From Rhizobium sp. Leaf262 (lineage in GTDB: Bacteria; Pseudomonadota; Alphaproteobacteria; Rhizobiales; Rhizobiaceae), in contig NZ_LMMM01000021.1 in the NCBI RefSeq assembly GCF_001422245.1, forward strand, positions 62,001 to 126,000: a stretch of DNA of 64,000 nucleotides, in the 5' to 3' direction. The notes below the pieces were generated by a model. The model was not told the DNA's origin, did not search any database, and saw only the letters and a program-made list of their open reading frames with translations. Numbering within the stretch: position 1 is the first letter of the stretch; every line of letters starts with the position of its first letter. Position numbers and translations under genes: made by a program. Shown here one piece after another: positions 1-64,000 of the stretch.

Positions 1-1
1 C

Positions 2-265
2 GGACGCTCGACATCCCTGTTCGATAGTCTGCGCAGCAATTTGGGCATAGACGATTTGGATATTTCCACCGACTCGGAAGGGCAGGCGCGCGTTTCGGCT
101 GGCAAATATCTGAACGACCGGACCTATCTGGAGCTTGAACAAAGCGGCAGTTCCGGCGCCAAGGCCATCATCAATCTTGATGTAGGGCGCGGCGTCAAAT
201 TGCGTGGCGAAGCGGGCGGCGATGGCGAAGGTGCGGCGGGCATATTCTACGAAAAAGAATACTGA
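2..265 (+). CDS. tamB: TamB-like translocation/assembly protein, C-terminal end only
   Basis: This is the last 87 codons of a frame that is already open at the left window edge and stops with TGA at 263-265. The residues alternate polar and hydrophobic, contain Gly-rich turns and end in FYEKEY, as in the C-terminal DUF490 domain of TamB. TamB is an inner-membrane-anchored periplasmic protein that partners the outer-membrane protein TamA in envelope biogenesis. The assignment rests on this short C-terminal domain only, so the family is likely but the full architecture cannot be judged. No terminator is visible between it and the next gene. Confidence 0.7.
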   Translation, partial: GRSTSLFDSLRSNLGIDDLDISTDSEGQARVSAGKYLNDRTYLELEQSGSSGAKAIINLDVGRGVKLRGEAGGDGEGAAGIFYEKEY

Positions 266-473
266 AGCGCCTGCTCCATAGGAAAAATCATGGCTTTCAG
301 TAGCTAAATAAGCGTTTAGACATCCGTCAAATTCAGATATTCTTAAACACAATCTTGTAGATGAATTGTTGTTGCCTTGAACAGTGGGAGTTGGCCACCT
401 GATCAGGTCCGCGCGCAACAGCAAAAGCCGCACCGGACGAACTGACGATCCAGTGCAATGGAGTGTCATCCAA

Positions 474-2252
474 GTGCTATCTCTTCTCGGAACGCATTCA
501 AAAGCCGTTCTCACTGCGCTCAGTTGCTCTCAGGCAATGATCGAGTTCGACACAAGCGGCAAAATTCTTTCAGCGAACGAAAATTTCTGCCGGGCGATGG
601 GTTACACCGCAGATCAGATCGTTGGCAAACATCACAGCCTGTTCTGTGAACCAGCCTATGCAAAGAGTGCAGAATACCGGACTTTCTGGGAAAATCTGCG
701 CGAAGGAAAATTTCAGGCACAACAATATAAGCGGATCGCAAAAGGCGGCGGCGAAGTATGGATTCAGGCCTCGTATAATCCCGTGATCATGGGCGGCAAG
801 GTCAAAAGCATCGTCAAGATCGCAACTGTCATCACGCAGGAAAAAACGAAATCCGCTGAGGACGCTGGAAAACTCGATGCGATCTCGCGGGCTCAGGCGA
901 TCATCGAATTTACACCTTCGGGTGAAATCATCACCGCCAACGAAAATTTTCTGAACTGTCTGGGCTATAGCCTCCACGAAATCCGGGGCCAGCATCACCG
1001 GATGTTCTGCGAAGAACAATTCCGCAACAGCCCGGAGTATACGGAATTCTGGCGCAAGCTTGCCGCGGGCGAATTCATTTCGGCGGAATTCAAGCGCATC
1101 AGCAAGACCGGCAAGCACGTCTGGATTCAGGCGTCCTACAATCCCATCATGGATCAGGACGGTCGAGTTTTCAAAGTCGTCAAATTTGCAACGGATGTGA
1201 CCGAGCGTGTTCGCGCCGTGGACGATCTGGCTGCAAGCCTGACGGCTCTTGCCAGCGGAGACCTGACGGCAACGATTGAAAAGCCTTTCATTCCAACACT
1301 GGAAAAAGTCCGTCAGGACCTGAACAGCTCGCTCCATAAGTTGCAGGGCGCAATGCGCGAAGTTGCTGAAAGCGCCAGCGGCATTGCAACCGGATCGCGC
1401 GAGGTCAGCGAAGCATCCGACAATCTCGCAAAACGCACGGAACAGCAGGCGGCCGCCGTAGAGGAAACCTCCGCAGCACTCAACGAGATTACCCGAACCG
1501 TCGGCGAGAATACGGCGCGTGCGGAAGAATCTGGCGAACTGGTGGCCAAGACGAAAGCAGGTGCCGAGCATTCCGGCGCCGTCGTCAACAAGGCGATTGC
1601 GGCCATGGGCCGTATCTCGCAGTCGTCGAACGAAATCGGCAATATCATCAGCGTCATCGACGATATCGCGTTCCAGACCAACCTTCTGGCTTTGAATGCC
1701 GGTGTTGAAGCCGCGCGCGCCGGAGAAGCGGGCAAGGGCTTTGCCGTTGTTGCGCAAGAGGTTCGTGAACTGGCCCAGCGATCCGCGCAAGCAGCCAAGG
1801 AAATCAAGACCCTCATCACAACCTCCTCCGAACAGGTCAAGGAAGGCGTGAACCTGGTTGGCGAAACCGGCAAGGCGTTGGATACGATCGTTTCGCAGGT
1901 TGCAGAGATCAACACAAATGTCGTCGCCATCGTGGATACGGCGCGTTCGCAGGCAAGTGGACTGAAAGAAATCAACCACGCCGTCGAAGCAATGGACACC
2001 AACACTCAGCAAAATGCTGCCATGGTCGAAGAAACGACCGCCGCCAGCCACAGCTTGGCGCATGAAGCAGACGTTTTGAGAAATTTGTTAACGCAGTTTA
2101 GATTTGGGAAACACTCTTCTGCTACGAATCACAGAATGAAGCCGGAAGAGAATACCCCGGTTGTTCGTACACCAGGCAGGATGCCAAAGTCCGGATACGC
2201 AAGCGTCGGTGCGCTTGCACTAGCCCAGAACAAGGATTGGGAAGAATTCTGA
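474..2252 (+). CDS. Soluble PAS-PAS methyl-accepting chemotaxis protein (BdlA-like)
   Basis: Two PAS domains (about residues 15-125 and 135-248) each carry a GxHHxxFCE stretch. A HAMP-like segment and an MCP signalling domain follow; its hairpin tip ([20 protein letters not shown]) lies near residues 390-445. No membrane segment is visible, so it should be a cytoplasmic receptor sensing an internal or redox cue, in the PAS-PAS-MCP layout of Pseudomonas BdlA. The protein ends in DWEEF, matching the CheR/CheB docking pentapeptide. I chose GTG 474 (592 aa): it has a GGAG box about 10 nt upstream, and its N-terminus then aligns with the receptor at 3064. A GTG at 384 would add 30 residues that the paralog lacks. 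It overlaps cheW by one base. Confidence 0.88.
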
Positions 2253-2728
2253 TGGTTACGATTAATTCTACGAACTTCGGTGGCGACACTCTGGAAATCA
2301 TCGCGTTTCGTCTGCACGATCAGGAGTTCTGCGTCAAAACGACCACAATCCGTGAAATTCGCGGCTGGGCTCCATCCACACCTCTTCCGCACGCGCCGAA
2401 AGACGTGATCGGCGTCATGAACCTTCGCGGCTCGGTTATCCCGATTATCGATCTCGCCTACAAGTTGGGCATGAAGAGCACAGTCGCCAACGAGCGCAGC
2501 GCCATCGTCGTGGCTGAAGTCCACAACATGGTCATCGGCATGCTGGTCGATCGCGTCTCGGACATCCTGACCATTCCCGCCAGCCAGGTTCAGCCGGTCC
2601 CGGAAGTATCCGCTTCCTTCGACAAGTCTTTCTCCGAAGGCATAATCGCCAACGAGCATGGCATGATCTGCTTCCTCAACCTCGCCAAGATGTTCAAGGG
2701 CGCGGACCTCGAAGACCTGGCAGCATAA
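2252..2728 (+). CDS. cheW: Chemotaxis adaptor protein CheW
   Basis: This is a 158-aa single-domain CheW protein, the usual length. CheW links chemoreceptor tips to the kinase CheA in cytoplasmic arrays. The fold shows in the beta-rich pattern and the stretch GVMNLRGSVIPIIDL (about residues 55-70), followed by a second repeat with GMLVDRVSDIL. The ATG overlaps the preceding receptor stop (TGATG), so the two are probably translationally coupled. The frame also opens 15 bases earlier at a TTG, but that lies inside the receptor and has no better ribosome site. A strong terminator follows. No cheA, cheR or cheB is in the window, so this is an accessory adaptor-receptor locus. Confidence 0.93.
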   Translation: MVTINSTNFGGDTLEIIAFRLHDQEFCVKTTTIREIRGWAPSTPLPHAPKDVIGVMNLRGSVIPIIDLAYKLGMKSTVANERSAIVVAEVHNMVIGMLVDRVSDILTIPASQVQPVPEVSASFDKSFSEGIIANEHGMICFLNLAKMFKGADLEDLAA

Positions 2729-2754
2729 GCTCTGCTTTCATCCAATAGAAATTC

Positions 2755-2783
2755 AAAGGCCTTCCGGAAACGGGAGGCCTTTT
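2755..2783 (+). terminator. Rho-independent terminator after cheW
   Basis: The stem starts AAAGGCCT and is mirrored by AGGCCTTT, with CC/GG continuing towards a GGAAAC loop. It is followed by TTTTGCTTTTC. It lies 26 bp after the cheW stop and separates the first receptor-cheW pair from the second receptor. Confidence 0.75.
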
Positions 2784-3063
2784 GCTTTTCGTCTTCACTG
2801 GCTTTGCGAAGCAAGATCATTCAACGGTATAACCATAAATAAAAATACGTATCTATACATGGCCTTACATGAATGATCATCGATTAAACTTTAGGACATT
2901 AGAAATTTAAGTAAAATGTAGAAAATTATCAACCCTATATTAATATTATTGATGTCTAATTCAATTAAAGAACGAGTAAATGACCTGGAACGACACCCCC
3001 CCGATAAAACGCACGCGACGATGAAGTGCACTGCCGCGGCGTCTAGCTCACTTTGGAGACGAC
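2784..3063. other. AT-rich intergenic region before the second chemoreceptor
   Basis: These 280 bases between the cheW terminator and the next receptor contain no credible gene. The stretch from about 2820 to 2975 is markedly AT-rich compared with the surrounding DNA and probably carries the promoter of the downstream receptor. I could not identify a confident -35/-10 pair. A GGAG box sits just before the receptor ATG. Confidence 0.5.
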
Positions 3064-4818
3064 ATGCTTTGGCTGGGAAAAAGCGCGGATGACCGGAATG
3101 TTCTGGAGGCCCTGTCGGCTTCTCAAGCCGTGATCGAATTCGACCTCAAAGGCAACATTCTGACGGCAAACAAAAATTTCTGTTCTGCTCTGGGGTATGA
3201 GCTGGCCGAGATCAAGGGCAAGCACCACCGGATATTCTGCGAGCCGGATTACGCGGGTTCCAAAGCTTACTCCGATTTTTGGGCAAGCCTTGGCAAAGGC
3301 AATTATGACGCCAGCGAATACAAGCGTATTTGCAAAGACGGTCGCCCGATCTGGATCGAAGCATCCTACAATCCCGTCAGCCGCAACGGCAAGCCCTACA
3401 AAGTCGTCAAGATCGCGATCGATATCACCGCCAAGAAGCTCAAGGCCTATGAAGACGAACGCACGCTGGAGGCTATCTCCCGTTCGCAGGCCGTTATCGA
3501 GTTCAAGCCGACCGGCGAGATCATCACCGCCAACGACAACTTCTGCAACACGCTGAACTACAGTCTGAGCGAGATAGCGGGAAAGCACCATCGCCTGTTT
3601 TGTGAGCCGGGCTATGCGGCATCCAAGGACTATGCGGATTTCTGGACGCGGTTGGCTGCGGGTGAATTCATTTCCGACGAATTCGTACGTTTCGGAAAGA
3701 ACGGCAAGGAAGTCTGGATACAGGCCGCCTATAACCCCATTCTCGACAGTAGCGGCAAAGTCGTCAAGGTCGTCAAGTTTGCCACCGATGTCACACCGCG
3801 TATGAGCGCGATTTCGACACTGGGCGCTGCCTTACGCCTTCTTGCAGAAGGCGAGTTGCAACAGCGGCTCGACACGGCGTTCGTTCCCAGCATGGAAAAA
3901 CTACGGGCAGATTTCAACGAAGTGATCGAGAAGCTACGCTCGACCATGCAGACGGTCGCCCAGAACGCCGCGACCATCGCCTCGGGCTCGGCCGAAATTC
4001 GCGTTGCCGCCGATCAGCTTGCCCGTCGCACGGAACAACAGGCCGCCTCGCTGGAAGAAAGCGCGGCAGCACTGGAAGAAATCACCACCACCGTCAAGGA
4101 CTCCAGCAGGCGCGCAGATGAAGCCGGCAAACTCGTAGGCTCGACAAAGCAGAGCGCCGAAGTCTCTGGCGACATCGTCCACCGCGCCATCGGTGCCATG
4201 GACCAAATCTCGCAGTCATCCGGCGAAATCACCAACATCATCGGCGTCATCGATGACATCGCTTTCCAGACGAACCTGCTCGCTCTCAATGCGGGCGTAG
4301 AGGCTGCCCGGGCTGGCGAAGCGGGCAAGGGCTTTGCAGTTGTGGCCCAGGAGGTGCGTGAACTTGCCCAGCGCTCCGCAAGCGCTGCCAAGGAAATCAA
4401 GCAGCTCATCAACACATCGCGCCAGCATGTGGCCAACGGTGTGGAACTGGTTGGCCAGACGGGTGATGCGCTGAAGGATATTGCCAACAAGGTCGGGCTG
4501 ATCGACGTCAACGTAACCGCGATTGTCGAGGCGTCGAAAGAACAGGCCAATGGCTTGGCGGAAATTAACGACGCCGTGAACCTGATGGATCAGGCAACGC
4601 AGAAGAACGCTGCCATGGTCGAAGAAACCACGGCTGCAAGTCATGGTCTCGCACGGGAGGCAGAAAGCCTGCGGCAATTGCTGACGCAGTTCAATGTCGG
4701 CAACAATTCGCAGCGTGTGTCGCAACAGGCGCCCGTGCCTCAACACGAAACACCCATGCCCCGTCTCGTCGCGGCGTCAGCCGGTGGATCAGCAGCGGCA
4801 AAATGGACTGAGTTTTGA
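3064..4818 (+). CDS. Soluble PAS-PAS methyl-accepting chemotaxis protein, paralog of the first
   Basis: This 584-aa receptor has the same layout as the one at 474: PAS at about 14-125, PAS at about 135-245, a HAMP-like linker, and an MCP signalling domain with the tip near 390-445. The two PAS domains resemble each other (SQAVIEF..GKHHR.FCEP.Y), indicating an internal duplication. There is no transmembrane segment, so it is expected in cytoplasmic arrays. Glu/Gln-Glu methylation-type heptads flank the tip, and the C-terminus KWTEF is a looser version of the CheR docking pentapeptide. The ATG has a GGAG ribosome site about 8 nt upstream. The ligand cannot be told from sequence. Confidence 0.92.
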   Translation: MLWLGKSADDRNVLEALSASQAVIEFDLKGNILTANKNFCSALGYELAEIKGKHHRIFCEPDYAGSKAYSDFWASLGKGNYDASEYKRICKDGRPIWIEASYNPVSRNGKPYKVVKIAIDITAKKLKAYEDERTLEAISRSQAVIEFKPTGEIITANDNFCNTLNYSLSEIAGKHHRLFCEPGYAASKDYADFWTRLAAGEFISDEFVRFGKNGKEVWIQAAYNPILDSSGKVVKVVKFATDVTPRMSAISTLGAALRLLAEGELQQRLDTAFVPSMEKLRADFNEVIEKLRSTMQTVAQNAATIASGSAEIRVAADQLARRTEQQAASLEESAAALEEITTTVKDSSRRADEAGKLVGSTKQSAEVSGDIVHRAIGAMDQISQSSGEITNIIGVIDDIAFQTNLLALNAGVEAARAGEAGKGFAVVAQEVRELAQRSASAAKEIKQLINTSRQHVANGVELVGQTGDALKDIANKVGLIDVNVTAIVEASKEQANGLAEINDAVNLMDQATQKNAAMVEETTAASHGLAREAESLRQLLTQFNVGNNSQRVSQQAPVPQHETPMPRLVAASAGGSAAAKWTEF

Positions 4819-4840
4819 AACTTTCGTGATGCCAAAGATA

Positions 4841-4868
4841 AAAAAGGCGACCCTTCGGTCGCCTTTTT
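4841..4868. terminator. Bidirectional terminator between chemoreceptor and OFA carrier
   Basis: A perfect 12-bp stem, AAAAAGGCGACC with GGTCGCCTTTTT, closes on a CTTC loop. It has A-run and T-run flanks, so it can end transcription of the receptor on the plus strand and of the convergent carrier gene on the minus strand. Confidence 0.85.
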
Positions 4869-4889
4869 CCGTTTTATGGTGCCGTTCCA

Positions 4890-6545
4890 TCAGGTGAACA
4901 GAACGAACGTCTTCTGCAGTGTGATCCAGATACCCCAAACGATTGGAATACCCACAACGGCCCATGCGATTGCAGCCTTGGCGTCGAAACCGCCCTTGCC
5001 GATACCGAAAGAACCTGTCGGACCGCTGCTGGCGGCCGTCGTCTTGGCCTGAAGGGCCGCGACTTCCTCGTCCGACATATACCACTTGTCTGCCAGCGGC
5101 TTGACCATGAGGTTGGCGATGAGGCCCAGCACCAGCATGCCAGCCAGGATATACATGGTGAAGTCATAGACCTGCGCGCGCGGGATACCGGCTGCGATCT
5201 GTGCTTCGCGGATGTAGTTCACCACGACCGGGCCGATAATGCCCGCCGTTGCCCATGCCGTCAGCAGTCGACCATGGATAGCACCCACGAACTGCGTGCC
5301 GAAGATATCGGCCAGATAAGCCGGGATCGTCGCAAAGCCGCCGCCATACATCGACACGATGATGCAGAGCATACCGACGAACAGCGCCTTGTTGCCAAGA
5401 CCTGCCGCCCATGGAGCAGACGCATAAAGCACGATGCCGAGCGCAAAGAATGTGAAGTACGTGCCTTTGCGGCCAATACGGTCAGACAGCGATGCCCAGA
5501 AGAAGCGGCCAGCGATGTTGAAAACCGAGAGAAGTCCGGTGAAGCCGGCAGCAATCGCGGCGATCTGTGCCAGTTGCTCAGGTGTCAGGTCGGCGAATTT
5601 CACTTCGGGAAGACCGATGAGCGAACCGGCGAAGATTTCCTGAAGCATGGGCGATGCCATGCCGAGAACGCCGATACCAGCCGAAACGTTGAGGCAAAGA
5701 ACGAGCCAGATCATCCAGAACTGCTTGGTCTTGTGCGCATTCTTGAGGTGCACGTGGCGGGTGGTGATCATCGAGTTCTTGGCCGCAGGTGCGGTCCAGC
5801 CTTCAGGCTTCCAGCCAGCAGGTGGAATGCGATAACCGAAAGCGCCAGCCATCATGAAGACGAAATAGATCGCAGCCATGACGAGGAAGGTTTCCCAGAC
5901 GCCGATGGAAACATCCGTGCGGAAGTGACGCATCAGCGCATCGGCAAGCGGTGCACCAATCATCGCGCCGCCGCCAAAGCCCATAATGGCCATACCGGTT
6001 GCCATGCCGCGACGGTCCGGGAACCACTTGATCAGAGTGGAAACCGGAGAAATGTAACCGAGGCCAAGGCCGATACCGCCGATGACGCCAGCGCCGAACC
6101 ACATCAGCCACAGCTGGTGGGTCATGATGCCAATGGCAGCGATGGTCATACCACCGCACCAGCAGATGGCGGATACGAAGCCTGCCTTGCGCGGACCAGC
6201 GCGTTCCAGCCAACCGCCCCAGATGGCCGCAGAGCAGCCGAGCAGCACGAAGAACAGCGTGTAGATCCAGCCGAGGTCACTGACGCGCCAGTCGCAGGTC
6301 GTCGTGAACAAAGCCGATGCCAGGTTGAGATCGGCGCAGGCGACGGTCGAGGTGATGCCGATTGCCTTGGTCAGCGGCAACCAGAATACCGAGAAGCCGT
6401 AAGCCATGCCGATGCAAAGATGGATGGCCAGCGCAGCCGGTGGAACCAGCCAACGGTTGAAACCGGGTTTGGCGATAATGCGTTCGCGGTCCAGGAGACC
6501 TGCACCCGCGGCCACCGGCGCGAGCGTTTCGTTCGTCGCAGTCAT
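4890..6545 (-). CDS. OFA-family MFS transporter (oxalate/formate antiporter type)
   Basis: This 551-aa inner-membrane protein has about 12 hydrophobic segments and the MFS loop motif DRIGRKG after TM8. It also has the OFA-type features of a long N-terminal segment with MAYGFSVFWLPL in TM1 and a central insertion between the halves. OFA carriers exchange or import small carboxylates such as oxalate, formate or pyruvate; the substrate here is not known. The ATG at 6545 has GGAGGG 6-8 nt upstream, whereas an in-frame ATG 18 bases earlier has no such site. A sigma54 promoter and paired dyads lie upstream, next to a sensor/regulator pair, so the gene is probably induced on demand by that pair. Confidence 0.85.
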   Translation of the reverse strand: MTATNETLAPVAAGAGLLDRERIIAKPGFNRWLVPPAALAIHLCIGMAYGFSVFWLPLTKAIGITSTVACADLNLASALFTTTCDWRVSDLGWIYTLFFVLLGCSAAIWGGWLERAGPRKAGFVSAICWCGGMTIAAIGIMTHQLWLMWFGAGVIGGIGLGLGYISPVSTLIKWFPDRRGMATGMAIMGFGGGAMIGAPLADALMRHFRTDVSIGVWETFLVMAAIYFVFMMAGAFGYRIPPAGWKPEGWTAPAAKNSMITTRHVHLKNAHKTKQFWMIWLVLCLNVSAGIGVLGMASPMLQEIFAGSLIGLPEVKFADLTPEQLAQIAAIAAGFTGLLSVFNIAGRFFWASLSDRIGRKGTYFTFFALGIVLYASAPWAAGLGNKALFVGMLCIIVSMYGGGFATIPAYLADIFGTQFVGAIHGRLLTAWATAGIIGPVVVNYIREAQIAAGIPRAQVYDFTMYILAGMLVLGLIANLMVKPLADKWYMSDEEVAALQAKTTAASSGPTGSFGIGKGGFDAKAAIAWAVVGIPIVWGIWITLQKTFVLFT

Positions 6546-6557
6546 GTGTGTCCCTCC

Positions 6558-6577
6558 ATTCACCGATATCGGTGAAT
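6558..6577. repeat. 20-bp perfect palindrome abutting the carrier ribosome site
   Basis: ATTCACCGATATCGGTGAAT is a perfect palindrome that ends exactly where the GGAGGG ribosome site of the OFA carrier begins on the minus strand. As DNA it could be an operator. As RNA it could fold into an 8-bp stem with a 4-nt loop next to the ribosome site. It lies in the roughly 190-nt leader downstream of the sigma54 promoter. Confidence 0.6.
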
Positions 6578-6745
6578 TTCGATGTTGTTATTCGTTCCGA
6601 GGTTTGCGGCGTGACCGTCGATTACTCGACAGGCCACGCCCTCATCCATATGAAACAATGTCCCAAGCCCACGGACCCGAAAGCGCGGCAGCTCCTTCTT
6701 TGGAACGCTCACACGCAAGGGTCTTTGTGTTGCCGATGACTACTC

Positions 6746-6761
6746 AGCAATTCCCGTGCCA
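6746..6761 (-). promoter_or_regulatory. Sigma54 (RpoN) -24/-12 promoter of the OFA carrier
   Basis: Read on the minus strand the sequence is TGGCACGGGAATTGCT. It matches the RpoN consensus TGGCACG-N4-TTGCW, with exactly 10 bases between the GG and GC dinucleotides. It points towards the carrier gene at 6545 and implies a start of transcription near 6735 and a leader of about 190 nt. The neighbouring regulator is of the sigma54-activating NtrC class, which supports the call. Confidence 0.85.
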
Positions 6762-6812
6762 GAAACAGAATTGTTATTTATCAAAGTGATAGTCGCAACG
6801 ACGCGAACCGCT

Positions 6813-6848
6813 GGGACAAATTGTCCCGGCAATGCGACAAAATGTCCG
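6813..6848. promoter_or_regulatory. Paired dyads, probable upstream activator sites
   Basis: GGGACAAATTGTCCC (6813-6827) is a 7-1-7 perfect palindrome. GCGACAAAATGTCCG (6834-6848) is a close copy. Their centres are 21 bp apart, two helical turns, and lie about 85 and 106 bp upstream of the predicted sigma54 transcription start. This is the usual geometry of enhancer sites for NtrC/DctD-type activators. The natural candidate protein is the response regulator encoded at 8910-10295. Confidence 0.7.
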
Positions 6849-6895
6849 CAATTTCGCTTTTATTTCGCCATTTTCGACATTAATCATCCAAGCAG

Positions 6896-8917
6896 TCAGA
6901 CAGCTTCCGGTAACCATATTGTAAAAGCGGTACCGCTGTTGACGGCGCTTTCGACAGTGATCTCCCCGCCCTGCCGTGCGACCAGCATCTGGCTGACAGA
7001 GAGGCCGAGCCCGGTTCCCTCCTGCCGTTTGGTCGTAAAAAACGGGTCGAAAATCCGCTCGACAACGTCTGCACTCATACCGACACCCGTGTCCGCAACG
7101 ATGATCGCGACACCTCTGGCTCCATGACGTTCTTCATCCACATCAGTCAAAGTGAGCGTGCCACCCTGCGGCATGGCATGGGCGGCATTGACAATGAGAT
7201 TGACCAGAACCTGTTGCAGTTCTGTCCGGTTCATCGCCAGAAGACCCTTGGCGCCGTCATGCCTGACGACATCGATGCCGGCACGATTCAAAACATGTTT
7301 GACCAGCGGCATGCAGTCGGAGATGACCGTACTCGGACTCTGGCGCTCCACATAACCGGCGAATTCTTCCGGCCGCGCGAATTGCAGAAGCTTGCCCACA
7401 ATTCTGCTGATGCGGTCGACCTGATCGTCGATCAGATTGAATTCGGTTCGGGCGACATCTGCCGTGTCACCAAGCATGGCGCGGGCGACTTCCAGATTGC
7501 CCTGTATGACGGCGATCGGATTGTTTATCTCATGGGCGACACCAGCGGTGATTTCACCGATCGTTGCCAGCTTTTCGGACATGACCAGCTGTTTCGTCGT
7601 GGCTTCGAGACGCAGATTGGCAAGCTGCAACTCCTGTGTTCGCTGCTCCACCCGTACGTTCAGCTCTTCGTTCCACGCCCGGAGTTCCCCCTCACGCTGC
7701 TGCAACCGATCCAGCAACTCATCGAGATGCACCGCCACCTGGCCGATTTCATCGCCGATCGGCGGCAGGCCGGTACGGGCGCCGAGGTCACCGTCATCGA
7801 CCTTGGAGATCGTCTGCGTCATTCTCTCCAGAGGTTTGAAGATACCTCTAGCCCATCGCAGGAAGACGGGAATACTGAGGATGGTGATTCCCAGAAAAGC
7901 CGCGATCACAGATCCCAGCGTTTCATATTTGGCACGCGCAAAGGGGGCTTCGAGAAAACCGACATACAGCATGCCGACCCGTTTCCCATAACTGTCTACC
8001 AGTGGCTCATAGGCTGAAATATACCAGTCATTGACGACAAAAGCGCTATCCAGCCAGACCTGCCCTGCCCCTAGAACGGCCGAATGCACCGCCTCCGACA
8101 CGCGAGTTCCCAGGGCACGGCGATTCTCGAACAGGCGAACATTGGTGCTGATCCTGACATCGTCCAGAAACAGCGTCGCAGTGCCTTGGCTTCCCTCGGG
8201 CAGGCTGGCCTGCCGATAGACGAGATCGTTGATCGTATCGATGAAGTCGAGATTCTGATTGAGCAACCGGCCGCCGACAAGTGCCGATGAACCGCCATCC
8301 GGCAGCCGCAGGGGGCTTGCGGCATGGATCATCATGCCTCGCGTTTCCACAGTCCTGTCGGCGGCATGTGCTGATTGGGTCGGGACGAGTTCGAGATGGG
8401 CTCGCTCGACAAGTGAAGGCGACAGGGCAGCCAAATCCTGCTGTGAGAAGATGTCGATCGCATAGGATGCCTTACCTGCGAGTGCCGTTGCCCGCACCGG
8501 CCAGTCTACGCGGATATTCGTCGCCCGCGTACCTGCGCTTGCAGAAATCTCACCCTTGCCATTTACGACAAAGAGAAAATCGAGATTGAGCTTTCTTCTG
8601 TTGTCCTCCAGAAGTGCAGCGAGCGAACCCTGATCTCCGCTAGCAACGATATCGCGCAACTGCACGGAATTGGTGATCGCTTCAAGACGTTCACCTGTAT
8701 TTTCCAGAATTGTCGCCAGATATTGATGGGCCACCGTCAAGTCGCTGTTGACCTTGGTTATGAGCAAGGCATCGAACTTGCCGCTCCAGCGCACCATGGT
8801 GACGCCGAGCAAGAGCGGCAGGATCACCAGCGTCGGCAACAAGGCGATTGCCAGAAGCCTGAAGCGGACAGACCGCAAGGCTTCGAAAAATGGGGGGAGG
8901 CCCGTCGTTTTAGCCAT
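6896..8917 (-). CDS. Membrane sensor histidine kinase (DctB-like architecture)
   Basis: This 673-aa kinase pairs with the regulator just upstream. In order it has TM1 at about residues 14-38, a large periplasmic domain of roughly 270 residues resembling a double Cache sensor, TM2, a HAMP region, a coiled linker, a HisKA domain with the phospho-acceptor His in GVAHEINNP near residue 459, and a HATPase with N and G boxes (NLIVNAAHAM, DTGVGM, GTGLGLS). The ATG at 8917 overlaps the regulator stop by 8 bases (ATGGCTAA), indicating coupling. The frame is open further upstream, but that part runs inside the regulator. It probably senses an extracytoplasmic small carboxylate; that ligand is inferred from the carrier next door. 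Confidence 0.9.
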   Translation of the reverse strand: MAKTTGLPPFFEALRSVRFRLLAIALLPTLVILPLLLGVTMVRWSGKFDALLITKVNSDLTVAHQYLATILENTGERLEAITNSVQLRDIVASGDQGSLAALLEDNRRKLNLDFLFVVNGKGEISASAGTRATNIRVDWPVRATALAGKASYAIDIFSQQDLAALSPSLVERAHLELVPTQSAHAADRTVETRGMMIHAASPLRLPDGGSSALVGGRLLNQNLDFIDTINDLVYRQASLPEGSQGTATLFLDDVRISTNVRLFENRRALGTRVSEAVHSAVLGAGQVWLDSAFVVNDWYISAYEPLVDSYGKRVGMLYVGFLEAPFARAKYETLGSVIAAFLGITILSIPVFLRWARGIFKPLERMTQTISKVDDGDLGARTGLPPIGDEIGQVAVHLDELLDRLQQREGELRAWNEELNVRVEQRTQELQLANLRLEATTKQLVMSEKLATIGEITAGVAHEINNPIAVIQGNLEVARAMLGDTADVARTEFNLIDDQVDRISRIVGKLLQFARPEEFAGYVERQSPSTVISDCMPLVKHVLNRAGIDVVRHDGAKGLLAMNRTELQQVLVNLIVNAAHAMPQGGTLTLTDVDEERHGARGVAIIVADTGVGMSADVVERIFDPFFTTKRQEGTGLGLSVSQMLVARQGGEITVESAVNSGTAFTIWLPEAV

Positions 8918-10295
8918 GCCAGGACGACATTTTACGATCGATCGTCTTGCGCGAAATGCCCAGACGCTTGGCCGTTTCATCACGATTTCCGGCCATTTCA
9001 CTGAGCACAGCCAGGATGTGTCGTCGCTCGACCTCCTCAAGCGTGCCGGTTGCGGCTGCAGCGGAACCGCTTGCGCGCAAATCAAGTGGGAACCGACCCA
9101 GAATAAGGCTCCGTTCGATAAAATTGCGCAATTCACGAACGTTGCCGGGCCAATGATAGGCGAGCAGCATGGCGCGCACCGCATCGTCAATTGCCACGGG
9201 CGGCATGCCCAGTTGCTGCGACAGCTTGTTCATGAACAGCTCGGTCAATTCCAAGACGTCTTGCTCACGGTCACGCAACGGAGCCAGATAGATTTGCATG
9301 ACATTGATGCGATAGAACAAATCCGCCCTGAACCGCCCCTTCTCCACATCGGCAGCCAGATCGGCATTTGTCGCAAAGATGAAGCGGATGTCGACAGGCA
9401 CCTCCCGCTCCGCGCCCACAGGTCGAATTTTTCTATCTTCGATCACACGCAGAAGCTTGCTTTGGAGTGCTATCGGCATCTCGCCGATCTCATCCAGAAA
9501 CAGCGTTCCGCCCTGCGCATGCAGGAACAACCCTTCCCGCCGGGTGTCTGCACCTGTGAAAGCGCCTTTCACATGGCCAAAAAGCTCCGTTTCCAGCATG
9601 TCTGCAGGAATGGCCGCACAGTTGATCGGCACGAACGGCTTGTCGGCCCGATCCGACAGGTCGTGGATGGAATGCGCCAGAACTTCCTTGCCCGTACCAG
9701 ACTCCCCGGTGAGCAGCACCGATGTGGGCAGCGGCGCAACACGGCTGATCATTTCTCGGGTCTGCTGAATGGTGGCCGAGCTTCCCACCAGCTTGTCGCG
9801 CAGGAAAATATGTTCGGATGCCGTCTTCAATTGATATTTCAGCGCCGAATTTTCCCGCTGCAGATTTGAACGGTCGAGGGATCGTGAGATGGCATTGAGA
9901 ATCTGGTTCGAGCGGAACGGCTTCAACACGAAGTCTGCCGCACCCGCACGGATGGCCTGAATGGCGGTGTCCAGATCGGCATAGGCGGTCATTAAAATCG
10001 CGTCTGCATAAAATCCGATCGCTCTTTGCTCAGCCAGCCATTCCAGCCCCGTCTTTTTCGGCATGATGTTATCGAGAATGACGATATCGAAATGTCGCTC
10101 ATCAAGTTTTCGCGTGGCCTCCGCCGTGTCGGCTGCCTCATCGACAAAACCGCAACGGGTTTCGAGGGTCCGCATCAGGAAATTACGCATACCCGGCTCG
10201 TCATCGATGATGAGAATGGATGCCTTCGCCAACCATGGGCCGAAGTCAGTTTCCGACGTGGTGTGCCGTGTCTTGGAAATCGGGTCTTGCTGCAT
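8910..10295 (-). CDS. Sigma54-dependent NtrC/DctD-type response regulator
   Basis: This 461-aa protein has a receiver domain with the acidic pair DD at 31-32 and the phospho-acceptor D75 (VILDNIMP). An AAA+ domain follows with Walker A GESGTGKE and the sigma54-contacting loop GAFTGA, and it ends in a Fis-type helix-turn-helix (NRDETAKRLGISRKTIDRKM). Such regulators bind upstream sites and drive RpoN polymerase. The ATG at 10295 has GGGAG 6-7 nt upstream; the frame opens at a TTG 39 bases earlier without one. It is followed by its overlapping sensor kinase. Its likely target is the OFA carrier, whose promoter has matching elements. Confidence 0.93.
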   Translation of the reverse strand: MQQDPISKTRHTTSETDFGPWLAKASILIIDDEPGMRNFLMRTLETRCGFVDEAADTAEATRKLDERHFDIVILDNIMPKKTGLEWLAEQRAIGFYADAILMTAYADLDTAIQAIRAGAADFVLKPFRSNQILNAISRSLDRSNLQRENSALKYQLKTASEHIFLRDKLVGSSATIQQTREMISRVAPLPTSVLLTGESGTGKEVLAHSIHDLSDRADKPFVPINCAAIPADMLETELFGHVKGAFTGADTRREGLFLHAQGGTLFLDEIGEMPIALQSKLLRVIEDRKIRPVGAEREVPVDIRFIFATNADLAADVEKGRFRADLFYRINVMQIYLAPLRDREQDVLELTELFMNKLSQQLGMPPVAIDDAVRAMLLAYHWPGNVRELRNFIERSLILGRFPLDLRASGSAAAATGTLEEVERRHILAVLSEMAGNRDETAKRLGISRKTIDRKMSSWHG

Positions 10296-10448
10296 GCTCG
10301 TCTCCCGGAACCGCCGTGGGACGCAGCCCGTCAAATAGGGTCGTGAAAGCAGCAGGGCATCGCGTTGCTGGCCATGCCGCTGACATTTCGAATGATGCTC
10401 AATGGACGAATATCAAAACCGGCGAACAAATCAAAACGATTGCATGGG

Positions 10449-11282
10449 TTACATTTGCGATTCTGCGGACGCGCCGGAAAAGACAATGCGATCCGGCCGC
10501 GTAAATATTTCCATATCGTCACCTCTCACAAGAGCAACCAGTGTCATGCCAGCTTTGTGCGCGGTCTCGATTGCGAGCGCCGTGGGAGCGGATACAGCAG
10601 CAAGGATTGGGCTTCCCAGCAGCGCCGCCTTCTGTACCATTTCAACGGATATACGGCTGGTGACGACGACAACACCAGATGCCCCTTCAAATCCTCCACG
10701 CAGCACACCGCCAGCGAGCTTGTCCAGCGCATTGTGGCGACCGACATCCTCTCGCGCAGCAATCAGGCCGCGTTGGGGGACGTAAAAGCCCGCTCCGTGA
10801 ACCGCTCGGGTCTGGCGAAAAACGAGCTGCGCTTCGTGCAGCGCTTCCATGGCGAGCACCAGTTCTGCCGTTTCCAAAGCGAGCGTTGCCTTGGATACAT
10901 CCGGAACCGGCCTCACAGCCTGCTCGATGGATTCAATGCCACAAAGCCCACAGCCGACCGGGCCCGCCATGTGGCGCCTGCGCAGCCGCAACGCATCCGC
11001 CTGCTGATCAAGCAACGTCACCTGCACATCATAGCCCTGCTCGGTGCGAATAACGTCAACCGCCTCGATCTGTTCAGGATCGGAAATGATGCCTTCAGTC
11101 AAGCTGAAGCCGTAAGCGAAGTCCTCCAGATCAATCGGCGACGCCATCATGACGGCATGGGTTGATCCACCATAGGAGAACGCGACCGGGACTTCTTCCG
11201 CTACCTCTCGATCGCCTGTCGTGACAGAGCCGTTTTTCAGCGCGATGCGCGTGAGAGAACGAAAGGCTGATATGGCAGACAT
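10449..11282 (-). CDS. fdhD: Formate dehydrogenase accessory sulfurtransferase FdhD
   Basis: This 277-aa FdhD-family protein carries the paired cysteines C111 and C114 in CGLCG, which pass sulfur from IscS to the molybdenum cofactor of formate dehydrogenase. The stretches EDFAYGFSLTEGII and AREDVGRHNALDKL are family hallmarks. I chose ATG 11282, which has AGAGG 7 nt upstream, over an ATG 24 bases earlier with a poor site. The formate dehydrogenase genes themselves are not in the window. It lies 153 bp upstream of the sigma54 regulator on the same strand, so a link between formate metabolism and the OFA carrier is possible but not shown. Confidence 0.93.
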   Translation of the reverse strand: MSAISAFRSLTRIALKNGSVTTGDREVAEEVPVAFSYGGSTHAVMMASPIDLEDFAYGFSLTEGIISDPEQIEAVDVIRTEQGYDVQVTLLDQQADALRLRRRHMAGPVGCGLCGIESIEQAVRPVPDVSKATLALETAELVLAMEALHEAQLVFRQTRAVHGAGFYVPQRGLIAAREDVGRHNALDKLAGGVLRGGFEGASGVVVVTSRISVEMVQKAALLGSPILAAVSAPTALAIETAHKAGMTLVALVRGDDMEIFTRPDRIVFSGASAESQM

Positions 11283-11504
11283 GGCAAACCTCTGTGATAG
11301 CGCCATCAGGCGGAAACATCACGGCGTATGGATTGTGGAAGCAACAGTGACCAACAGTTTGAGTGTGTCTTCATCAAATGACAACGCCCTAACCGAGCGA
11401 CACATCTCCCATTTGAAGCACCCTCACGTGAACCCGCTGCCCGTTCAGGCGAAGCTTTCCGAAGGGCCAGATAACGCTAGACCCCAAAACCCATCCACAA
11501 AAAG

Positions 11505-11530
11505 AAAAAGCGGCCAAATGGACCGCTTTT
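11505..11530 (-). terminator. Terminator of the atp operon
   Basis: The stem AAAAGCGG is mirrored by CCGCTTTT, with GG/CC continuing around an A/C mismatch to an ATTT loop. The T-rich side on the minus strand reads CGCTTTTTC. It lies about 46 bp past the atpC stop. The remainder of the 294-bp gap up to fdhD shows no gene. Confidence 0.75.
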
Positions 11531-11576
11531 CTCCAATTTTTGTGGGCAGTCGTTCTTACGAACCCGCCCGGTGCTT

Positions 11577-11987
11577 TCAAGCGGCGACGAGAACCTCATG
11601 CAGGTTCGTCAATTCGTAGAGATGCTTTTCGAGCTTGGTCAGATGCTCGTGGTGATGATTGCCTTCTTCGATCTCCGAACGGGCAGCATCGATACGCTTC
11701 TGCAAGTCATCAGGGCTGATGTCGTCGGCAGGCGTCGCAGATTCGGCAAGCAAGGTGCAGCCGCTCTGAACGATATCCGCAAAGCCACCAAAGACCACGT
11801 ATTTGTGCGTCTCGCCGGATGCGAACTTCACCGTGACCAGACCGGGCTTGATCGTGGTCATGACAGGCGCATGATTCGGCAGAACCGTCATTTCGCCGAG
11901 CGTAGCCGGAATGACAACTTCAGTGACCGTTTCGGAAACAAGCAGACGCTCCGGAGAAACAAGTTCGAATTTGAAACTGTCGGCCAT
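11577..11987 (-). CDS. atpC: ATP synthase F1 epsilon subunit
   Basis: This 136-aa protein has the epsilon beta-sandwich motif VVIPATLGEMTVLPNHAPVMTTIKPG near the N-terminus, followed by a helical C-terminal part. It is the rotor subunit linking gamma to the c-ring and can inhibit ATP hydrolysis. It is the last gene of atpHAGDC, 72 bp after atpD. That gap contains a strong hairpin, which could lower epsilon synthesis relative to the other subunits. The ATG at 11987 gives the expected family length. Confidence 0.95.
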   Translation of the reverse strand: MADSFKFELVSPERLLVSETVTEVVIPATLGEMTVLPNHAPVMTTIKPGLVTVKFASGETHKYVVFGGFADIVQSGCTLLAESATPADDISPDDLQKRIDAARSEIEEGNHHHEHLTKLEKHLYELTNLHEVLVAA

Positions 11988-12020
11988 GGCTATTCACTTC
12001 TTTTTTGTTGCGCGACGGAC

Positions 12021-12049
12021 AAAGGCGCGTGCAAAAGCCACGCGCCTTT
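12021..12049 (-). promoter_or_regulatory. Intercistronic hairpin between atpD and atpC
   Basis: The arms AAAGGCGCGTG and CACGCGCCTTT pair perfectly over 11 bp around a 7-nt loop. On the transcribed minus strand only TTT follows the stem, so it looks like a weak terminator, processing site or stability element rather than a full terminator. It sits between two genes whose products are needed in 3:1 ratio. Confidence 0.55.
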
Positions 12050-12059
12050 TTGACGATTA

Positions 12060-13535
<1,476 letters not shown>

Positions 13536-13541
13536 TTAACC

Positions 13542-14420
13542 TCAGAGCGCTTCCGCGCCCGAAATGATTTCAATCAGTTCCTTGGTGATCTGAGCCTGAC
13601 GCTGACGGTTATAGGAAAGCGTCAACTTGTTGATCATTTCACCGGCGTTGCGCGTGGCATTGTCCATCGCGCTCATCTTGGCACCCATTTCGCCAGCAAC
13701 GTTTTCGAGCAGAGCCCGGAAAACCTGAACCGAAATGTTGCGCGGAATAAGGTCTTCCAGAATGGAAGCCGCATCCGGCTCGTATTCATAAATCGCCGTC
13801 GTTGCAGACTGCTCAGCTTCGACCGCAGGCGCGGCAGCAGGAATAAGCTGCAGACCTGTCGGGATCTGGCTGATGACCGATTTGAACTCGGAATAGATCA
13901 GCGTGCAGACGTCGAACTCACCGGCATTGAAACGCGCGATGATCTTCTTGGCGATACCATCGGCGTTCTCGAAACCCACCCGCTTCACGTCACGCAGTTC
14001 AATGCGCTCGATGATATTGGACGAGAATTCGCGACGCAGGCTATCGTAGCCCTTTTTGCCGACAGTCATGATCTTGACCGTCTTGCCCTGAGCGATCAGC
14101 TTACGAGCGCGATCACGGGCAAAGCGGGAAATCTGCGCATTGAAACCACCGCAAAGACCACGGTCAGCCGTGCAGACGACGAGCAGATGCACGTCGTCCT
14201 TGCCCGTACCGGTCATTAGAACCGGAGCAACGTCTGCCTCTACCGCCTGAGCGATATTGGCAAGAACGGCACCCATGCGCTGCGAGTAAGGCCGGGCGGC
14301 CTCCGCAGCTTCCTGGGCGCGCCGAAGCTTCGCCGCGGCGACCATTTTCATCGCCTTGGTAATCTTCTGCGTCGCCTTTACGGAGGCAATGCGGTTTTTC
14401 AGATCCTTTAGTGAAGGCAT
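13542..14420 (-). CDS. atpG: ATP synthase F1 gamma subunit
   Basis: This 292-aa central-stalk subunit begins [24 protein letters not shown], the standard N-terminal helix. It ends with the matching C-terminal helix ([36 protein letters not shown]). The two helices form the coiled shaft that rotates inside the alpha/beta ring. The GLCGGFN motif is also present. It lies 28 bp after atpA, in standard order. Confidence 0.97.
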
Positions 14421-14448
14421 CCGTTATCCGTCCCAGTCACGAGGCTAA

Positions 14449-15978
14449 TCAGGAGAAAGACTTGGCGAAGTTCTCAAGAGCAGTCTTCAGCTTGCCCTTG
14501 GTATCATCGCTAACAGCCTTTTCCGTGCGGATGGTGTCGAGAATGTCCTTGCCTTCCGAACGAAGGTAAGACAGCAGACCCTGCTCGAACTTGCTGATAT
14601 CTGCAACAGCGACCTTGTCCAGGTAACCGTTCACACCAGCGAAGATCACGGCAACCTGTTCTTCAGTCTTGAGCGGGGAGAACTGTGGCTGCTTGAGCAA
14701 TTCGGTCAGACGTGCACCACGGTTCAGCAGGCGCTGTGTGGAGGCATCGAGGTCGGAACCGAACTGGGCGAACGCTGCCATTTCACGATACTGGGCAAGC
14801 TCGCCCTTGATCGAACCGGCAACCTGCTTCATGGCCTTGATCTGAGCAGCAGAACCAACGCGCGAAACCGACAGACCAACGTTAACAGCCGGACGGATAC
14901 CCTGATAGAACAGGTCGGTTTCAAGGAAGATCTGGCCGTCGGTGATCGAGATCACGTTGGTCGGAATGAACGCGGAAACGTCGTTACCCTGCGTTTCGAT
15001 GACCGGCAGAGCCGTCAGCGAACCGTTGCCAGCATCGTCACCCATCTTGGCGGCGCGCTCGAGCAAACGGGAATGCAGGTAGAAAACGTCGCCAGGATAG
15101 GCTTCGCGGCCCGGAGGACGGCGCAGAAGAAGCGACATCTGACGGTAGGCAACAGCCTGCTTGGAAAGGTCGTCGTAACCGATCAGCGCATGCATGCCGT
15201 TATCACGGAAGTATTCGCCCATGGCGCAACCGGCAAACGGTGCTAGATACTGCATTGGAGCAGGATCGGAAGCCGTTGCGGCAACGATGATCGAGTACTG
15301 CAGAGCGCCACGCTCTTCCAGAACCTTCACGAACTGGGCAACGGTCGAACGCTTCTGGCCGATAGCCACGTAAACGCAATACAGCTTTTCGCTGTCCGGA
15401 CCGTTATCGTGAATGGCCTTCTGGTTGAGGATCGTATCCAGAATGATAGCAGTCTTGCCGGTCTGACGGTCGCCAATGACGAGCTCGCGCTGGCCACGAC
15501 CAACCGGGATCAGAGCGTCGATGGCCTTGAGGCCTGTCGACATGGGCTCATGAACCGATTTACGTGGAATGATGCCGGGGGCCTTGACGTCAACGCGCGA
15601 ACGGCGCGTTGCGTTGATCGGGCCCTTGCCGTCGATCGGGTTACCGAGAGCATCGACCACGCGGCCGAGAAGCTCTGGACCGACAGGAACGTCAACGATA
15701 GCGCCAGTCCGCTTGACGGTGTCGCCTTCCTTGATGTCACGGTCGGAACCGAAAATAACAACACCGACGTTGTCGTTTTCGAGGTTGAGTGCCATGCCGC
15801 GAATGCCGCCTGGAAACTCGACCATTTCACCGGCCTGAACATTGTCGAGGCCGTAAACGCGGGCGATACCGTCACCGACGGAAAGCACCTGGCCGACTTC
15901 CGAGACTTCTGCCTCGTTGCCGAAATTTTTGATCTGGTCTTTTAGAATTGCGGAAATTTCCGCGGCGCGGATATCCAT
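14449..15978 (-). CDS. atpA: ATP synthase F1 alpha subunit
   Basis: This 509-aa non-catalytic ring subunit has the P-loop GDRQTGKT near residues 170-177 and the conserved [10 protein letters not shown] stretch before the C-terminal domain. The start ATG overlaps the atpH stop by one base (TGATG), indicating translational coupling. Length and order match other alphaproteobacterial F1 operons. Confidence 0.98.
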
Positions 15979-16544
15979 CAGCCAACCTCTTTCAGTGCAA
16001 GCTTAAGGGTGGAAAGTTTGGTGCGAAGAGACGTATCGGTCTGGCGCGAGCCAACCTTGACGATGAGACCGCCAAGAATGGAAGGATCGACGGTCAGCAC
16101 GACCTTCACATCCTTGCCAGTAACGCTCTTCAGCGCCGCCTTCAGTTCAGTTTCCTGCGCCTCATCCAGCGCATGTGCCGAAGTAACTTCGGCAGTGATC
16201 TCACCGCGATGAGCGGCAACGATTTCACGATAAGCAACGACCATGCCGGGAACGGCAAACAGGCGACGGTTGCCCGCAACGACCTTCAGAAAATTCGCAG
16301 CCAGACCGGAGATGCCTGCCTTCTCAGCGATTGCGGAAATAGCCTTAGACTGCTCTTCCGCAGAAAAGACCGGGCTCGCAACCAGACGCTTCAGATCTGC
16401 GCTTTCGTCAAGCATAGCCTGAAACTTGTCGAGGTCGGCACCGACCGCTTCAATCACACCCGCTTCCAGAGCAAGCTCGAAAAGCGACGACGCATACCTT
16501 TCCGCTACACCGGATGTTCCATGGGAGGTATCTGCCACGGGCAC
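15978..16544 (-). CDS. atpH: ATP synthase F1 delta subunit
   Basis: This 188-aa peripheral-stalk subunit connects the b-type subunits of Fo to the top of the F1 ring. The N-terminal [12 protein letters not shown] and the C-terminal [26 protein letters not shown] are diagnostic of delta/OSCP. The start is GTG at 16544, with AGGG about 6 nt upstream. It is the first gene of the operon. The 259 bp between it and the next gene upstream must contain the operon promoter, but no convincing -35/-10 pair stands out. The Fo genes are not here, as is usual when F1 and Fo operons are separate. Confidence 0.95.
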
Positions 16545-16803
16545 TTTTTCCCTGCTAATCGTCCAAGAAAGCCAAGCTGAGGACCAGCTCCACCAAATTC
16601 TTGAAATCGTTTCAATTTCCCCGAAAAAGGCCGGAATTCCCCCCTGCCTTATCTCGATTTCGCGGTCCGTCTAGCATAGGACGCCGGGACTCGCAACACG
16701 CGTAGTAACGGAAACTGTCTTTTGGGCAAGAGGGATGACGTTAAATTTTCCGACATCACCCAAGAAAGAGGGGAAGAAAGGCGAATTCGTGCGCCTCCGT
16801 CTC

Positions 16804-17190
16804 CTAGACCCAGCCGAAAACATACATCAGCGGCAGTGCAGCGAGCGCTGTATGAACAACCAGGAGTAGGCAATTTCGTATAGTTGCGCCTCCGTCCGAC
16901 AGAATCGACAGCACGGCACCGAAAACGGCGATCGCAAAGGATATGCCAAATGCCAGGTAGACCATCGGCTGCGCCAGAAGCAGGGCGCTTCCCCCAAAGC
17001 CCAGATAAAACCCCGCCAACGACGAGCGCAAAAGCACCATACCGTCACGACGATCTGACAAATAGCTCAAGCCGAAAAAGCGAAATGTCAGCCCCGGCGC
17101 AAACATGATGACAAGCCCGATGATGGCAGAGGCGGCGGCGGCGGAAAAAGCCAGTTGCTCACCAAATTCCGTTGGAAAGTAAAATTCCAT
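16804..17190 (-). CDS. Small four-helix membrane protein of unknown function
   Basis: This 128-aa protein has four hydrophobic segments (about residues 15-38, 48-72, 75-95 and 105-127) with short polar loops. It resembles the DUF4345-type small membrane proteins in size and topology, but I cannot name a function. It begins MEFYFPTEFGEQLAF and stands alone between priA (68 bp upstream on the same strand) and the atp operon. Nothing in the sequence ties it to ATP synthase. Confidence 0.7.
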   Translation of the reverse strand: MEFYFPTEFGEQLAFSAAAASAIIGLVIMFAPGLTFRFFGLSYLSDRRDGMVLLRSSLAGFYLGFGGSALLLAQPMVYLAFGISFAIAVFGAVLSILSDGGATIRNCLLLVVHTALAALPLMYVFGWV

Positions 17191-17257
17191 GTGATCGTCC
17201 CCAAATCAGTATTCCCCTGCCGCCTTATGGCATGACGCAGGAATGATCGAAAGAAGG

Positions 17258-19489
17258 TCAGAGAAAACTTTGTGGATCGATATCGACCTGCACATGGATC
17301 GATCCGCGCTCCTTCGGCCCGCTGCCCAGCATGGCGCGCATGAAGGACTGCATGTCCGAGTTTCGCTTGCCATGAACCAGCAAACGGAAACGGTAACGCC
17401 CACGGATCAGCGCCAGCGGCGCTTCGGCAGGGCCCAGAAGCATGATGCCGGAGGCTTGAGGCGCAGACGCGCGTAGACCACGCGCATGCGTTTCAGCCTC
17501 CGCGCGCGTATCTGCGGAAATGATGACCGATGCCAAGCGCCCGAATGGCGGCAGCAACGCCTTCTCGCGTTCGATCACTTCCCGCTCATAAAAGGCTGCG
17601 GCATCACCGGAGACGATGGCCTGCATGACCGGGTGTTGCGGCTGATAGGTTTGCAACAGGCCATGGCTCTTCAGGCCCGTGCGGCCAGCGCGCCCTGTAA
17701 CCTGTGACAAAAGCTGGAAGGTGCGCTCGGCTGCACGCGGATCACCATTTGCCAGACCGATATCGGCATCGACAATTCCGACCAGCGTCATCAGCGGAAA
17801 GTTATGGCCTTTCGCCACCAACTGCGTGCCGATGACGATATCCGCCTCGCCCTTGACGATGGCCTCCAGCTCCAGCCGCAGCCGTTTGACGCCCATCAGG
17901 TCCGAAGACAGCACGATGGTCCGCGCTTCGGGGAAATGTTTCTCCACCTCTTCGGCGATGCGCTCCACACCGGGGCCGCAGGCCGCGAGATGATCGAAGG
18001 TGCCGCATTCCGGGCAATGGTCCGGCGTCGGCTGATTGTGGCCACACTGGTGGCACTGGAGCTGACTGCGGAAACGATGCTCCACCAGCCAGCTGGAACA
18101 TTGCGGGCACTGAAAGCGATGCCCACACACGCGGCATAATGTCAGCGGTGCATAACCACGCCGGTTCAGGAAAAGCAGCGACTGCTCGCCCTTCTCCATG
18201 GTTTTGGCAATGCCGCGCAACAGCACCGGAGACAGAAAACCGCCGCGCTCCGGTGGGTGGCGGCGCATATCGACCAGATGCAGGTCGGGCATGGCCGCAT
18301 CGCCAAAGCGCGTGTGCAGATGAATGGTGTTGTAGCGGCCAGACGTACCGTTGACCTGACTTTCAACCGAGGGTGTGGCGGACACCAGCACGACCGGGAA
18401 GTCCGCGATGCGGGCCCGCACCACCGCCATGTCGCGAGCATTATAATAGACACGATCTTCCTGCTTGTAGGCGGGGTCATGCTCCTCATCCACGATGATA
18501 AGGCCGAGATTATCGAATGGCAGGAACAGCGCCGAGCGCGCACCGGCGACGACCCGCACCTCGCCCGTCACCGTCTGGCGCCACACTTTTTCTCGCATGC
18601 GCGGTGACAGATCCGAATGCCATTCCGCAGGCTTTGACCCGAAGCGATCCTGAAAACGTTCCAGAAACGAGGCGGTCAGCGCGATTTCCGGCAAAAGAAT
18701 CAGCACCTGTTTGCCCTGCCGCAAGGTCTCGGCCACTGCTTCGAAATAGACCTCAGTCTTGCCGGAACCCGTCACGCCATCAATCAGCGAAACCGCAAAC
18801 CCACCCTTCTTCACATCCTCCAGAATTTCAGACGCGGCCTGCCTCTGCGGACCTTCAAGGCGGGGCTCGGTATAATCAGGGTCCGGCTCCGCAACAACGG
18901 CAGGCGCAGGCAGGAACACGCTTTCGAAAATACCCTGCTTGGCAAGACCTTCGATGACGCTGGCAGAGACGCCTGCGGCATTGGCAAGTCCGCTTTTGGT
19001 CCAGGCGTGCCCTTCTGCGGCAAGCTCCAGCACCCGTTCACGCGCAGGCGTCAAGCGTTCGGGCCTGGCTTCGGTCAGGCGAAGACCTTCGATCATCGGT
19101 TCGGGATCGAAAGCGGCTGGGGCGCGTAGCGCCATGCGCGCCACGAGGCCGGGGGGCGACAGCGTGTAAGCGGCGACCCAGTCGATGAAGCGGCGCATCT
19201 CCTCGCGGATAGGGGGGCAATCGAAGGTCTTGGTGATGGGCCGCAGCTTCTTCGGATCGACGGCATTGCCATCGCTCTTGTCCCAGACCACACCGATCAC
19301 CTGCCGCGGGCCTAACGGCACCTGCACCACCGAACCCGGCTCGACCACCATACCGTCCGGCACCGCATAGCTGTAGGGCCCGGGTGCTGGCAATGGCACC
19401 AGAACGGGAACAGCCGAAACAGGGTCGGACGAAGTGGGCTTGCGCTGATCGAACAGCGCCCCGAACAGATCGGTCGAATCTTTTGCCAT
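17258..19489 (-). CDS. priA: Primosomal protein N' (PriA) replication restart helicase
   Basis: This 743-aa protein has the PriA 3' DNA-binding domain at the N-terminus (VPLGPRQVIGVVW). The helicase core has Walker A GVTGSGKTEVY near 236-246 and DEEH near 331. Eight cysteines in CxxC pairs, between about residues 453 and 500, bind zinc. A C-terminal domain follows. PriA binds stalled forks and reloads the replisome. It is divergently arranged with xerC across a 134-bp gap containing a large inverted repeat. Confidence 0.96.
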   Translation of the reverse strand: MAKDSTDLFGALFDQRKPTSSDPVSAVPVLVPLPAPGPYSYAVPDGMVVEPGSVVQVPLGPRQVIGVVWDKSDGNAVDPKKLRPITKTFDCPPIREEMRRFIDWVAAYTLSPPGLVARMALRAPAAFDPEPMIEGLRLTEARPERLTPARERVLELAAEGHAWTKSGLANAAGVSASVIEGLAKQGIFESVFLPAPAVVAEPDPDYTEPRLEGPQRQAASEILEDVKKGGFAVSLIDGVTGSGKTEVYFEAVAETLRQGKQVLILLPEIALTASFLERFQDRFGSKPAEWHSDLSPRMREKVWRQTVTGEVRVVAGARSALFLPFDNLGLIIVDEEHDPAYKQEDRVYYNARDMAVVRARIADFPVVLVSATPSVESQVNGTSGRYNTIHLHTRFGDAAMPDLHLVDMRRHPPERGGFLSPVLLRGIAKTMEKGEQSLLFLNRRGYAPLTLCRVCGHRFQCPQCSSWLVEHRFRSQLQCHQCGHNQPTPDHCPECGTFDHLAACGPGVERIAEEVEKHFPEARTIVLSSDLMGVKRLRLELEAIVKGEADIVIGTQLVAKGHNFPLMTLVGIVDADIGLANGDPRAAERTFQLLSQVTGRAGRTGLKSHGLLQTYQPQHPVMQAIVSGDAAAFYEREVIEREKALLPPFGRLASVIISADTRAEAETHARGLRASAPQASGIMLLGPAEAPLALIRGRYRFRLLVHGKRNSDMQSFMRAMLGSGPKERGSIHVQVDIDPQSFL

Positions 19490-19552
19490 GATGCTGGCGA
19501 CAATGCCCTCTGGAAACGGGAAAGGGAACCTTTAGCGGAGACGGGCCTGCCA

Positions 19553-19585
19553 TGTCATCTGCATTTTAACCAAATACAGATGACA
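19553..19585. repeat. Large inverted repeat between priA and xerC
   Basis: TGTCATCTGCATTT (19553-19566) and AAATACAGATGACA (19572-19585) form 14-base arms with one mismatch around the 5-base centre TAACC. It lies in the divergent promoter gap, 38 bp before the xerC start and 64 bp before the priA start. No T-run follows either arm, so an operator or recombinase-type site fits better than a terminator. Confidence 0.65.
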
Positions 19586-19623
19586 CCTGCTTTAGGATCG
19601 CGTGCCAACAAAGGGACTATAGC

Positions 19624-20559
19624 TTGGAAGACATCCTCACCTTTGCCGATCAGGAGCTTCTGAACGAGCGGCAGCTATGGCTGTCGTCGCTTGAAGGCGA
19701 AAGGCGGCTGGCGGACAACACGCTGGAAGCCTATGAGCGCGATACCAGACAGTATCTGATGTTCATGACGGGTTATCTCGGGCATCCGACACGCATCAAG
19801 GATGTCAGCAATCTGCGCCCTGTCGATCTGCGAGCCTTTCTCGCAGCCCGGCGCAAAGAGGGTTCCGGTGCGCGTTCGCTCGGTCGCCATCTCGCCGGTC
19901 TTCGATCGTTCCTGCGATATCTGGAGAAAAAGGGGCTGGTCAACGCTGCCGGTGCCACGGCTATGCGCTCGCCCAAACAACCGAAATCCCTGCCCAAACC
20001 GCTGACGGACCGTCAGGCGCTGAAAATCACAACGGCAGACGCGCAGCTTTCCGAGGAGCCCTGGATTGCGGCCCGCAATGCCGCCGCGCTTGCTCTGCTC
20101 TATGGCTGCGGCTTGCGCATATCGGAAGCACTGGATTTGACGGCATCCGACCTGACCGCTGGCACCCGCAGCCTGCGCGTCACCGGGAAGGGCAACAAGA
20201 TGCGCATCGTTCCCCTGCTTCCTGTCGTCCTTGAAACGGTCGATGCTTATCGCAGGCTGTGCCCCTATCATCTGTCACCCGACGAGCCCTTGTTTCTGGG
20301 CGCTCGCGGCGGCAAGCTTCAGCCGGCCATCATTCAGCGCGAGATGCAGAAATTGCGCGGCGCTTTCGGCTTGCCAGACAATGCAACGCCGCACGCGCTG
20401 CGCCATTCCTTCGCCACCCACCTGCTGGCAGGCGGCGGAGACCTTCGCACCATCCAGGAACTGCTCGGCCATGCCAGCCTGTCCACGACGCAAATCTACA
20501 CCGGCGTCGATACGGCAAGGCTCCTCGAAATCTACGACAACGCCCACCCGCGCGCATGA
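19624..20559 (+). CDS. xerC: Tyrosine recombinase XerC
   Basis: This 311-aa site-specific recombinase has an N-terminal SAM-like DNA-binding domain (residues 10-110) and a C-terminal catalytic domain. The catalytic residues are visible: Arg in CGLRISEAL, Lys in TGKGNKMR, HxxR in PHALRHSFATH, His in LLGHASLSTTQ and the nucleophile Tyr in QIYTGVD. With XerD it resolves chromosome dimers at dif. The start appears to be TTG, preceded by AGGGA, because no ATG or GTG gives a full N-terminal domain. It could be XerD by family, but the adjacency to priA favours XerC. Confidence 0.88.
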   Translation: MEDILTFADQELLNERQLWLSSLEGERRLADNTLEAYERDTRQYLMFMTGYLGHPTRIKDVSNLRPVDLRAFLAARRKEGSGARSLGRHLAGLRSFLRYLEKKGLVNAAGATAMRSPKQPKSLPKPLTDRQALKITTADAQLSEEPWIAARNAAALALLYGCGLRISEALDLTASDLTAGTRSLRVTGKGNKMRIVPLLPVVLETVDAYRRLCPYHLSPDEPLFLGARGGKLQPAIIQREMQKLRGAFGLPDNATPHALRHSFATHLLAGGGDLRTIQELLGHASLSTTQIYTGVDTARLLEIYDNAHPRA

Positions 20560-20682
20560 TGTGACTTACTTTCGAGCGATGATTAAAAAGAGACAAGCGC
20601 TAACGACTTATTAACCAAGCACGTTAACCGTCCGTGCAAAACCCCGCTCTTATAAGCGATGGCATGAAACGGGGGTGATTCG

Positions 20683-21780
20683 ATGATTGTTCTTTCCAGA
20701 CCGCAAACCATGACATCCCTGCTGATGGGCCGCATGGGAGACGCACTTTTGTGGCTGTTTGCTTCCGTGCACGTGGTCGCCGTCGCCGTTCTCCTGCTCA
20801 CCCTGCTGTCGCTGACAGAAGCGCAGGCAGCGGAGCCCACCGTGACCTGCGCGGGAAGCGACCTTCTTGTCGATATGCAGAAGAACGAGCCTGCGCGCTA
20901 CGATGCCATCGTCACCGAGGCAGACGCAATCCCGAACGGCAAGGCGACATTCTGGAAAATCGAAAAGGCCGGTGCCGAACCATCCTGGCTGCTCGGCACC
21001 ATGCATATCTCCGATCCCCGCGTTCTGGCCATGCCGGAAGGCGCCAAAGCCGCTTTCGATAAAGCAGCTGTTGTCATCGTCGAATCGGATGAAATCACCA
21101 GCGAGAAGGAGGCATCTGCCAAACTTCTGGAACAGCCCGAGCTGATGATGTTTCTGGACGGCAAATCCATCACCGATATGCTGCCGAAAGACGATGTCGC
21201 AAAGCTCGAGGCGGGCCTGCAGGCACGCGGCATTCCCTTGAACGCCGTCTTAAAAATGAAGCCGTGGATATTGTCCAGCTTCGTTGCTCTTCCCGCTTGT
21301 GAGTTTGCCCGCAAGGCACGCGGTGCGCGCTTTCTCGATATGAAGCTCGCCAATGATGCTCTGGCTGACGGCAAACGGCTGGTCGGGCTCGAAACACTTC
21401 TGGAACAGATGAAGGCTCTGTCCGATCTGCCCATGTCCTTCCATATCCAGTCCTTGATCGACATGCTGCAACTGGGCGACCGCATGGAGGACGTCATGGC
21501 GACGATGATCGACCTTTATCTGAAAGGCGACGTCGGAATGATCATGCCGATGATGAAAAGCATCGACGCCAATATTAGTGAAAGCGAAGCTGGCTATGAG
21601 GCCTTCGAACAGCGCATCATCGACGACCGCAACCACGTGATGGCCGATCGTGCCGTACCGCAGCTGGAACAAGGCAATGTCTTCATGGCGGTCGGGGCAT
21701 TGCACCTGCCTGGCAAGGTCGGCCTTGTCGAACTTTTGCGTGCGAAAGGCTTCAAACTGACCGCTGTCCACGCGGGCTAA
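20683..21780 (+). CDS. TraB/GumN family secreted or membrane-anchored protein
   Basis: This 365-aa protein has an N-terminal hydrophobic segment (about residues 20-48, ending EAQAAE) that could be a signal peptide or anchor. The paired TraB/GumN motifs follow: LLGTMHISD near 105 and FMAVGALHLPG near 335, where conserved His residues are thought to form a metal site as in Tiki-type metalloproteases. A true catalytic role is not established for bacterial members. The ATG has a G-rich ribosome site (GGGGG) about 8 nt upstream. No clear functional partner flanks it. Confidence 0.82.
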   Translation: MIVLSRPQTMTSLLMGRMGDALLWLFASVHVVAVAVLLLTLLSLTEAQAAEPTVTCAGSDLLVDMQKNEPARYDAIVTEADAIPNGKATFWKIEKAGAEPSWLLGTMHISDPRVLAMPEGAKAAFDKAAVVIVESDEITSEKEASAKLLEQPELMMFLDGKSITDMLPKDDVAKLEAGLQARGIPLNAVLKMKPWILSSFVALPACEFARKARGARFLDMKLANDALADGKRLVGLETLLEQMKALSDLPMSFHIQSLIDMLQLGDRMEDVMATMIDLYLKGDVGMIMPMMKSIDANISESEAGYEAFEQRIIDDRNHVMADRAVPQLEQGNVFMAVGALHLPGKVGLVELLRAKGFKLTAVHAG

Positions 21781-21803
21781 TCGCGCCGTTAACCTCTTGT
21801 AAA

Positions 21804-21819
21804 ATTAGAAAATTCTAAT
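21804..21819. repeat. AT-rich dyad upstream of the BCCT transporter
   Basis: ATTAGAA and TTCTAAT pair around AA, within a run of A/T that continues for a further 12 bases. It lies 104 bp before the transporter start and could be a repressor site or part of the promoter. It could also be chance in AT-rich DNA. Confidence 0.35.
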
Positions 21820-21922
21820 TCTAAAAAATTGTGCGTGATGCAACTTTCTCGCGCGCAACTCATTCCCCGTTCGAGGAACGCCGTGCGTTCGCAAATGCAC
21901 GAATTTCACGAGGGGAACAGAC

Positions 21923-23917
21923 ATGGCTGAAGACCAACCGCCCGCCCAAAAACCCGTCGGTTTGACCGAAGGTGTCAACAAACCTGTGTTCATATGGTCC
22001 GTTGCGTTGACGCTGGCCTTCGTCATCGCCGGCGTGATCGCACCGGAAGGGTCTGCTGCCGTCTTCAGCTCTGTTCAGTCGTGGATCGTCACCGAACTGG
22101 GCTGGATATATCTTCTGTCTGTCGCCATCTTTCTGATCTTCATGCTCTATCTGGGCTTTTCCAGCCATGGAAAAATCAAGCTCGGTCCCAATCATTCAGA
22201 GCCGGATTACAGCTACGGCGCGTGGTTCTCCATGCTGTTTGCCGCAGGCATGGGCATCGGTCTTGTGTTTTTTGGTGTGGCAGAGCCGGTCAAACATTTC
22301 ACCGCACCACCGACGGGTGATCCAGCGACCATCAATGCGGCCCGCACCGCCATGGAAATCAGCTATTTCCACTGGGGCCTACACGCCTGGGCGGTCTATG
22401 CCGTCATCGGCCTGTCGCTTGCTTATTTCTCTTTCCGCCATGGCCTGCCACTCACCATGCGCTCGGCGCTTTATCCGCTGATTGGTGACCGCATCTATGG
22501 GCCGATCGGCAATGCCGTCGACATCTTCGCCGTTATCGGTACGCTGTTCGGTGTCGCGACATCGCTTGGTCTGGGCGTGCTTCAGGTCAATGCCGGTTTC
22601 AACCACGTTCTTGGCTGGCCGATCAGTTTCTGGATACAGCTGCCGCTGATCGTCGTCATCACCGGCATGGCCACCGTGTCGGTCGCGACGGGTCTCGACA
22701 AAGGTATCAAGTTTCTCTCGAACCTGAACATGCTGATGGCCGTTGCCTTGATGCTGTTCGTCTTCGTCATGGGCCCGACGACCTTCCTTTTGCGCGCCTT
22801 TGTGCAGAACCTTGGCGCTTATCTCGACCACTTCGTGCTGCGCACCTTCTATATGTATGCCTATGCGCCCGATAAGGGACCGAGCGAATGGCTGGGCGAC
22901 TGGACGCTGTTTTATTGGGGCTGGTGGATTGCTTGGTCGCCCTTCGTCGGCATGTTCATCGCCCGCATTTCCCGTGGCCGCACCATCCGTGAATTCATTG
23001 CCGGTGTGCTGCTGGTGCCAGCCGGTTTCAGCTTTGCCTGGATGACGGTGTTCGGTGACACGGCACTTTCCATGCATCTGACCGGCGCAACGACCGCCGT
23101 ATCGGACGCAGTGGCCAACGATGTGACACTCGCACTCTTCGTGTTCCTCGAACAGTTTCCGCTTGGCGTCTACGTGTCGTGGTTTGCCATGGCGCTGATT
23201 GTGTTCTTCTTCGTCACCGGGGCGGATTCGTCAGCCCTCGTCATTGATACGCTGACCTCCGGCGGTCGTGAAGACGGACCGACAGCGCGGCGTGTCTTCT
23301 GGGCCATCATATCCGGCGTCATCGGCGCGATCCTGCTTTCGACAGGCGGTCTTGATGCGCTTCAGACAGCCTCCATTGCCGGAGCCCTGCCCTTCACCTT
23401 CGTCATGCTGCTGATGTGCTGGGGCCTGTGGAAAGGTCTGCAACGCGAGGGCCTGCGCCAAAACGCGCTCGTCCAGAGCTTGAGGCCCCGTCAATCGGCT
23501 AGCTGGCAAAGGCAGTTGCAGGGTATTCTCAACCACCCCGGAAAGGCGGAAACGGAACGTTTCATGCAGGAAACAGCGACGCCAGCACTGGAAGCTGTCG
23601 CGCTTGAGCTTGAAAAACGCTCTCTCAATTCGCAGCTGGACAATAAGGACGACAGGCTGAAGCTCACCGTCACGCCGGGCGAAGCGGAAGAGTTCATCTA
23701 TGGCATCCGCATGCGTCGCTACGAAACGCCGGGCTACAGCTTCTTCGAGAGCCAATCCAGCCGCAAGAGAGCCGAGCACTATTACCGCGCAGAGGTGTTC
23801 CTGTCCGATGGCGGCCAGGATTACGATGTGATGGGCTTTACCAAGGAAGAGCTCATTCAGGACGTGCTGGCGCAGTATGACAGGCACTTCCAATACCTGC
23901 ACGCCATCCGCGTCTAG
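21923..23917 (+). CDS. BCCT-family choline/betaine transporter (BetT-like)
   Basis: This 664-aa transporter has about 12 membrane segments, the glycine motif GMGIGLVFFGVAEP in TM3 and the BCCT signature FYWGWWIAWSPFVGMFIARISRGRT in TM8. A cytoplasmic C-terminal tail of about 150 residues is typical of BetT-type choline uptake systems and of osmosensing regulation. It probably imports choline or glycine betaine for osmoprotection. The ATG is preceded by GAGGGG. No bet genes are adjacent, so the substrate is inferred from family and length. Confidence 0.88.
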   Translation: MAEDQPPAQKPVGLTEGVNKPVFIWSVALTLAFVIAGVIAPEGSAAVFSSVQSWIVTELGWIYLLSVAIFLIFMLYLGFSSHGKIKLGPNHSEPDYSYGAWFSMLFAAGMGIGLVFFGVAEPVKHFTAPPTGDPATINAARTAMEISYFHWGLHAWAVYAVIGLSLAYFSFRHGLPLTMRSALYPLIGDRIYGPIGNAVDIFAVIGTLFGVATSLGLGVLQVNAGFNHVLGWPISFWIQLPLIVVITGMATVSVATGLDKGIKFLSNLNMLMAVALMLFVFVMGPTTFLLRAFVQNLGAYLDHFVLRTFYMYAYAPDKGPSEWLGDWTLFYWGWWIAWSPFVGMFIARISRGRTIREFIAGVLLVPAGFSFAWMTVFGDTALSMHLTGATTAVSDAVANDVTLALFVFLEQFPLGVYVSWFAMALIVFFFVTGADSSALVIDTLTSGGREDGPTARRVFWAIISGVIGAILLSTGGLDALQTASIAGALPFTFVMLLMCWGLWKGLQREGLRQNALVQSLRPRQSASWQRQLQGILNHPGKAETERFMQETATPALEAVALELEKRSLNSQLDNKDDRLKLTVTPGEAEEFIYGIRMRRYETPGYSFFESQSSRKRAEHYYRAEVFLSDGGQDYDVMGFTKEELIQDVLAQYDRHFQYLHAIRV

Positions 23918-23934
23918 ATCTTGCGATCAGACAC

Positions 23935-23974
23935 AAAAAAGGCCGCAGCCCGGAAACGGGCCTGCGGCCTTTTG
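23935..23974. terminator. Bidirectional terminator between BCCT transporter and lpd
   Basis: The arms GGCCGCAG and CTGCGGCC extend by CCCG/CGGG around a GAAA loop with one bulged C. An A-run lies on the left and a T-run on the right. It serves the transporter on the plus strand and lpd on the minus strand, closing the TCA gene cluster. Confidence 0.85.
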
Positions 23975-23988
23975 CTGGAAATCAGATC

Positions 23989-25395
23989 TTACATGTGGAT
24001 CGGCTTGAAGAAGGTGGCGAGCGCTGCTTCTTTCACCGCTTCCGACATGGTCGGATGCGCGTGGCAGGTGCGTCCGAGGTCTTCCGAAGAGCCGCCGAAT
24101 TCCATCAGCACGGAAATTTCCTGGATCAATTCGCCAGCACCGAAGCCAAGAATGTGACCGCCGAGAACGCGATCCGTTTCCTTGTCAGCGAGGATTTTCA
24201 CGAAACCATCCGTAACCTGCATGGCGCGAGCGCGGCCATTGGCGGTGAAGGGGAACTTGCCGACCTTGTATTCGATACCGGCAGCCTTCAGTTCCTCTTC
24301 CGTCTTGCCGACGGAGGCGACTTCCGGCTGGGTGTAGACGACGCCCGGAATGACATCGTAGTTCACATGACCGTGCTGACCGGCGAGAATTTCCGCCAGC
24401 GCCACGCCTTCGTCTTCAGCCTTATGCGCCAGCATAGGACCCTTGACCACGTCGCCAATGGCGTAGATGCCTTCCACATTGGTCTTGTAGTGACCGTCGA
24501 TCTCGACGCGGCCACGGCTATCCAGCACGACGCCCGCTTCCGCCAGACCAAGACCTTCGGTGAATGGCTTGCGGCCTGTGGAAATCAGCACGACATTGGC
24601 ATCGAGCGTTTCAGCTGCACCGCCCTTGACCGGCTCGAACACAACCTTGGCGCCATCGCCAGATTTTTCGACAGCGGTCACCTTCGCGCCCAGCTTGAAG
24701 TCGATGCCCTGCTTGGCGAACAGACGCTGCGCCTGCTTGGACAGCTCGCCATCCATGCCAGCGAGAATATTGTCGAGATATTCGACGACCGTAACCTTTG
24801 CACCCAGACGCGACCAGACCGAGCCGAGCTCGAGACCGATGACACCACCGCCGACGACGATCATCTTTTCCGGAACCTTGGTCAGAGCAATGCCGCCCGT
24901 GGAGGAGACGATCACCTGCTCGTCGATATCGACCTGCACGCCCGGAATGCCCGCAACGTCCGAACCGGTTGCGATGACGATGTGCTTGGTTTCGATTTCC
25001 TGAACCTCGCCCGCATCGTTGGTCACAGAAACCTTACCGGCAGACACGACCTTGCCGAGACCCTGGAAGGTGTCGACTTTGTTCTTCTTGAACAGGAAGG
25101 AAACGCCATCGACATTGGCTTTCACCACGCCGTCCTTATGCGCCATCATCTTGTCGAGGTTCAAGGTCGGAGCTGCAACCTCGATGCCAAGGCTGTCAAC
25201 GCCATGGGCCACATGCGCAAAGACTTCCGAGGCGTGCAGCAGCGCCTTGGATGGAATGCAGCCAACGTTCAGGCAGGTACCGCCATAGGTCGCGCGCTTT
25301 TCGATAACGGCAACTTTCAAACCAAGCTGAGCCGCCTTGATCGCGCAAACATATCCGCCGGGGCCTGTGCCGATTACAACTACATCATATGCCAT
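23989..25395 (-). CDS. lpd: Dihydrolipoyl dehydrogenase (E3)
   Basis: This 468-aa FAD enzyme reoxidises the lipoyl groups of oxoglutarate dehydrogenase. It shows the FAD dinucleotide motif GTGPGGY, the redox cysteines C41 and C46 in GGTCLNVGC, the NAD motif VVGGGVIGLELG and a C-terminal HAHPTMSEAVKEA with the active-site His. I chose ATG 25395 (MAYDVVV), preceded by AAGGAA, over an in-frame ATG 15 bases earlier. It is the last gene of the TCA cluster and probably serves SucAB, although three unrelated genes separate it from sucB. Confidence 0.95.
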   Translation of the reverse strand: MAYDVVVIGTGPGGYVCAIKAAQLGLKVAVIEKRATYGGTCLNVGCIPSKALLHASEVFAHVAHGVDSLGIEVAAPTLNLDKMMAHKDGVVKANVDGVSFLFKKNKVDTFQGLGKVVSAGKVSVTNDAGEVQEIETKHIVIATGSDVAGIPGVQVDIDEQVIVSSTGGIALTKVPEKMIVVGGGVIGLELGSVWSRLGAKVTVVEYLDNILAGMDGELSKQAQRLFAKQGIDFKLGAKVTAVEKSGDGAKVVFEPVKGGAAETLDANVVLISTGRKPFTEGLGLAEAGVVLDSRGRVEIDGHYKTNVEGIYAIGDVVKGPMLAHKAEDEGVALAEILAGQHGHVNYDVIPGVVYTQPEVASVGKTEEELKAAGIEYKVGKFPFTANGRARAMQVTDGFVKILADKETDRVLGGHILGFGAGELIQEISVLMEFGGSSEDLGRTCHAHPTMSEAVKEAALATFFKPIHM

Positions 25396-25419
25396 CATTT
25401 TTTCCTTCATTATTGGCGT

Positions 25420-26172
25420 CTATCTGCCGCCACTCACATTCAATATCGCTCCCGTGACATAGGAAGCTTCGGGCGAAAGCAGGTATAAAACCGCATCCGC
25501 AATTTCCTGCGCTGTCCCGGGGCGTTGCATCGGCACCAAATGTGCCAAATCTCTTGCGCGATCCGGTAATCCACCTGAGGCGTGAATATCGGTGTCGATG
25601 ATGCCGGGCCGGATGGCATTCACACGGATACCTTCATTCGCGACTTCGCGGGCAAGACCAATGGTAAATGTATCGACCGCGCCTTTCGAGGCAGCATAAT
25701 CCACATATTGGCCCGCGCTGCCCAGAACCGCAGCCGCCGAGGAAATATTGACGATCGAGCCGCCGTTTCCACCGTGGACAGTAGACATTCGTCTCACCGC
25801 CTCAGATGCGCAGCGGATTTTTCCGATCACATTGATCGCAAACATACGGTCAAGCCGCTCCCGCGAAAACTCGTCGACACGTGCAGTCTTGTCGACCACA
25901 CCAGCATTGTTGACAAGACCGTCGATCTGCCCAAAATCCTTATCGACGGCATTGAAAATTGCAGCAATGCCGTCCTCGGTTCCCGTGTCGCCCTGCACGA
26001 TGCGGGCGACACCACCGTCGGAAACGATCTTATCCGCAACGGCGCGCGCGGCGTCTTCGTTGGACACATAATTGATCAACAGACGCCATCCACGCTGCGC
26101 CGCTGTCAGCGCGACGGCAGCACCTATACCGCGACTGCCACCTGTCACAACGAGAACGGGGCCATCTGTCAT
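25420..26172 (-). CDS. SDR-family oxidoreductase
   Basis: This 250-aa classical short-chain dehydrogenase has the NAD(P) motif TGGSRGIG at about residues 8-15, NNAGVV near 88, a catalytic Ser in NISSAAA and the YAASK motif. The best-hit type is glucose-1-dehydrogenase or 3-oxoacyl reductase-like, but the substrate cannot be predicted. The ATG at 26172 has GGAGG about 10 nt upstream; an ATG 9 bases earlier would be too close to that site. It lies 24 bp upstream of lpd and 26 bp after a LysE gene. Confidence 0.87.
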   Translation of the reverse strand: MTDGPVLVVTGGSRGIGAAVALTAAQRGWRLLINYVSNEDAARAVADKIVSDGGVARIVQGDTGTEDGIAAIFNAVDKDFGQIDGLVNNAGVVDKTARVDEFSRERLDRMFAINVIGKIRCASEAVRRMSTVHGGNGGSIVNISSAAAVLGSAGQYVDYAASKGAVDTFTIGLAREVANEGIRVNAIRPGIIDTDIHASGGLPDRARDLAHLVPMQRPGTAQEIADAVLYLLSPEASYVTGAILNVSGGR

Positions 26173-26198
26173 TGCGCTCATCCCTCCAGGCTGCCGCG

Positions 26199-26840
26199 TC
26201 AAGCAGACTTTTCCGTGGCCAGCTTGATGCCGAGCGCGATGAACACAACGCCGCTGGTGCGGTCGATCCACTGGCTGGCGCGAGAAAAGGCTGCGCGCAT
26301 GCGCGGCGTTGTCATGAACATGCTGACACCGACGAACCAGAGGATGAGGCAGCTAGCCATGACGAAGCCATAGCCGAACTTGATCGGAACCGGCGTATGC
26401 GCATGAACGACAGTCGAGAAGATCGACAAAAAGAAGAAAACCGGCTTCGGGTTGAGCGCATTGGCGGCAAAGCCCAACGTGAAAGCCTTCACGCCGGACT
26501 GACGTTTCTGCTGAACCAGCTCAGCGCCATCGGCCTCTGGCATCTCCATCTTGCCAGCCCGCAAAGCCTTGATCCCGATATAAATCAGATAGGCGACGCC
26601 GAGCCATTTGACGATGTTGAAGAGGTAGATCGACTGCGAGATGATCAGGCCGAGCCCAAGGATCGTATAGGTCACATGGAACATCAGCGAGGTGCCGACA
26701 CCAAAGCTGGTGATAATGGCTTCACGGCGTCCGTGCGTCATCGCCTGGCGCATGACCATGGCGAGATCGGCGCCTGGGGACACGATGGCGAAAGCGAAGA
26801 TCGCCATGAGTGATGCAAGTTCAATGAGATATTGGTGCAT
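26199..26840 (-). CDS. LysE/RhtB-family amino-acid exporter
   Basis: This 213-aa inner-membrane protein has five or six hydrophobic helices. It carries the family signature SPGADLAMVMRQAMTHGRREAI in the first loop and ALNPKPVFFFLSIF in the middle. The family exports amino acids such as lysine, homoserine or threonine; the substrate here is unknown. It lies 9 bp after the MAPEG gene, so the two are probably cotranscribed. Confidence 0.9.
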   Translation of the reverse strand: MHQYLIELASLMAIFAFAIVSPGADLAMVMRQAMTHGRREAIITSFGVGTSLMFHVTYTILGLGLIISQSIYLFNIVKWLGVAYLIYIGIKALRAGKMEMPEADGAELVQQKRQSGVKAFTLGFAANALNPKPVFFFLSIFSTVVHAHTPVPIKFGYGFVMASCLILWFVGVSMFMTTPRMRAAFSRASQWIDRTSGVVFIALGIKLATEKSA

Positions 26841-26849
26841 CGACTGTCC

Positions 26850-27263
26850 TCAGAACAACAAGACAAACAGCATGAGCAGAAGCCCGATCATGGAGCCGAT
26901 CCAGACCAGCGACCGGACATAGGGGATGCCCGCCAGATATAGCGGGATATAGACGATGCGGCAGACAACCCAAATCCATGCACCAATCAAGGCAATCCCA
27001 GCAGGATCACCCGCCATAATGGCGCCGAAGGCCAGAGCGATAAAGGCGACATAAGTTTCGAGAAAATTCGAGGCTGCGCGCTCTGCACGGCCAGCCAGCT
27101 TGCCCTGCGGTTTTTTGCCGTCGTCACGCGGACCGGCATTCCAGCTGCTTCCAAGCTCTTTCGTCGCGATCATGGCCTGCAGCGCGATGTGCACCATCAG
27201 AATGAGCACACTGACCCCTACGAGGGGCAAAAACGGCGATGCGGCGAGGAAAGTGGGTTGCAC
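26850..27263 (-). CDS. MAPEG-family membrane protein
   Basis: This protein of about 137 aa has four predicted helices and a MAPEG-type segment (RAERAASNFLETYVAFIALAF). The family includes membrane glutathione transferases and related eicosanoid enzymes; bacterial members are mostly uncharacterised. The start is taken as GTG 27263 because AGGAG lies 7 nt upstream, while a TTG six bases earlier is too close to it. It follows sucB by 69 bp that include a hairpin. Confidence 0.83.
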   Translation of the reverse strand: MQPTFLAASPFLPLVGVSVLILMVHIALQAMIATKELGSSWNAGPRDDGKKPQGKLAGRAERAASNFLETYVAFIALAFGAIMAGDPAGIALIGAWIWVVCRIVYIPLYLAGIPYVRSLVWIGSMIGLLLMLFVLLF

Positions 27264-27284
27264 GAGCAAGCTCCTGAGACAATT

Positions 27285-27314
27285 TCAGCGGGATTTCACT
27301 TGAAACCCCGCTGA
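27285..27314 (-). promoter_or_regulatory. Hairpin between sucB and the MAPEG gene
   Basis: The arms TCAGCGGGGTTTC and GAAATCCCGCTGA (minus strand) form a 13-bp stem with one G-T pair and an AAGT loop. No T-run follows, so it is likely an RNA 3'-end stabiliser or a weak terminator that reduces expression of the genes between sucB and lpd. Confidence 0.5.
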
Positions 27315-27332
27315 CCGAAAAAGCAAGTTCGA

Positions 27333-28571
27333 TCAGAGATCGAGAACCAGACGTTCAGGATCCTCAAGGCTTTCCTTGACGCGAACGAGGAAGGTCACGG
27401 CTTCCTTGCCATCCACGATGCGGTGATCGTAGGACAGGGCCAGATACATCATCGGACGGATAACGACCTGACCGCCGATGGCGACCGGACGCTCCTGGAT
27501 TTTGTGCATGCCAAGAATACCGGACTGCGGCGCGTTCAGGATCGGCGAGGACATCAGCGAACCGTAGACACCACCGTTGGTGATGGTGAAGGTGCCGCCC
27601 TGCATGTCGGCCATGCCGAGCGAGCCGTCGCGGGCTGCCTTGGCAAGACGACCCAGTTCCTTCTCGACGCCTGCGATGGAGCGCTGGTCGGCATCACGGA
27701 TGACCGGCACGACCAAGCCCTTATCAGTGCCGACAGCCATGCCGACGTGACAATAGTTCTTGTAGATGATGTCGGTGCCGTCGATTTCAGCGTTAACCGC
27801 TGGCAGTTCCTTCAGCGCGTGGGTCACGGCCTTTGTGAAGAAGCCCATGAAGCCGAGCTTGACGCCGTGCTTCTTCTCGAACACGTCCTTGTAGCGATTG
27901 CGCAGTTCCATGACCGCCGTCATGTCCACTTCGTTGTAAGTGGTCAGCATGGCGGCTGTATTCTGCGCATCCTTGAGGCGGCGGGCAATGGTCTGGCGCA
28001 GGCGCGTCATCTTCACGCGCTCTTCGCGAACGGCATCGCCTTCGGAAGAAACCGGACGAGGTGCTGCAACGGCAGCAGGGGCAGCGGCTGGAGCCGACGT
28101 ACCCTTGGCAACAGCGGCCAGAACGTCACCCTTCAGAACCTGTCCACGCTTGCCGGAACCATCGACCTGATCGGCAGAGAGGTTGTTTTCAGCCAGCAGC
28201 TTTCCGGCAGCCGGTGCTGGCGGCATGGAGCTTGCAGCAGGAGCAGCGGACACAGCAGGTGACGGGGCAGCGGCGGCAGGTTCGGCAGCCTTTGCCGGTG
28301 CAGCGGCGGGCGCAGCCGAAGCGGTGCCGGCAGCACCTTCAGCGATCTGGCCGAGAAGAGCGTCGAGACCAACCGTTTCACCGTTCTGTGCGACGATTTC
28401 TGTCAACACGCCCGAGGCAGGAGCTGGAACTTCAACGGTTACCTTGTCGGTTTCCAGTTCTACCAGCGGCTCATCGGCCTTGACGGTATCGCCAACCTTT
28501 TTGAACCATGTTCCGACAGTTGCTTCGCTGACGGACTCGCCGAGGGTTGGTACGCGGATTTCAGTGGCCAT
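27333..28571 (-). CDS. sucB: Dihydrolipoyl succinyltransferase, E2 of oxoglutarate dehydrogenase
   Basis: This 412-aa protein has one N-terminal lipoyl domain with the lipoylated Lys43 in [11 protein letters not shown]. An Ala/Pro-rich linker follows at about residues 80-115, then an E3-binding domain near 120-160 ([27 protein letters not shown]). The catalytic domain ends in [12 protein letters not shown] with His383 and Asp387. It transfers succinyl groups to CoA in the complex core. It lies 56 bp after sucA. The long Ala-rich linker is a usual feature and not a sign of transfer. Confidence 0.97.
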
Positions 28572-28627
28572 GATCTAGTTCCGTTTCATCAGATATCTGT
28601 TTTGCGAGGGTGCGTGTGGGAGAGATT

Positions 28628-31624
28628 TCACTCTCCCAGCGCGTCTTCCAGGAATGCCGCGAGCTGCGCGAGGTGCTTGGACATCAGGCCCGTTGCAGGC
28701 GATGCAGCAGCCGGACGACCCGTGTAACGGACCTTCTGGTACTTGGCATCGATATGCGCCAGAACCCATTCCAGATAAGGGTCGATGAACGACCACGCAC
28801 CCATGTTCTTCGGCTCTTCCTGGCACCAGACCATCTCGGCATTGCGGAAGCGGGACAGCTCGTTGATGAGCGCCTTGGCCGGGAACGGATAAAGCTGTTC
28901 GATGCGCAGCAGGTAGACATCGTCGATGCCACGCTTTTCGCGCTCTTCGAGAAGATCGTAATAGACCTTGCCGGTGCAGAGCACGACGCGGCGGATCTTC
29001 GAATCCTTCTGGAGCTTGATCGGACCGTCCTTGATGACCTCCGCATCGTCCCACAGAAGACGGTGGAAGGAGGACTCGCCACCCAGTTCGGTCAGCGAAG
29101 ACGTCGCACGCTTGTGGCGCAGCAGAGACTTCGGCGTCATCAGGATCAGTGGCTTGCGGAAGTCGCGCTTCACCTGACGGCGCAGGATGTGGAAGTAGTT
29201 AGCCGGCGTCGTAACGTTGGCGACCTGCATGTTGTCTTCGGCGCACATCTGCAACCAGCGTTCCAGACGAGCGGACGAATGTTCCGGGCCCTGACCTTCA
29301 TAGCCATGCGGCAGAAGGCAGACGAGACCGGACATACGCAACCACTTGCGTTCACCCGACGAGATGAACTGGTCGAACACGACCTGCGCACCGTTGGCGA
29401 AGTCACCGAACTGGGCTTCCCACAGCGTCAGCGCATTCGGGCGGGCCAGCGAGTAGCCATATTCGAAACCGAGAACAGCTTCTTCAGACAGCATGGAGTT
29501 GATAACTTCGTAGCGAGCCTGCGTTGGCGCAAGGTTTGCCAGCGGAATATAGCGCTCTTCCGTCTCCTGATCGTAGAGGACCGAGTGGCGCTGCGAGAAG
29601 GTACCGCGTTCGCAATCCTGACCGGACAGACGGATCTTGTGACCGTCTACGACCAGCGAACCGAATGCCATGGCTTCCGCCATCGCCCAATCCAGACCTT
29701 CGCCGGTCTCGATCATGTTGGCGCGGTTTTCCATGAAACGCTGAATGGTCTTGTGCGCCTTGAAGCCCTCAGGAATGGTCGACAGCTTGCGGCCGATTTC
29801 CTTGAGCTGCTTCATCGGAGCGCCGGTCTTGCCACGACGCTGCTCATCGGCATTGTCGGCGGCACGCAGACCGGACCACTGACCGTCCAGCCAGTCGGCC
29901 TTGTTCGGTTTGTAGCTCTGGCCGGCTTCGAATTCCTGCTCCAGATTGGCGCGCCAATCGGCCTTCATCTTTTCGAATTCGCCTTCGGTCAACAGACCTT
30001 CGGCAATCAGGCGCTCCGCATAGATATTCGCAACGGTCTTGTGCGCGCGAATGACCTTGTACATCTTCGGTTGCGTGAAGGACGGCTCGTCGCCTTCGTT
30101 GTGGCCGAAGCGGCGATAGCAGAACATGTCGATGACGACAGGCTTGTGGAACTTCATACGGTATTCGGTCGCAACCTTGGCCGCATAGACCACCGCTTCC
30201 GGATCGTCACCATTGACGTGGAAGATCGGCGCTTCGATCATCTTGGCAACGTCGGATGGATAAGGCGACGAGCGCGAGAAGCCCGGATTGGTCGTGAAGC
30301 CGATCTGGTTGTTGATGATGAAGTGCATGGTACCGGCAACGCGGTGACCGCGCAGACCGGACAGGCCGAGAATTTCAGCAACCACGCCCTGACCGGCAAA
30401 AGCGGCATCGCCGTGCAGCAGCAGTGGCAGAACCTTGGCACGCTCGGACAATGGAATGGTATCGCCATCCCACGACTTGGCAAGCTGGTCCTGCTTGGCG
30501 CGGGCCTTGCCCATGACGACAGGGTTGACGATTTCAAGGTGCGACGGGTTGGCCGTCAGCGACAGGTGAACCTTGTTGCCATCGAATTCGCGGTCGGAAG
30601 ACGCACCCAGGTGGTACTTCACGTCACCAGAACCTTCGACATCGTCAGGCTTGAACGAACCGCCTTTGAACTCATGGAACACGGCGCGGTGCGGCTTGCC
30701 CATGACGTTCGTCAGAACGTTCAGACGGCCACGGTGGGCCATGCCGAGAACGACTTCCTCCAGACCGTCCTGGCCGCCACGCTTGATGATCTGTTCCAGC
30801 GCCGGGATCAGCGATTCGCCGCCATCGAGACCGAAACGCTTGGTGCCTTTGAAGCGAACGTCGAGGAACTGCTCATAGCCTTCGGCTTCGACCAGCTTGG
30901 ACAGGATCGCCTTTTTGCCTTCAGCTGTGAAGGCAACGCCCTTGTCCGGGCCTTCGATACGTTCCTGAATCCAGCCCTTTTCTTCCGGGCTCGACATATG
31001 CATGAATTCGACGCCAAGCGTCGAACAATAGGTGCGCTCGAGAATCTCGATCATTTCGCGCACGCTGGCATATTCGAGGCCAAGGACGTTATCGATGAAA
31101 ATCTTGCGGTCGTAGTCGCTTTCCTCGAAGCCGTAGGACTTCGGCGACAGCTCGTTGTAATCCTCAACCGCGCTGGCAATGCCCAGCGGATCGAGCTTGG
31201 CATGCAGGTGGCCGCGCATGCGGTAGGCGCGGATCATCATGATGGCGCGGACGCTGTCGCGTGTCGCCTGAAGAACCTCTGCCTCGCTCACAGCCTTACC
31301 GGTTTCAGCACCCTTGGCTTCCGCCTTGGCCTGAACCTTCTTTTCGATAGCCTTTTCGACGGTGGCCCAGTTGCCATCCAGCGCCGAAATCAGATCGCCA
31401 TTGGCGGCAATCGGCCAGTTGGAACGCTTCCAGGAAGCGCCCTTCGCCGCAGCCTTCACATCTTCGGGATTGTCGGAAAGCCCCTTGAAGAAGCTCTGCC
31501 ATTCTGGAGACACGGAGGACGGATCCTCCTCGTACCGGGCGTAGAGCTGCTCGATATAGGCCGCATTCGCGCCGTCTAGAAACGACGTGATCTGAAACTG
31601 CTCGTTGGCTTCTTGCCTTGCCAT
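28628..31624 (-). CDS. sucA: 2-oxoglutarate dehydrogenase E1
   Basis: This 998-aa thiamine-diphosphate enzyme decarboxylates 2-oxoglutarate. Its N-terminus QITSFLDGANAAYIEQLYARYEEDP is the short E1 segment that binds E2. Thiamine-binding residues are in HGDAAFAGQGVV and the MAHRGRLN stretch. I chose ATG 31624 (MARQEAN), which gives the family length; the frame stays open 90 bases further, but that stretch is not conserved in E1 as far as I know. No close ribosome site precedes it, though GAGGAGG lies about 30 nt upstream. Confidence 0.96.
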   Translation of the reverse strand: MARQEANEQFQITSFLDGANAAYIEQLYARYEEDPSSVSPEWQSFFKGLSDNPEDVKAAAKGASWKRSNWPIAANGDLISALDGNWATVEKAIEKKVQAKAEAKGAETGKAVSEAEVLQATRDSVRAIMMIRAYRMRGHLHAKLDPLGIASAVEDYNELSPKSYGFEESDYDRKIFIDNVLGLEYASVREMIEILERTYCSTLGVEFMHMSSPEEKGWIQERIEGPDKGVAFTAEGKKAILSKLVEAEGYEQFLDVRFKGTKRFGLDGGESLIPALEQIIKRGGQDGLEEVVLGMAHRGRLNVLTNVMGKPHRAVFHEFKGGSFKPDDVEGSGDVKYHLGASSDREFDGNKVHLSLTANPSHLEIVNPVVMGKARAKQDQLAKSWDGDTIPLSERAKVLPLLLHGDAAFAGQGVVAEILGLSGLRGHRVAGTMHFIINNQIGFTTNPGFSRSSPYPSDVAKMIEAPIFHVNGDDPEAVVYAAKVATEYRMKFHKPVVIDMFCYRRFGHNEGDEPSFTQPKMYKVIRAHKTVANIYAERLIAEGLLTEGEFEKMKADWRANLEQEFEAGQSYKPNKADWLDGQWSGLRAADNADEQRRGKTGAPMKQLKEIGRKLSTIPEGFKAHKTIQRFMENRANMIETGEGLDWAMAEAMAFGSLVVDGHKIRLSGQDCERGTFSQRHSVLYDQETEERYIPLANLAPTQARYEVINSMLSEEAVLGFEYGYSLARPNALTLWEAQFGDFANGAQVVFDQFISSGERKWLRMSGLVCLLPHGYEGQGPEHSSARLERWLQMCAEDNMQVANVTTPANYFHILRRQVKRDFRKPLILMTPKSLLRHKRATSSLTELGGESSFHRLLWDDAEVIKDGPIKLQKDSKIRRVVLCTGKVYYDLLEEREKRGIDDVYLLRIEQLYPFPAKALINELSRFRNAEMVWCQEEPKNMGAWSFIDPYLEWVLAHIDAKYQKVRYTGRPAAASPATGLMSKHLAQLAAFLEDALGE

Positions 31625-31745
31625 TGTGTTTTCGCGGACGTATTCGCCCGCCTCCTCAATCCCGTTGATGACCGTTTCCGGTCTGCCGCTTTCGTTCACG
31701 CCATCAGGTCTCACCTTAAGGCGTCAGTCTTTCTTCTTGCGGCTT

Positions 31746-31776
31746 CGGGCAGGCTGCCGTTTCCGACCCCTGCCCG
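31746..31776 (-). repeat. GC-rich hairpin between sucD and sucA
   Basis: CGGGCAGG (31746-31753) and CCTGCCCG (31769-31776) form an 8-bp stem around 15 bases. It lies in the 171-bp gap between sucD and sucA and could be an mRNA processing or stability element. No T-run follows it, so it is not a standard terminator. Confidence 0.4.
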
Positions 31777-31795
31777 CTGCCAAATTGATGCGATC

Positions 31796-32698
31796 TCAGC
31801 CCTTGAGGACTTCGACCAGCGTCTTGCCAAGGCGTGCCGGGGAAGGCGAAACCTTGATGCCCGCTGCTTCCATGGCAGCGATCTTGGATTCCGCGTCGCC
31901 CTTGCCACCGGAAACGACAGCACCGGCGTGGCCCATGGTACGTCCCTTTGGAGCGGTACGACCTGCAATGAAGCCAGCCATTGGCTTCTTACGGCCCTTC
32001 TTGGCTTCGTCGATCAGGAACTGTGCTGCTTCTTCTTCTGCTGCACCGCCGATTTCGCCGATCATGATGATCGACTGCGTGGCTTCGTCAGCGAGGAACA
32101 TTTCCAGCACGTCGATGAACTCGGTGCCCTTGACCGGGTCGCCGCCGATACCGACAGCCGTCGTCTGTCCCAAGCCTTCGTTGGATGTCTGGAACACAGC
32201 TTCGTATGTAAGTGTGCCGGAGCGCGACACAATACCAACAGAACCCTTGCGGAAGATCGAGCCCGGCATGATGCCGATCTTGCACTCTTCCGGCGTCATG
32301 ATGCCTGGGCAGTTAGGCCCGAGCAGACGCGAGCTGGAGCGGTCGAGGCGGGCCTTGACGCGAACCATGTCCATGACAGGAATGCCTTCGGTGATGCAGG
32401 TGATGAACGGAATTTCCGCATCGATGGCTTCGATGATCGCGTCTGCGGCGCCGGCTGGCGGAACGTAGATCACGGATGCATCTGCACCGGTCTTTTCCTT
32501 GGCTTCGGCAACCGACGCAAAGATCGGCAGGCTTTCGCCCTTCGAACCGGTCCAGGTTTCGCCACCCTTCTTCGGGTGAATACCGCCAACCATCTGCGTA
32601 CCGTAGTACGCAAGCGCCTGTTCGGTGTGGAAGGTGCCGGTCTTGCCGGTCAGACCCTGAACGAGGATCTTGGTGTCTTTGTTTACAAGAATAGACAT
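31796..32698 (-). CDS. sucD: Succinyl-CoA synthetase alpha subunit
   Basis: This 300-aa subunit has a CoA-binding Rossmann region at the N-terminus ([12 protein letters not shown]) and the phospho-His in [12 protein letters not shown] near residue 253. With SucC it converts succinyl-CoA to succinate with formation of ATP or GTP. The ATG at 32698 is preceded by GAGGGA; the frame is open much further upstream but overlaps sucC out of register. The start lies 17 bp after the sucC stop. Confidence 0.97.
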
Positions 32699-32715
32699 TA
32701 TTTCAAGTCCCTCAA

Positions 32716-33909
<1,194 letters not shown>

Positions 33910-33933
33910 GGATTAATCCCTGTTTGTAGCCAC

Positions 33934-33974
33934 TTAGAGCGTCCCGCGTCCTCAGACGCAGAAGGACGCTCTAA
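33934..33974. repeat. Nested palindrome in the mdh-sucC gap (REP-like)
   Basis: TTAGAGCGTCC and GGACGCTCTAA are perfect 11-base outer arms. Between them, GCGTC and GACGC form an inner 5-bp stem around a CTCA loop. AGAGCG...CGCTCTA palindromes are common intergenic units in Rhizobiales genomes, so this is probably a member of such a repeat family. It may also stabilise the end of the mdh message. Confidence 0.6.
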
Positions 33975-34039
33975 ACTATTGAATCTACGCATCGTGCCTT
34001 GCAAAACCGAGTTCGGTTCTGCGCCGATGCGTCAGGCAA

Positions 34040-35074
<1,035 letters not shown>

Positions 35075-35142
35075 TTAGCTTTATTGGCCCGAAATGGCAA
35101 CAGATTCTTTTGATACAAGTATTTTCAATCGTTTAGATAATA

Positions 35143-35168
35143 AATTTCTTACGTAAACGTAAGAAATT
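35143..35168. promoter_or_regulatory. 26-bp perfect dyad upstream of mdh, candidate operator
   Basis: The 12-base arms AATTTCTTACGT and ACGTAAGAAATT pair perfectly around AA. On the minus strand the core reads TTTCTTACGTTTACGTAA, an 18-base string found again exactly at 40798-40815 near sdhC. TATTAT follows 17 bases after TTCTTA on the minus strand, so the dyad may sit in the promoter spacer. A regulator of TCA genes is the likely ligand, identity unknown. Confidence 0.6.
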
Positions 35169-35182
35169 AAATAACAGAACTG

Positions 35183-36346
35183 TCATGCGGCGGCGCGCTT
35201 CTCGTTGTGCAGAGCGAGGTAGTCAGCGCTTCGCATCTCGAACAGGCGCGACGCCGTTCGGTCAAACTCGAAACCTTCCGTACCCTTTCGCTTGCCCAGC
35301 AAATCCTCTGGCATGGCAGCAGCAGAAGCAAACAGCCTTGTCGTGTGATCGTAGAGCGCATCGACCAGGATGATGAAACGCTTCGTCTCGTTGCGCTTAT
35401 CGGCACTGAGGAGCGGGATGTGGTCGATAAAGATCGTATCGAACCGGTCGGCAATGGCCAGAAAATCCGATGCACCGAGCGGCTTTTCACAAAGGTCGGA
35501 GAAGGAAAAACGTGCAACCCGGCCCGCCGCACGGGGAACATGGATCGAGCGGCCCTTGATGGCGATTTCCGTCGGCGCAACGGCATGGCCTTCCGTCAGC
35601 TGGCGCCATGCCATGTCCATGGCCTTGTCTGACGCATCATCCAGCGGCGTGACGTAGACGGGCAGGCTTTTGATTTTTTCCATCCGGTAGTCGGTGGGGC
35701 TGTTCAGCGTGACGACAACCACGTGCTGCTGGAGCAAGTCGACAAAGGGCATAAACAGGCTACGATTGAGCCCGTCCTTGTAAAGATTGTCGGGCAAGAC
35801 GTTGGACGTCGTCACCAGCACGCAGCCATTGGCAAAAAGCTCGGCAAACAGGCGAGCAAGGATCATAGCATCGGCGATATCCGTGACCGAAAACTCATCG
35901 AAACACAGCAGCTCCGCCTCGGCCAGCAACTGTGCGGCCACTGGCGGGATCGGGTCCGCCTGCTTGGTTTCGCCGCTCTTCAATTTCTGACGATGCGCGT
36001 GGACGCGATTGTGAACATCAGCCATGAATTCATGGAAATGGCAGCGCCGTTTCTTTTCGACAGGGGCCAGCTGAAAGAACATATCCATCAGCATCGTCTT
36101 GCCACGCCCCACGCTGCCCTCGACGTAAAGACCTTTGACGCCTGTAGCGGGTCCGGCTTTTTTCGCAAACATCCAGCCCAGCGCGCTCTTTTTCTTGGCG
36201 GGCTTGCGGATTTTGAGATCGGTCAGAATACGGTCGAGCTGTGCGGCCACATCCATTTGTGCGGCGTCGGCCTTCAGTTCGCCAGAGGCGGTCAATGCGT
36301 TGAGTTGCTCAACGACGCTATGATTGTAGTCTGGTAATGGCTTCAT
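35183..36346 (-). CDS. zapE: Cell division protein ZapE (AFG1-like ATPase)
   Basis: This 387-aa P-loop ATPase has Walker A GSVGRGKTMLMD and Walker B ELLCFDEFSVTD. The MFFQLAPVEKKRRCHFHEFM stretch is typical of the AFG1/ZapE family. ZapE acts on the division ring in E. coli, and mitochondrial AFG1 helps respiratory complex quality control. Its place between the sdh and mdh genes, seen in many alphaproteobacteria, would suit either role. The mdh promoter dyad lies just downstream. Confidence 0.93.
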   Translation of the reverse strand: MKPLPDYNHSVVEQLNALTASGELKADAAQMDVAAQLDRILTDLKIRKPAKKKSALGWMFAKKAGPATGVKGLYVEGSVGRGKTMLMDMFFQLAPVEKKRRCHFHEFMADVHNRVHAHRQKLKSGETKQADPIPPVAAQLLAEAELLCFDEFSVTDIADAMILARLFAELFANGCVLVTTSNVLPDNLYKDGLNRSLFMPFVDLLQQHVVVVTLNSPTDYRMEKIKSLPVYVTPLDDASDKAMDMAWRQLTEGHAVAPTEIAIKGRSIHVPRAAGRVARFSFSDLCEKPLGASDFLAIADRFDTIFIDHIPLLSADKRNETKRFIILVDALYDHTTRLFASAAAMPEDLLGKRKGTEGFEFDRTASRLFEMRSADYLALHNEKRAAA

Positions 36347-36395
36347 GAAAGCGCCTCAGACGCGAGCAACGTTGGACGCTGCCCGCGTGACAGAA

Positions 36396-36932
36396 TTAAC
36401 GGCTGAGGCTGAGTGGCTGACCGCTGTTGGTCGTGCCGTCGTAACGGGTATCGCCGGTCTTGTAGACGCGACCGATCGTATCGCCAGCTCGGTTCTTGAA
36501 CTGAACCATTTTGTTCGACACTTCCCATGAACCCATTGACGAAAGCTCGCCTGCGCAACCACGCGTGCCGCCACGCGAACCGCTGCCAAGGTTGGTCAAT
36601 GTCAGGAACATGTCACAGCTCGCGCCGCCATTCGAGACACGCCAGTTACCAACCATGGCTTCCTTGGTGACATCCATGGCCGCTGCAGGAGCAGCAGACG
36701 CCACGTTCGTGCCACCGGATGCGGCATTGGCGGGGGCTGTCGGGAACTGTGTCGAGCCGCCTGGAGGCGGCAGAGCGCCGGACTGAACAGATGGAACCGG
36801 CTGCGCCTGCAAGGGAGGAGTATAGCCGGGATTACCGCTAGGACCGCTATTGTTGTAATCGTAGGAGGTGCGTTGGCAACCGGCAAGGCTCATAACAACC
36901 GCAAGACCTGTCACCACATATCTAAACTGCAT
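36396..36932 (-). CDS. AprI/Inh-type protease-inhibitor lipoprotein, Omp19-like
   Basis: This 178-aa lipoprotein has a signal peptide ending in LAGC with the acylated Cys19. A Pro/Ala/Ser-rich linker containing TQFPTAPA comes next, then an Inh beta-barrel domain ([14 protein letters not shown] ... [14 protein letters not shown] ... [16 protein letters not shown]). The linker and C-terminus resemble Brucella Omp19, an outer-membrane lipoprotein that inhibits proteases. It is probably anchored in the outer membrane and shields against host or self proteases. It lies 49 bp upstream of zapE on the same strand, with GGAG before the ATG. Confidence 0.85.
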
Positions 36933-37084
36933 CTCTAGCTCCCGATTCTCTCTACTTCGGAACGAACATGTCTACACAAAACGGCTGAATTATTACGAAA
37001 GCATTAGCCTAAACACCGGAATGTCTCGGTAACAGCAATTTCAGTCGAATTTTATCGGAATTTTCAGACCCTCTTATGGTCAAA

Positions 37085-37111
37085 CGGGCCACGACTGGAA
37101 GTCATGGCCCG
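37085..37111 (-). terminator. Terminator of the sdh operon
   Basis: CGGGCCATGACT and AGTCGTGGCCCG (minus strand) form a 12-bp stem with one G-T pair and a 3-base loop, followed by TTTGACC. It lies 26 bp past the sdhB stop. The T-run is short, so termination may be partial. The next gene, the Omp19-like lipoprotein, starts about 150 bp further on. Confidence 0.6.
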
Positions 37112-37137
37112 CTCCTTATCAACAATCTTGAGCCGCA

Positions 37138-37917
37138 TCAAACGCGGCGCTCGACCATCATTTTCTTGATTTCGGCAATCGCCTTAGCCGGATTGAGGCC
37201 CTTCGGACAGGCTTGTGCACAATTCATGATGGTATGGCAGCGATAAAGGCGGAAGGGGTCTTCGAGGTTGTCAAGACGCTCGCCGGTGGCTTCGTCGCGG
37301 CTGTCGATCAGCCAGCGATAGGCCTGCAGCAGAACGGCTGGACCGAGATAACGGTCGCCATTCCACCAGTAGCTGGGACAGGAGGTGGAGCAGCAGGCGC
37401 ACAGAATGCACTCATAGAGACCATCCAGCTTCTGACGGTCGTCATGACTCTGCTTCCATTCCTTGGCAGGCGTCGGAGACACCGTCTTCAGCCAGGGTTC
37501 GATGGAGCGGTGCTGCGCATAGAAGTTGGAAAGATCAGGAACAAGGTCCTTCACAACAGGCATGTGGGGCAACGGGTAAACCTTAACGGTGCCGTTGATT
37601 TCCTCCATGCCCTTGGTGCAGGCCAGCGTGTTCGTGCCATCGATATTCATAGCGCAGGAACCGCAAATGCCTTCGCGGCACGAGCGGCGCAGCGTCAGCG
37701 TCGGGTCGATGTTGTTCTTGATGTAAAGGAGTGCATCGAGAACCATCGGGCCGCAATCATCGACGTCGATGTAATAGGTATCGATGCGCGGATTCTGGCC
37801 GTCATCAGGGTTCCAGCGGTAAATCCGGTATTCGCGAACATTCTTCGCGCCTGTCGGCTTCGGCCAGACCTTGCCTTCGGTCATCTGAGAGTTCTTGGGA
37901 AGAGCAAGTTCAACCAT
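37138..37917 (-). CDS. sdhB: Succinate dehydrogenase iron-sulfur subunit
   Basis: This 259-aa subunit carries three clusters: a 2Fe-2S site in [16 protein letters not shown], and the 4Fe-4S and 3Fe-4S sites in [17 protein letters not shown] and [17 protein letters not shown]. It passes electrons from FAD in SdhA to quinone in the membrane. ATG 37917 has GAGGAA upstream; a TTG six bases earlier is less likely. It follows sdhA by 17 bp. Confidence 0.97.
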
Positions 37918-37934
37918 GTCCAATTCCTCTCAAA

Positions 37935-39779
37935 TCAATAGACGCGAGCTTTGGGTGCGATCTTCTGGAGATCGATGCCCTCAGCGATAAGGTCGGTGTG
38001 AACCGGGCGGTAATCGAGCTTCACGTCGCCCTGCTCGTTGACCCAGGCCAGCGTGTGCTTGCGCCAGTTGACGTCGTCACGACCGCCGAACGGACCGTCC
38101 ACGAAGTCTTCACGCGCATGGCTGCCACGGCTTTCCTTGCGGGCTTCCGCGCCGTAAACCGTGGTGATGGCGTTGGCCATGAGGTTTTCGAGTTCCAGCG
38201 TTTCCACCAGATCGGAGTTCCAGACCATCGAGCGGTCGGTGACCTTGATGTCGGGCAGCTCTTTCCAGATGGCGGAAATGCGCTTGCAACCGCTTTCTAG
38301 CGATTCCTGCGTGCGGAACACGGCAGCATCGTCCTGCATGGCGCGCTGCATCTTGTCGCGCAGAACGGCGGTTGGTGTGCCGCCATTGGCGTTGCGAAGA
38401 CGGTCGAAGCGATCCATGATCTTGTCGCAAGCGGCGACGTTGAGCGCTGGAATAGCGCTGGCACGGTCGATCACTTCAGCAGCGCGAATAGCGGCAGCAC
38501 GACCGAACACCACAAGGTCGATCAGCGAGTTGGAACCGAGGCGGTTTGCACCGTGCACCGAGGCGCAACCGGCTTCACCCACGGCCATCAGGCCGGGAAT
38601 GATACGCTCAGGGTTTTCGCTATCGGCGTTCAGCACTTCACCCCAATAGTTGGTGGGAATGCCGCCCATATTGTAGTGAACCGTCGGCAGAACCGGGATC
38701 GGCTCGCGCGTCACGTCCACGCCTGCGAAAATCTTCGCACTTTCGGAAATGCCCGGCAGACGTTCGTGCAGGATAGCCGGATCGAGGTGATCCAGGTGCA
38801 GGAAGATGTGGTCCTTGTTCTTGCCAACGCCACGACCTTCACGAATTTCCATGGTCATGCAGCGCGAGACGACGTCACGCGAGGCAAGATCCTTGGCTGA
38901 TGGCGCGTAACGCTCCATGAAACGCTCGCCTTCGGAGTTGACGAGGTAACCGCCCTCACCGCGTGCACCTTCGGTAATCAGACAGCCTGCGCCGTAGATG
39001 CCGGTCGGGTGGAACTGAACGAATTCCATGTCCTGAAGCGGCAGACCGGCGCGTGCAATCATGCCGCCGCCATCACCGGTGCAGGTATGTGCCGAAGTTG
39101 CCGAGAAGTAGGCGCGGCCATAACCGCCGGTCGCAAGAACAACCATCTTGGCCGTGAAGCGATGGATGGTGCCGTCATCGAGGTTCCAGGCGACGACGCC
39201 CGTGCAACGGCTGCCATCATCGGACATGATGAGGTCGAGCGCAAAATATTCAATAAAGAATTCGGCGTTGTTGCGCAGCGACTGGCCATAAAGCGTGTGC
39301 AGAATGGCGTGGCCGGTACGGTCGGCAGCAGCGCAGGTGCGCTGTACCGGCGGGCCTTCGCCGTAATTCTGCATGTGGCCGCCGAACGGGCGCTGGTAAA
39401 TCTTGCCTTCGGCGTTACGCGAGAACGGCACGCCGTAATGCTCCAGCTCATAGACCGCCTTTGGCGCTTCCATGGCGAGATACTGCATGGCATCGACATC
39501 GCCCAGCCAGTCAGAACCCTTGACGGTATCGTACATGTGCCACTGCCAGCTATCCGGCGTCATGTTGTTGAGCGAAGCGGCAATACCGCCCTGCGCCGCA
39601 ACCGTGTGCGAACGGGTCGGGAAAACCTTGGTGATGCAGGCTGTCTTGAAGCCCTGTTCGGCCATGCCGAGCGTCGCGCGAAGACCCGCGCCACCGGCAC
39701 CAACGACGATCACATCATAGGAGTGGTCGACGTAAGTATAGGCCTTGCCGTTCTGAGAAGGTGAACTGTTAGGTGCCAT
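37935..39779 (-). CDS. sdhA: Succinate dehydrogenase flavoprotein subunit
   Basis: This 614-aa subunit oxidises succinate to fumarate. It has the FAD motif [11 protein letters not shown], the covalent-FAD His in [15 protein letters not shown], and the catalytic stretch [21 protein letters not shown]. It lies 5 bp after sdhD in the order sdhC-sdhD-sdhA-sdhB. Length and motif content are normal. Confidence 0.98.
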
Positions 39780-39784
39780 GACGA

Positions 39785-40165
39785 TTATCCTGCGAATGCG
39801 ATTTTCAGAACGGCGAAGAGACAGAGACCAGCCATGATCACCGAGAAGAAGGTGTTGAGCATGAGAAGGACCAGCTTTGGCACTTCCGCATGCACGTAGT
39901 CTTCGATGATGACCTGCATGCCGAGCTTCATGTGAATGATGCCGGAGATGACGACGAGCGCCATCGTGACCGCAACCAGCGGGTTCGACAGAGCCGAGGC
40001 AACCACCTCGTAGGGCGCACCGCCATACATGACGAGGAAAACGACAAAGAAGATCAGCAGCGGAACGTTGGCAACCGCCGTCACGCGCTGGCGCCAGAAA
40101 TGCTCGGTGCCTTCCTTGGCAGAGCCAAGACCGCGAACCTTATTGAGAGGTGTACGCATATCCAT
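39785..40165 (-). CDS. sdhD: Succinate dehydrogenase membrane anchor, SdhD
   Basis: This 126-aa hydrophobic subunit has three membrane helices. The heme/quinone-region stretch is [17 protein letters not shown]. The N-terminus [24 protein letters not shown] is the conserved cytoplasmic cap of alphaproteobacterial SdhD. It anchors SdhAB together with SdhC and is the second gene of the operon. Confidence 0.95.
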
Positions 40166-40177
40166 GACAGTATCTCC

Positions 40178-40570
40178 TCAGCGCACGATCAGGGCGATGA
40201 CCCAGATCAGCGCGGTCAGACAGATCGAAACCACCCACGATGCTTTGGCCATTTTCGTGGTGAAATGCTTGTCGAAGCCGTGACCCAGATCCCACATGAA
40301 ATGGCGAAAACCACCCAGCATGTGATGGACGAGCGCCCAGGTGTAGCCGATCAGAACAAGCTTGCCGATGATGGAACTCATGGCCCACTGAACCCAGCTA
40401 TAGGCATCGACACCCGACGCCGTCGCGATCAGCCACCAGGCGACCAGCAACGTGCCGAAGTAGAGCGCCGCACCGGTGATGCGGTGCACGATCGATGCAA
40501 GCATGGTTGGAATAAGCTTGTAGACTTGAAGATGCGGCGACAATGGCCGATTGCTTGTCGTATTCGCCAT
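40178..40570 (-). CDS. sdhC: Succinate dehydrogenase cytochrome b556 subunit
   Basis: This 130-aa subunit begins MANTTSNRPLSPHLQVYKLIPTM and has three helices. A heme-ligand His lies in the second (TWALVHHMLGGFRHFMWD), and the HRITG motif is in the first. The ATG at 40570 has GAGGT before it; the open frame upstream is non-coding leader. It is the first gene of the sdh operon, and a dyad shared with the mdh promoter lies about 230 bp upstream. Confidence 0.96.
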   Translation of the reverse strand: MANTTSNRPLSPHLQVYKLIPTMLASIVHRITGAALYFGTLLVAWWLIATASGVDAYSWVQWAMSSIIGKLVLIGYTWALVHHMLGGFRHFMWDLGHGFDKHFTTKMAKASWVVSICLTALIWVIALIVR

Positions 40571-40871
40571 ATAAACCTCACGGCGTTCCTGCGCCCCCGA
40601 ATTGCGGGCGCCCCCAAACAACGCACAGGACGGAGAAATGTGCATTGCACCAACCGCGACCTTTAATAGCACGACGCCATCACCACAAGCACAATTGGAC
40701 ATCGAATCGAATTTAATCGATTGTGTATTGAAGAATCTTCCGAATTTTCTGGATCAAAAATAAAATATTCAGCGTTTCCAAGTGCTGGAGCAGAATTTTT
40801 CTTACGTTTACGTAAATATTTTTGACATTTTTCGCATTGCGCTAGCCTATAAAATCCGGAGAATAAACGTC
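40571..40871. other. Divergent gap between sdhC and a secreted-protein gene
   Basis: These 301 bases hold no gene. The right part has the dyad described separately and, after it, TTGACA (40822-40827) and CTATAA (40847-40852) with a 19-base spacer, pointing to the rightward gene. A sdhC promoter must lie on the minus strand, but no single box is clear in the AT-rich segment 40700-40780. Confidence 0.45.
40798..40815. promoter_or_regulatory. Second copy of the TTACGT-N2-ACGTAA dyad
   Basis: TTTCTTACGTTTACGTAA is identical over 18 bases to the minus strand of the mdh-upstream dyad. The symmetric core here is TTACGT-TT-ACGTAA, with shorter arms than the first copy. It lies about 230 bp before sdhC and about 57 bp before the secreted-protein ATG, just upstream of the -35-like TTGACA. 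Which gene it controls is open. Confidence 0.55.
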
Positions 40872-41237
40872 ATGTTATCGACCCGAATCGCAGTCATCTT
40901 AGCAGCAATTACTCTCTCCGTGGCGGGTGTTTCAAATGCGGCGGCAGGCGATGCCTATGGATATTCAAACCATAAACATGGTCATAGGCATCAGGATCGT
41001 TCCTTTTATGGCGGAGATGGACTGCCCTCCTATATCGGTGGCATCGGCACATATGCCGGTGGCATAGCCGGAATTCGCGACAGAGGTAACGGGATCTATT
41101 TCGCCATGGACCGCTGGAGAAACGGAGGCCGGGCCTTCACCAGTCAACCGGCAAGACCCCGCATCATTCACGTCAACAGGAAGACAGCGGGTGCCGAATG
41201 CTCCTACGAAGCAGGCGTTTGCGTCATCCGCCCTTAA
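40872..41237 (+). CDS. Small secreted protein of unknown function
   Basis: This 121-aa protein has a clear signal peptide (STRIAVILAAITLSVAGVSNAAAG). The mature part begins with a His-rich patch (HKHGHRHQDR) and contains Gly-rich IGGIGTYAGGIAGI. Two cysteines near the C-terminus (AECSYEAGVCVIRP) may form a disulfide. I do not recognise the family. The ATG at 40872 is chosen because it starts the signal peptide and has GGAG about 10 nt upstream. It is transcribed away from sdhC, after the shared dyad. Confidence 0.72.
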   Translation: MLSTRIAVILAAITLSVAGVSNAAAGDAYGYSNHKHGHRHQDRSFYGGDGLPSYIGGIGTYAGGIAGIRDRGNGIYFAMDRWRNGGRAFTSQPARPRIIHVNRKTAGAECSYEAGVCVIRP

Positions 41238-41244
41238 GAAAGTC

Positions 41245-41889
41245 TCAGACGAACTGCCAGACGGTGGTCTTCTTGATGTCGCTGTCTTCCAGTGCCCGCG
41301 TGACCGGCACTTCATAGATGGCGCAGGACCGTAATCTTTCTTTGGGCAGATAGGCACGGCCGGGATCGCCCACCAGAACACTGACGCCCTGATCCGTCAA
41401 AGCAGAGAACCACGGTGTCAGGTGCTCGGCAAATGCGCGGTCATAAAACACATCGCCAGCCAGCAGCACATCCGCCTCTATCTCAGTTTCGACAATATTT
41501 TCGCCTGAGAACTGAAGTTGCACGTCATTGACCGCAGCATTCAGCAAAACCGCTGTCTTTGCCCATGGATCGATGTCAACCGCGATCACGCTTGCAGCGC
41601 CCGCCTTGGCGGCGGCAATCGCTACCAGCCCGGAACCGCTGGCAAAATCCACGATACGCTTTCCCGCAACCACTTCCGGGTGATCGAGAATATAGCGGGC
41701 AAGCCCCTGCCCGCCAGCCCAGGCGAAAGCCCAGAATGGCGGTGGCAAGCCGATCTCCTGCAATTCATCTTCCGTTTTCAGCCAGAGATCATGCGCTTCG
41801 CTAGCCAGATGCAGCCGGATTTCCGGCACATGTGGCGGGGCCATGATGGTGGTGTTGGCCTGAATGAAGACGCGCGGATCAGTTTTCAA
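41245..41889 (-). CDS. Lysine methyltransferase related to ETF-beta KMT (METTL20)
   Basis: This 214-aa class I SAM methyltransferase has the SAM motif VDFASGSGLVAIAAAKAGA and the acidic VIAVDID. The characteristic PPPFWAFAWAGGQGLARYILDHPEVV and GDVFYD strings match human METTL20, which methylates electron-transfer flavoprotein beta, and its bacterial orthologues. It probably modifies ETF-beta and perhaps ribosomal protein L7/L12. The start is TTG 41889, 5 bp after the EVE gene. It is the last gene in the tsaD-gpsA-yciI-EVE run. Confidence 0.82.
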   Translation of the reverse strand: MKTDPRVFIQANTTIMAPPHVPEIRLHLASEAHDLWLKTEDELQEIGLPPPFWAFAWAGGQGLARYILDHPEVVAGKRIVDFASGSGLVAIAAAKAGAASVIAVDIDPWAKTAVLLNAAVNDVQLQFSGENIVETEIEADVLLAGDVFYDRAFAEHLTPWFSALTDQGVSVLVGDPGRAYLPKERLRSCAIYEVPVTRALEDSDIKKTTVWQFV

Positions 41890-41894
41890 TCGGC

Positions 41895-42338
41895 TCAGTC
41901 CGGCGAGCGCGGCGGCTTGTCGAGCTTGCCCATGCGGCAGACCTCGAGATATTCCTCCAGCAACACCGGCTGCACGGAAAGCCGCATCGAGGTGACGAGA
42001 GACATCTCCGCAAGCTTGGGATTGGCCTTAACGTCCTTCAACGTCACCGGCGAGGGCATGTCGCAAACGGCCTTGATGTGCACGCAGTCCCAGCGCGCAT
42101 CGCCTTCCGCGGTCGAATCCGGCCGTGACAATTCGCAGACCTCAACGATGCCGACGACCTCCAGCCCTTCATTGGAGTGATAGAAGAAGCCTTTGTCGCC
42201 AATCTTCATGGCGCGCATATTGTTGCGTGCCTGATAATTGCGAACGCCGCCCCATTCTTCGCCAGCCTCGCCCTTGGCCTTTTGCTGCTCCCACGACCAT
42301 GTGGCAGGCTCGGACTTGAAAAGCCAATAATTCGCCAT
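41895..42338 (-). CDS. EVE-domain protein
   Basis: This 147-aa single-domain protein begins MANYWLFKSEPATWSW, with ARNNMRAMKIGDKGFFYHSN, both diagnostic of EVE domains like human THYN1. The fold is a PUA-like beta barrel that binds modified nucleobases; the biological substrate here is unknown. The ATG at 42338 is used; the frame is open 33 bases further. It lies 5 bp after yciI and 5 bp before the methyltransferase, so the three are cotranscribed. Confidence 0.92.
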   Translation of the reverse strand: MANYWLFKSEPATWSWEQQKAKGEAGEEWGGVRNYQARNNMRAMKIGDKGFFYHSNEGLEVVGIVEVCELSRPDSTAEGDARWDCVHIKAVCDMPSPVTLKDVKANPKLAEMSLVTSMRLSVQPVLLEEYLEVCRMGKLDKPPRSPD

Positions 42339-42343
42339 TCTTC

Positions 42344-42637
42344 TTACGCTCCCGGATTGTTGAAGACCCAATTATAGGGCTTCACATCGACGCTTTCGAA
42401 CAGGCCAGCCTTGGCGTAAGGGTCGGCGTCAGCCAATGCCTTGGCCGCATCGATATCGGCTGCTTCCACGATCACGAGACTGCCATTCGGCTTTCCCTCG
42501 GCATCCAGAAACGGACCCGCCATTTTCAACGTTCCCTCGGCATTGAGCTTGTTCAGATGCTCCAGATGAACGGGCCGTGTTTCCATGCGCACATGCAGAT
42601 GGTCGGGCTTGTCTTTGCAGATGAAGGCAAACAGCAT
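42344..42637 (-). CDS. YciI-family protein
   Basis: This 97-aa protein has the dimeric ferredoxin-like alpha/beta pattern of YciI: MLFAFICKDKPDHLHVRMETRPVHLEHL, with the conserved His in the first helix, and ADADPYAKAGLFESVDVKPYNWV. The family is related to muconolactone isomerases and may be enzymatic, but no reaction is assigned. It lies 22 bp after gpsA in the same run. Confidence 0.9.
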   Translation of the reverse strand: MLFAFICKDKPDHLHVRMETRPVHLEHLNKLNAEGTLKMAGPFLDAEGKPNGSLVIVEAADIDAAKALADADPYAKAGLFESVDVKPYNWVFNNPGA

Positions 42638-42659
42638 TTCGATCTCCTCTCAAGAGGCC

Positions 42660-43649
42660 CTATTCGGTGGTGATGGGCCGTGTCATCAATTGTTGAATGG
42701 CGGTTTTGATGTCGAGCCTGCCATCGATGATCGCCGCAACGGCGTCCGTCACCGGCATCTCGATCCCAAGACCATCGGCAAGGCGCGAGGCGACCGAGGC
42801 AGCGTAAGCGCCTTCCACCAGCCCGCCATGGAAAGAGCCGGGCTCTCCGCCCTGCCCCAGCAGAATACCGAAGCGCAGATTGCGCGATTGATGGCTGGTT
42901 GCCGTCAAAACCAGATCGCCAAGGCCCGAAAGGCCGCGAACCGTATCTGCCTGACCGCCCATGGCCACCACGAGCCGCGACATTTCCGCCAGCCCGCGCG
43001 AAATCAGCGCTGCTCGCGCCGAATCGCCAAGCCCTGCGCCTTCAACGATGCCGCCAGCAATCGCCAGCACATTCTTCAGGGCACCGCCCAGCTGCACGCC
43101 GATGCGGTCCGTCGATGCGTAGAGCCGAAAGGTGCGCCCGGAAATCGTCTGTGCCAGCCGCTCGGCCACAGCAGCGTCAGCAGCTGCAAGCGCCATTGCT
43201 GTCGGTAGCCCCTTGGCAATATCCGCCGCAAAACCGGGTCCGGACAAGACGCCGACGGGGTGATGCGGCAATTCATGCTCCAGCACATCCGTCAACAACT
43301 GGCCGGAAGATTGGTCGATACCCTTGGCGCAGGTCACGACCACGGCATCCTTAGCCAGATAAGGACCGTAATGGCGGGCCGCATCCGCCTGCGCCTGCGA
43401 TGGCATGGCAAAAAGAACGATGCCAGCGTCTTTGAGAACATCCGGCTCGGCGGAATAATGCAGCGAATCCGGCAGGGAGATGCCCGGCAGAGCCGCATCA
43501 TGTACGCCGTCTTCCCGCAAATCTTCCATCAGGGCGGCATCACGTCCCAGCAAGGTCACGTCGTGTCGGTTTTCCAGCGCAACAACCACGGCAATGGCTG
43601 TGCCGAAAGCACCTGCGCCGATGACGACGATCTTTTCGCGTTCCGTCAT
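42660..43649 (-). CDS. gpsA: Glycerol-3-phosphate dehydrogenase (NAD(P)+)
   Basis: This 329-aa enzyme reduces dihydroxyacetone phosphate to sn-glycerol 3-phosphate for phospholipid synthesis. The NAD motif [12 protein letters not shown], the catalytic Lys in [14 protein letters not shown] and [14 protein letters not shown] near the C-terminal half are typical. The ATG overlaps the tsaD stop (ATGA), indicating coupling. Confidence 0.96.
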
Positions 43650-44743
43650 GCCTTCGCTCCCCGCTTGCCGAAGCCGATCAGCGTTTGCGCCTGCGCATCC
43701 AGCGGCCAGCGCGAACGCGGCTGCACATCCAAACTATCAGGCTCCATGCCCTGCGCCATCCGCTCAAGCCCGGCCCATGCAATCATGGCCGCATTGTCGG
43801 TGCACAGTTGCAAGGGCGGTGCGATGAAACGAAACCGGTGCTTGTCGCACAGATCCTGCAGCGTGCGGCGGATTTCCTGATTGGCGGCAACGCCACCGGC
43901 CACAACGAGGGACGGTCCACCGTCCACCTCTGGAAACTCGTCCAGAAACCGTTGCAGACCGCGACCGATGCGATCCTTCAACGTGCGTGACACGGCCTTC
44001 TGGAACGACGCGCAGATATCGGCAATATCCTGATCGGATAGCGGTGCAATGGCCGTCGCAGCTTGGCGAACCGCCGTCTTCAGACCGGAGAAGGAAAAAT
44101 CAAGCCGCGCCTCGCCGACCATGGGGCGCGGCAGCGGGAAGCGATCTGCATCACCGGTCGCTGCTGCTTTTTCAACCGCAGGCCCACCAGGATAGGGAAG
44201 TCCCAAAAGCTTCGCCGTCTTGTCGAAGGCTTCGCCCAGTGCGTCATCGATGGTCGTGCCCCAACGCTCATATTGGCCGACACCGCGCACGAGGATGAGC
44301 TGGGTGTGTCCACCGGACACAAGCAGCATGAGATAGGGAAAGGACAGGCCATCCGTCAGCCGCGCCGTCAGCGCGTGGCCTTCCAGATGGTTGACGGCAT
44401 AAAGTGGCTTGCCCGCCGCCTTGGCAATCGCCTTGCCGGTCATCAGCCCCACGATCAGCCCACCGATCAATCCCGGACCGGAGGTTGCGGCAACGGCATC
44501 GATATCGGCAAGTGTGACGCCAGCGCCCGCCAGCGCCTCCTCGACCAGCGTATCGAGCGCTTCCACATGGGCGCGCGCGGCGATTTCCGGCACCACGCCG
44601 CCATAGGCGCTGTGTTCTTCCAGCTGCGACAAAACGACGTCGGAGACGATCTCTCCACGGCCATCGGCATGCCGAACCACCACGGATGCAGCGGTTTCGT
44701 CACAACTTGTCTCTATGCCGAGGATACGAAGAAAGGGGGTCAT
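43646..44743 (-). CDS. tsaD: tRNA threonylcarbamoyladenosine synthase subunit TsaD
   Basis: This 365-aa ASKHA-fold protein transfers the threonylcarbamoyl group to A37 of ANN-decoding tRNAs with TsaB and TsaE. It has [15 protein letters not shown] at the start, metal-binding His in RAHVEALD and NHLEGH, and [10 protein letters not shown]. The ATG at 44743 gives the usual length; the frame extends upstream into hemC antisense sequence. It heads a run of five minus-strand genes and is divergent from hemC. Confidence 0.97.
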
Positions 44744-44815
44744 CAGCGGGTTCGTTGATTGCGGTGCTTCAGAAACTTGGGTACGAACACCTCCGGTAAC
44801 AATGGATAGAAGCGG

Positions 44816-45745
44816 ATGCAAACAAAACCTTTCCGAATCGGCACACGCGGCAGCCCTCTTGCACTCGCACAGGCCACCGAAACCCGTGATCGCCTGATGG
44901 CGGCCCATGGTCTTGCGGCTGACATGTTCGAGATCGTGCCGATTTCCACAAAGGGCGACCGCATAGCCGACCGCGCTCTGTCCGAGGTCGGTGGCAAAGG
45001 TCTGTTTACCGAGGAACTGGAAACCAAGCTTCTCTCCGGCGATCTGGATTTCGCCGTGCATTCCTCCAAGGACATGGCGACGAAACTGCCTGATGGTCTC
45101 TATCTCTCGGCATTTCTTCCGCGTGAAGATGTGCGTGATGCCTTCATCGGTCGCGCCGCACCGAAACTCATCGAATTGCCGCATGGCGCAACCGTCGGTT
45201 CCGCCTCGCTGCGTCGGCAAGCACTGATCCGCCGCGTGCGACCGGACCTCAACGTCATTCTCTTTCGCGGTGCCGTTGCCACGCGGTTGCGCAAGCTGGA
45301 AGACGGCCTGGCCGATGCGACGCTGCTCGCCTTTGCCGGTCTCAAGCGGCTGGATATGGCCGACGTGCCGACCGAGCTTCTGGAAACGAAAGACTTCCTA
45401 CCCGCCCCGGCGCAAGGTGCCATCGGCATCGAAAGCCGCATTGGCGATACCCGCGTCGGCGATCTGCTTGCTGCCATCAACCACTGTCCCACCTATCATG
45501 CCGTTTCCTGTGAACGTGCATTTCTCTCGGTGCTGGATGGTTCCTGCCGCACGCCGATTGCCGGCTACGCCACGTGCGATGGCGACGAGCTGCATTTCTC
45601 CGGCCTCATCCTCACCCCGGATGGACGGACGGAACATAGTGTCGAAATGTCAGGCAAATGCACGCAGGCTCTGGAGCTTGGCAAACAGGCGGGCGAACAG
45701 GTGCGCGCCGCTGCCGGAACCGGCTTCTTCGAAGGCTGGACCTGA
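44816..45745 (+). CDS. hemC: Hydroxymethylbilane synthase
   Basis: This 309-aa enzyme joins four porphobilinogens. [12 protein letters not shown] near the N-terminus, [20 protein letters not shown], and the Cys243 in [11 protein letters not shown] that carries the dipyrromethane cofactor are all present. It starts 72 bp from the divergent tsaD and is followed by hemD after 2 bp, so the two are coupled in heme and siroheme synthesis. Confidence 0.97.
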
Positions 45746-45747
45746 CC

Positions 45748-46479
45748 ATGCGCGTCGTCGTCACACGCCCGCAGGCATCCGGGCAAAAGACGGCGGAACT
45801 GTTACGTGCGCTTGGGCATGAGCCTGTCCTTCTGCCGCTGACGCAGCCTGTCCATTTTACCCAAATGGCCAAAGAGGCATTATCAAAACAACCCGCCGCA
45901 CTCGCCGTAACGAGCGCGCAAGCCATTCGCGTCCTGACGGAAGGCGATACTTTTACCGCTCAATCGCTGGACACGCCTTTGTTTGCTGTCGGCGAAGCAT
46001 CGGCGCAGGCAGCGCGGGACGCCGGTTTTCGGAACGTCATTGCCGGCAAGAGCGACGGGGTTGCGCTGGCGCAGTTGATTGCCGAGACGTTGCCTCCGGA
46101 CAATTCACTTCTCTATCTCGCCGGAAAACCGCGCGAAGCGGGTTTCGAAGACCGACTGTCATCTCTGAATGTGCCGTTCGAAACCGCCGAGATTTATGAA
46201 ATGCAGCCCGTCGACTGGCATCAGGCGCAGCTTCAAAACCTGCTGGCGGATGCTGCAATCGATGCCGTCCTTCTCTACTCCGCCGAGGCCGCACGCCGTT
46301 TTTTTGCGCTGATGGAAACCGAAGCCGTTTCCGTGTCGTTGGATCACTGTAAATTCATCTGCATCAGCGCCAAGGTCGTTTCCCATATTCCAGAAGCGTT
46401 TCGACACGCAGCCCTGGCGAGCGCCACACCCGGCGAGGCTGAAATCTTCGCGCTTCTGGACACGCAGGCGGGAACCTAA
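45748..46479 (+). CDS. hemD: Uroporphyrinogen-III synthase
   Basis: This 243-aa enzyme closes hydroxymethylbilane to uroporphyrinogen III. Sequence is weakly conserved in this family, but the start VVVTRPQASGQKTAELLRALGHEPVLLPL, AVTSAQAIRVL and YLAGKPREAGFED fit well. Position directly after hemC makes the call firm. ATG 45748 lies two bases after the hemC stop. Confidence 0.92.
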   Translation: MRVVVTRPQASGQKTAELLRALGHEPVLLPLTQPVHFTQMAKEALSKQPAALAVTSAQAIRVLTEGDTFTAQSLDTPLFAVGEASAQAARDAGFRNVIAGKSDGVALAQLIAETLPPDNSLLYLAGKPREAGFEDRLSSLNVPFETAEIYEMQPVDWHQAQLQNLLADAAIDAVLLYSAEAARRFFALMETEAVSVSLDHCKFICISAKVVSHIPEAFRHAALASATPGEAEIFALLDTQAGT

Positions 46480-46551
46480 TTCCCTCTTGCCCCTTTCCTT
46501 TGCCGCTATCACTGACTAGGTTTAAGGAAATGCAGGCAGAATGAGGTTGTC

Positions 46552-47916
46552 ATGGTATCGGGAAAGCCGCCACGCCACTCCAAGTCCAACGCCGAGCCGG
46601 TCACGATTGACCTGGACGCAAAGGACGTGAAGGAAATCGGCAAGGAAAAGGACGCCGCTGCTGCGGACAATGCTGGCAAGCCTGAACCCGATAAGGAAGC
46701 GGTACCTGCACAAAGTGCAGCCATCGATACCCCGAAGGAAAGCCCCAAGCCGATCTGGGACCAAGAGGTCAAAAAGCCAATCGAGCCTGAACCGAATATT
46801 CACAAGACGGATGACGTGAAAGCTCAGCCCGCTGGCGCGCAAGAGCCTCCAAAGACGTCGTCTGTGCCTCCCTTCAAGGCCGAAACACCAAAGCCAAGCC
46901 AGACATCATCCTCTTCCCCCAAGGTCGAGCCGTCCAAGCCCGCTCCAGAAACAAAGACCTCCACAAGCACAGCGACCAAACCGAAAACCGAGGCTGAAAA
47001 AAGCTCCGGAAATTCCGGCCTGCTTGCCGCCGGCATCGTCGGTGGCCTTATTGCATTGCTTGCCGCAGGCAGCATGCAATATGCCGGATATCTCCCGCCC
47101 TTTAGCGGAAATGCGGGTTCGTCGGATGAACTGGCGACATTGAAGACACAGGTTGCAAATCTGCGTGAGCAGATCGCCAACGCGCCACAGGCCACGGCAG
47201 ATACGTCGGCACTGGAAACCCGTCTTGCCGCATTGGAAAATTCCGCGTCCGGCGGTGGCGATCTCGCAAACAAGGTAAGCTCGCTGGAAAGCACCGTTTC
47301 GACCCTCCAGTCTGATAAGTCGGCACAGGATACGGCTAATGCCGAACTGACGCGCCGCCTGAGTGCTGCAGAAACAAAGATCAACGAACCGCGCGACGAT
47401 ATCGAAGTCGCACGCGCCATTGCCTCGGCGGGCCTCAAGGCTGCGATTGATCGTGGCGGACCGTTCCTGACCGAACTCGACACGCTGTCGAAGGTCACAC
47501 CGAATGATCCGGCCATCCAATCGCTCCAGCCCTTTGCTAATACGGGTGTCCCATCCCGCGCGGAACTGACCCGCAATTTCCCCGATGTCGCCAACGCTAT
47601 GCTTGGCTCGCTCAATCAGGCGGATCCCAACCAGGGCATCTTCGACCGCCTGACGGAAAGCGCCCTGTCGCTCGTCAAGGTTCGCCCCGTCGGCAATGTC
47701 GAAGGCGAAGGACCGGAGGCAAAGATTGCCCGGATGGAAGACAAGCTGCGCAATGGCGATCTCAAGGGTGCCGCACTGGAATGGGATGGATTGCCTGAGC
47801 CCGCCAAGGCCGCATCCGCTGACTTCAAAAAGTCTCTCGATGCCCGCGTACAGGTCGAAGACCTCGTAAACGGCACGCTGACACGCGCCATCAGCAGCAC
47901 CGGCCAGCAGGGGTAA
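46552..47916 (+). CDS. Mic60/mitofilin-like inner-membrane protein
   Basis: This 454-aa protein has a 150-residue N-terminal cytoplasmic part rich in Lys, Pro and Glu, one membrane helix near residues 156-182 (GLLAAGIVGGLIALLAAG), a periplasmic coiled coil at about 195-285 and a C-terminal domain. The layout matches alphaproteobacterial Mic60, the relative of the mitochondrial cristae-junction protein, which shapes intracytoplasmic membranes. The location between hemD and hemY agrees with that family. Sequence similarity to mitofilin is weak outside the C-terminus, so the call rests mainly on topology and context. Confidence 0.75.
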   Translation: MVSGKPPRHSKSNAEPVTIDLDAKDVKEIGKEKDAAAADNAGKPEPDKEAVPAQSAAIDTPKESPKPIWDQEVKKPIEPEPNIHKTDDVKAQPAGAQEPPKTSSVPPFKAETPKPSQTSSSSPKVEPSKPAPETKTSTSTATKPKTEAEKSSGNSGLLAAGIVGGLIALLAAGSMQYAGYLPPFSGNAGSSDELATLKTQVANLREQIANAPQATADTSALETRLAALENSASGGGDLANKVSSLESTVSTLQSDKSAQDTANAELTRRLSAAETKINEPRDDIEVARAIASAGLKAAIDRGGPFLTELDTLSKVTPNDPAIQSLQPFANTGVPSRAELTRNFPDVANAMLGSLNQADPNQGIFDRLTESALSLVKVRPVGNVEGEGPEAKIARMEDKLRNGDLKGAALEWDGLPEPAKAASADFKKSLDARVQVEDLVNGTLTRAISSTGQQG

Positions 47917-47919
47917 GAC

Positions 47920-49527
47920 ATGACAAAGATCATCAGTTTCGTCGTCATCGTCCTTCTCATCGGCTTCGGTTTTTCATGGCTTGCAGATCGCCCTGGCGTT
48001 CTGTCCATCGTCTGGCAGGGCCAGTTGATCGAGATGAGCCTTATGGTGGCCGCTTCGATCATTGCCGCCTTGATTGCGACGGTCATGATCGTCTGGTGGC
48101 TGTTCAACACCCTCTGGAATTCGCCTCACGCCGCGCGACGTTACTTCCGGGCGCGAAAGCGCGACCGTGGATACCAAGCCCTCTCCACCGGCCTGATTGC
48201 CGCGGGGGCAGGCAACGCGATTCTGGCGCGGAAAATGACGGCACGCACGCAAGGCCTGTTGAGCGCGGATCAGGAACCGCTGATCCACCTACTGGAAGCG
48301 CAAGCCGATCTGATTGAAGGAAAATACGACGCGGCTCGTCGTAAATTCGAGGCAATGGCACAGGACCCGGAAACACGCGAACTGGGTCTCCGCGGCCTCT
48401 ACATGGAAGCCCGCCGTCAGGGAGCGAACGAAGCCGCTCTTGAATATGCCGAGGACGCGGCGAGGAATGCCCCCTACTTGCCTTGGGCAGCACAGGCCAC
48501 CTTAGAGAGCAAATCACGCGATGGCGAATGGGACGATGCTATCCGGCTGCTCGACCAGCAGAAAGCCGCCCACGTTCTCGAGCGCGGAGATGCCGAACGG
48601 CTAAAGGCCGTCCTGTTGACTGCAAAGGCGGAAGAGAAGTTCGAAAGCGATCCGAAGGCAGCGCGCGAAGACGCCAAGCAGGCCCTCAAGCTTTCAAAGG
48701 CATTGGTTCCCGCCGCTCTCGTCGCTGCAAAGTCGTATCTGCGCGAAGACAATCTGCGCAAGGCTGCTTCGGTTCTCGAGCCTGTATGGAAAATCTCTCC
48801 GCATCCGCAAATCGCGCAGCTTTACGTTCGGGCACGCAGCGGTGATACCGCCATCGACCGCTTGAAGCGTGCAGAGCGACTGGAAAGCCTGAAGCCGAAC
48901 AACATCGAAGCTCTGTTGGCGGTGGCACAGGCAGCGCTCGACGCTCAGGACTTCACGAGAGCCCGTACGAAAGCAGAAGCAGCGGCACGAATCGAGCCTC
49001 GTGAAAGCATTTTCCTGCTGATGGCCGACATCGAGGAGGCGGAAACAGGAGATCAGGGCCGTATCCGTCACTGGATGGCACAGGCGCTACGCGCACCCCG
49101 TGACCATGCGTGGGTGGCCGACGGCGTCGTATCGGAAAAATGGCTTCCTGTCTCACCCGTCACCGGGCGTCTCGACGCGTTCGAATGGAAGACACCCTTT
49201 GGTCAGGTCGATAGCCCCGTAGAGAGCGTCACCGTCGATGGCGCACTGTCTTCCTTACCGGATGTTTCAAAACCCGAGATACGCGAGAGAATCATCGAGG
49301 TACCCGTACCGACCGGGCCGACAGAGCCTGCTATCAAAGCGGAACGCGAAAACCCGCCCGTGGCCAAACCCGCGCCAGTGAAGGCCGACACCATCAAGCG
49401 GACCGACGAGCAGCCTAGCGAGAAGGCAATAGATGCCGTTCCCTTTTTCGGGGGCGCACCGGATGATCCGGGGGTGAAAAAACCCACCCTCGAACCAGAC
49501 GAGAAAACCCGCCTCAAACTATTCTGA
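47920..49527 (+). CDS. hemY: HemY-type TPR membrane protein
   Basis: This 535-aa protein has two N-terminal membrane helices (about 4-22 and 37-63, the HemY N-terminal domain). A long helical TPR-like region follows (about 80-400, e.g. YQALSTGLIAAGAGN, GLYMEARRQGANEAALEYAEDAA). A Pro/Glu-rich tail ends it. The family sits in heme operons and is thought to act as a scaffold in porphyrin synthesis; it is not the oxidase of the same name. It starts 3 bp after the Mic60-like gene. Confidence 0.88.
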   Translation: MTKIISFVVIVLLIGFGFSWLADRPGVLSIVWQGQLIEMSLMVAASIIAALIATVMIVWWLFNTLWNSPHAARRYFRARKRDRGYQALSTGLIAAGAGNAILARKMTARTQGLLSADQEPLIHLLEAQADLIEGKYDAARRKFEAMAQDPETRELGLRGLYMEARRQGANEAALEYAEDAARNAPYLPWAAQATLESKSRDGEWDDAIRLLDQQKAAHVLERGDAERLKAVLLTAKAEEKFESDPKAAREDAKQALKLSKALVPAALVAAKSYLREDNLRKAASVLEPVWKISPHPQIAQLYVRARSGDTAIDRLKRAERLESLKPNNIEALLAVAQAALDAQDFTRARTKAEAAARIEPRESIFLLMADIEEAETGDQGRIRHWMAQALRAPRDHAWVADGVVSEKWLPVSPVTGRLDAFEWKTPFGQVDSPVESVTVDGALSSLPDVSKPEIRERIIEVPVPTGPTEPAIKAERENPPVAKPAPVKADTIKRTDEQPSEKAIDAVPFFGGAPDDPGVKKPTLEPDEKTRLKLF

Positions 49528-49545
49528 TTGCCTTTAAGGAAAATC

Positions 49546-50037
49546 ATGTTCGATCGTATCCAGTCGTTTTTCCAGAACCTCGCTCATGGCGGATCTTCCG
49601 AAGACTTTGCACCCGACGATCTTCGGGTTGCTATCGCAGCTCTGTGTTTTCAGGTGATGGAGGCAGACGGGACGGTGTCCAACGTCGAACGTCAGCGTTT
49701 GCGGCAACTTCTTCAGGAGCATTATCAACTCAGTGCAGGCAAGCTGGACGCGCTGATGGATGCAGGACGGGAGGCCGGACGCGAAGCAGTGGATTATTAC
49801 CGGTTCACAGCCGATATCCGCCGTCACCTCGACGAAGACAAGCGTATCGAACTGATCGGCATTCTCTGGGATATCGTTTACGCGGATGGCGAACGCAATG
49901 AAATGGAAGATCACGTGATCTGGCGCGTGGCAGACCTACTCGGTGTGTCAGTCAGAGACCGGGTCCTTCAACGCCAGCAAGCGGCAACCCATGTCAATCT
50001 TTCCGACGAGGCCGATAGTCAGAAAGATGTCGTCTGA
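49546..50037 (+). CDS. TerB-family helical protein
   Basis: This 163-aa protein is a TerB-like helical domain with the acidic metal-binding pattern VMEADGTVSNVERQRL and IVYADGERNEMEDHVI. Members occur in tellurite-resistance operons, but many, including this one, are isolated. The ATG at 49546 has AAGGA 5-6 nt upstream. It lies 18 bp after hemY and probably belongs to that transcript. Confidence 0.88.
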   Translation: MFDRIQSFFQNLAHGGSSEDFAPDDLRVAIAALCFQVMEADGTVSNVERQRLRQLLQEHYQLSAGKLDALMDAGREAGREAVDYYRFTADIRRHLDEDKRIELIGILWDIVYADGERNEMEDHVIWRVADLLGVSVRDRVLQRQQAATHVNLSDEADSQKDVV

Positions 50038-50061
50038 TCAAACTCCTGCGCTGCTGGTGGA

Positions 50062-50490
50062 TTAGCCGCGTAGGACTTCCGTCAGCCTGACGCCGATAAT
50101 GTGGTCTTGGTTGTCCGAAACGATTTCGCCCCTACCAATCATCTGACCATTGACGCGAATTTCGACTGGATCGCCGAGACGCTTGTTGAGCAAGATGACC
50201 TGATCACGCGTCAGAGACATAAGTGCGGACACCGGAACCTGAGCTTGGCCGATGACCACTTCCATGGTCAACGGAATTTCCTCAAAATGATTGGCAGAGG
50301 GGTGGTGCGAAGGATTGACTGAACGCACTTCATGCAGCACCGGTTTGCCCCAGTCTGTGAGGTGCGCGCGCACGGTCTCGGCTGCTGGGACAGGCAAATT
50401 TTTCGTCAGACCAATGCTGTAAGGCTGGCTGAAAATTGCCCCGAATGCTGGCCATGACAAGGCCGCGCCACCATCGTTTGAATCCATCAT
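50062..50490 (-). CDS. FliN/FliM-type SpoA-domain protein, orphan
   Basis: This protein of about 142 aa carries a C-terminal SpoA (FliMN_C) domain: PLTMEVVIGQAQVPVSALMSLTRDQVILLNKRLGDPVEIRVNG ends in [21 protein letters not shown]. Such domains form the flagellar switch C-ring or type III secretion sorting platforms. There is no flagellar gene nearby, so this is either an accessory switch component or a repurposed SpoA protein. Two adjacent ATGs at 50490 and 50487 follow GGGG; the exact start is uncertain. It converges on terB. Confidence 0.8.
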   Translation of the reverse strand: MMDSNDGGAALSWPAFGAIFSQPYSIGLTKNLPVPAAETVRAHLTDWGKPVLHEVRSVNPSHHPSANHFEEIPLTMEVVIGQAQVPVSALMSLTRDQVILLNKRLGDPVEIRVNGQMIGRGEIVSDNQDHIIGVRLTEVLRG

Positions 50491-50880
50491 GGAACACCCC
50501 AGCAAAATCGAATCAACCCGTCATGGGCATGCATGTATCCTATCGTGCTGCGCTGCCACGCAGGACGGAAATCTCGGCCGCGATAACGAGATCGTTAACA
50601 AGGCTTTAACATCCACAGGGCAATGCCGACACATCCACGCGCGGCGGGTTGCGTGTATCAAAACGGTGCGTTTTCCCGCGGTGAAACAGGGTGAGTTGGA
50701 TTTGCGACGCAATTCCACATCGGGTGTGCCGTAAACGCCACCTGCAAGACCAGCATAGGTCGTCTAAACGATAAGGCAGGAAAGCAACGACTGCCATACG
50801 CAGGGAAAGCCTGAAATCGAACCACTTGCCGGTTGCTGTACGAATGACTAGATGTCATCCAACAACGAATGGAGACATTG
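50491..50880. other. 390-bp gap without a recognised gene
   Basis: No frame here has coding character or a ribosome site. It probably holds the promoters of the FliN-like gene and of yggT. I see no strong hairpin, dyad or riboswitch-like structure, and a small RNA cannot be excluded. Confidence 0.5.
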
Positions 50881-51171
50881 ATGCTTGCCCTGTTTCAGAC
50901 AATAGATCTGGCCTTGAACCTTTATACCTGGGTGCTGATTGCCAGCGCTATCTTCTCCTGGCTTTACGCCTTCAACGTCATCAATTCTTCAAACCAGTTC
51001 GTCGGAGCAATCGGCAGCTTCCTTTATAATGTCACAGAACCGGCCTTGCGGCCGATCCGCCGTATTCTGCCGAACCTTGGTGGCATCGACATTTCGCCGA
51101 TCATCCTGTTGCTGATCATTTTCTTCATCAGATCTTTGATGTGGAACACGATTTATCCGATGGTTGCCTGA
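50881..51171 (+). CDS. YggT-family inner-membrane protein
   Basis: This 96-aa protein has two hydrophobic stretches ([20 protein letters not shown] and [15 protein letters not shown]), separated by the amphipathic [23 protein letters not shown] typical of YggT. The function is unknown; some members affect osmotic tolerance and division. ATG 50881 has GGAGA 5 nt upstream, better than the ATG 12 bases before. A terminator follows. Confidence 0.9.
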
Positions 51172-51185
51172 TTTCATCAAAAAAA

Positions 51186-51221
51186 AGAAACCTCCGGACC
51201 GACACGACCCGGAGGTTTCTT
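51186..51221. terminator. Terminator between yggT and ppa
   Basis: AGAAACCTCCGG and CCGGAGGTTTCT form a perfect 12-bp stem around 11 bases, with an A-run before and a T-run after it. It can act for yggT on the plus strand and ppa on the minus strand. Confidence 0.85.
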
Positions 51222-51246
51222 TATTGAGCTGCAGCCGTAGCTTAAA

Positions 51247-51780
51247 TCAGGCCTGAGCCTTGTAGCGCTCGATGGCTTCAACGATCAGCTTCTTGGCAAC
51301 GTCGACATTCTGCCAGCCGCCCATCTTCACCCATTTGCCGGGCTCCAGATCCTTGTAGTGCTCGAAGAAGTGCTCGATCTGCTTCAGCGTAATCTCAGGC
51401 AGGTCGGTGTAGTTCTGCACCTTGTCGTAACGCTGCGTCAGCTTTGGCGCAGGAACTGCGAGGATTTTTTCGTCCTTGCCGCCGTCGTCTTCCATGATCA
51501 TGACGCCGATCGGGCGCACGTTGATCACGCAGCCTGGAACCAGCGGACGTGTGTTGCAGATAAGAACATCGATCGGATCGCCGTCTTCCGAAAGCGTGTG
51601 CGGTACGAAGCCGTAGTTACCCGGATATGTCATCGGGGTGTAGAGAAAACGGTCAACGATCAGAGCGCCGGCGTCCTTGTCCATTTCGTACTTGATCGGA
51701 TGGCCACCAACGGGGACCTCCACGATCACATTGATATCATCCGGCGGGTTCTTGCCGATAGAAATAGCATCGATACGCAT
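51247..51780 (-). CDS. ppa: Inorganic pyrophosphatase
   Basis: This 177-aa family I enzyme hydrolyses pyrophosphate to phosphate, pulling biosynthetic reactions forward. The active-site motif EDGDPIDVL and the [21 protein letters not shown] region are clear. The ATG at 51780 has GAGGGA before it; an in-frame ATG further upstream would add 19 residues not found in the family. It is transcribed towards yggT. Confidence 0.96.
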
Positions 51781-51943
51781 TCGCTTCCCTCGATTAGGTG
51801 GGTTGGACTGGCATGTCGATACTGGGAAAGTCGCCACTTTGCAACACGGCTACGCCGTTTGAGGCAAAACGCCTCACAAAAACAACGGGTTTCCGCTATG
51901 AAAAAAGAGGTTTCTAATTGGGGTCAGACAGACACCGGGACGC

Positions 51944-51971
51944 GCGACGACTGCGAGAAAGCAGTCGTCGC
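51944..51971. repeat. Perfect hairpin upstream of ppa
   Basis: GCGACGACTGC and GCAGTCGTCGC are perfect 11-base arms around GAGAAA. No T-run flanks it. It lies between the small membrane protein gene and ppa, both on the minus strand, and could be a transcript end or a structured leader. A shorter stem, GAGGC/GCCTC, lies about 75 bp away towards ppa. Confidence 0.5.
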
Positions 51972-52007
51972 AGCTGCTAAAATTCTAAGCCAGCTGGCCT
52001 ATCGGCC

Positions 52008-52244
52008 TTAGAGGTCGATGATCGTCCCGCGGCCATCGCTCCAGACGCGCATGTTCTGCTGATCGCGCTGACGCGGCTTGACGGGAATGGGAGCGGGCTT
52101 GAGCCGGGCCGACAGCAGGCGGGCGGCACTGAGCACCGCCAGGGTGCCGATAAGCGCAACCGTCAGAGATGCTGTGAAGAGTGCGGCCAGAGCCAGAACT
52201 GCAATGCTGGAAGCCGCGAAGAAGAATGTACGAATGCCCTGCAT
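52008..52244 (-). CDS. Small membrane protein of unknown function
   Basis: This 78-aa protein has two adjoining hydrophobic segments (GIRTFFFAASSIAVLALAAL and ASLTVALIGTLAVLSAARLL) and a short basic tail ending DQQNMRVWSDGRGTIIDL. I recall similar short proteins in rhizobia but no function. An AAGG site precedes the ATG at 52244. A longer in-frame extension would run into the divergent lyase and is not supported. Confidence 0.6.
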   Translation of the reverse strand: MQGIRTFFFAASSIAVLALAALFTASLTVALIGTLAVLSAARLLSARLKPAPIPVKPRQRDQQNMRVWSDGRGTIIDL

Positions 52245-52355
52245 GATCCAAACCTTTCTGTCCAGACGAATGTGGGCTTTCTTTGCGTCGCTTGCAAGAG
52301 GATGCACACCGCCTATCTGCTTGCGAATGTCACAAAAGGTTGACACAAGTGCGGC

Positions 52356-53267
52356 ATGGCCGATTTTTATTTTAGCAATACTGTTCGCCCACGCCGTTCG
52401 CTTCTGTCGGTGCCTGCCATAAACCTGCGCGCACTTGCAAAACTCAAGGCGTTGGATTGCGATGGCGTCATTTTCGATCTGGAAGATTCGGTCGCACCCG
52501 ACGTGAAGGACGAAGCGCGCGGCAATCTCCTGACCTTCTTCAAAGAGACGCCGCTGGCCGGTCGCGAAACCATCATCCGCATCAATCCCACCTCGACCAA
52601 CGTTGGACAACGGGACTTGAAGGCGGCTTTGGAATGCGCGCCAAGTGCGATCCTTTTGCCGAAGGTGGAGCAGCCATCCCATATTCAGGATGTGGCCGAA
52701 CTTCTGGCGGAAGCCGATGCACCGGAGACCGTCAAAATCTGGGCGATGATCGAGACGCCGAAGGGTGTCCTGAACGCCGCAGCCATTGCCGAATCCTCAC
52801 ACACGCAAGCAGCCCGGCTCGGAGCATTCGTGGTCGGTCTCAACGATCTGCGCAAGGAAACCCGCGTTCCCGCTGAAGCACGCCGCACCTATCTCGTGCC
52901 GTGGCTGATGCAGATCGTCTTGGCTGCACGTGCCTACGGGCTCGATGTCATCGACAGCGTCTCCAACGATTTCCGCGATCTCGATGCCTTTGCCGCAGAA
53001 TGCGAGCAGGGCCGCGCCATGGGCTTCGATGGCAAGATGCTGATCCATCCCGCCCAGATCGACGCCGCAAACCGGGCTTTTGCGCCCGCTGACGAGGCAT
53101 TGGAAGAAGCCCGCGAGATTATTGCAGCTTTCGCAAAACCGGAATCTGTGGGATTGAACGTCATCAATTCCAACGGGCGCATGATCGAAAGGCTGCATGT
53201 CAGCCAGGCCGAAAGGCTTGTGGCAATGGCCGAGATCATCGACCAGAGAAAGGCAGAGAAAGAATGA
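52356..53267 (+). CDS. HpcH/HpaI-family CoA-ester lyase (CitE-like)
   Basis: This 303-aa TIM-barrel enzyme has the metal and CoA motif DCDGVIFDLEDSVAPDVKDEAR and the acidic AMIETPKGVLNA. GFDGKMLIHPAQID and the C-terminal EEAREIIAAF are also typical of CitE-like lyases. Such enzymes cleave or form malyl-CoA or citramalyl-CoA, possibly removing toxic acyl-CoAs. The substrate is not certain. It overlaps the next gene by ATGA. Confidence 0.88.
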   Translation: MADFYFSNTVRPRRSLLSVPAINLRALAKLKALDCDGVIFDLEDSVAPDVKDEARGNLLTFFKETPLAGRETIIRINPTSTNVGQRDLKAALECAPSAILLPKVEQPSHIQDVAELLAEADAPETVKIWAMIETPKGVLNAAAIAESSHTQAARLGAFVVGLNDLRKETRVPAEARRTYLVPWLMQIVLAARAYGLDVIDSVSNDFRDLDAFAAECEQGRAMGFDGKMLIHPAQIDAANRAFAPADEALEEAREIIAAFAKPESVGLNVINSNGRMIERLHVSQAERLVAMAEIIDQRKAEKE

Positions 53268-53470
53268 AAGTCTATCGTTTCATCACCGGCCCTGACGACG
53301 CGAAATTTTGTCACCGCGTCACCGAAGCCCTCAACAAGGGCTGGGAACTCGCTGGCTCCCCCACCTATGCCTTCAACGCGGCAACGGGCGTGATGCACTG
53401 CGGCCAGCCGGTCATCAAGACTGTAGAAGGTAAGGAATATCATCCGGATATGAAGCTGGGCGAGCAGTAA
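53264..53470 (+). CDS. DUF1737 small protein
   Basis: This 68-aa protein starts MKVYRFITGPDDAKFCHRVTEALNKGWELAG and contains SPTYAFNAATGVMHCGQPV, matching the DUF1737 domain. The domain often accompanies CitE-like lyases, and its ATG overlaps the lyase stop (ATGA), indicating coupling. The function is unknown. Confidence 0.88.
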   Translation: MKVYRFITGPDDAKFCHRVTEALNKGWELAGSPTYAFNAATGVMHCGQPVIKTVEGKEYHPDMKLGEQ

Positions 53471-53497
53471 GGGCCAAAACGCTGACGCAACGGCGGA

Positions 53498-53938
53498 TCA
53501 ACGATCCGTCGCTGCCTCGTCGGCGCTTTCTTCGATCCGCTCCATGTCGTCATCCGACAGGCCGAAATGGTGGCCGATTTCGTGGATGAGGACGTGGGTG
53601 ATGATGTCGCCCAGCGTTTCCTCGTTTTCGGCCCAGTAATCCAGGATCGGGCGGCGATAGAGGGTGATACGGTTCACCATCTCGCCGGTTTCCATGGTAA
53701 AACGCTCGGAGATGCCGCGCCCTTCGAACAGGCCGAGCAGATCGAACGGCGTTTCGAGTGCCATGTCCTCGAACACCTCATCGGTCGGGAAATCCGCGAT
53801 CTCGATGATCAGGTCCTTGGTCAGTGCGCGAAACTCTTCCGGCAGATGGCCATATGCCTCGATGGCAAGCGATTCGAACGCTGAAATTGTCGGCGCGTGG
53901 CGATCCCGCCAATCGTCGGTTTTGTCTATGCGGGCCAT
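53498..53938 (-). CDS. Zincin-type metallopeptidase
   Basis: This 146-aa protein has the zinc-peptidase motif HExxHxxGxxD at H119, E120, H123, G126 and D129 (LIHEIGHHFGLSDDD). It belongs to a small family of short metalloproteases (DUF1025-type) of unknown substrate. The acidic C-terminus ends DEAATDR. It faces the DUF1737 gene in a convergent arrangement. Confidence 0.9.
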   Translation of the reverse strand: MARIDKTDDWRDRHAPTISAFESLAIEAYGHLPEEFRALTKDLIIEIADFPTDEVFEDMALETPFDLLGLFEGRGISERFTMETGEMVNRITLYRRPILDYWAENEETLGDIITHVLIHEIGHHFGLSDDDMERIEESADEAATDR

Positions 53939-54266
53939 TTCTGCTCCTTGTTGTGAGGCCCATATAAACCCTTGACGTAAAAATTTCGAGGCCTCTTTGC
54001 CACAAGCAGCAAAATCGCCCCAGAATCTTGCGCATCAGGGTTATTTTTCAGGGCCTGATGACCTTGACAGAAAGGGGCTCCTCGCATATCCCACACGCAA
54101 ATTGATGGCGTATTGCGCCTTCTGTTTGCATCGCTTTGTCAAAAGCGGTTTCACCGGCAGGGTTTCAAGAGGTCTCGAGCCTCCCAAATCTCCGCTATTC
54201 GACTGATAAAAAGACGGCCAGACCGCATTTGCGGGCAGAGCCGGAACGAACATGAAAGGATAAAAA
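53939..54266. other. 328-bp gap with the rplU leader
   Basis: No gene is seen here. A sigma70-like promoter sits near 54064-54092, so the rplU message would carry a leader of about 170 nt. Inside this leader GAGG-TCTCGAG-CCTC resembles a T-arm, but no complete tRNA can be built. The metallopeptidase promoter lies at the left end on the minus strand. Confidence 0.5.
54064..54092 (+). promoter_or_regulatory. Candidate sigma70 promoter of rplU-rpmA
   Basis: TTGACA (54064-54069) is followed after 17 bases by TATCCC (54087-54092). The -35 is perfect and the -10 is moderate. The position fits the start of a long ribosomal-protein leader. Confidence 0.45.
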
Positions 54267-54581
54267 ATGTTCGCAGTCATCAAGACCGGCGGTAAGCAGT
54301 ACCGCGTAGCGGCCAACGACGTGCTCACAATTGAAAAGTTGGAAGCAGACGCTGGCGCAACTGTAGAATTCACCGAAGTTCTCGTGATCGGCGTTGGCGC
54401 TGACGCACAGTTCGGCGCACCTTTCGTTGCGGGCGCAACGGTCAAGGCCGAAGTTGTCGAACACAATCGCGGCAAGAAGGTCATCGCCTTCAAGAAGCGT
54501 CGTCGTCAGAACTCCAAGCGTACGCGCGGTCATCGTCAGCATCACACCGTCGTCCGCATCACGGACATCGTTGCTGCCTAA
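54267..54581 (+). CDS. rplU: 50S ribosomal protein L21
   Basis: This 104-aa protein starts [25 protein letters not shown], diagnostic of L21, a component of the large ribosomal subunit that contacts 23S rRNA. The C-terminal [23 protein letters not shown] is basic, as expected. AGGA precedes the ATG. It is followed by rpmA 40 bp on. Confidence 0.98.
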
Positions 54582-54621
54582 TCGGCGCGACACGGGAAAC
54601 TAGGTTTAAAGGAGCAATCCA

Positions 54622-54891
54622 ATGGCACATAAAAAAGCTGGTGGTTCTTCGCGTAACGGTCGCGATTCCAACTCCAAGCGCCTTGGCGTAAAGAAGTTCG
54701 GCGGCGAAGCTGTCATTCCAGGCAACATTATTCTGCGCCAGCGCGGCACGCAGTGGCATCCGGGCGCCAATGTCGGCCTCGGCAAGGACCACACGATTTT
54801 CGCGCTGACCGCCGGTAATGTATCCTTCCGCACGAAGGGCAATGGCCGCGTATACGTGTCTGTGGCACCGAAAGCGGAAGCAGCAGAATAA
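54622..54891 (+). CDS. rpmA: 50S ribosomal protein L27
   Basis: This 89-aa protein starts [28 protein letters not shown]. It is the L27 protein at the peptidyl-transferase site, whose N-terminal tail reaches the tRNAs. AAAGGAG precedes the ATG. It forms an operon with rplU and is ended by a strong terminator. Confidence 0.98.
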
Positions 54892-54955
54892 GCCGGTAGC
54901 GTCATATGCAGCCGGTGTCCCAATGACCCGGCTGAGACGTAACAGGTTCAGTCAC

Positions 54956-54995
54956 AAAAAAGGGGAGTTGGGGCACCACCCAACTCCCCTTTTTT
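54956..54995 (+). terminator. Strong terminator after rpmA
   Basis: GGGGAGTTGGG and CCCAACTCCCC, extended by A6/T6, make a 17-bp stem around the loop GCACCA. It lies 64 bp after rpmA and only 25 bp before the next start codon. Confidence 0.9.
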
Positions 54996-55020
54996 CTTAA
55001 CCTCATGGAGGGACTGAACC

Positions 55021-55653
55021 ATGCAAGCTGAATTGTTAAGGGTAGACCAATCACGGTCACCCGAAGAACGGCCGAGACCCGATCGGTCAAGGAGCGATTG
55101 CCCCGTCTTATTATCGTCAAGGCTCGTTATGCGCGCCCCTCACGAAGAAGACATTGACGCCCTTGCCCATCTTGCCAACAACGCCAATATTGCGACCATG
55201 GTGTCGCGTATGCCGCACCCTTACACGGCCAAAGACGCCGCGGATTTCGTGCGACGTGCAAAAGTGGGCGAGATTGGCAAGTGCGTCTATGCGATTACCC
55301 GCATGGAGAACGGCGAGTTTATGGGCTGCTGCGGGCTGGAACCGCAGGAAGACGGCAAGACGCTCGAAATGGGCTACTGGCTGGGCGAACCTTACTGGAA
55401 CAACGGCTACACCACCGAAGCGGCTCATGCCCTGATCGACATGGCCTTCCGCACGCGTGACATCGAGCAGATCGATGCCCGTTGCCGCGTCACCAACATC
55501 GCATCGCGCCGCGTCATACAAAAGTGCGGTTTTCAGCTTCAGGGTTCCGGCATGGTCGGTTCTCTGGCGCTTGGCGGCATGGTTCCGGTCGAATGGTACA
55601 GGCTGGATCGCAAGACATGGGTATCGCTCAGAAGCTGGGGAGATATGCGATGA
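55021..55653 (+). CDS. GNAT N-acetyltransferase, RimJ/RimL type (first of a pair)
   Basis: This 210-aa protein has a 30-residue Arg-rich N-terminal extension, then a GNAT fold with RLVMRAPHEEDIDALAHLANN. The acetyl-CoA region is GYWLGEPYWNNGYTTEAA, and RVTNIASRRVIQKCGFQLQG follows. These resemble RimJ/RimL enzymes that acetylate ribosomal-protein N-termini; the actual substrate is unknown. GGAGGGA precedes the ATG. A second GNAT gene overlaps its stop. Confidence 0.88.
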   Translation: MQAELLRVDQSRSPEERPRPDRSRSDCPVLLSSRLVMRAPHEEDIDALAHLANNANIATMVSRMPHPYTAKDAADFVRRAKVGEIGKCVYAITRMENGEFMGCCGLEPQEDGKTLEMGYWLGEPYWNNGYTTEAAHALIDMAFRTRDIEQIDARCRVTNIASRRVIQKCGFQLQGSGMVGSLALGGMVPVEWYRLDRKTWVSLRSWGDMR

Positions 55654-56240
55654 GGACGGCTCAATCGATGCGGTCCCCAGCCGCCGCGACAGCGGCTTCG
55701 CAAAGCCCCTGCCCGACATTGAAGACCAACCGTCTGGCGCTGCGCCCGCAGCGCCTTGCGGATGCGGGCAGCATTGCGGAATCGTTGAGCGATTTTCAGG
55801 TCACGCGCATGTTGGCGCGTGTTCCGGCCCCCTATTACAAGCAGGATGCTCTGGAATGGCTGATCCTTCGCACGTCCGGCACCCTGCCGGATTGGGATTT
55901 CGCCATAACCTGCGGCGATGACACGCTGATCGGGGTCGTCTCGATCGAACGGCTTCATGACGAGTGGCGTCTTGGCTATTGGCTCGGTCGCGCCCATTGG
56001 GGCAAGGGCTACATGACTGAAACCGTGGCTGCGGTCGTTGAGCATTTCTTCGAGCGCAAGCCCGGCGAAGTGCTCTATTCCGGCGTGTTTGCCGACAATC
56101 CTGCCTCGTTGCGGGTGCAGGACAAGCTCGGTTTCCACATCAACGGATGCAAGGAAGTCTATGCGGTTGCCCGGGCAAGCATGGTCACGCATCTGGATAC
56201 CGCACTGACCGCAGAGGCATTTCGCGCGGCCCGACCATGA
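55650..56240 (+). CDS. GNAT N-acetyltransferase, RimJ/RimL type (second of a pair)
   Basis: This 196-aa acetyltransferase is similar in plan to the preceding one: LKTNRLALRPQRLADAGSIAESL, GYWLGRAHWGKGYMTETVAAVV and VFADNPASLRVQDKLGFHING. The ATG overlaps the first gene's stop (ATGA) and has GGGGAG upstream, so the pair is coupled. It probably arose by duplication. The substrate is unknown. A hairpin follows. Confidence 0.88.
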   Translation: MRTAQSMRSPAAATAASQSPCPTLKTNRLALRPQRLADAGSIAESLSDFQVTRMLARVPAPYYKQDALEWLILRTSGTLPDWDFAITCGDDTLIGVVSIERLHDEWRLGYWLGRAHWGKGYMTETVAAVVEHFFERKPGEVLYSGVFADNPASLRVQDKLGFHINGCKEVYAVARASMVTHLDTALTAEAFRAARP

Positions 56241-56253
56241 AGAAATCGAAACG

Positions 56254-56279
56254 AGGCCGGTTTCATCGCAAACCGGCCT
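56254..56279 (+). terminator. Probable terminator after the GNAT pair
   Basis: AGGCCGGTTT and AAACCGGCCT form a 10-bp stem around six bases, followed by TGCTCTAT rather than a clean T-run. Termination may be partial. It precedes obgE by 140 bp. Confidence 0.5.
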
Positions 56280-56398
56280 TGCTCTATCGGCTCTCACGCC
56301 ACGATAATCTTTGACCTTGAGAGCCTGCGCCTATATTTGGATCGGCAGATCCTTTTTTAAAAAGCAAGACCGCAAACCTTTGCTGGAATTGCCACTAA

Positions 56399-58645
<2,247 letters not shown>

Positions 58646-58653
<8 letters not shown>

Positions 58654-59932
58654 ACAGGCCGTGAAGCAGAGCCATGATATTGAAACGCTGATGATGTCCA
58701 TCGGCGCTCAGGCAAAAGCTGCTTCGCGACCGTTGTCCATCGCGAGCGCAGATCAGAAGAACCGCGCTTTGCTGGCGATGTCATCTGCCATCGAGGCTTC
58801 GAAAGACAGAATTCTCGAAGCCAATGTCAGAGACCTCGCTGCCGCCGAAAGTACAGGCGTTGTCGCCTCCTTCATCGACCGCCTGAAACTGGACGATGCA
58901 CGGATCGCAAGCATTGCCGAGGGCATTCGCTCCATCGCAGCCCTTGCCGATCCCGTCGGTGAAGTCGTCGCTGCCTGGGATCGCCCCAATGGCCTCAAGA
59001 TCGAGCGTGTTCGCACGCCGCTCGGCGTCATCGGCGTCATCTATGAAAGCCGCCCAAACGTGACGGCGGATGCCGGCGCGCTATGCCTCAAAGCAGGCAA
59101 CGCCGTGATCCTGCGCGGCGGCTCCGATTCGCAATATTCATCGCGTGCTATCCATGCCTGCCTCGTGGAAGGTTTGAAGATCGCGGGACTTCCAGAGCAT
59201 GCGATCCAACTCGTGCCCGTCACAGACCGCGCCGCGGTCGGCAGCCTGCTTGGTGGTCTGCGCGGCACGGTGGATGTGATCGTTCCACGCGGCGGCAAAA
59301 GCCTCGTTGCACGCGTGCAGTCTGAAGCGCGCGTTCCCGTCTTCGCCCATCTGGAAGGCATCTGCCACGTCTATGTCGATCAATCCGCAGATCTAGATAT
59401 GGCGAAGAGAATTGTGCTGAACGCCAAGATGCGTCGTACCGGCATTTGCGGTTCTGCGGAAACGCTGCTGGTCGATGCCGCTGCCGTATCCACGCATCTG
59501 GAACCGTTGGTCAGGATTTTGCTGGACGCCGGTTGCGAAGTGCGTGGCTCCGAGATCGTGCATAAATCCGTCGAAGGTGTGAAAGCAGCGACGGAAGAAG
59601 ACTGGCGCACGGAATATCTCGACGCCATTATTTCGGTCACCGTCGTGGACGGTATTTCCGGTGCGATCGAACATATCGGCACCTATTCCTCCAATCACAC
59701 CGAAGCGGTGATTGCAGAAGATTCCACTGTGGTCGAACGTTTCTTCAACGAAATCGACTCAGCCATCCTGCTGCACAATGCCTCGACGCAATTTGCCGAT
59801 GGCGGCGAGTTCGGCATGGGTGCGGAAATCGGCATTGCCACCGGCAAGATGCATGCGCGAGGCCCTGTCGGTGTCGAACAGCTGACGTCCTTCAAATACC
59901 GTGTGCATGGCACCGGCCAGACGCGGACATGA
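58646..59932 (+). CDS. proA: Gamma-glutamyl phosphate reductase
   Basis: This 428-aa enzyme reduces glutamyl phosphate to the semialdehyde, the second step of proline synthesis. The catalytic Cys is in [13 protein letters not shown] near residue 267; [21 protein letters not shown] is a family marker. I chose ATG 58646, which has AAGG 9 nt upstream, over the ATG nine bases before, which is too close to that site. It overlaps the proB end by 8 bases. Confidence 0.96.
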
Positions 59933-59935
59933 TAT

Positions 59936-60559
59936 GTGACTGACGATACCGGTCTGAACAAGCACCACCTCACCATGCCGCATACGGAGCGCGGCATGGT
60001 CATCGGCCTGTTCGGCGGGTCGTTCAATCCACCCCATGCGGGCCATGCGCTGGTTGCCGAAATCGCACTGAGGCGTCTCGGCCTTGATCAGCTGTGGTGG
60101 ATGGTCACACCCGGCAATCCCTTGAAAAACAAGGCAGAGCTTGCACCGCTGAAAACCCGCATCGAGGCCTGCGAAAAGCTGATGAGCGATCCGCGCGTCA
60201 AGGTCACGGCGTTCGAGCAATCGCTCGGCATCAGTTACACGGCCAATACGCTGGCGAAGATCAAGGCCAGAAATCCGCATGTGCATTTCATCTGGATCAT
60301 GGGCGCGGATAATCTGCGCACATTCCATCGCTGGCAGAAATGGCGCAAGATCGCTGAAACCTTCCCGATTGCCGTCATCGACCGGCCCGGCGCGACCTTG
60401 GCCTACCTGTCCTCCACCATGGCGCAGGCTTTTAGCCATGCGCGGGTGGATGAGGACGATGCCGGTGTTTTGTGGACCAAGACCGCGCCCGCCTGGGTTT
60501 TCATCCACGGACCGCGCTCGACGCTCAGTTCCACGGCGCTGCGCAACGGTCATAGATAA
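59936..60559 (+). CDS. nadD: Nicotinate-nucleotide adenylyltransferase
   Basis: This protein of up to 207 aa makes nicotinate adenine dinucleotide for NAD synthesis. GLFGGSFNPPHAGHALVA is the nucleotidyl-transferase signature and LSSTALR the second motif. The start is uncertain: GTG 59936 or ATG 59975 (MPHTERG). GTG has a weak GGA before it, and ATG has no clear site. It lies 3 bp after proA. Confidence 0.93.
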   Translation: MTDDTGLNKHHLTMPHTERGMVIGLFGGSFNPPHAGHALVAEIALRRLGLDQLWWMVTPGNPLKNKAELAPLKTRIEACEKLMSDPRVKVTAFEQSLGISYTANTLAKIKARNPHVHFIWIMGADNLRTFHRWQKWRKIAETFPIAVIDRPGATLAYLSSTMAQAFSHARVDEDDAGVLWTKTAPAWVFIHGPRSTLSSTALRNGHR

Positions 60560-60608
60560 AGTATGACGTGCGGATTGCGTCCCCACATCTTGAAAACTTA
60601 ACGCTTTG

Positions 60609-61094
60609 ATGCCAACTTTACTCTGTGGCGTGAAGAATCGCTGCACAGTATCTGGTTTGTCATTTCGGAAAGGGAAACCACTGACAACAGTACACACCAA
60701 GGGAAGAGCTTTCAGCGCTATCCCAAAGAGCATGGAGAGTGGCGTTGATGCTGCCCGTCGTGCCCTCGGAACCGTCCTCGCAAGCGTAGAGGACTCCAAA
60801 GCAGAAGACATCGTTTACCTGAACATTGCCGGAAAATCGGCGCTTGCGGACTACATGGTTGTAGTCTCCGGGCGATCCAACAGGCATGTCTCGGCCATTT
60901 GCGAGCATCTCATCTCCGATATGAAGGATGAGGGCTTCGGCCACTCCCGCGTCGAAGGCTTAGAAGCCGGTGACTGGGTGGTGATCGACGCAGGCGATGT
61001 CATCATCCATGTGTTCCGTCCCGAAGTCCGAGCGTTCTACAACATCGAAAAGATGTGGGCCGCCCCTGACATCGAGGAAGAAACGCTGCATTGA
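60609..61094 (+). CDS. rsfS: Ribosomal silencing factor RsfS
   Basis: This protein of up to 161 aa binds L14 and blocks subunit joining when nutrients are short. The core VLASVEDSKAEDIVYLNIAGKSALADYMVVVSGRSNRHV is diagnostic. The N-terminal 40 residues are longer than in E. coli; the conserved TKGRAFSAIPKS suggests the start is upstream of the ATG at 60732, but ATG 60609 is not certain. It is next to nadD, as in many bacteria. Confidence 0.88.
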   Translation: MPTLLCGVKNRCTVSGLSFRKGKPLTTVHTKGRAFSAIPKSMESGVDAARRALGTVLASVEDSKAEDIVYLNIAGKSALADYMVVVSGRSNRHVSAICEHLISDMKDEGFGHSRVEGLEAGDWVVIDAGDVIIHVFRPEVRAFYNIEKMWAAPDIEEETLH

Positions 61095-61105
61095 TGCGGT
61101 ATCAA

Positions 61106-61126
61106 GGCCGATGCGCCGCATCGGCC
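61106..61126. repeat. Short hairpin between rsfS and rlmH
   Basis: GGCCGATGC and GCATCGGCC form a perfect 9-bp stem around GCC, 11 bp after the rsfS stop. There is no T-run, so it could be a processing or stability element. Confidence 0.35.
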
Positions 61127-61196
61127 GCATAGAAATCCGCCGCCTGTCCTGATAGATACGCAAACGACTGAGTTTGCGATATGGATGGATGTGTGA

Positions 61197-61679
61197 ATGC
61201 GGATTTCAATTTTTGCGGTGGGACGGCTTAAATCCGGCCCTGAAAAAGATCTTGCGTCGCGCTATCTGGACCGTTTCGCCAAAACGGGACCGGCCATCGG
61301 TCTCGAATTTTCCCGTGTCATAGAGGTGGCGGAAAGCCGCGCCTCCAACGCCGAAACGCGCAAGCGCGAAGAAGCTGCGATGCTCGAAAAACATCTAGCC
61401 GACGGCGCTGCCCTCATTTTACTCGACGAGCGCGGCAAGGCGCTCGACAGCCCGGCCTTTGCCGATCTGTTCGGCAATATGCGCGACAGCGGCAAGCGCG
61501 ATCTGGTGATCGCCATCGGCGGCGCGGATGGGCTTGACCCTTCACTTTACGACAAGGCCTCCGCCACCCTGTGTCTCGGCAAACTCACATGGCCGCACCA
61601 ACTCGTGCGAATCTTGATTGCGGAACAGCTTTATCGTGCGGTGACGATCCTATCCGGCCATCCCTATCACCGCGTTTAA
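61197..61679 (+). CDS. rlmH: 23S rRNA pseudouridine1915 N3-methyltransferase RlmH
   Basis: This 160-aa SPOUT methyltransferase has the knot motif VIAIGGADGLDPSLYDKA and the C-terminal LTWPHQLVRILIAEQLYRA with HPYHRV. It methylates pseudouridine 1915 in helix 69 of 23S rRNA. The ATG at 61197 gives the usual length. Confidence 0.97.
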   Translation: MRISIFAVGRLKSGPEKDLASRYLDRFAKTGPAIGLEFSRVIEVAESRASNAETRKREEAAMLEKHLADGAALILLDERGKALDSPAFADLFGNMRDSGKRDLVIAIGGADGLDPSLYDKASATLCLGKLTWPHQLVRILIAEQLYRAVTILSGHPYHRV

Positions 61680-61806
61680 AGTTTCCCGAAGCCGTATCTC
61701 GCCACAAATCCGGCCATCATATTGCCTAGTCCGAGGACGACCCTCTTGGCGCGACGCGCCGAAGCAGCGTATGGTCGCCAATCTTTTCGACGGTTAGACA
61801 TATTCC

Positions 61807-63213
61807 ATGGCAGATGCACCCCGCAGACACAGGTGGACGACCCTTTCGGGCGCGATCCTTGCTGCCTGCATGGTCGCCTCCTATCCGGCTCTTCGCGCAT
61901 GGGCTCAGGAAGACGTTGCGCCAGCCACGACAGAGGGTGCGGCCCAACAGCCAAACGATCTCGATGCGCTCGAAAAACGCCGCGACCAGAACCGGGAGGA
62001 TTTGCAGGAACTGGTCGATAGTATCGGCCTGTCCGAAGACAAATCCCGTCAGCTGCAAGACAGTATTGCAGCGCTCAATCAGGATACGGCCCGCATCAAG
62101 GACGAGCTGATCGCTTCGGCCGCACGCCGCAAGGATCTGGAAGACAAGATCAGCGATGGCGAAGATCGCCTTGCCAAGCTCGGTATTCGCGAAGATGAGG
62201 TCAAGGCGTCTCTGCAAGAACGGCGCGACGTGCTGGCAGAGGTGTTGGCCGCGCTGCAACGCATGGGCCGCAATCCGCCCCCCGCCCTTCTCGTTTCGCC
62301 GGAAGATGCGCTGGCATCCGTCCGCAGCGCCATCCTGCTCGGCGCCGTCGTTCCGGGCATTCGCTCGGAGACGGACAAGCTGGTTTCCGCTCTCAAAGAG
62401 TTGACCGACCTGCGCCAGGCCATCGCGGGCGAAAAACAACAGCTGACCGGCACAATGACGGCGAGCCTCGAAGAAGAAAAGCGGCTCGATCTTCTGCGGC
62501 TCGAAAACGAGAAACGCAACACGCAAACGGCGAGCGATCTGGAGGCAGAACGCAAGCGTTCTGAAGAACTTGCAAGCAAGGCAACCAGTCTCGAAGGGCT
62601 GGTTTCATCGCTTGAAAGCGAGATTTCCTCGGTGCGGGAAGCCAAAGAAAAAGAGCGTCTGGAGCAGGAAAGACTGGCCGCTTTATCGCAGTCCGAACGG
62701 GACAAGGTGCAGGCCGAAACCGACGCCGGAATGCCCGATAAAAACCGCATTGCGCCCGCATATCCGTTTTCGAGTCTGAAGGGCAAGCTGGCCATGCCGG
62801 TCTCTGGCGATGTGCTGCGAAAGTTCGGTGATGCCGACGGAACCGGGCATTTTTCCAAGGGAATCGTCGTTGCAACCGGCCCCGAGGCACTGGTGACTGC
62901 GCCTGCTGATGGGTTCGTCGTTTTCGCCGGGGAATTTCGCAGTTATGGCCGCATGATTATTCTCAATGCCGGTGACGGTTATCATCTGGTGCTGACAGGC
63001 ATGGACAATGTGAGGACAAGGCAGGGCATGTTTGTGTTCGCTGGCGAACCCATTGCCTCCATGGGCGCAAAAAGAGTGGCGAGTGCCGCTGCATTGGCGC
63101 TGGAAACTGACAGGCCGACACTTTACATTGAATTCAGGAAAGACGGCGTACCAGTTGATTCTCAACCATGGTGGACCGTAAAAAATACCGGAAGGGCGCG
63201 CAATGATTCGTAA
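61807..63213 (+). CDS. EnvC-like murein hydrolase activator with a degenerate LytM domain
   Basis: This 468-aa protein has a signal peptide ending near residue 35 (LRAWAQ), a long coiled coil at about 50-300 and a C-terminal M23/LytM fold at about 320-465. The usual zinc motifs are not intact: HFSKGIV replaces HxxxD, and HLVLTG replaces HxH. That indicates an inactive enzyme that activates amidases, as EnvC does in E. coli division. It overlaps the ctpA start by 11 bases. Confidence 0.88.
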   Translation: MADAPRRHRWTTLSGAILAACMVASYPALRAWAQEDVAPATTEGAAQQPNDLDALEKRRDQNREDLQELVDSIGLSEDKSRQLQDSIAALNQDTARIKDELIASAARRKDLEDKISDGEDRLAKLGIREDEVKASLQERRDVLAEVLAALQRMGRNPPPALLVSPEDALASVRSAILLGAVVPGIRSETDKLVSALKELTDLRQAIAGEKQQLTGTMTASLEEEKRLDLLRLENEKRNTQTASDLEAERKRSEELASKATSLEGLVSSLESEISSVREAKEKERLEQERLAALSQSERDKVQAETDAGMPDKNRIAPAYPFSSLKGKLAMPVSGDVLRKFGDADGTGHFSKGIVVATGPEALVTAPADGFVVFAGEFRSYGRMIILNAGDGYHLVLTGMDNVRTRQGMFVFAGEPIASMGAKRVASAAALALETDRPTLYIEFRKDGVPVDSQPWWTVKNTGRARNDS

Positions 63214-64000
63214 GGCTTCACTTCTCCTCATTGGTGGACTTATGGGTGCCACAGCGATGAGCGTTATCTACTCGGCAAGCATGCCGGCACAGGCTGCCGG
63301 TCCTTCGACGTATAAGGAGCTGTCGATTTTTGGTGACGTCTTCGAGCGTGTGCGTGCCCAATATGTGACGCCCCCCGATGACAAGAAGCTGGTCGAAAAT
63401 GCCATCAACGGCATGTTGAGCTCGCTCGATCCGCATTCGAGCTTCCTGAACGCCCAGGACGCCAACGACATGCGTTCGCAGACCAAGGGTGAATTCGGCG
63501 GTCTCGGCATCGAAGTGACGATGGAAAACGAGCTGGTCAAGGTGATCTCCCCAATGGACGATACGCCAGCAGCCAAGGCCGGCATTCTTGCCGGCGACTT
63601 CATCTCCGAAATCGATGGCCAGCCGGTGCGCGGCCTGAAGCTGGAAGATGCCGTCGAAAAGATGCGCGGTGCGGTCAAGACGCCGATCAAGCTGACGATC
63701 ATCCGCCAGGGTGCCGACAAGCCGCTCGACATCACCGTCATGCGTGAGATCATTGCCGTACGTGCCGTCAAGTCGCGCGTCGAAGGCGGCGATGTCGGTT
63801 ATCTGCGTGTCATCTCCTTCACCGAAAAGACCTATGACGATCTCGAAAAGGCGATCAAGAAGATCAAGGAAGACGTTCCAGCCGACAAGCTGAAGGGCTA
63901 CGTCCTCGATCTGCGCCTCAATCCGGGCGGTCTTCTCGATCAGGCCATCAACGTCTCCGACGCCTTCCTCGAACGCGGCGAGGTCGTTTCGACCCGCGGT
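63203..64000 (+). CDS. ctpA: S41 family C-terminal processing peptidase CtpA, 5' part
   Basis: The frame runs from ATG 63203 to the window end with no stop, so only the first 266 codons are visible. It has a signal sequence (SLLLIGGLMGATAMSVIYSA...AQAA), the N-terminal helical region (FGDVFERVRAQYVTPPDDKKLVENAINGMLSSLDPHSSFLN), a PDZ domain (GGLGIEVTMENELVKVISPMDDTPAAKAGI) and the start of the peptidase domain (YVLDLRLNPGGLLDQA). The Ser/Lys dyad is beyond the edge. It would process periplasmic proteins and is coupled to the EnvC-like gene. Confidence 0.95.
   Translation, partial: MIRKASLLLIGGLMGATAMSVIYSASMPAQAAGPSTYKELSIFGDVFERVRAQYVTPPDDKKLVENAINGMLSSLDPHSSFLNAQDANDMRSQTKGEFGGLGIEVTMENELVKVISPMDDTPAAKAGILAGDFISEIDGQPVRGLKLEDAVEKMRGAVKTPIKLTIIRQGADKPLDITVMREIIAVRAVKSRVEGGDVGYLRVISFTEKTYDDLEKAIKKIKEDVPADKLKGYVLDLRLNPGGLLDQAINVSDAFLERGEVVSTRG

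Follow-up and report, generated by a model that had tools for sequence, protein, structure and literature searches.

Layout of the locus

What does a carrier of the MFS type transport when its gene lies behind a sigma54 promoter and beside genes for a sensor kinase, an NtrC-type regulator, and FdhD, and which signal calls for it? This question is raised by a locus in a 64,000-nucleotide stretch of DNA from Rhizobium sp. Leaf262 (hereafter the window), in which fdhD, regulator, kinase, and carrier all lie on the minus strand, with the start of the kinase gene overlapped by the regulator gene by 8 nt (Table 1). The reading favoured here is that of a self-contained, formate-inducible formate uptake module; taking wiring, signal, and cargo, which depend on one another, jointly, and arguing from sequence comparison, a probability of about 0.6 is assigned to it.

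Most of the parts had been named in an initial annotation of this DNA, which reported a perfect RpoN promoter before the carrier, an adjoining NtrC-type regulator with GAFTGA, an adjoining Cache-type sensor kinase, and fdhD beside them. All of these are present: the promoter reads TGGCACGGGAATTGCT at 6761-6746, the regulator contains the motif, Pfam finds sCache_3_3, HAMP, HisKA, and HATPase in the kinase, and fdhD exceeds the cut-off of TIGR00129 and is the sole PF02634 match in the 5.05-Mb genome. Two like dyads, said to lie 21 bp apart, are indeed spaced by 21 bp from start to start, albeit at 6812-6847 rather than 6813-6848, a difference of one base. Their distance of 85-106 bp upstream is close to the centres near -83 and -104 found here, counted from the predicted transcription start at around 6736. 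The window has no Rfam match at gathering scores. Two long methyl-accepting chemotaxis-type proteins (384-2252 and 3064-4818; read from translations) adjoin the carrier, in a position that is kept in most close relatives' loci and absent from L042.

Table 1. Features of the carrier locus, in coordinates of the window
Feature	Position	Strand	Basis and remarks
Carrier, MFS, OFA/SLC16-like group	4890..6545	-	ATG start; Pfam MFS_1, NCBIfam; proposed formate carrier
Carrier mRNA leader, ~190 nt, predicted start ~6736	6546..6736 (about)	-	Block and hairpin, Agrobacterium group
Sigma54 -24/-12 promoter, TGGCACGGGAATTGCT	6746..6761	-	Perfect match, pattern TGGCAC-N5-TTGC
IHF-like site, 1 mismatch, between dyads and promoter	6779..6791	.	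Pattern match
Promoter-proximal dyad, TGGGACAAATTGTCC, candidate regulator site	6812..6826	.	Sequence and conservation
Promoter-distal dyad, TGCGACAAAATGTCC, candidate regulator site	6833..6847	.	Sequence and conservation
Sensor histidine kinase: double-Cache periplasmic part, HAMP, HisKA, HATPase	6896..8917	-	Pfam, alignment, structure comparison
NtrC-type response regulator: receiver, AAA+ with GAFTGA, Fis-type HTH	8910..10295	-	Pfam, motif
fdhD	10449..11306	-	PF02634; TIGR00129 194.7 bits (cut-off 140.9)

The carrier and its binding pocket

The carrier is the sole match of its kind in the genome at E 0.001. Its only Pfam match is MFS_1, and its best NCBIfam model is that of the L-lactate transporter SfMCT (NF049980), whose cut-off of 320 bits it narrowly fails to reach with 306.3 bits. 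Scores against the OFA model TIGR00890 (150.4 bits, cut-off 374.85) and the oxalate/formate antiporter model TIGR04259 (115.1 bits, cut-off 335) also stay below threshold. Fused to the C terminus is a tail that matches the 'MFS transporter small subunit' (window 4890-4980; NF047966, 31.6 bits, cut-off 24); in genome G024, a separate short match to this tail is found on another contig.

In the accessible part of the SfMCT report, replacement of R280, N276, or Y119 abolished lactate transport (PMC6573034). The counterparts of these residues in the carrier are R348, N344, and Y165, forming an SfMCT-like pocket with an arginine on TM8, an asparagine four residues before it, and a tyrosine on TM4. 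Each of the 115 carriers has R348 and Y165, and N344 is present in 7/7 sequences of one alignment. The arginine R272 of OxlT is kept as well, while the position of OxlT K355 is taken by tryptophan (W432) in all 115 carriers. In OxlT, K355 is the second substrate residue. One carboxylate-binding arginine without a second positive residue fits a monocarboxylate as the probable cargo.

This pocket leaves room for a reading in which the same circuit has another small monocarboxylate—lactate, pyruvate, or acetate—as both signal and cargo, with the linkage to formate dehydrogenase (FDH) genes reflecting a general one-carbon context. Both the SfMCT model score and the three residues shared with a lactate transporter speak for it, as do 24 Pseudomonas-group carriers that lie away from FDH. 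What counts against it comes from the sensor and from the genomic neighbourhood of the carrier.

The sensor kinase

The periplasmic part of the kinase is a double Cache domain with a conserved membrane-proximal module and a poorly conserved distal module. In double Cache domains, the ligand is usually bound at the distal module. The kinase matches PF17202 (sCache_3_3) with 97.9 bits (cut-off 28.8), and an R-x2-T-x12-T pattern made up of R256, T259, and T272 is invariant in 31 of 31 aligned kinases. The residues of the corresponding formate pattern in PacF are R142, T145, and T158, as given in the accessible text of PMC12501870. The membrane-proximal module also resembles 8py1, a chemoreceptor domain solved with formate, although DctB and other Cache domains equal or surpass its score; in the list of the best 50 matches, 8py1 stands 20th by Z and 8py0 is absent.

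Both this pattern and the likeness to a formate-bound chemoreceptor domain stand against lactate, pyruvate, or acetate as the signal. A further point in the same direction is that, in the portion of PMC12415202 available, lactate- or pyruvate-binding domains are of the sCache_2 type, whereas an sCache_3_3 domain bound formate. In Atu0526, replacement R115A raised the affinity for formate yet abolished the response (PMC8698456, accessible part). Points against the formate reading are this raised affinity, the usual binding of ligands at the distal module of double Cache domains, and the fact that the formate-type module has been reported in chemoreceptors rather than kinases. Taken together, formate outside the cell is reasonably likely to be the signal.

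Formate dehydrogenase genes around the carrier

The genome of the window belongs to the Agrobacterium genus group. Of 37 genomes in this group, its own and those of 36 relatives, 33 have the carrier as one of two types, 13 at 93-100% identity and 20 at 78-82%. Carriers of the second type come after fdsA, which is itself preceded by fdsB, fdsG, and a LysR-like gene (translations read in L053, L056, and L057), and in three genomes fdhD lies between fdsA and the carrier. In a survey of 22 of the 36 genus relatives together with the window's genome, the TIGR01591 cut-off is exceeded in 12/12 second-type genomes, at a distance of about 4 kb or less from the carrier, compared with 0/10 first-type genomes (the window's included) and 0/1 carrier-less genome. 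Within the Agrobacterium-group genomes sampled, the carrier accompanies either FDH genes and no kinase/regulator pair (12/12) or the pair, the genome then lacking that FDH (10/10).

The linkage recurs across many genera. Among named loci, which are the best 80 of 591 and lie within the 115 carriers, 33 of 80 have an FDH alpha-like gene near the carrier (10 of 19 with the pair, 23 of 61 without), and a weaker match lies near the carrier at two more, in Xanthomonas and Variovorax. The cut-off of TIGR01591 was passed by all three alpha genes tried, and in L056 and L060 besides; the Xanthomonas gene passed that of TIGR01701. The gene order is FdsG-FdsB-FdsA-fdhD-regulator-kinase-carrier in Ciceribacter and FdsB-FdsA-fdhD-regulator-kinase-carrier in Pararhizobium, which is the order of the window with the FDH genes retained. 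Regulator, kinase, and carrier followed by FDH are seen at six Bradyrhizobium loci and in Frigidibacter, Pannonibacter, and G047. The fdhD gene beside the module is probably the remnant of an FDH operon, because the gene orders of relatives (L081, L076) carry FDH genes there.

FDH is common generally, which weakens this linkage as evidence for formate; in other families, FDH exceeds the cut-off in 11 of 14 genomes and any carrier match is found in just 4 of the 14. No FDH lies near the carrier in the surveyed DNA of 9 of the 19 named pair-linked loci (from the best 80 of 591) or of 24/24 Pseudomonas-group loci. Three Pseudomonas carrier loci that were examined have his genes (translations read) and others, with no FDH match, and across six loci of pair-linked carriers without FDH there is no constant extra neighbour gene. 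Set against the FDH linkage and the features of the sensor, another small monocarboxylate as signal and cargo is unlikely, and the cargo is probably formate.

The carrier might instead export formate or buffer its level, detoxifying formate that arises internally, with the sensor reporting what has leaked out. That the window genome contains no FDH over the TIGR01591 cut-off counts against the favoured reading and agrees with such a role; the position of the relatives' carrier beside FDH genes and the retention of fdhD argue against it and make it improbable. The window genome does have three FdhF/YdeP-family enzymes over TIGR01701 (contigs C17, C3, and C20), which are candidate users of FdhD and formate.

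Formate or oxalate had been named at the outset as the possible cargo, and of these two, formate gains from the context and the sensor, whereas oxalate is disfavoured. The OFA family name would suit an Oxalobacter-like oxalate:formate exchange module, as would the rank of OxlT (8hpj) as second match of the carrier by sequence among solved structures (E 3.2e-16) and an oxalyl-CoA decarboxylase over cut-off in the pair-bearing Bradyrhizobium genomes L093 and L107 and in the pair-less L109. These are, however, 3 of 16 genomes, with the window's not among them (this decarboxylase being the sole oxalate enzyme searched), and in L093 and L107 the enzyme is encoded off the carrier's contig. Together with the invariant tryptophan at the K355 position and the low TIGR04259 score, this renders the exchange of oxalate highly improbable.

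The promoter and its paired dyads

As standalone proof of regulation, the perfect -24/-12 box is rejected, being near chance in both genome and window: the 5.05-Mb genome has 5 perfect matches as opposed to 2 in the reversed control, and if up to two mismatches are allowed, the window yields 15 sites where 14.2 are expected. Of the dyad pair, the genome contains a single copy (0 in the reversed control), which reveals no further regulon members elsewhere in it. Apart from those of the module, four perfect -24/-12 sites and two single dyads occur in the genome. At L002, a perfect box (1501-1516) is followed after about 200 bases by a substrate-binding protein over the cut-off for a putative urea ABC transporter; at L005, the one neighbour scanned has no NCBIfam match at E 1e-20.

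Conservation gives a different picture, and box and dyads are counted as real because they are conserved together with the kinase/regulator pair across carriers. Paired dyads, scored as two dyads spaced by 20-24 bp with no more than one mismatch in either, lie upstream of 32 of the 33 pair-linked carriers—many of whose promoters are from close relatives and one of which, L075, is on a contig that ends before the pair could show—and of 0 of the 82 carriers without a kinase/regulator pair, some of which have little upstream DNA (L099, for example, has 175 bases). A box with one mismatch or none precedes 31/33 pair-linked carriers versus 5/82 others, and a single dyad precedes 1/82 of the latter. 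In 1650 mononucleotide shuffles, the dyad pair appeared 0 times, a single dyad 37 times, and the box 17 times. The Rhodopila carrier of L149, in a neighbourhood of FDH and fdhD, is preceded upstream of 4172 by one near-dyad and a weak box, with the pair not seen in the surveyed DNA.

The comparison with relatives that the initial annotation had suggested comes out in its favour, dyads and boxes being kept in 12/12 close relatives; in the alignment of these 13 promoters (the window's included), the block between dyads and box is kept too and the flanks drift. The putative IHF-like site at 6779-6791 falls inside this conserved block, although with 1 found versus 1.33 expected it is alone not above chance.

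Trees were built from hand-picked subsets of 71 and 66 of the 115 carriers, with 3/24 of the Pseudomonas group, for example, included. In the tree of 66, which excludes L060, L099, L114, L143, and L150, presence of the pair switches seven times and the dyads agree with it in every row (27/27 with the pair versus 0/39 without). Five of the switches lie on fully supported branches, and all five are concordant (sign test p 0.0625). The gene set, the promoter, the dyads, and their joint gain and loss are thereby established at the level of sequence, and the neighbouring pair very probably controls the carrier through sigma54. That dyads and box are chance occurrences, with the carrier outside the control of its neighbours, is scarcely credible, since only the near-chance frequency of the box taken alone speaks for it, against paired dyads at 32/33 versus 0/82 carriers and at 27/27 versus 0/39 in the tree.

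The regulators conform to this wiring in nearly all cases: GAFTGA is present in 30 of 32, and the Fis-type helix is almost invariant. The L077 regulator has GAFTNA instead and a normal promoter. In genome G047, the regulator of L060 (5743-7104) has lost GAFTGA, and the promoter (8980-9100) retains a pair of GGACAATTTGTC sites at a spacing of 42 bp as well as a third near-match, with no -24/-12 box at the thresholds used; the genome has rpoN. Loss of sigma54 contact loop and box with retention of the operator is as the proposed wiring predicts, in this one case.

The carrier leader was considered as a further part and left out of the module because its block and hairpin are limited to the Agrobacterium group. 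There, the block GGGCTTGGGAC is invariant in 11/11 aligned carrier leaders (window 6546-6740), and in the predicted fold both partners are altered in at least one sequence for 17 of the 47 pairs; neither block nor hairpin is found in the leaders of other genera or in L051.

Proposed mechanism

From these parts we infer phosphorylation, regulator binding, formate as signal and cargo, and the direction of transport. Periplasmic formate would bind at the membrane-proximal Cache module of the kinase, which would then phosphorylate the NtrC-type regulator encoded alongside. This regulator would occupy the two dyads, placed two helical turns apart, and, possibly assisted by bending of the DNA between dyads and promoter, would open the sigma54 promoter such that the carrier is transcribed. 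The carrier, a putative one-arginine MFS monocarboxylate transporter, would import formate, probably with a proton, and the imported formate would pass to molybdenum formate dehydrogenases dependent on the neighbouring FdhD.

On a wider view, there is an even chance that the pair represents a widespread two-component family for extracellular formate, which would bind its ligand at the proximal module, act on a sigma54-dependent formate carrier, and have been gained and lost repeatedly beside a carrier that otherwise accompanies FDH genes. Within such a family, G047 would be a lineage without contact loop or clear box in which sensor and dyads are kept.

Comparison with known systems

Formate is an exchange metabolite in soil, near plants, and in one-carbon biotechnology, and, to our knowledge, firm assignments of bacterial formate importers are few apart from FocA. 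By pointing to one group of carriers, to a sensor module recognisable from a short residue signature, and to a DNA site, the proposed kit makes formate import and sensing testable; it could also serve as a biosensor for external formate. The shift of the carrier between an enzyme operon and dedicated sensing is a natural experiment.

In the literature surveyed by title and abstract, with few subscription papers covered, neither a formate two-component system nor its carrier was recognised, and no match for the complete kit of sensor, promoter, and carrier emerged. The accessible parts of PMC11540253 and PMC12421819 do not name a formate transporter of this kind. An oxalate/formate antiporter gene was mutated in formate-tolerant M. 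extorquens (PMC12445348) and one was induced by methanol in P. putida (PMC10308882), according to the accessible text of each report.

The closest parallel in layout is DctA-DctB-DctD, which likewise combines a double-Cache kinase, an NtrC-type GAFTGA regulator, a sigma54 promoter, tandem dyads, and a single carrier. The carrier of the present module is, however, an MFS protein (MFS_1 only) and not DctA, and for this reason the module is not counted as a DctABD member; in addition, the conserved sensor module is here the membrane-proximal one, like the formate-bound chemoreceptor domain. The initial description of a layout similar to dctA-dctB-dctD with a different carrier, serving inducible, sigma54-dependent uptake of a small carboxylate, is well supported, with promoter, dyads, and gene order conserved together; as a whole, with its alternative of oxalate, that interpretation is partly supported.

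The sensor shares the R-x2-T-x12-T pattern and the likeness of the module with the PacF, 8py0, and 8py1 domains, and the conserved arginine with Atu0526 and McpF. All of these are chemotaxis receptors, whereas in the present locus the module is part of a kinase encoded next to a transcription regulator and is joined by an extra, poorly conserved distal module. With SfMCT and OxlT, the carrier has in common the MFS family, the R280/N276/Y119-type pocket, and the arginine R272 of OxlT; it differs from them in the invariant tryptophan in place of OxlT K355, the fused small-subunit tail, and the proposed formate cargo. A sister carrier follows fdsA in the fds operons of other Agrobacterium-group genomes, sometimes with fdhD between the two, but in the window the carrier adjoins the kinase/regulator pair and the genome is without an FDH alpha gene over cut-off. 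The best-known formate-responsive regulator is FhlA, a sigma54 activator of E. coli that senses formate inside the cell and has no kinase. Formate input to a sigma54 activator would be common to both systems, with sensing here taking place in the periplasm by way of a two-component pair.
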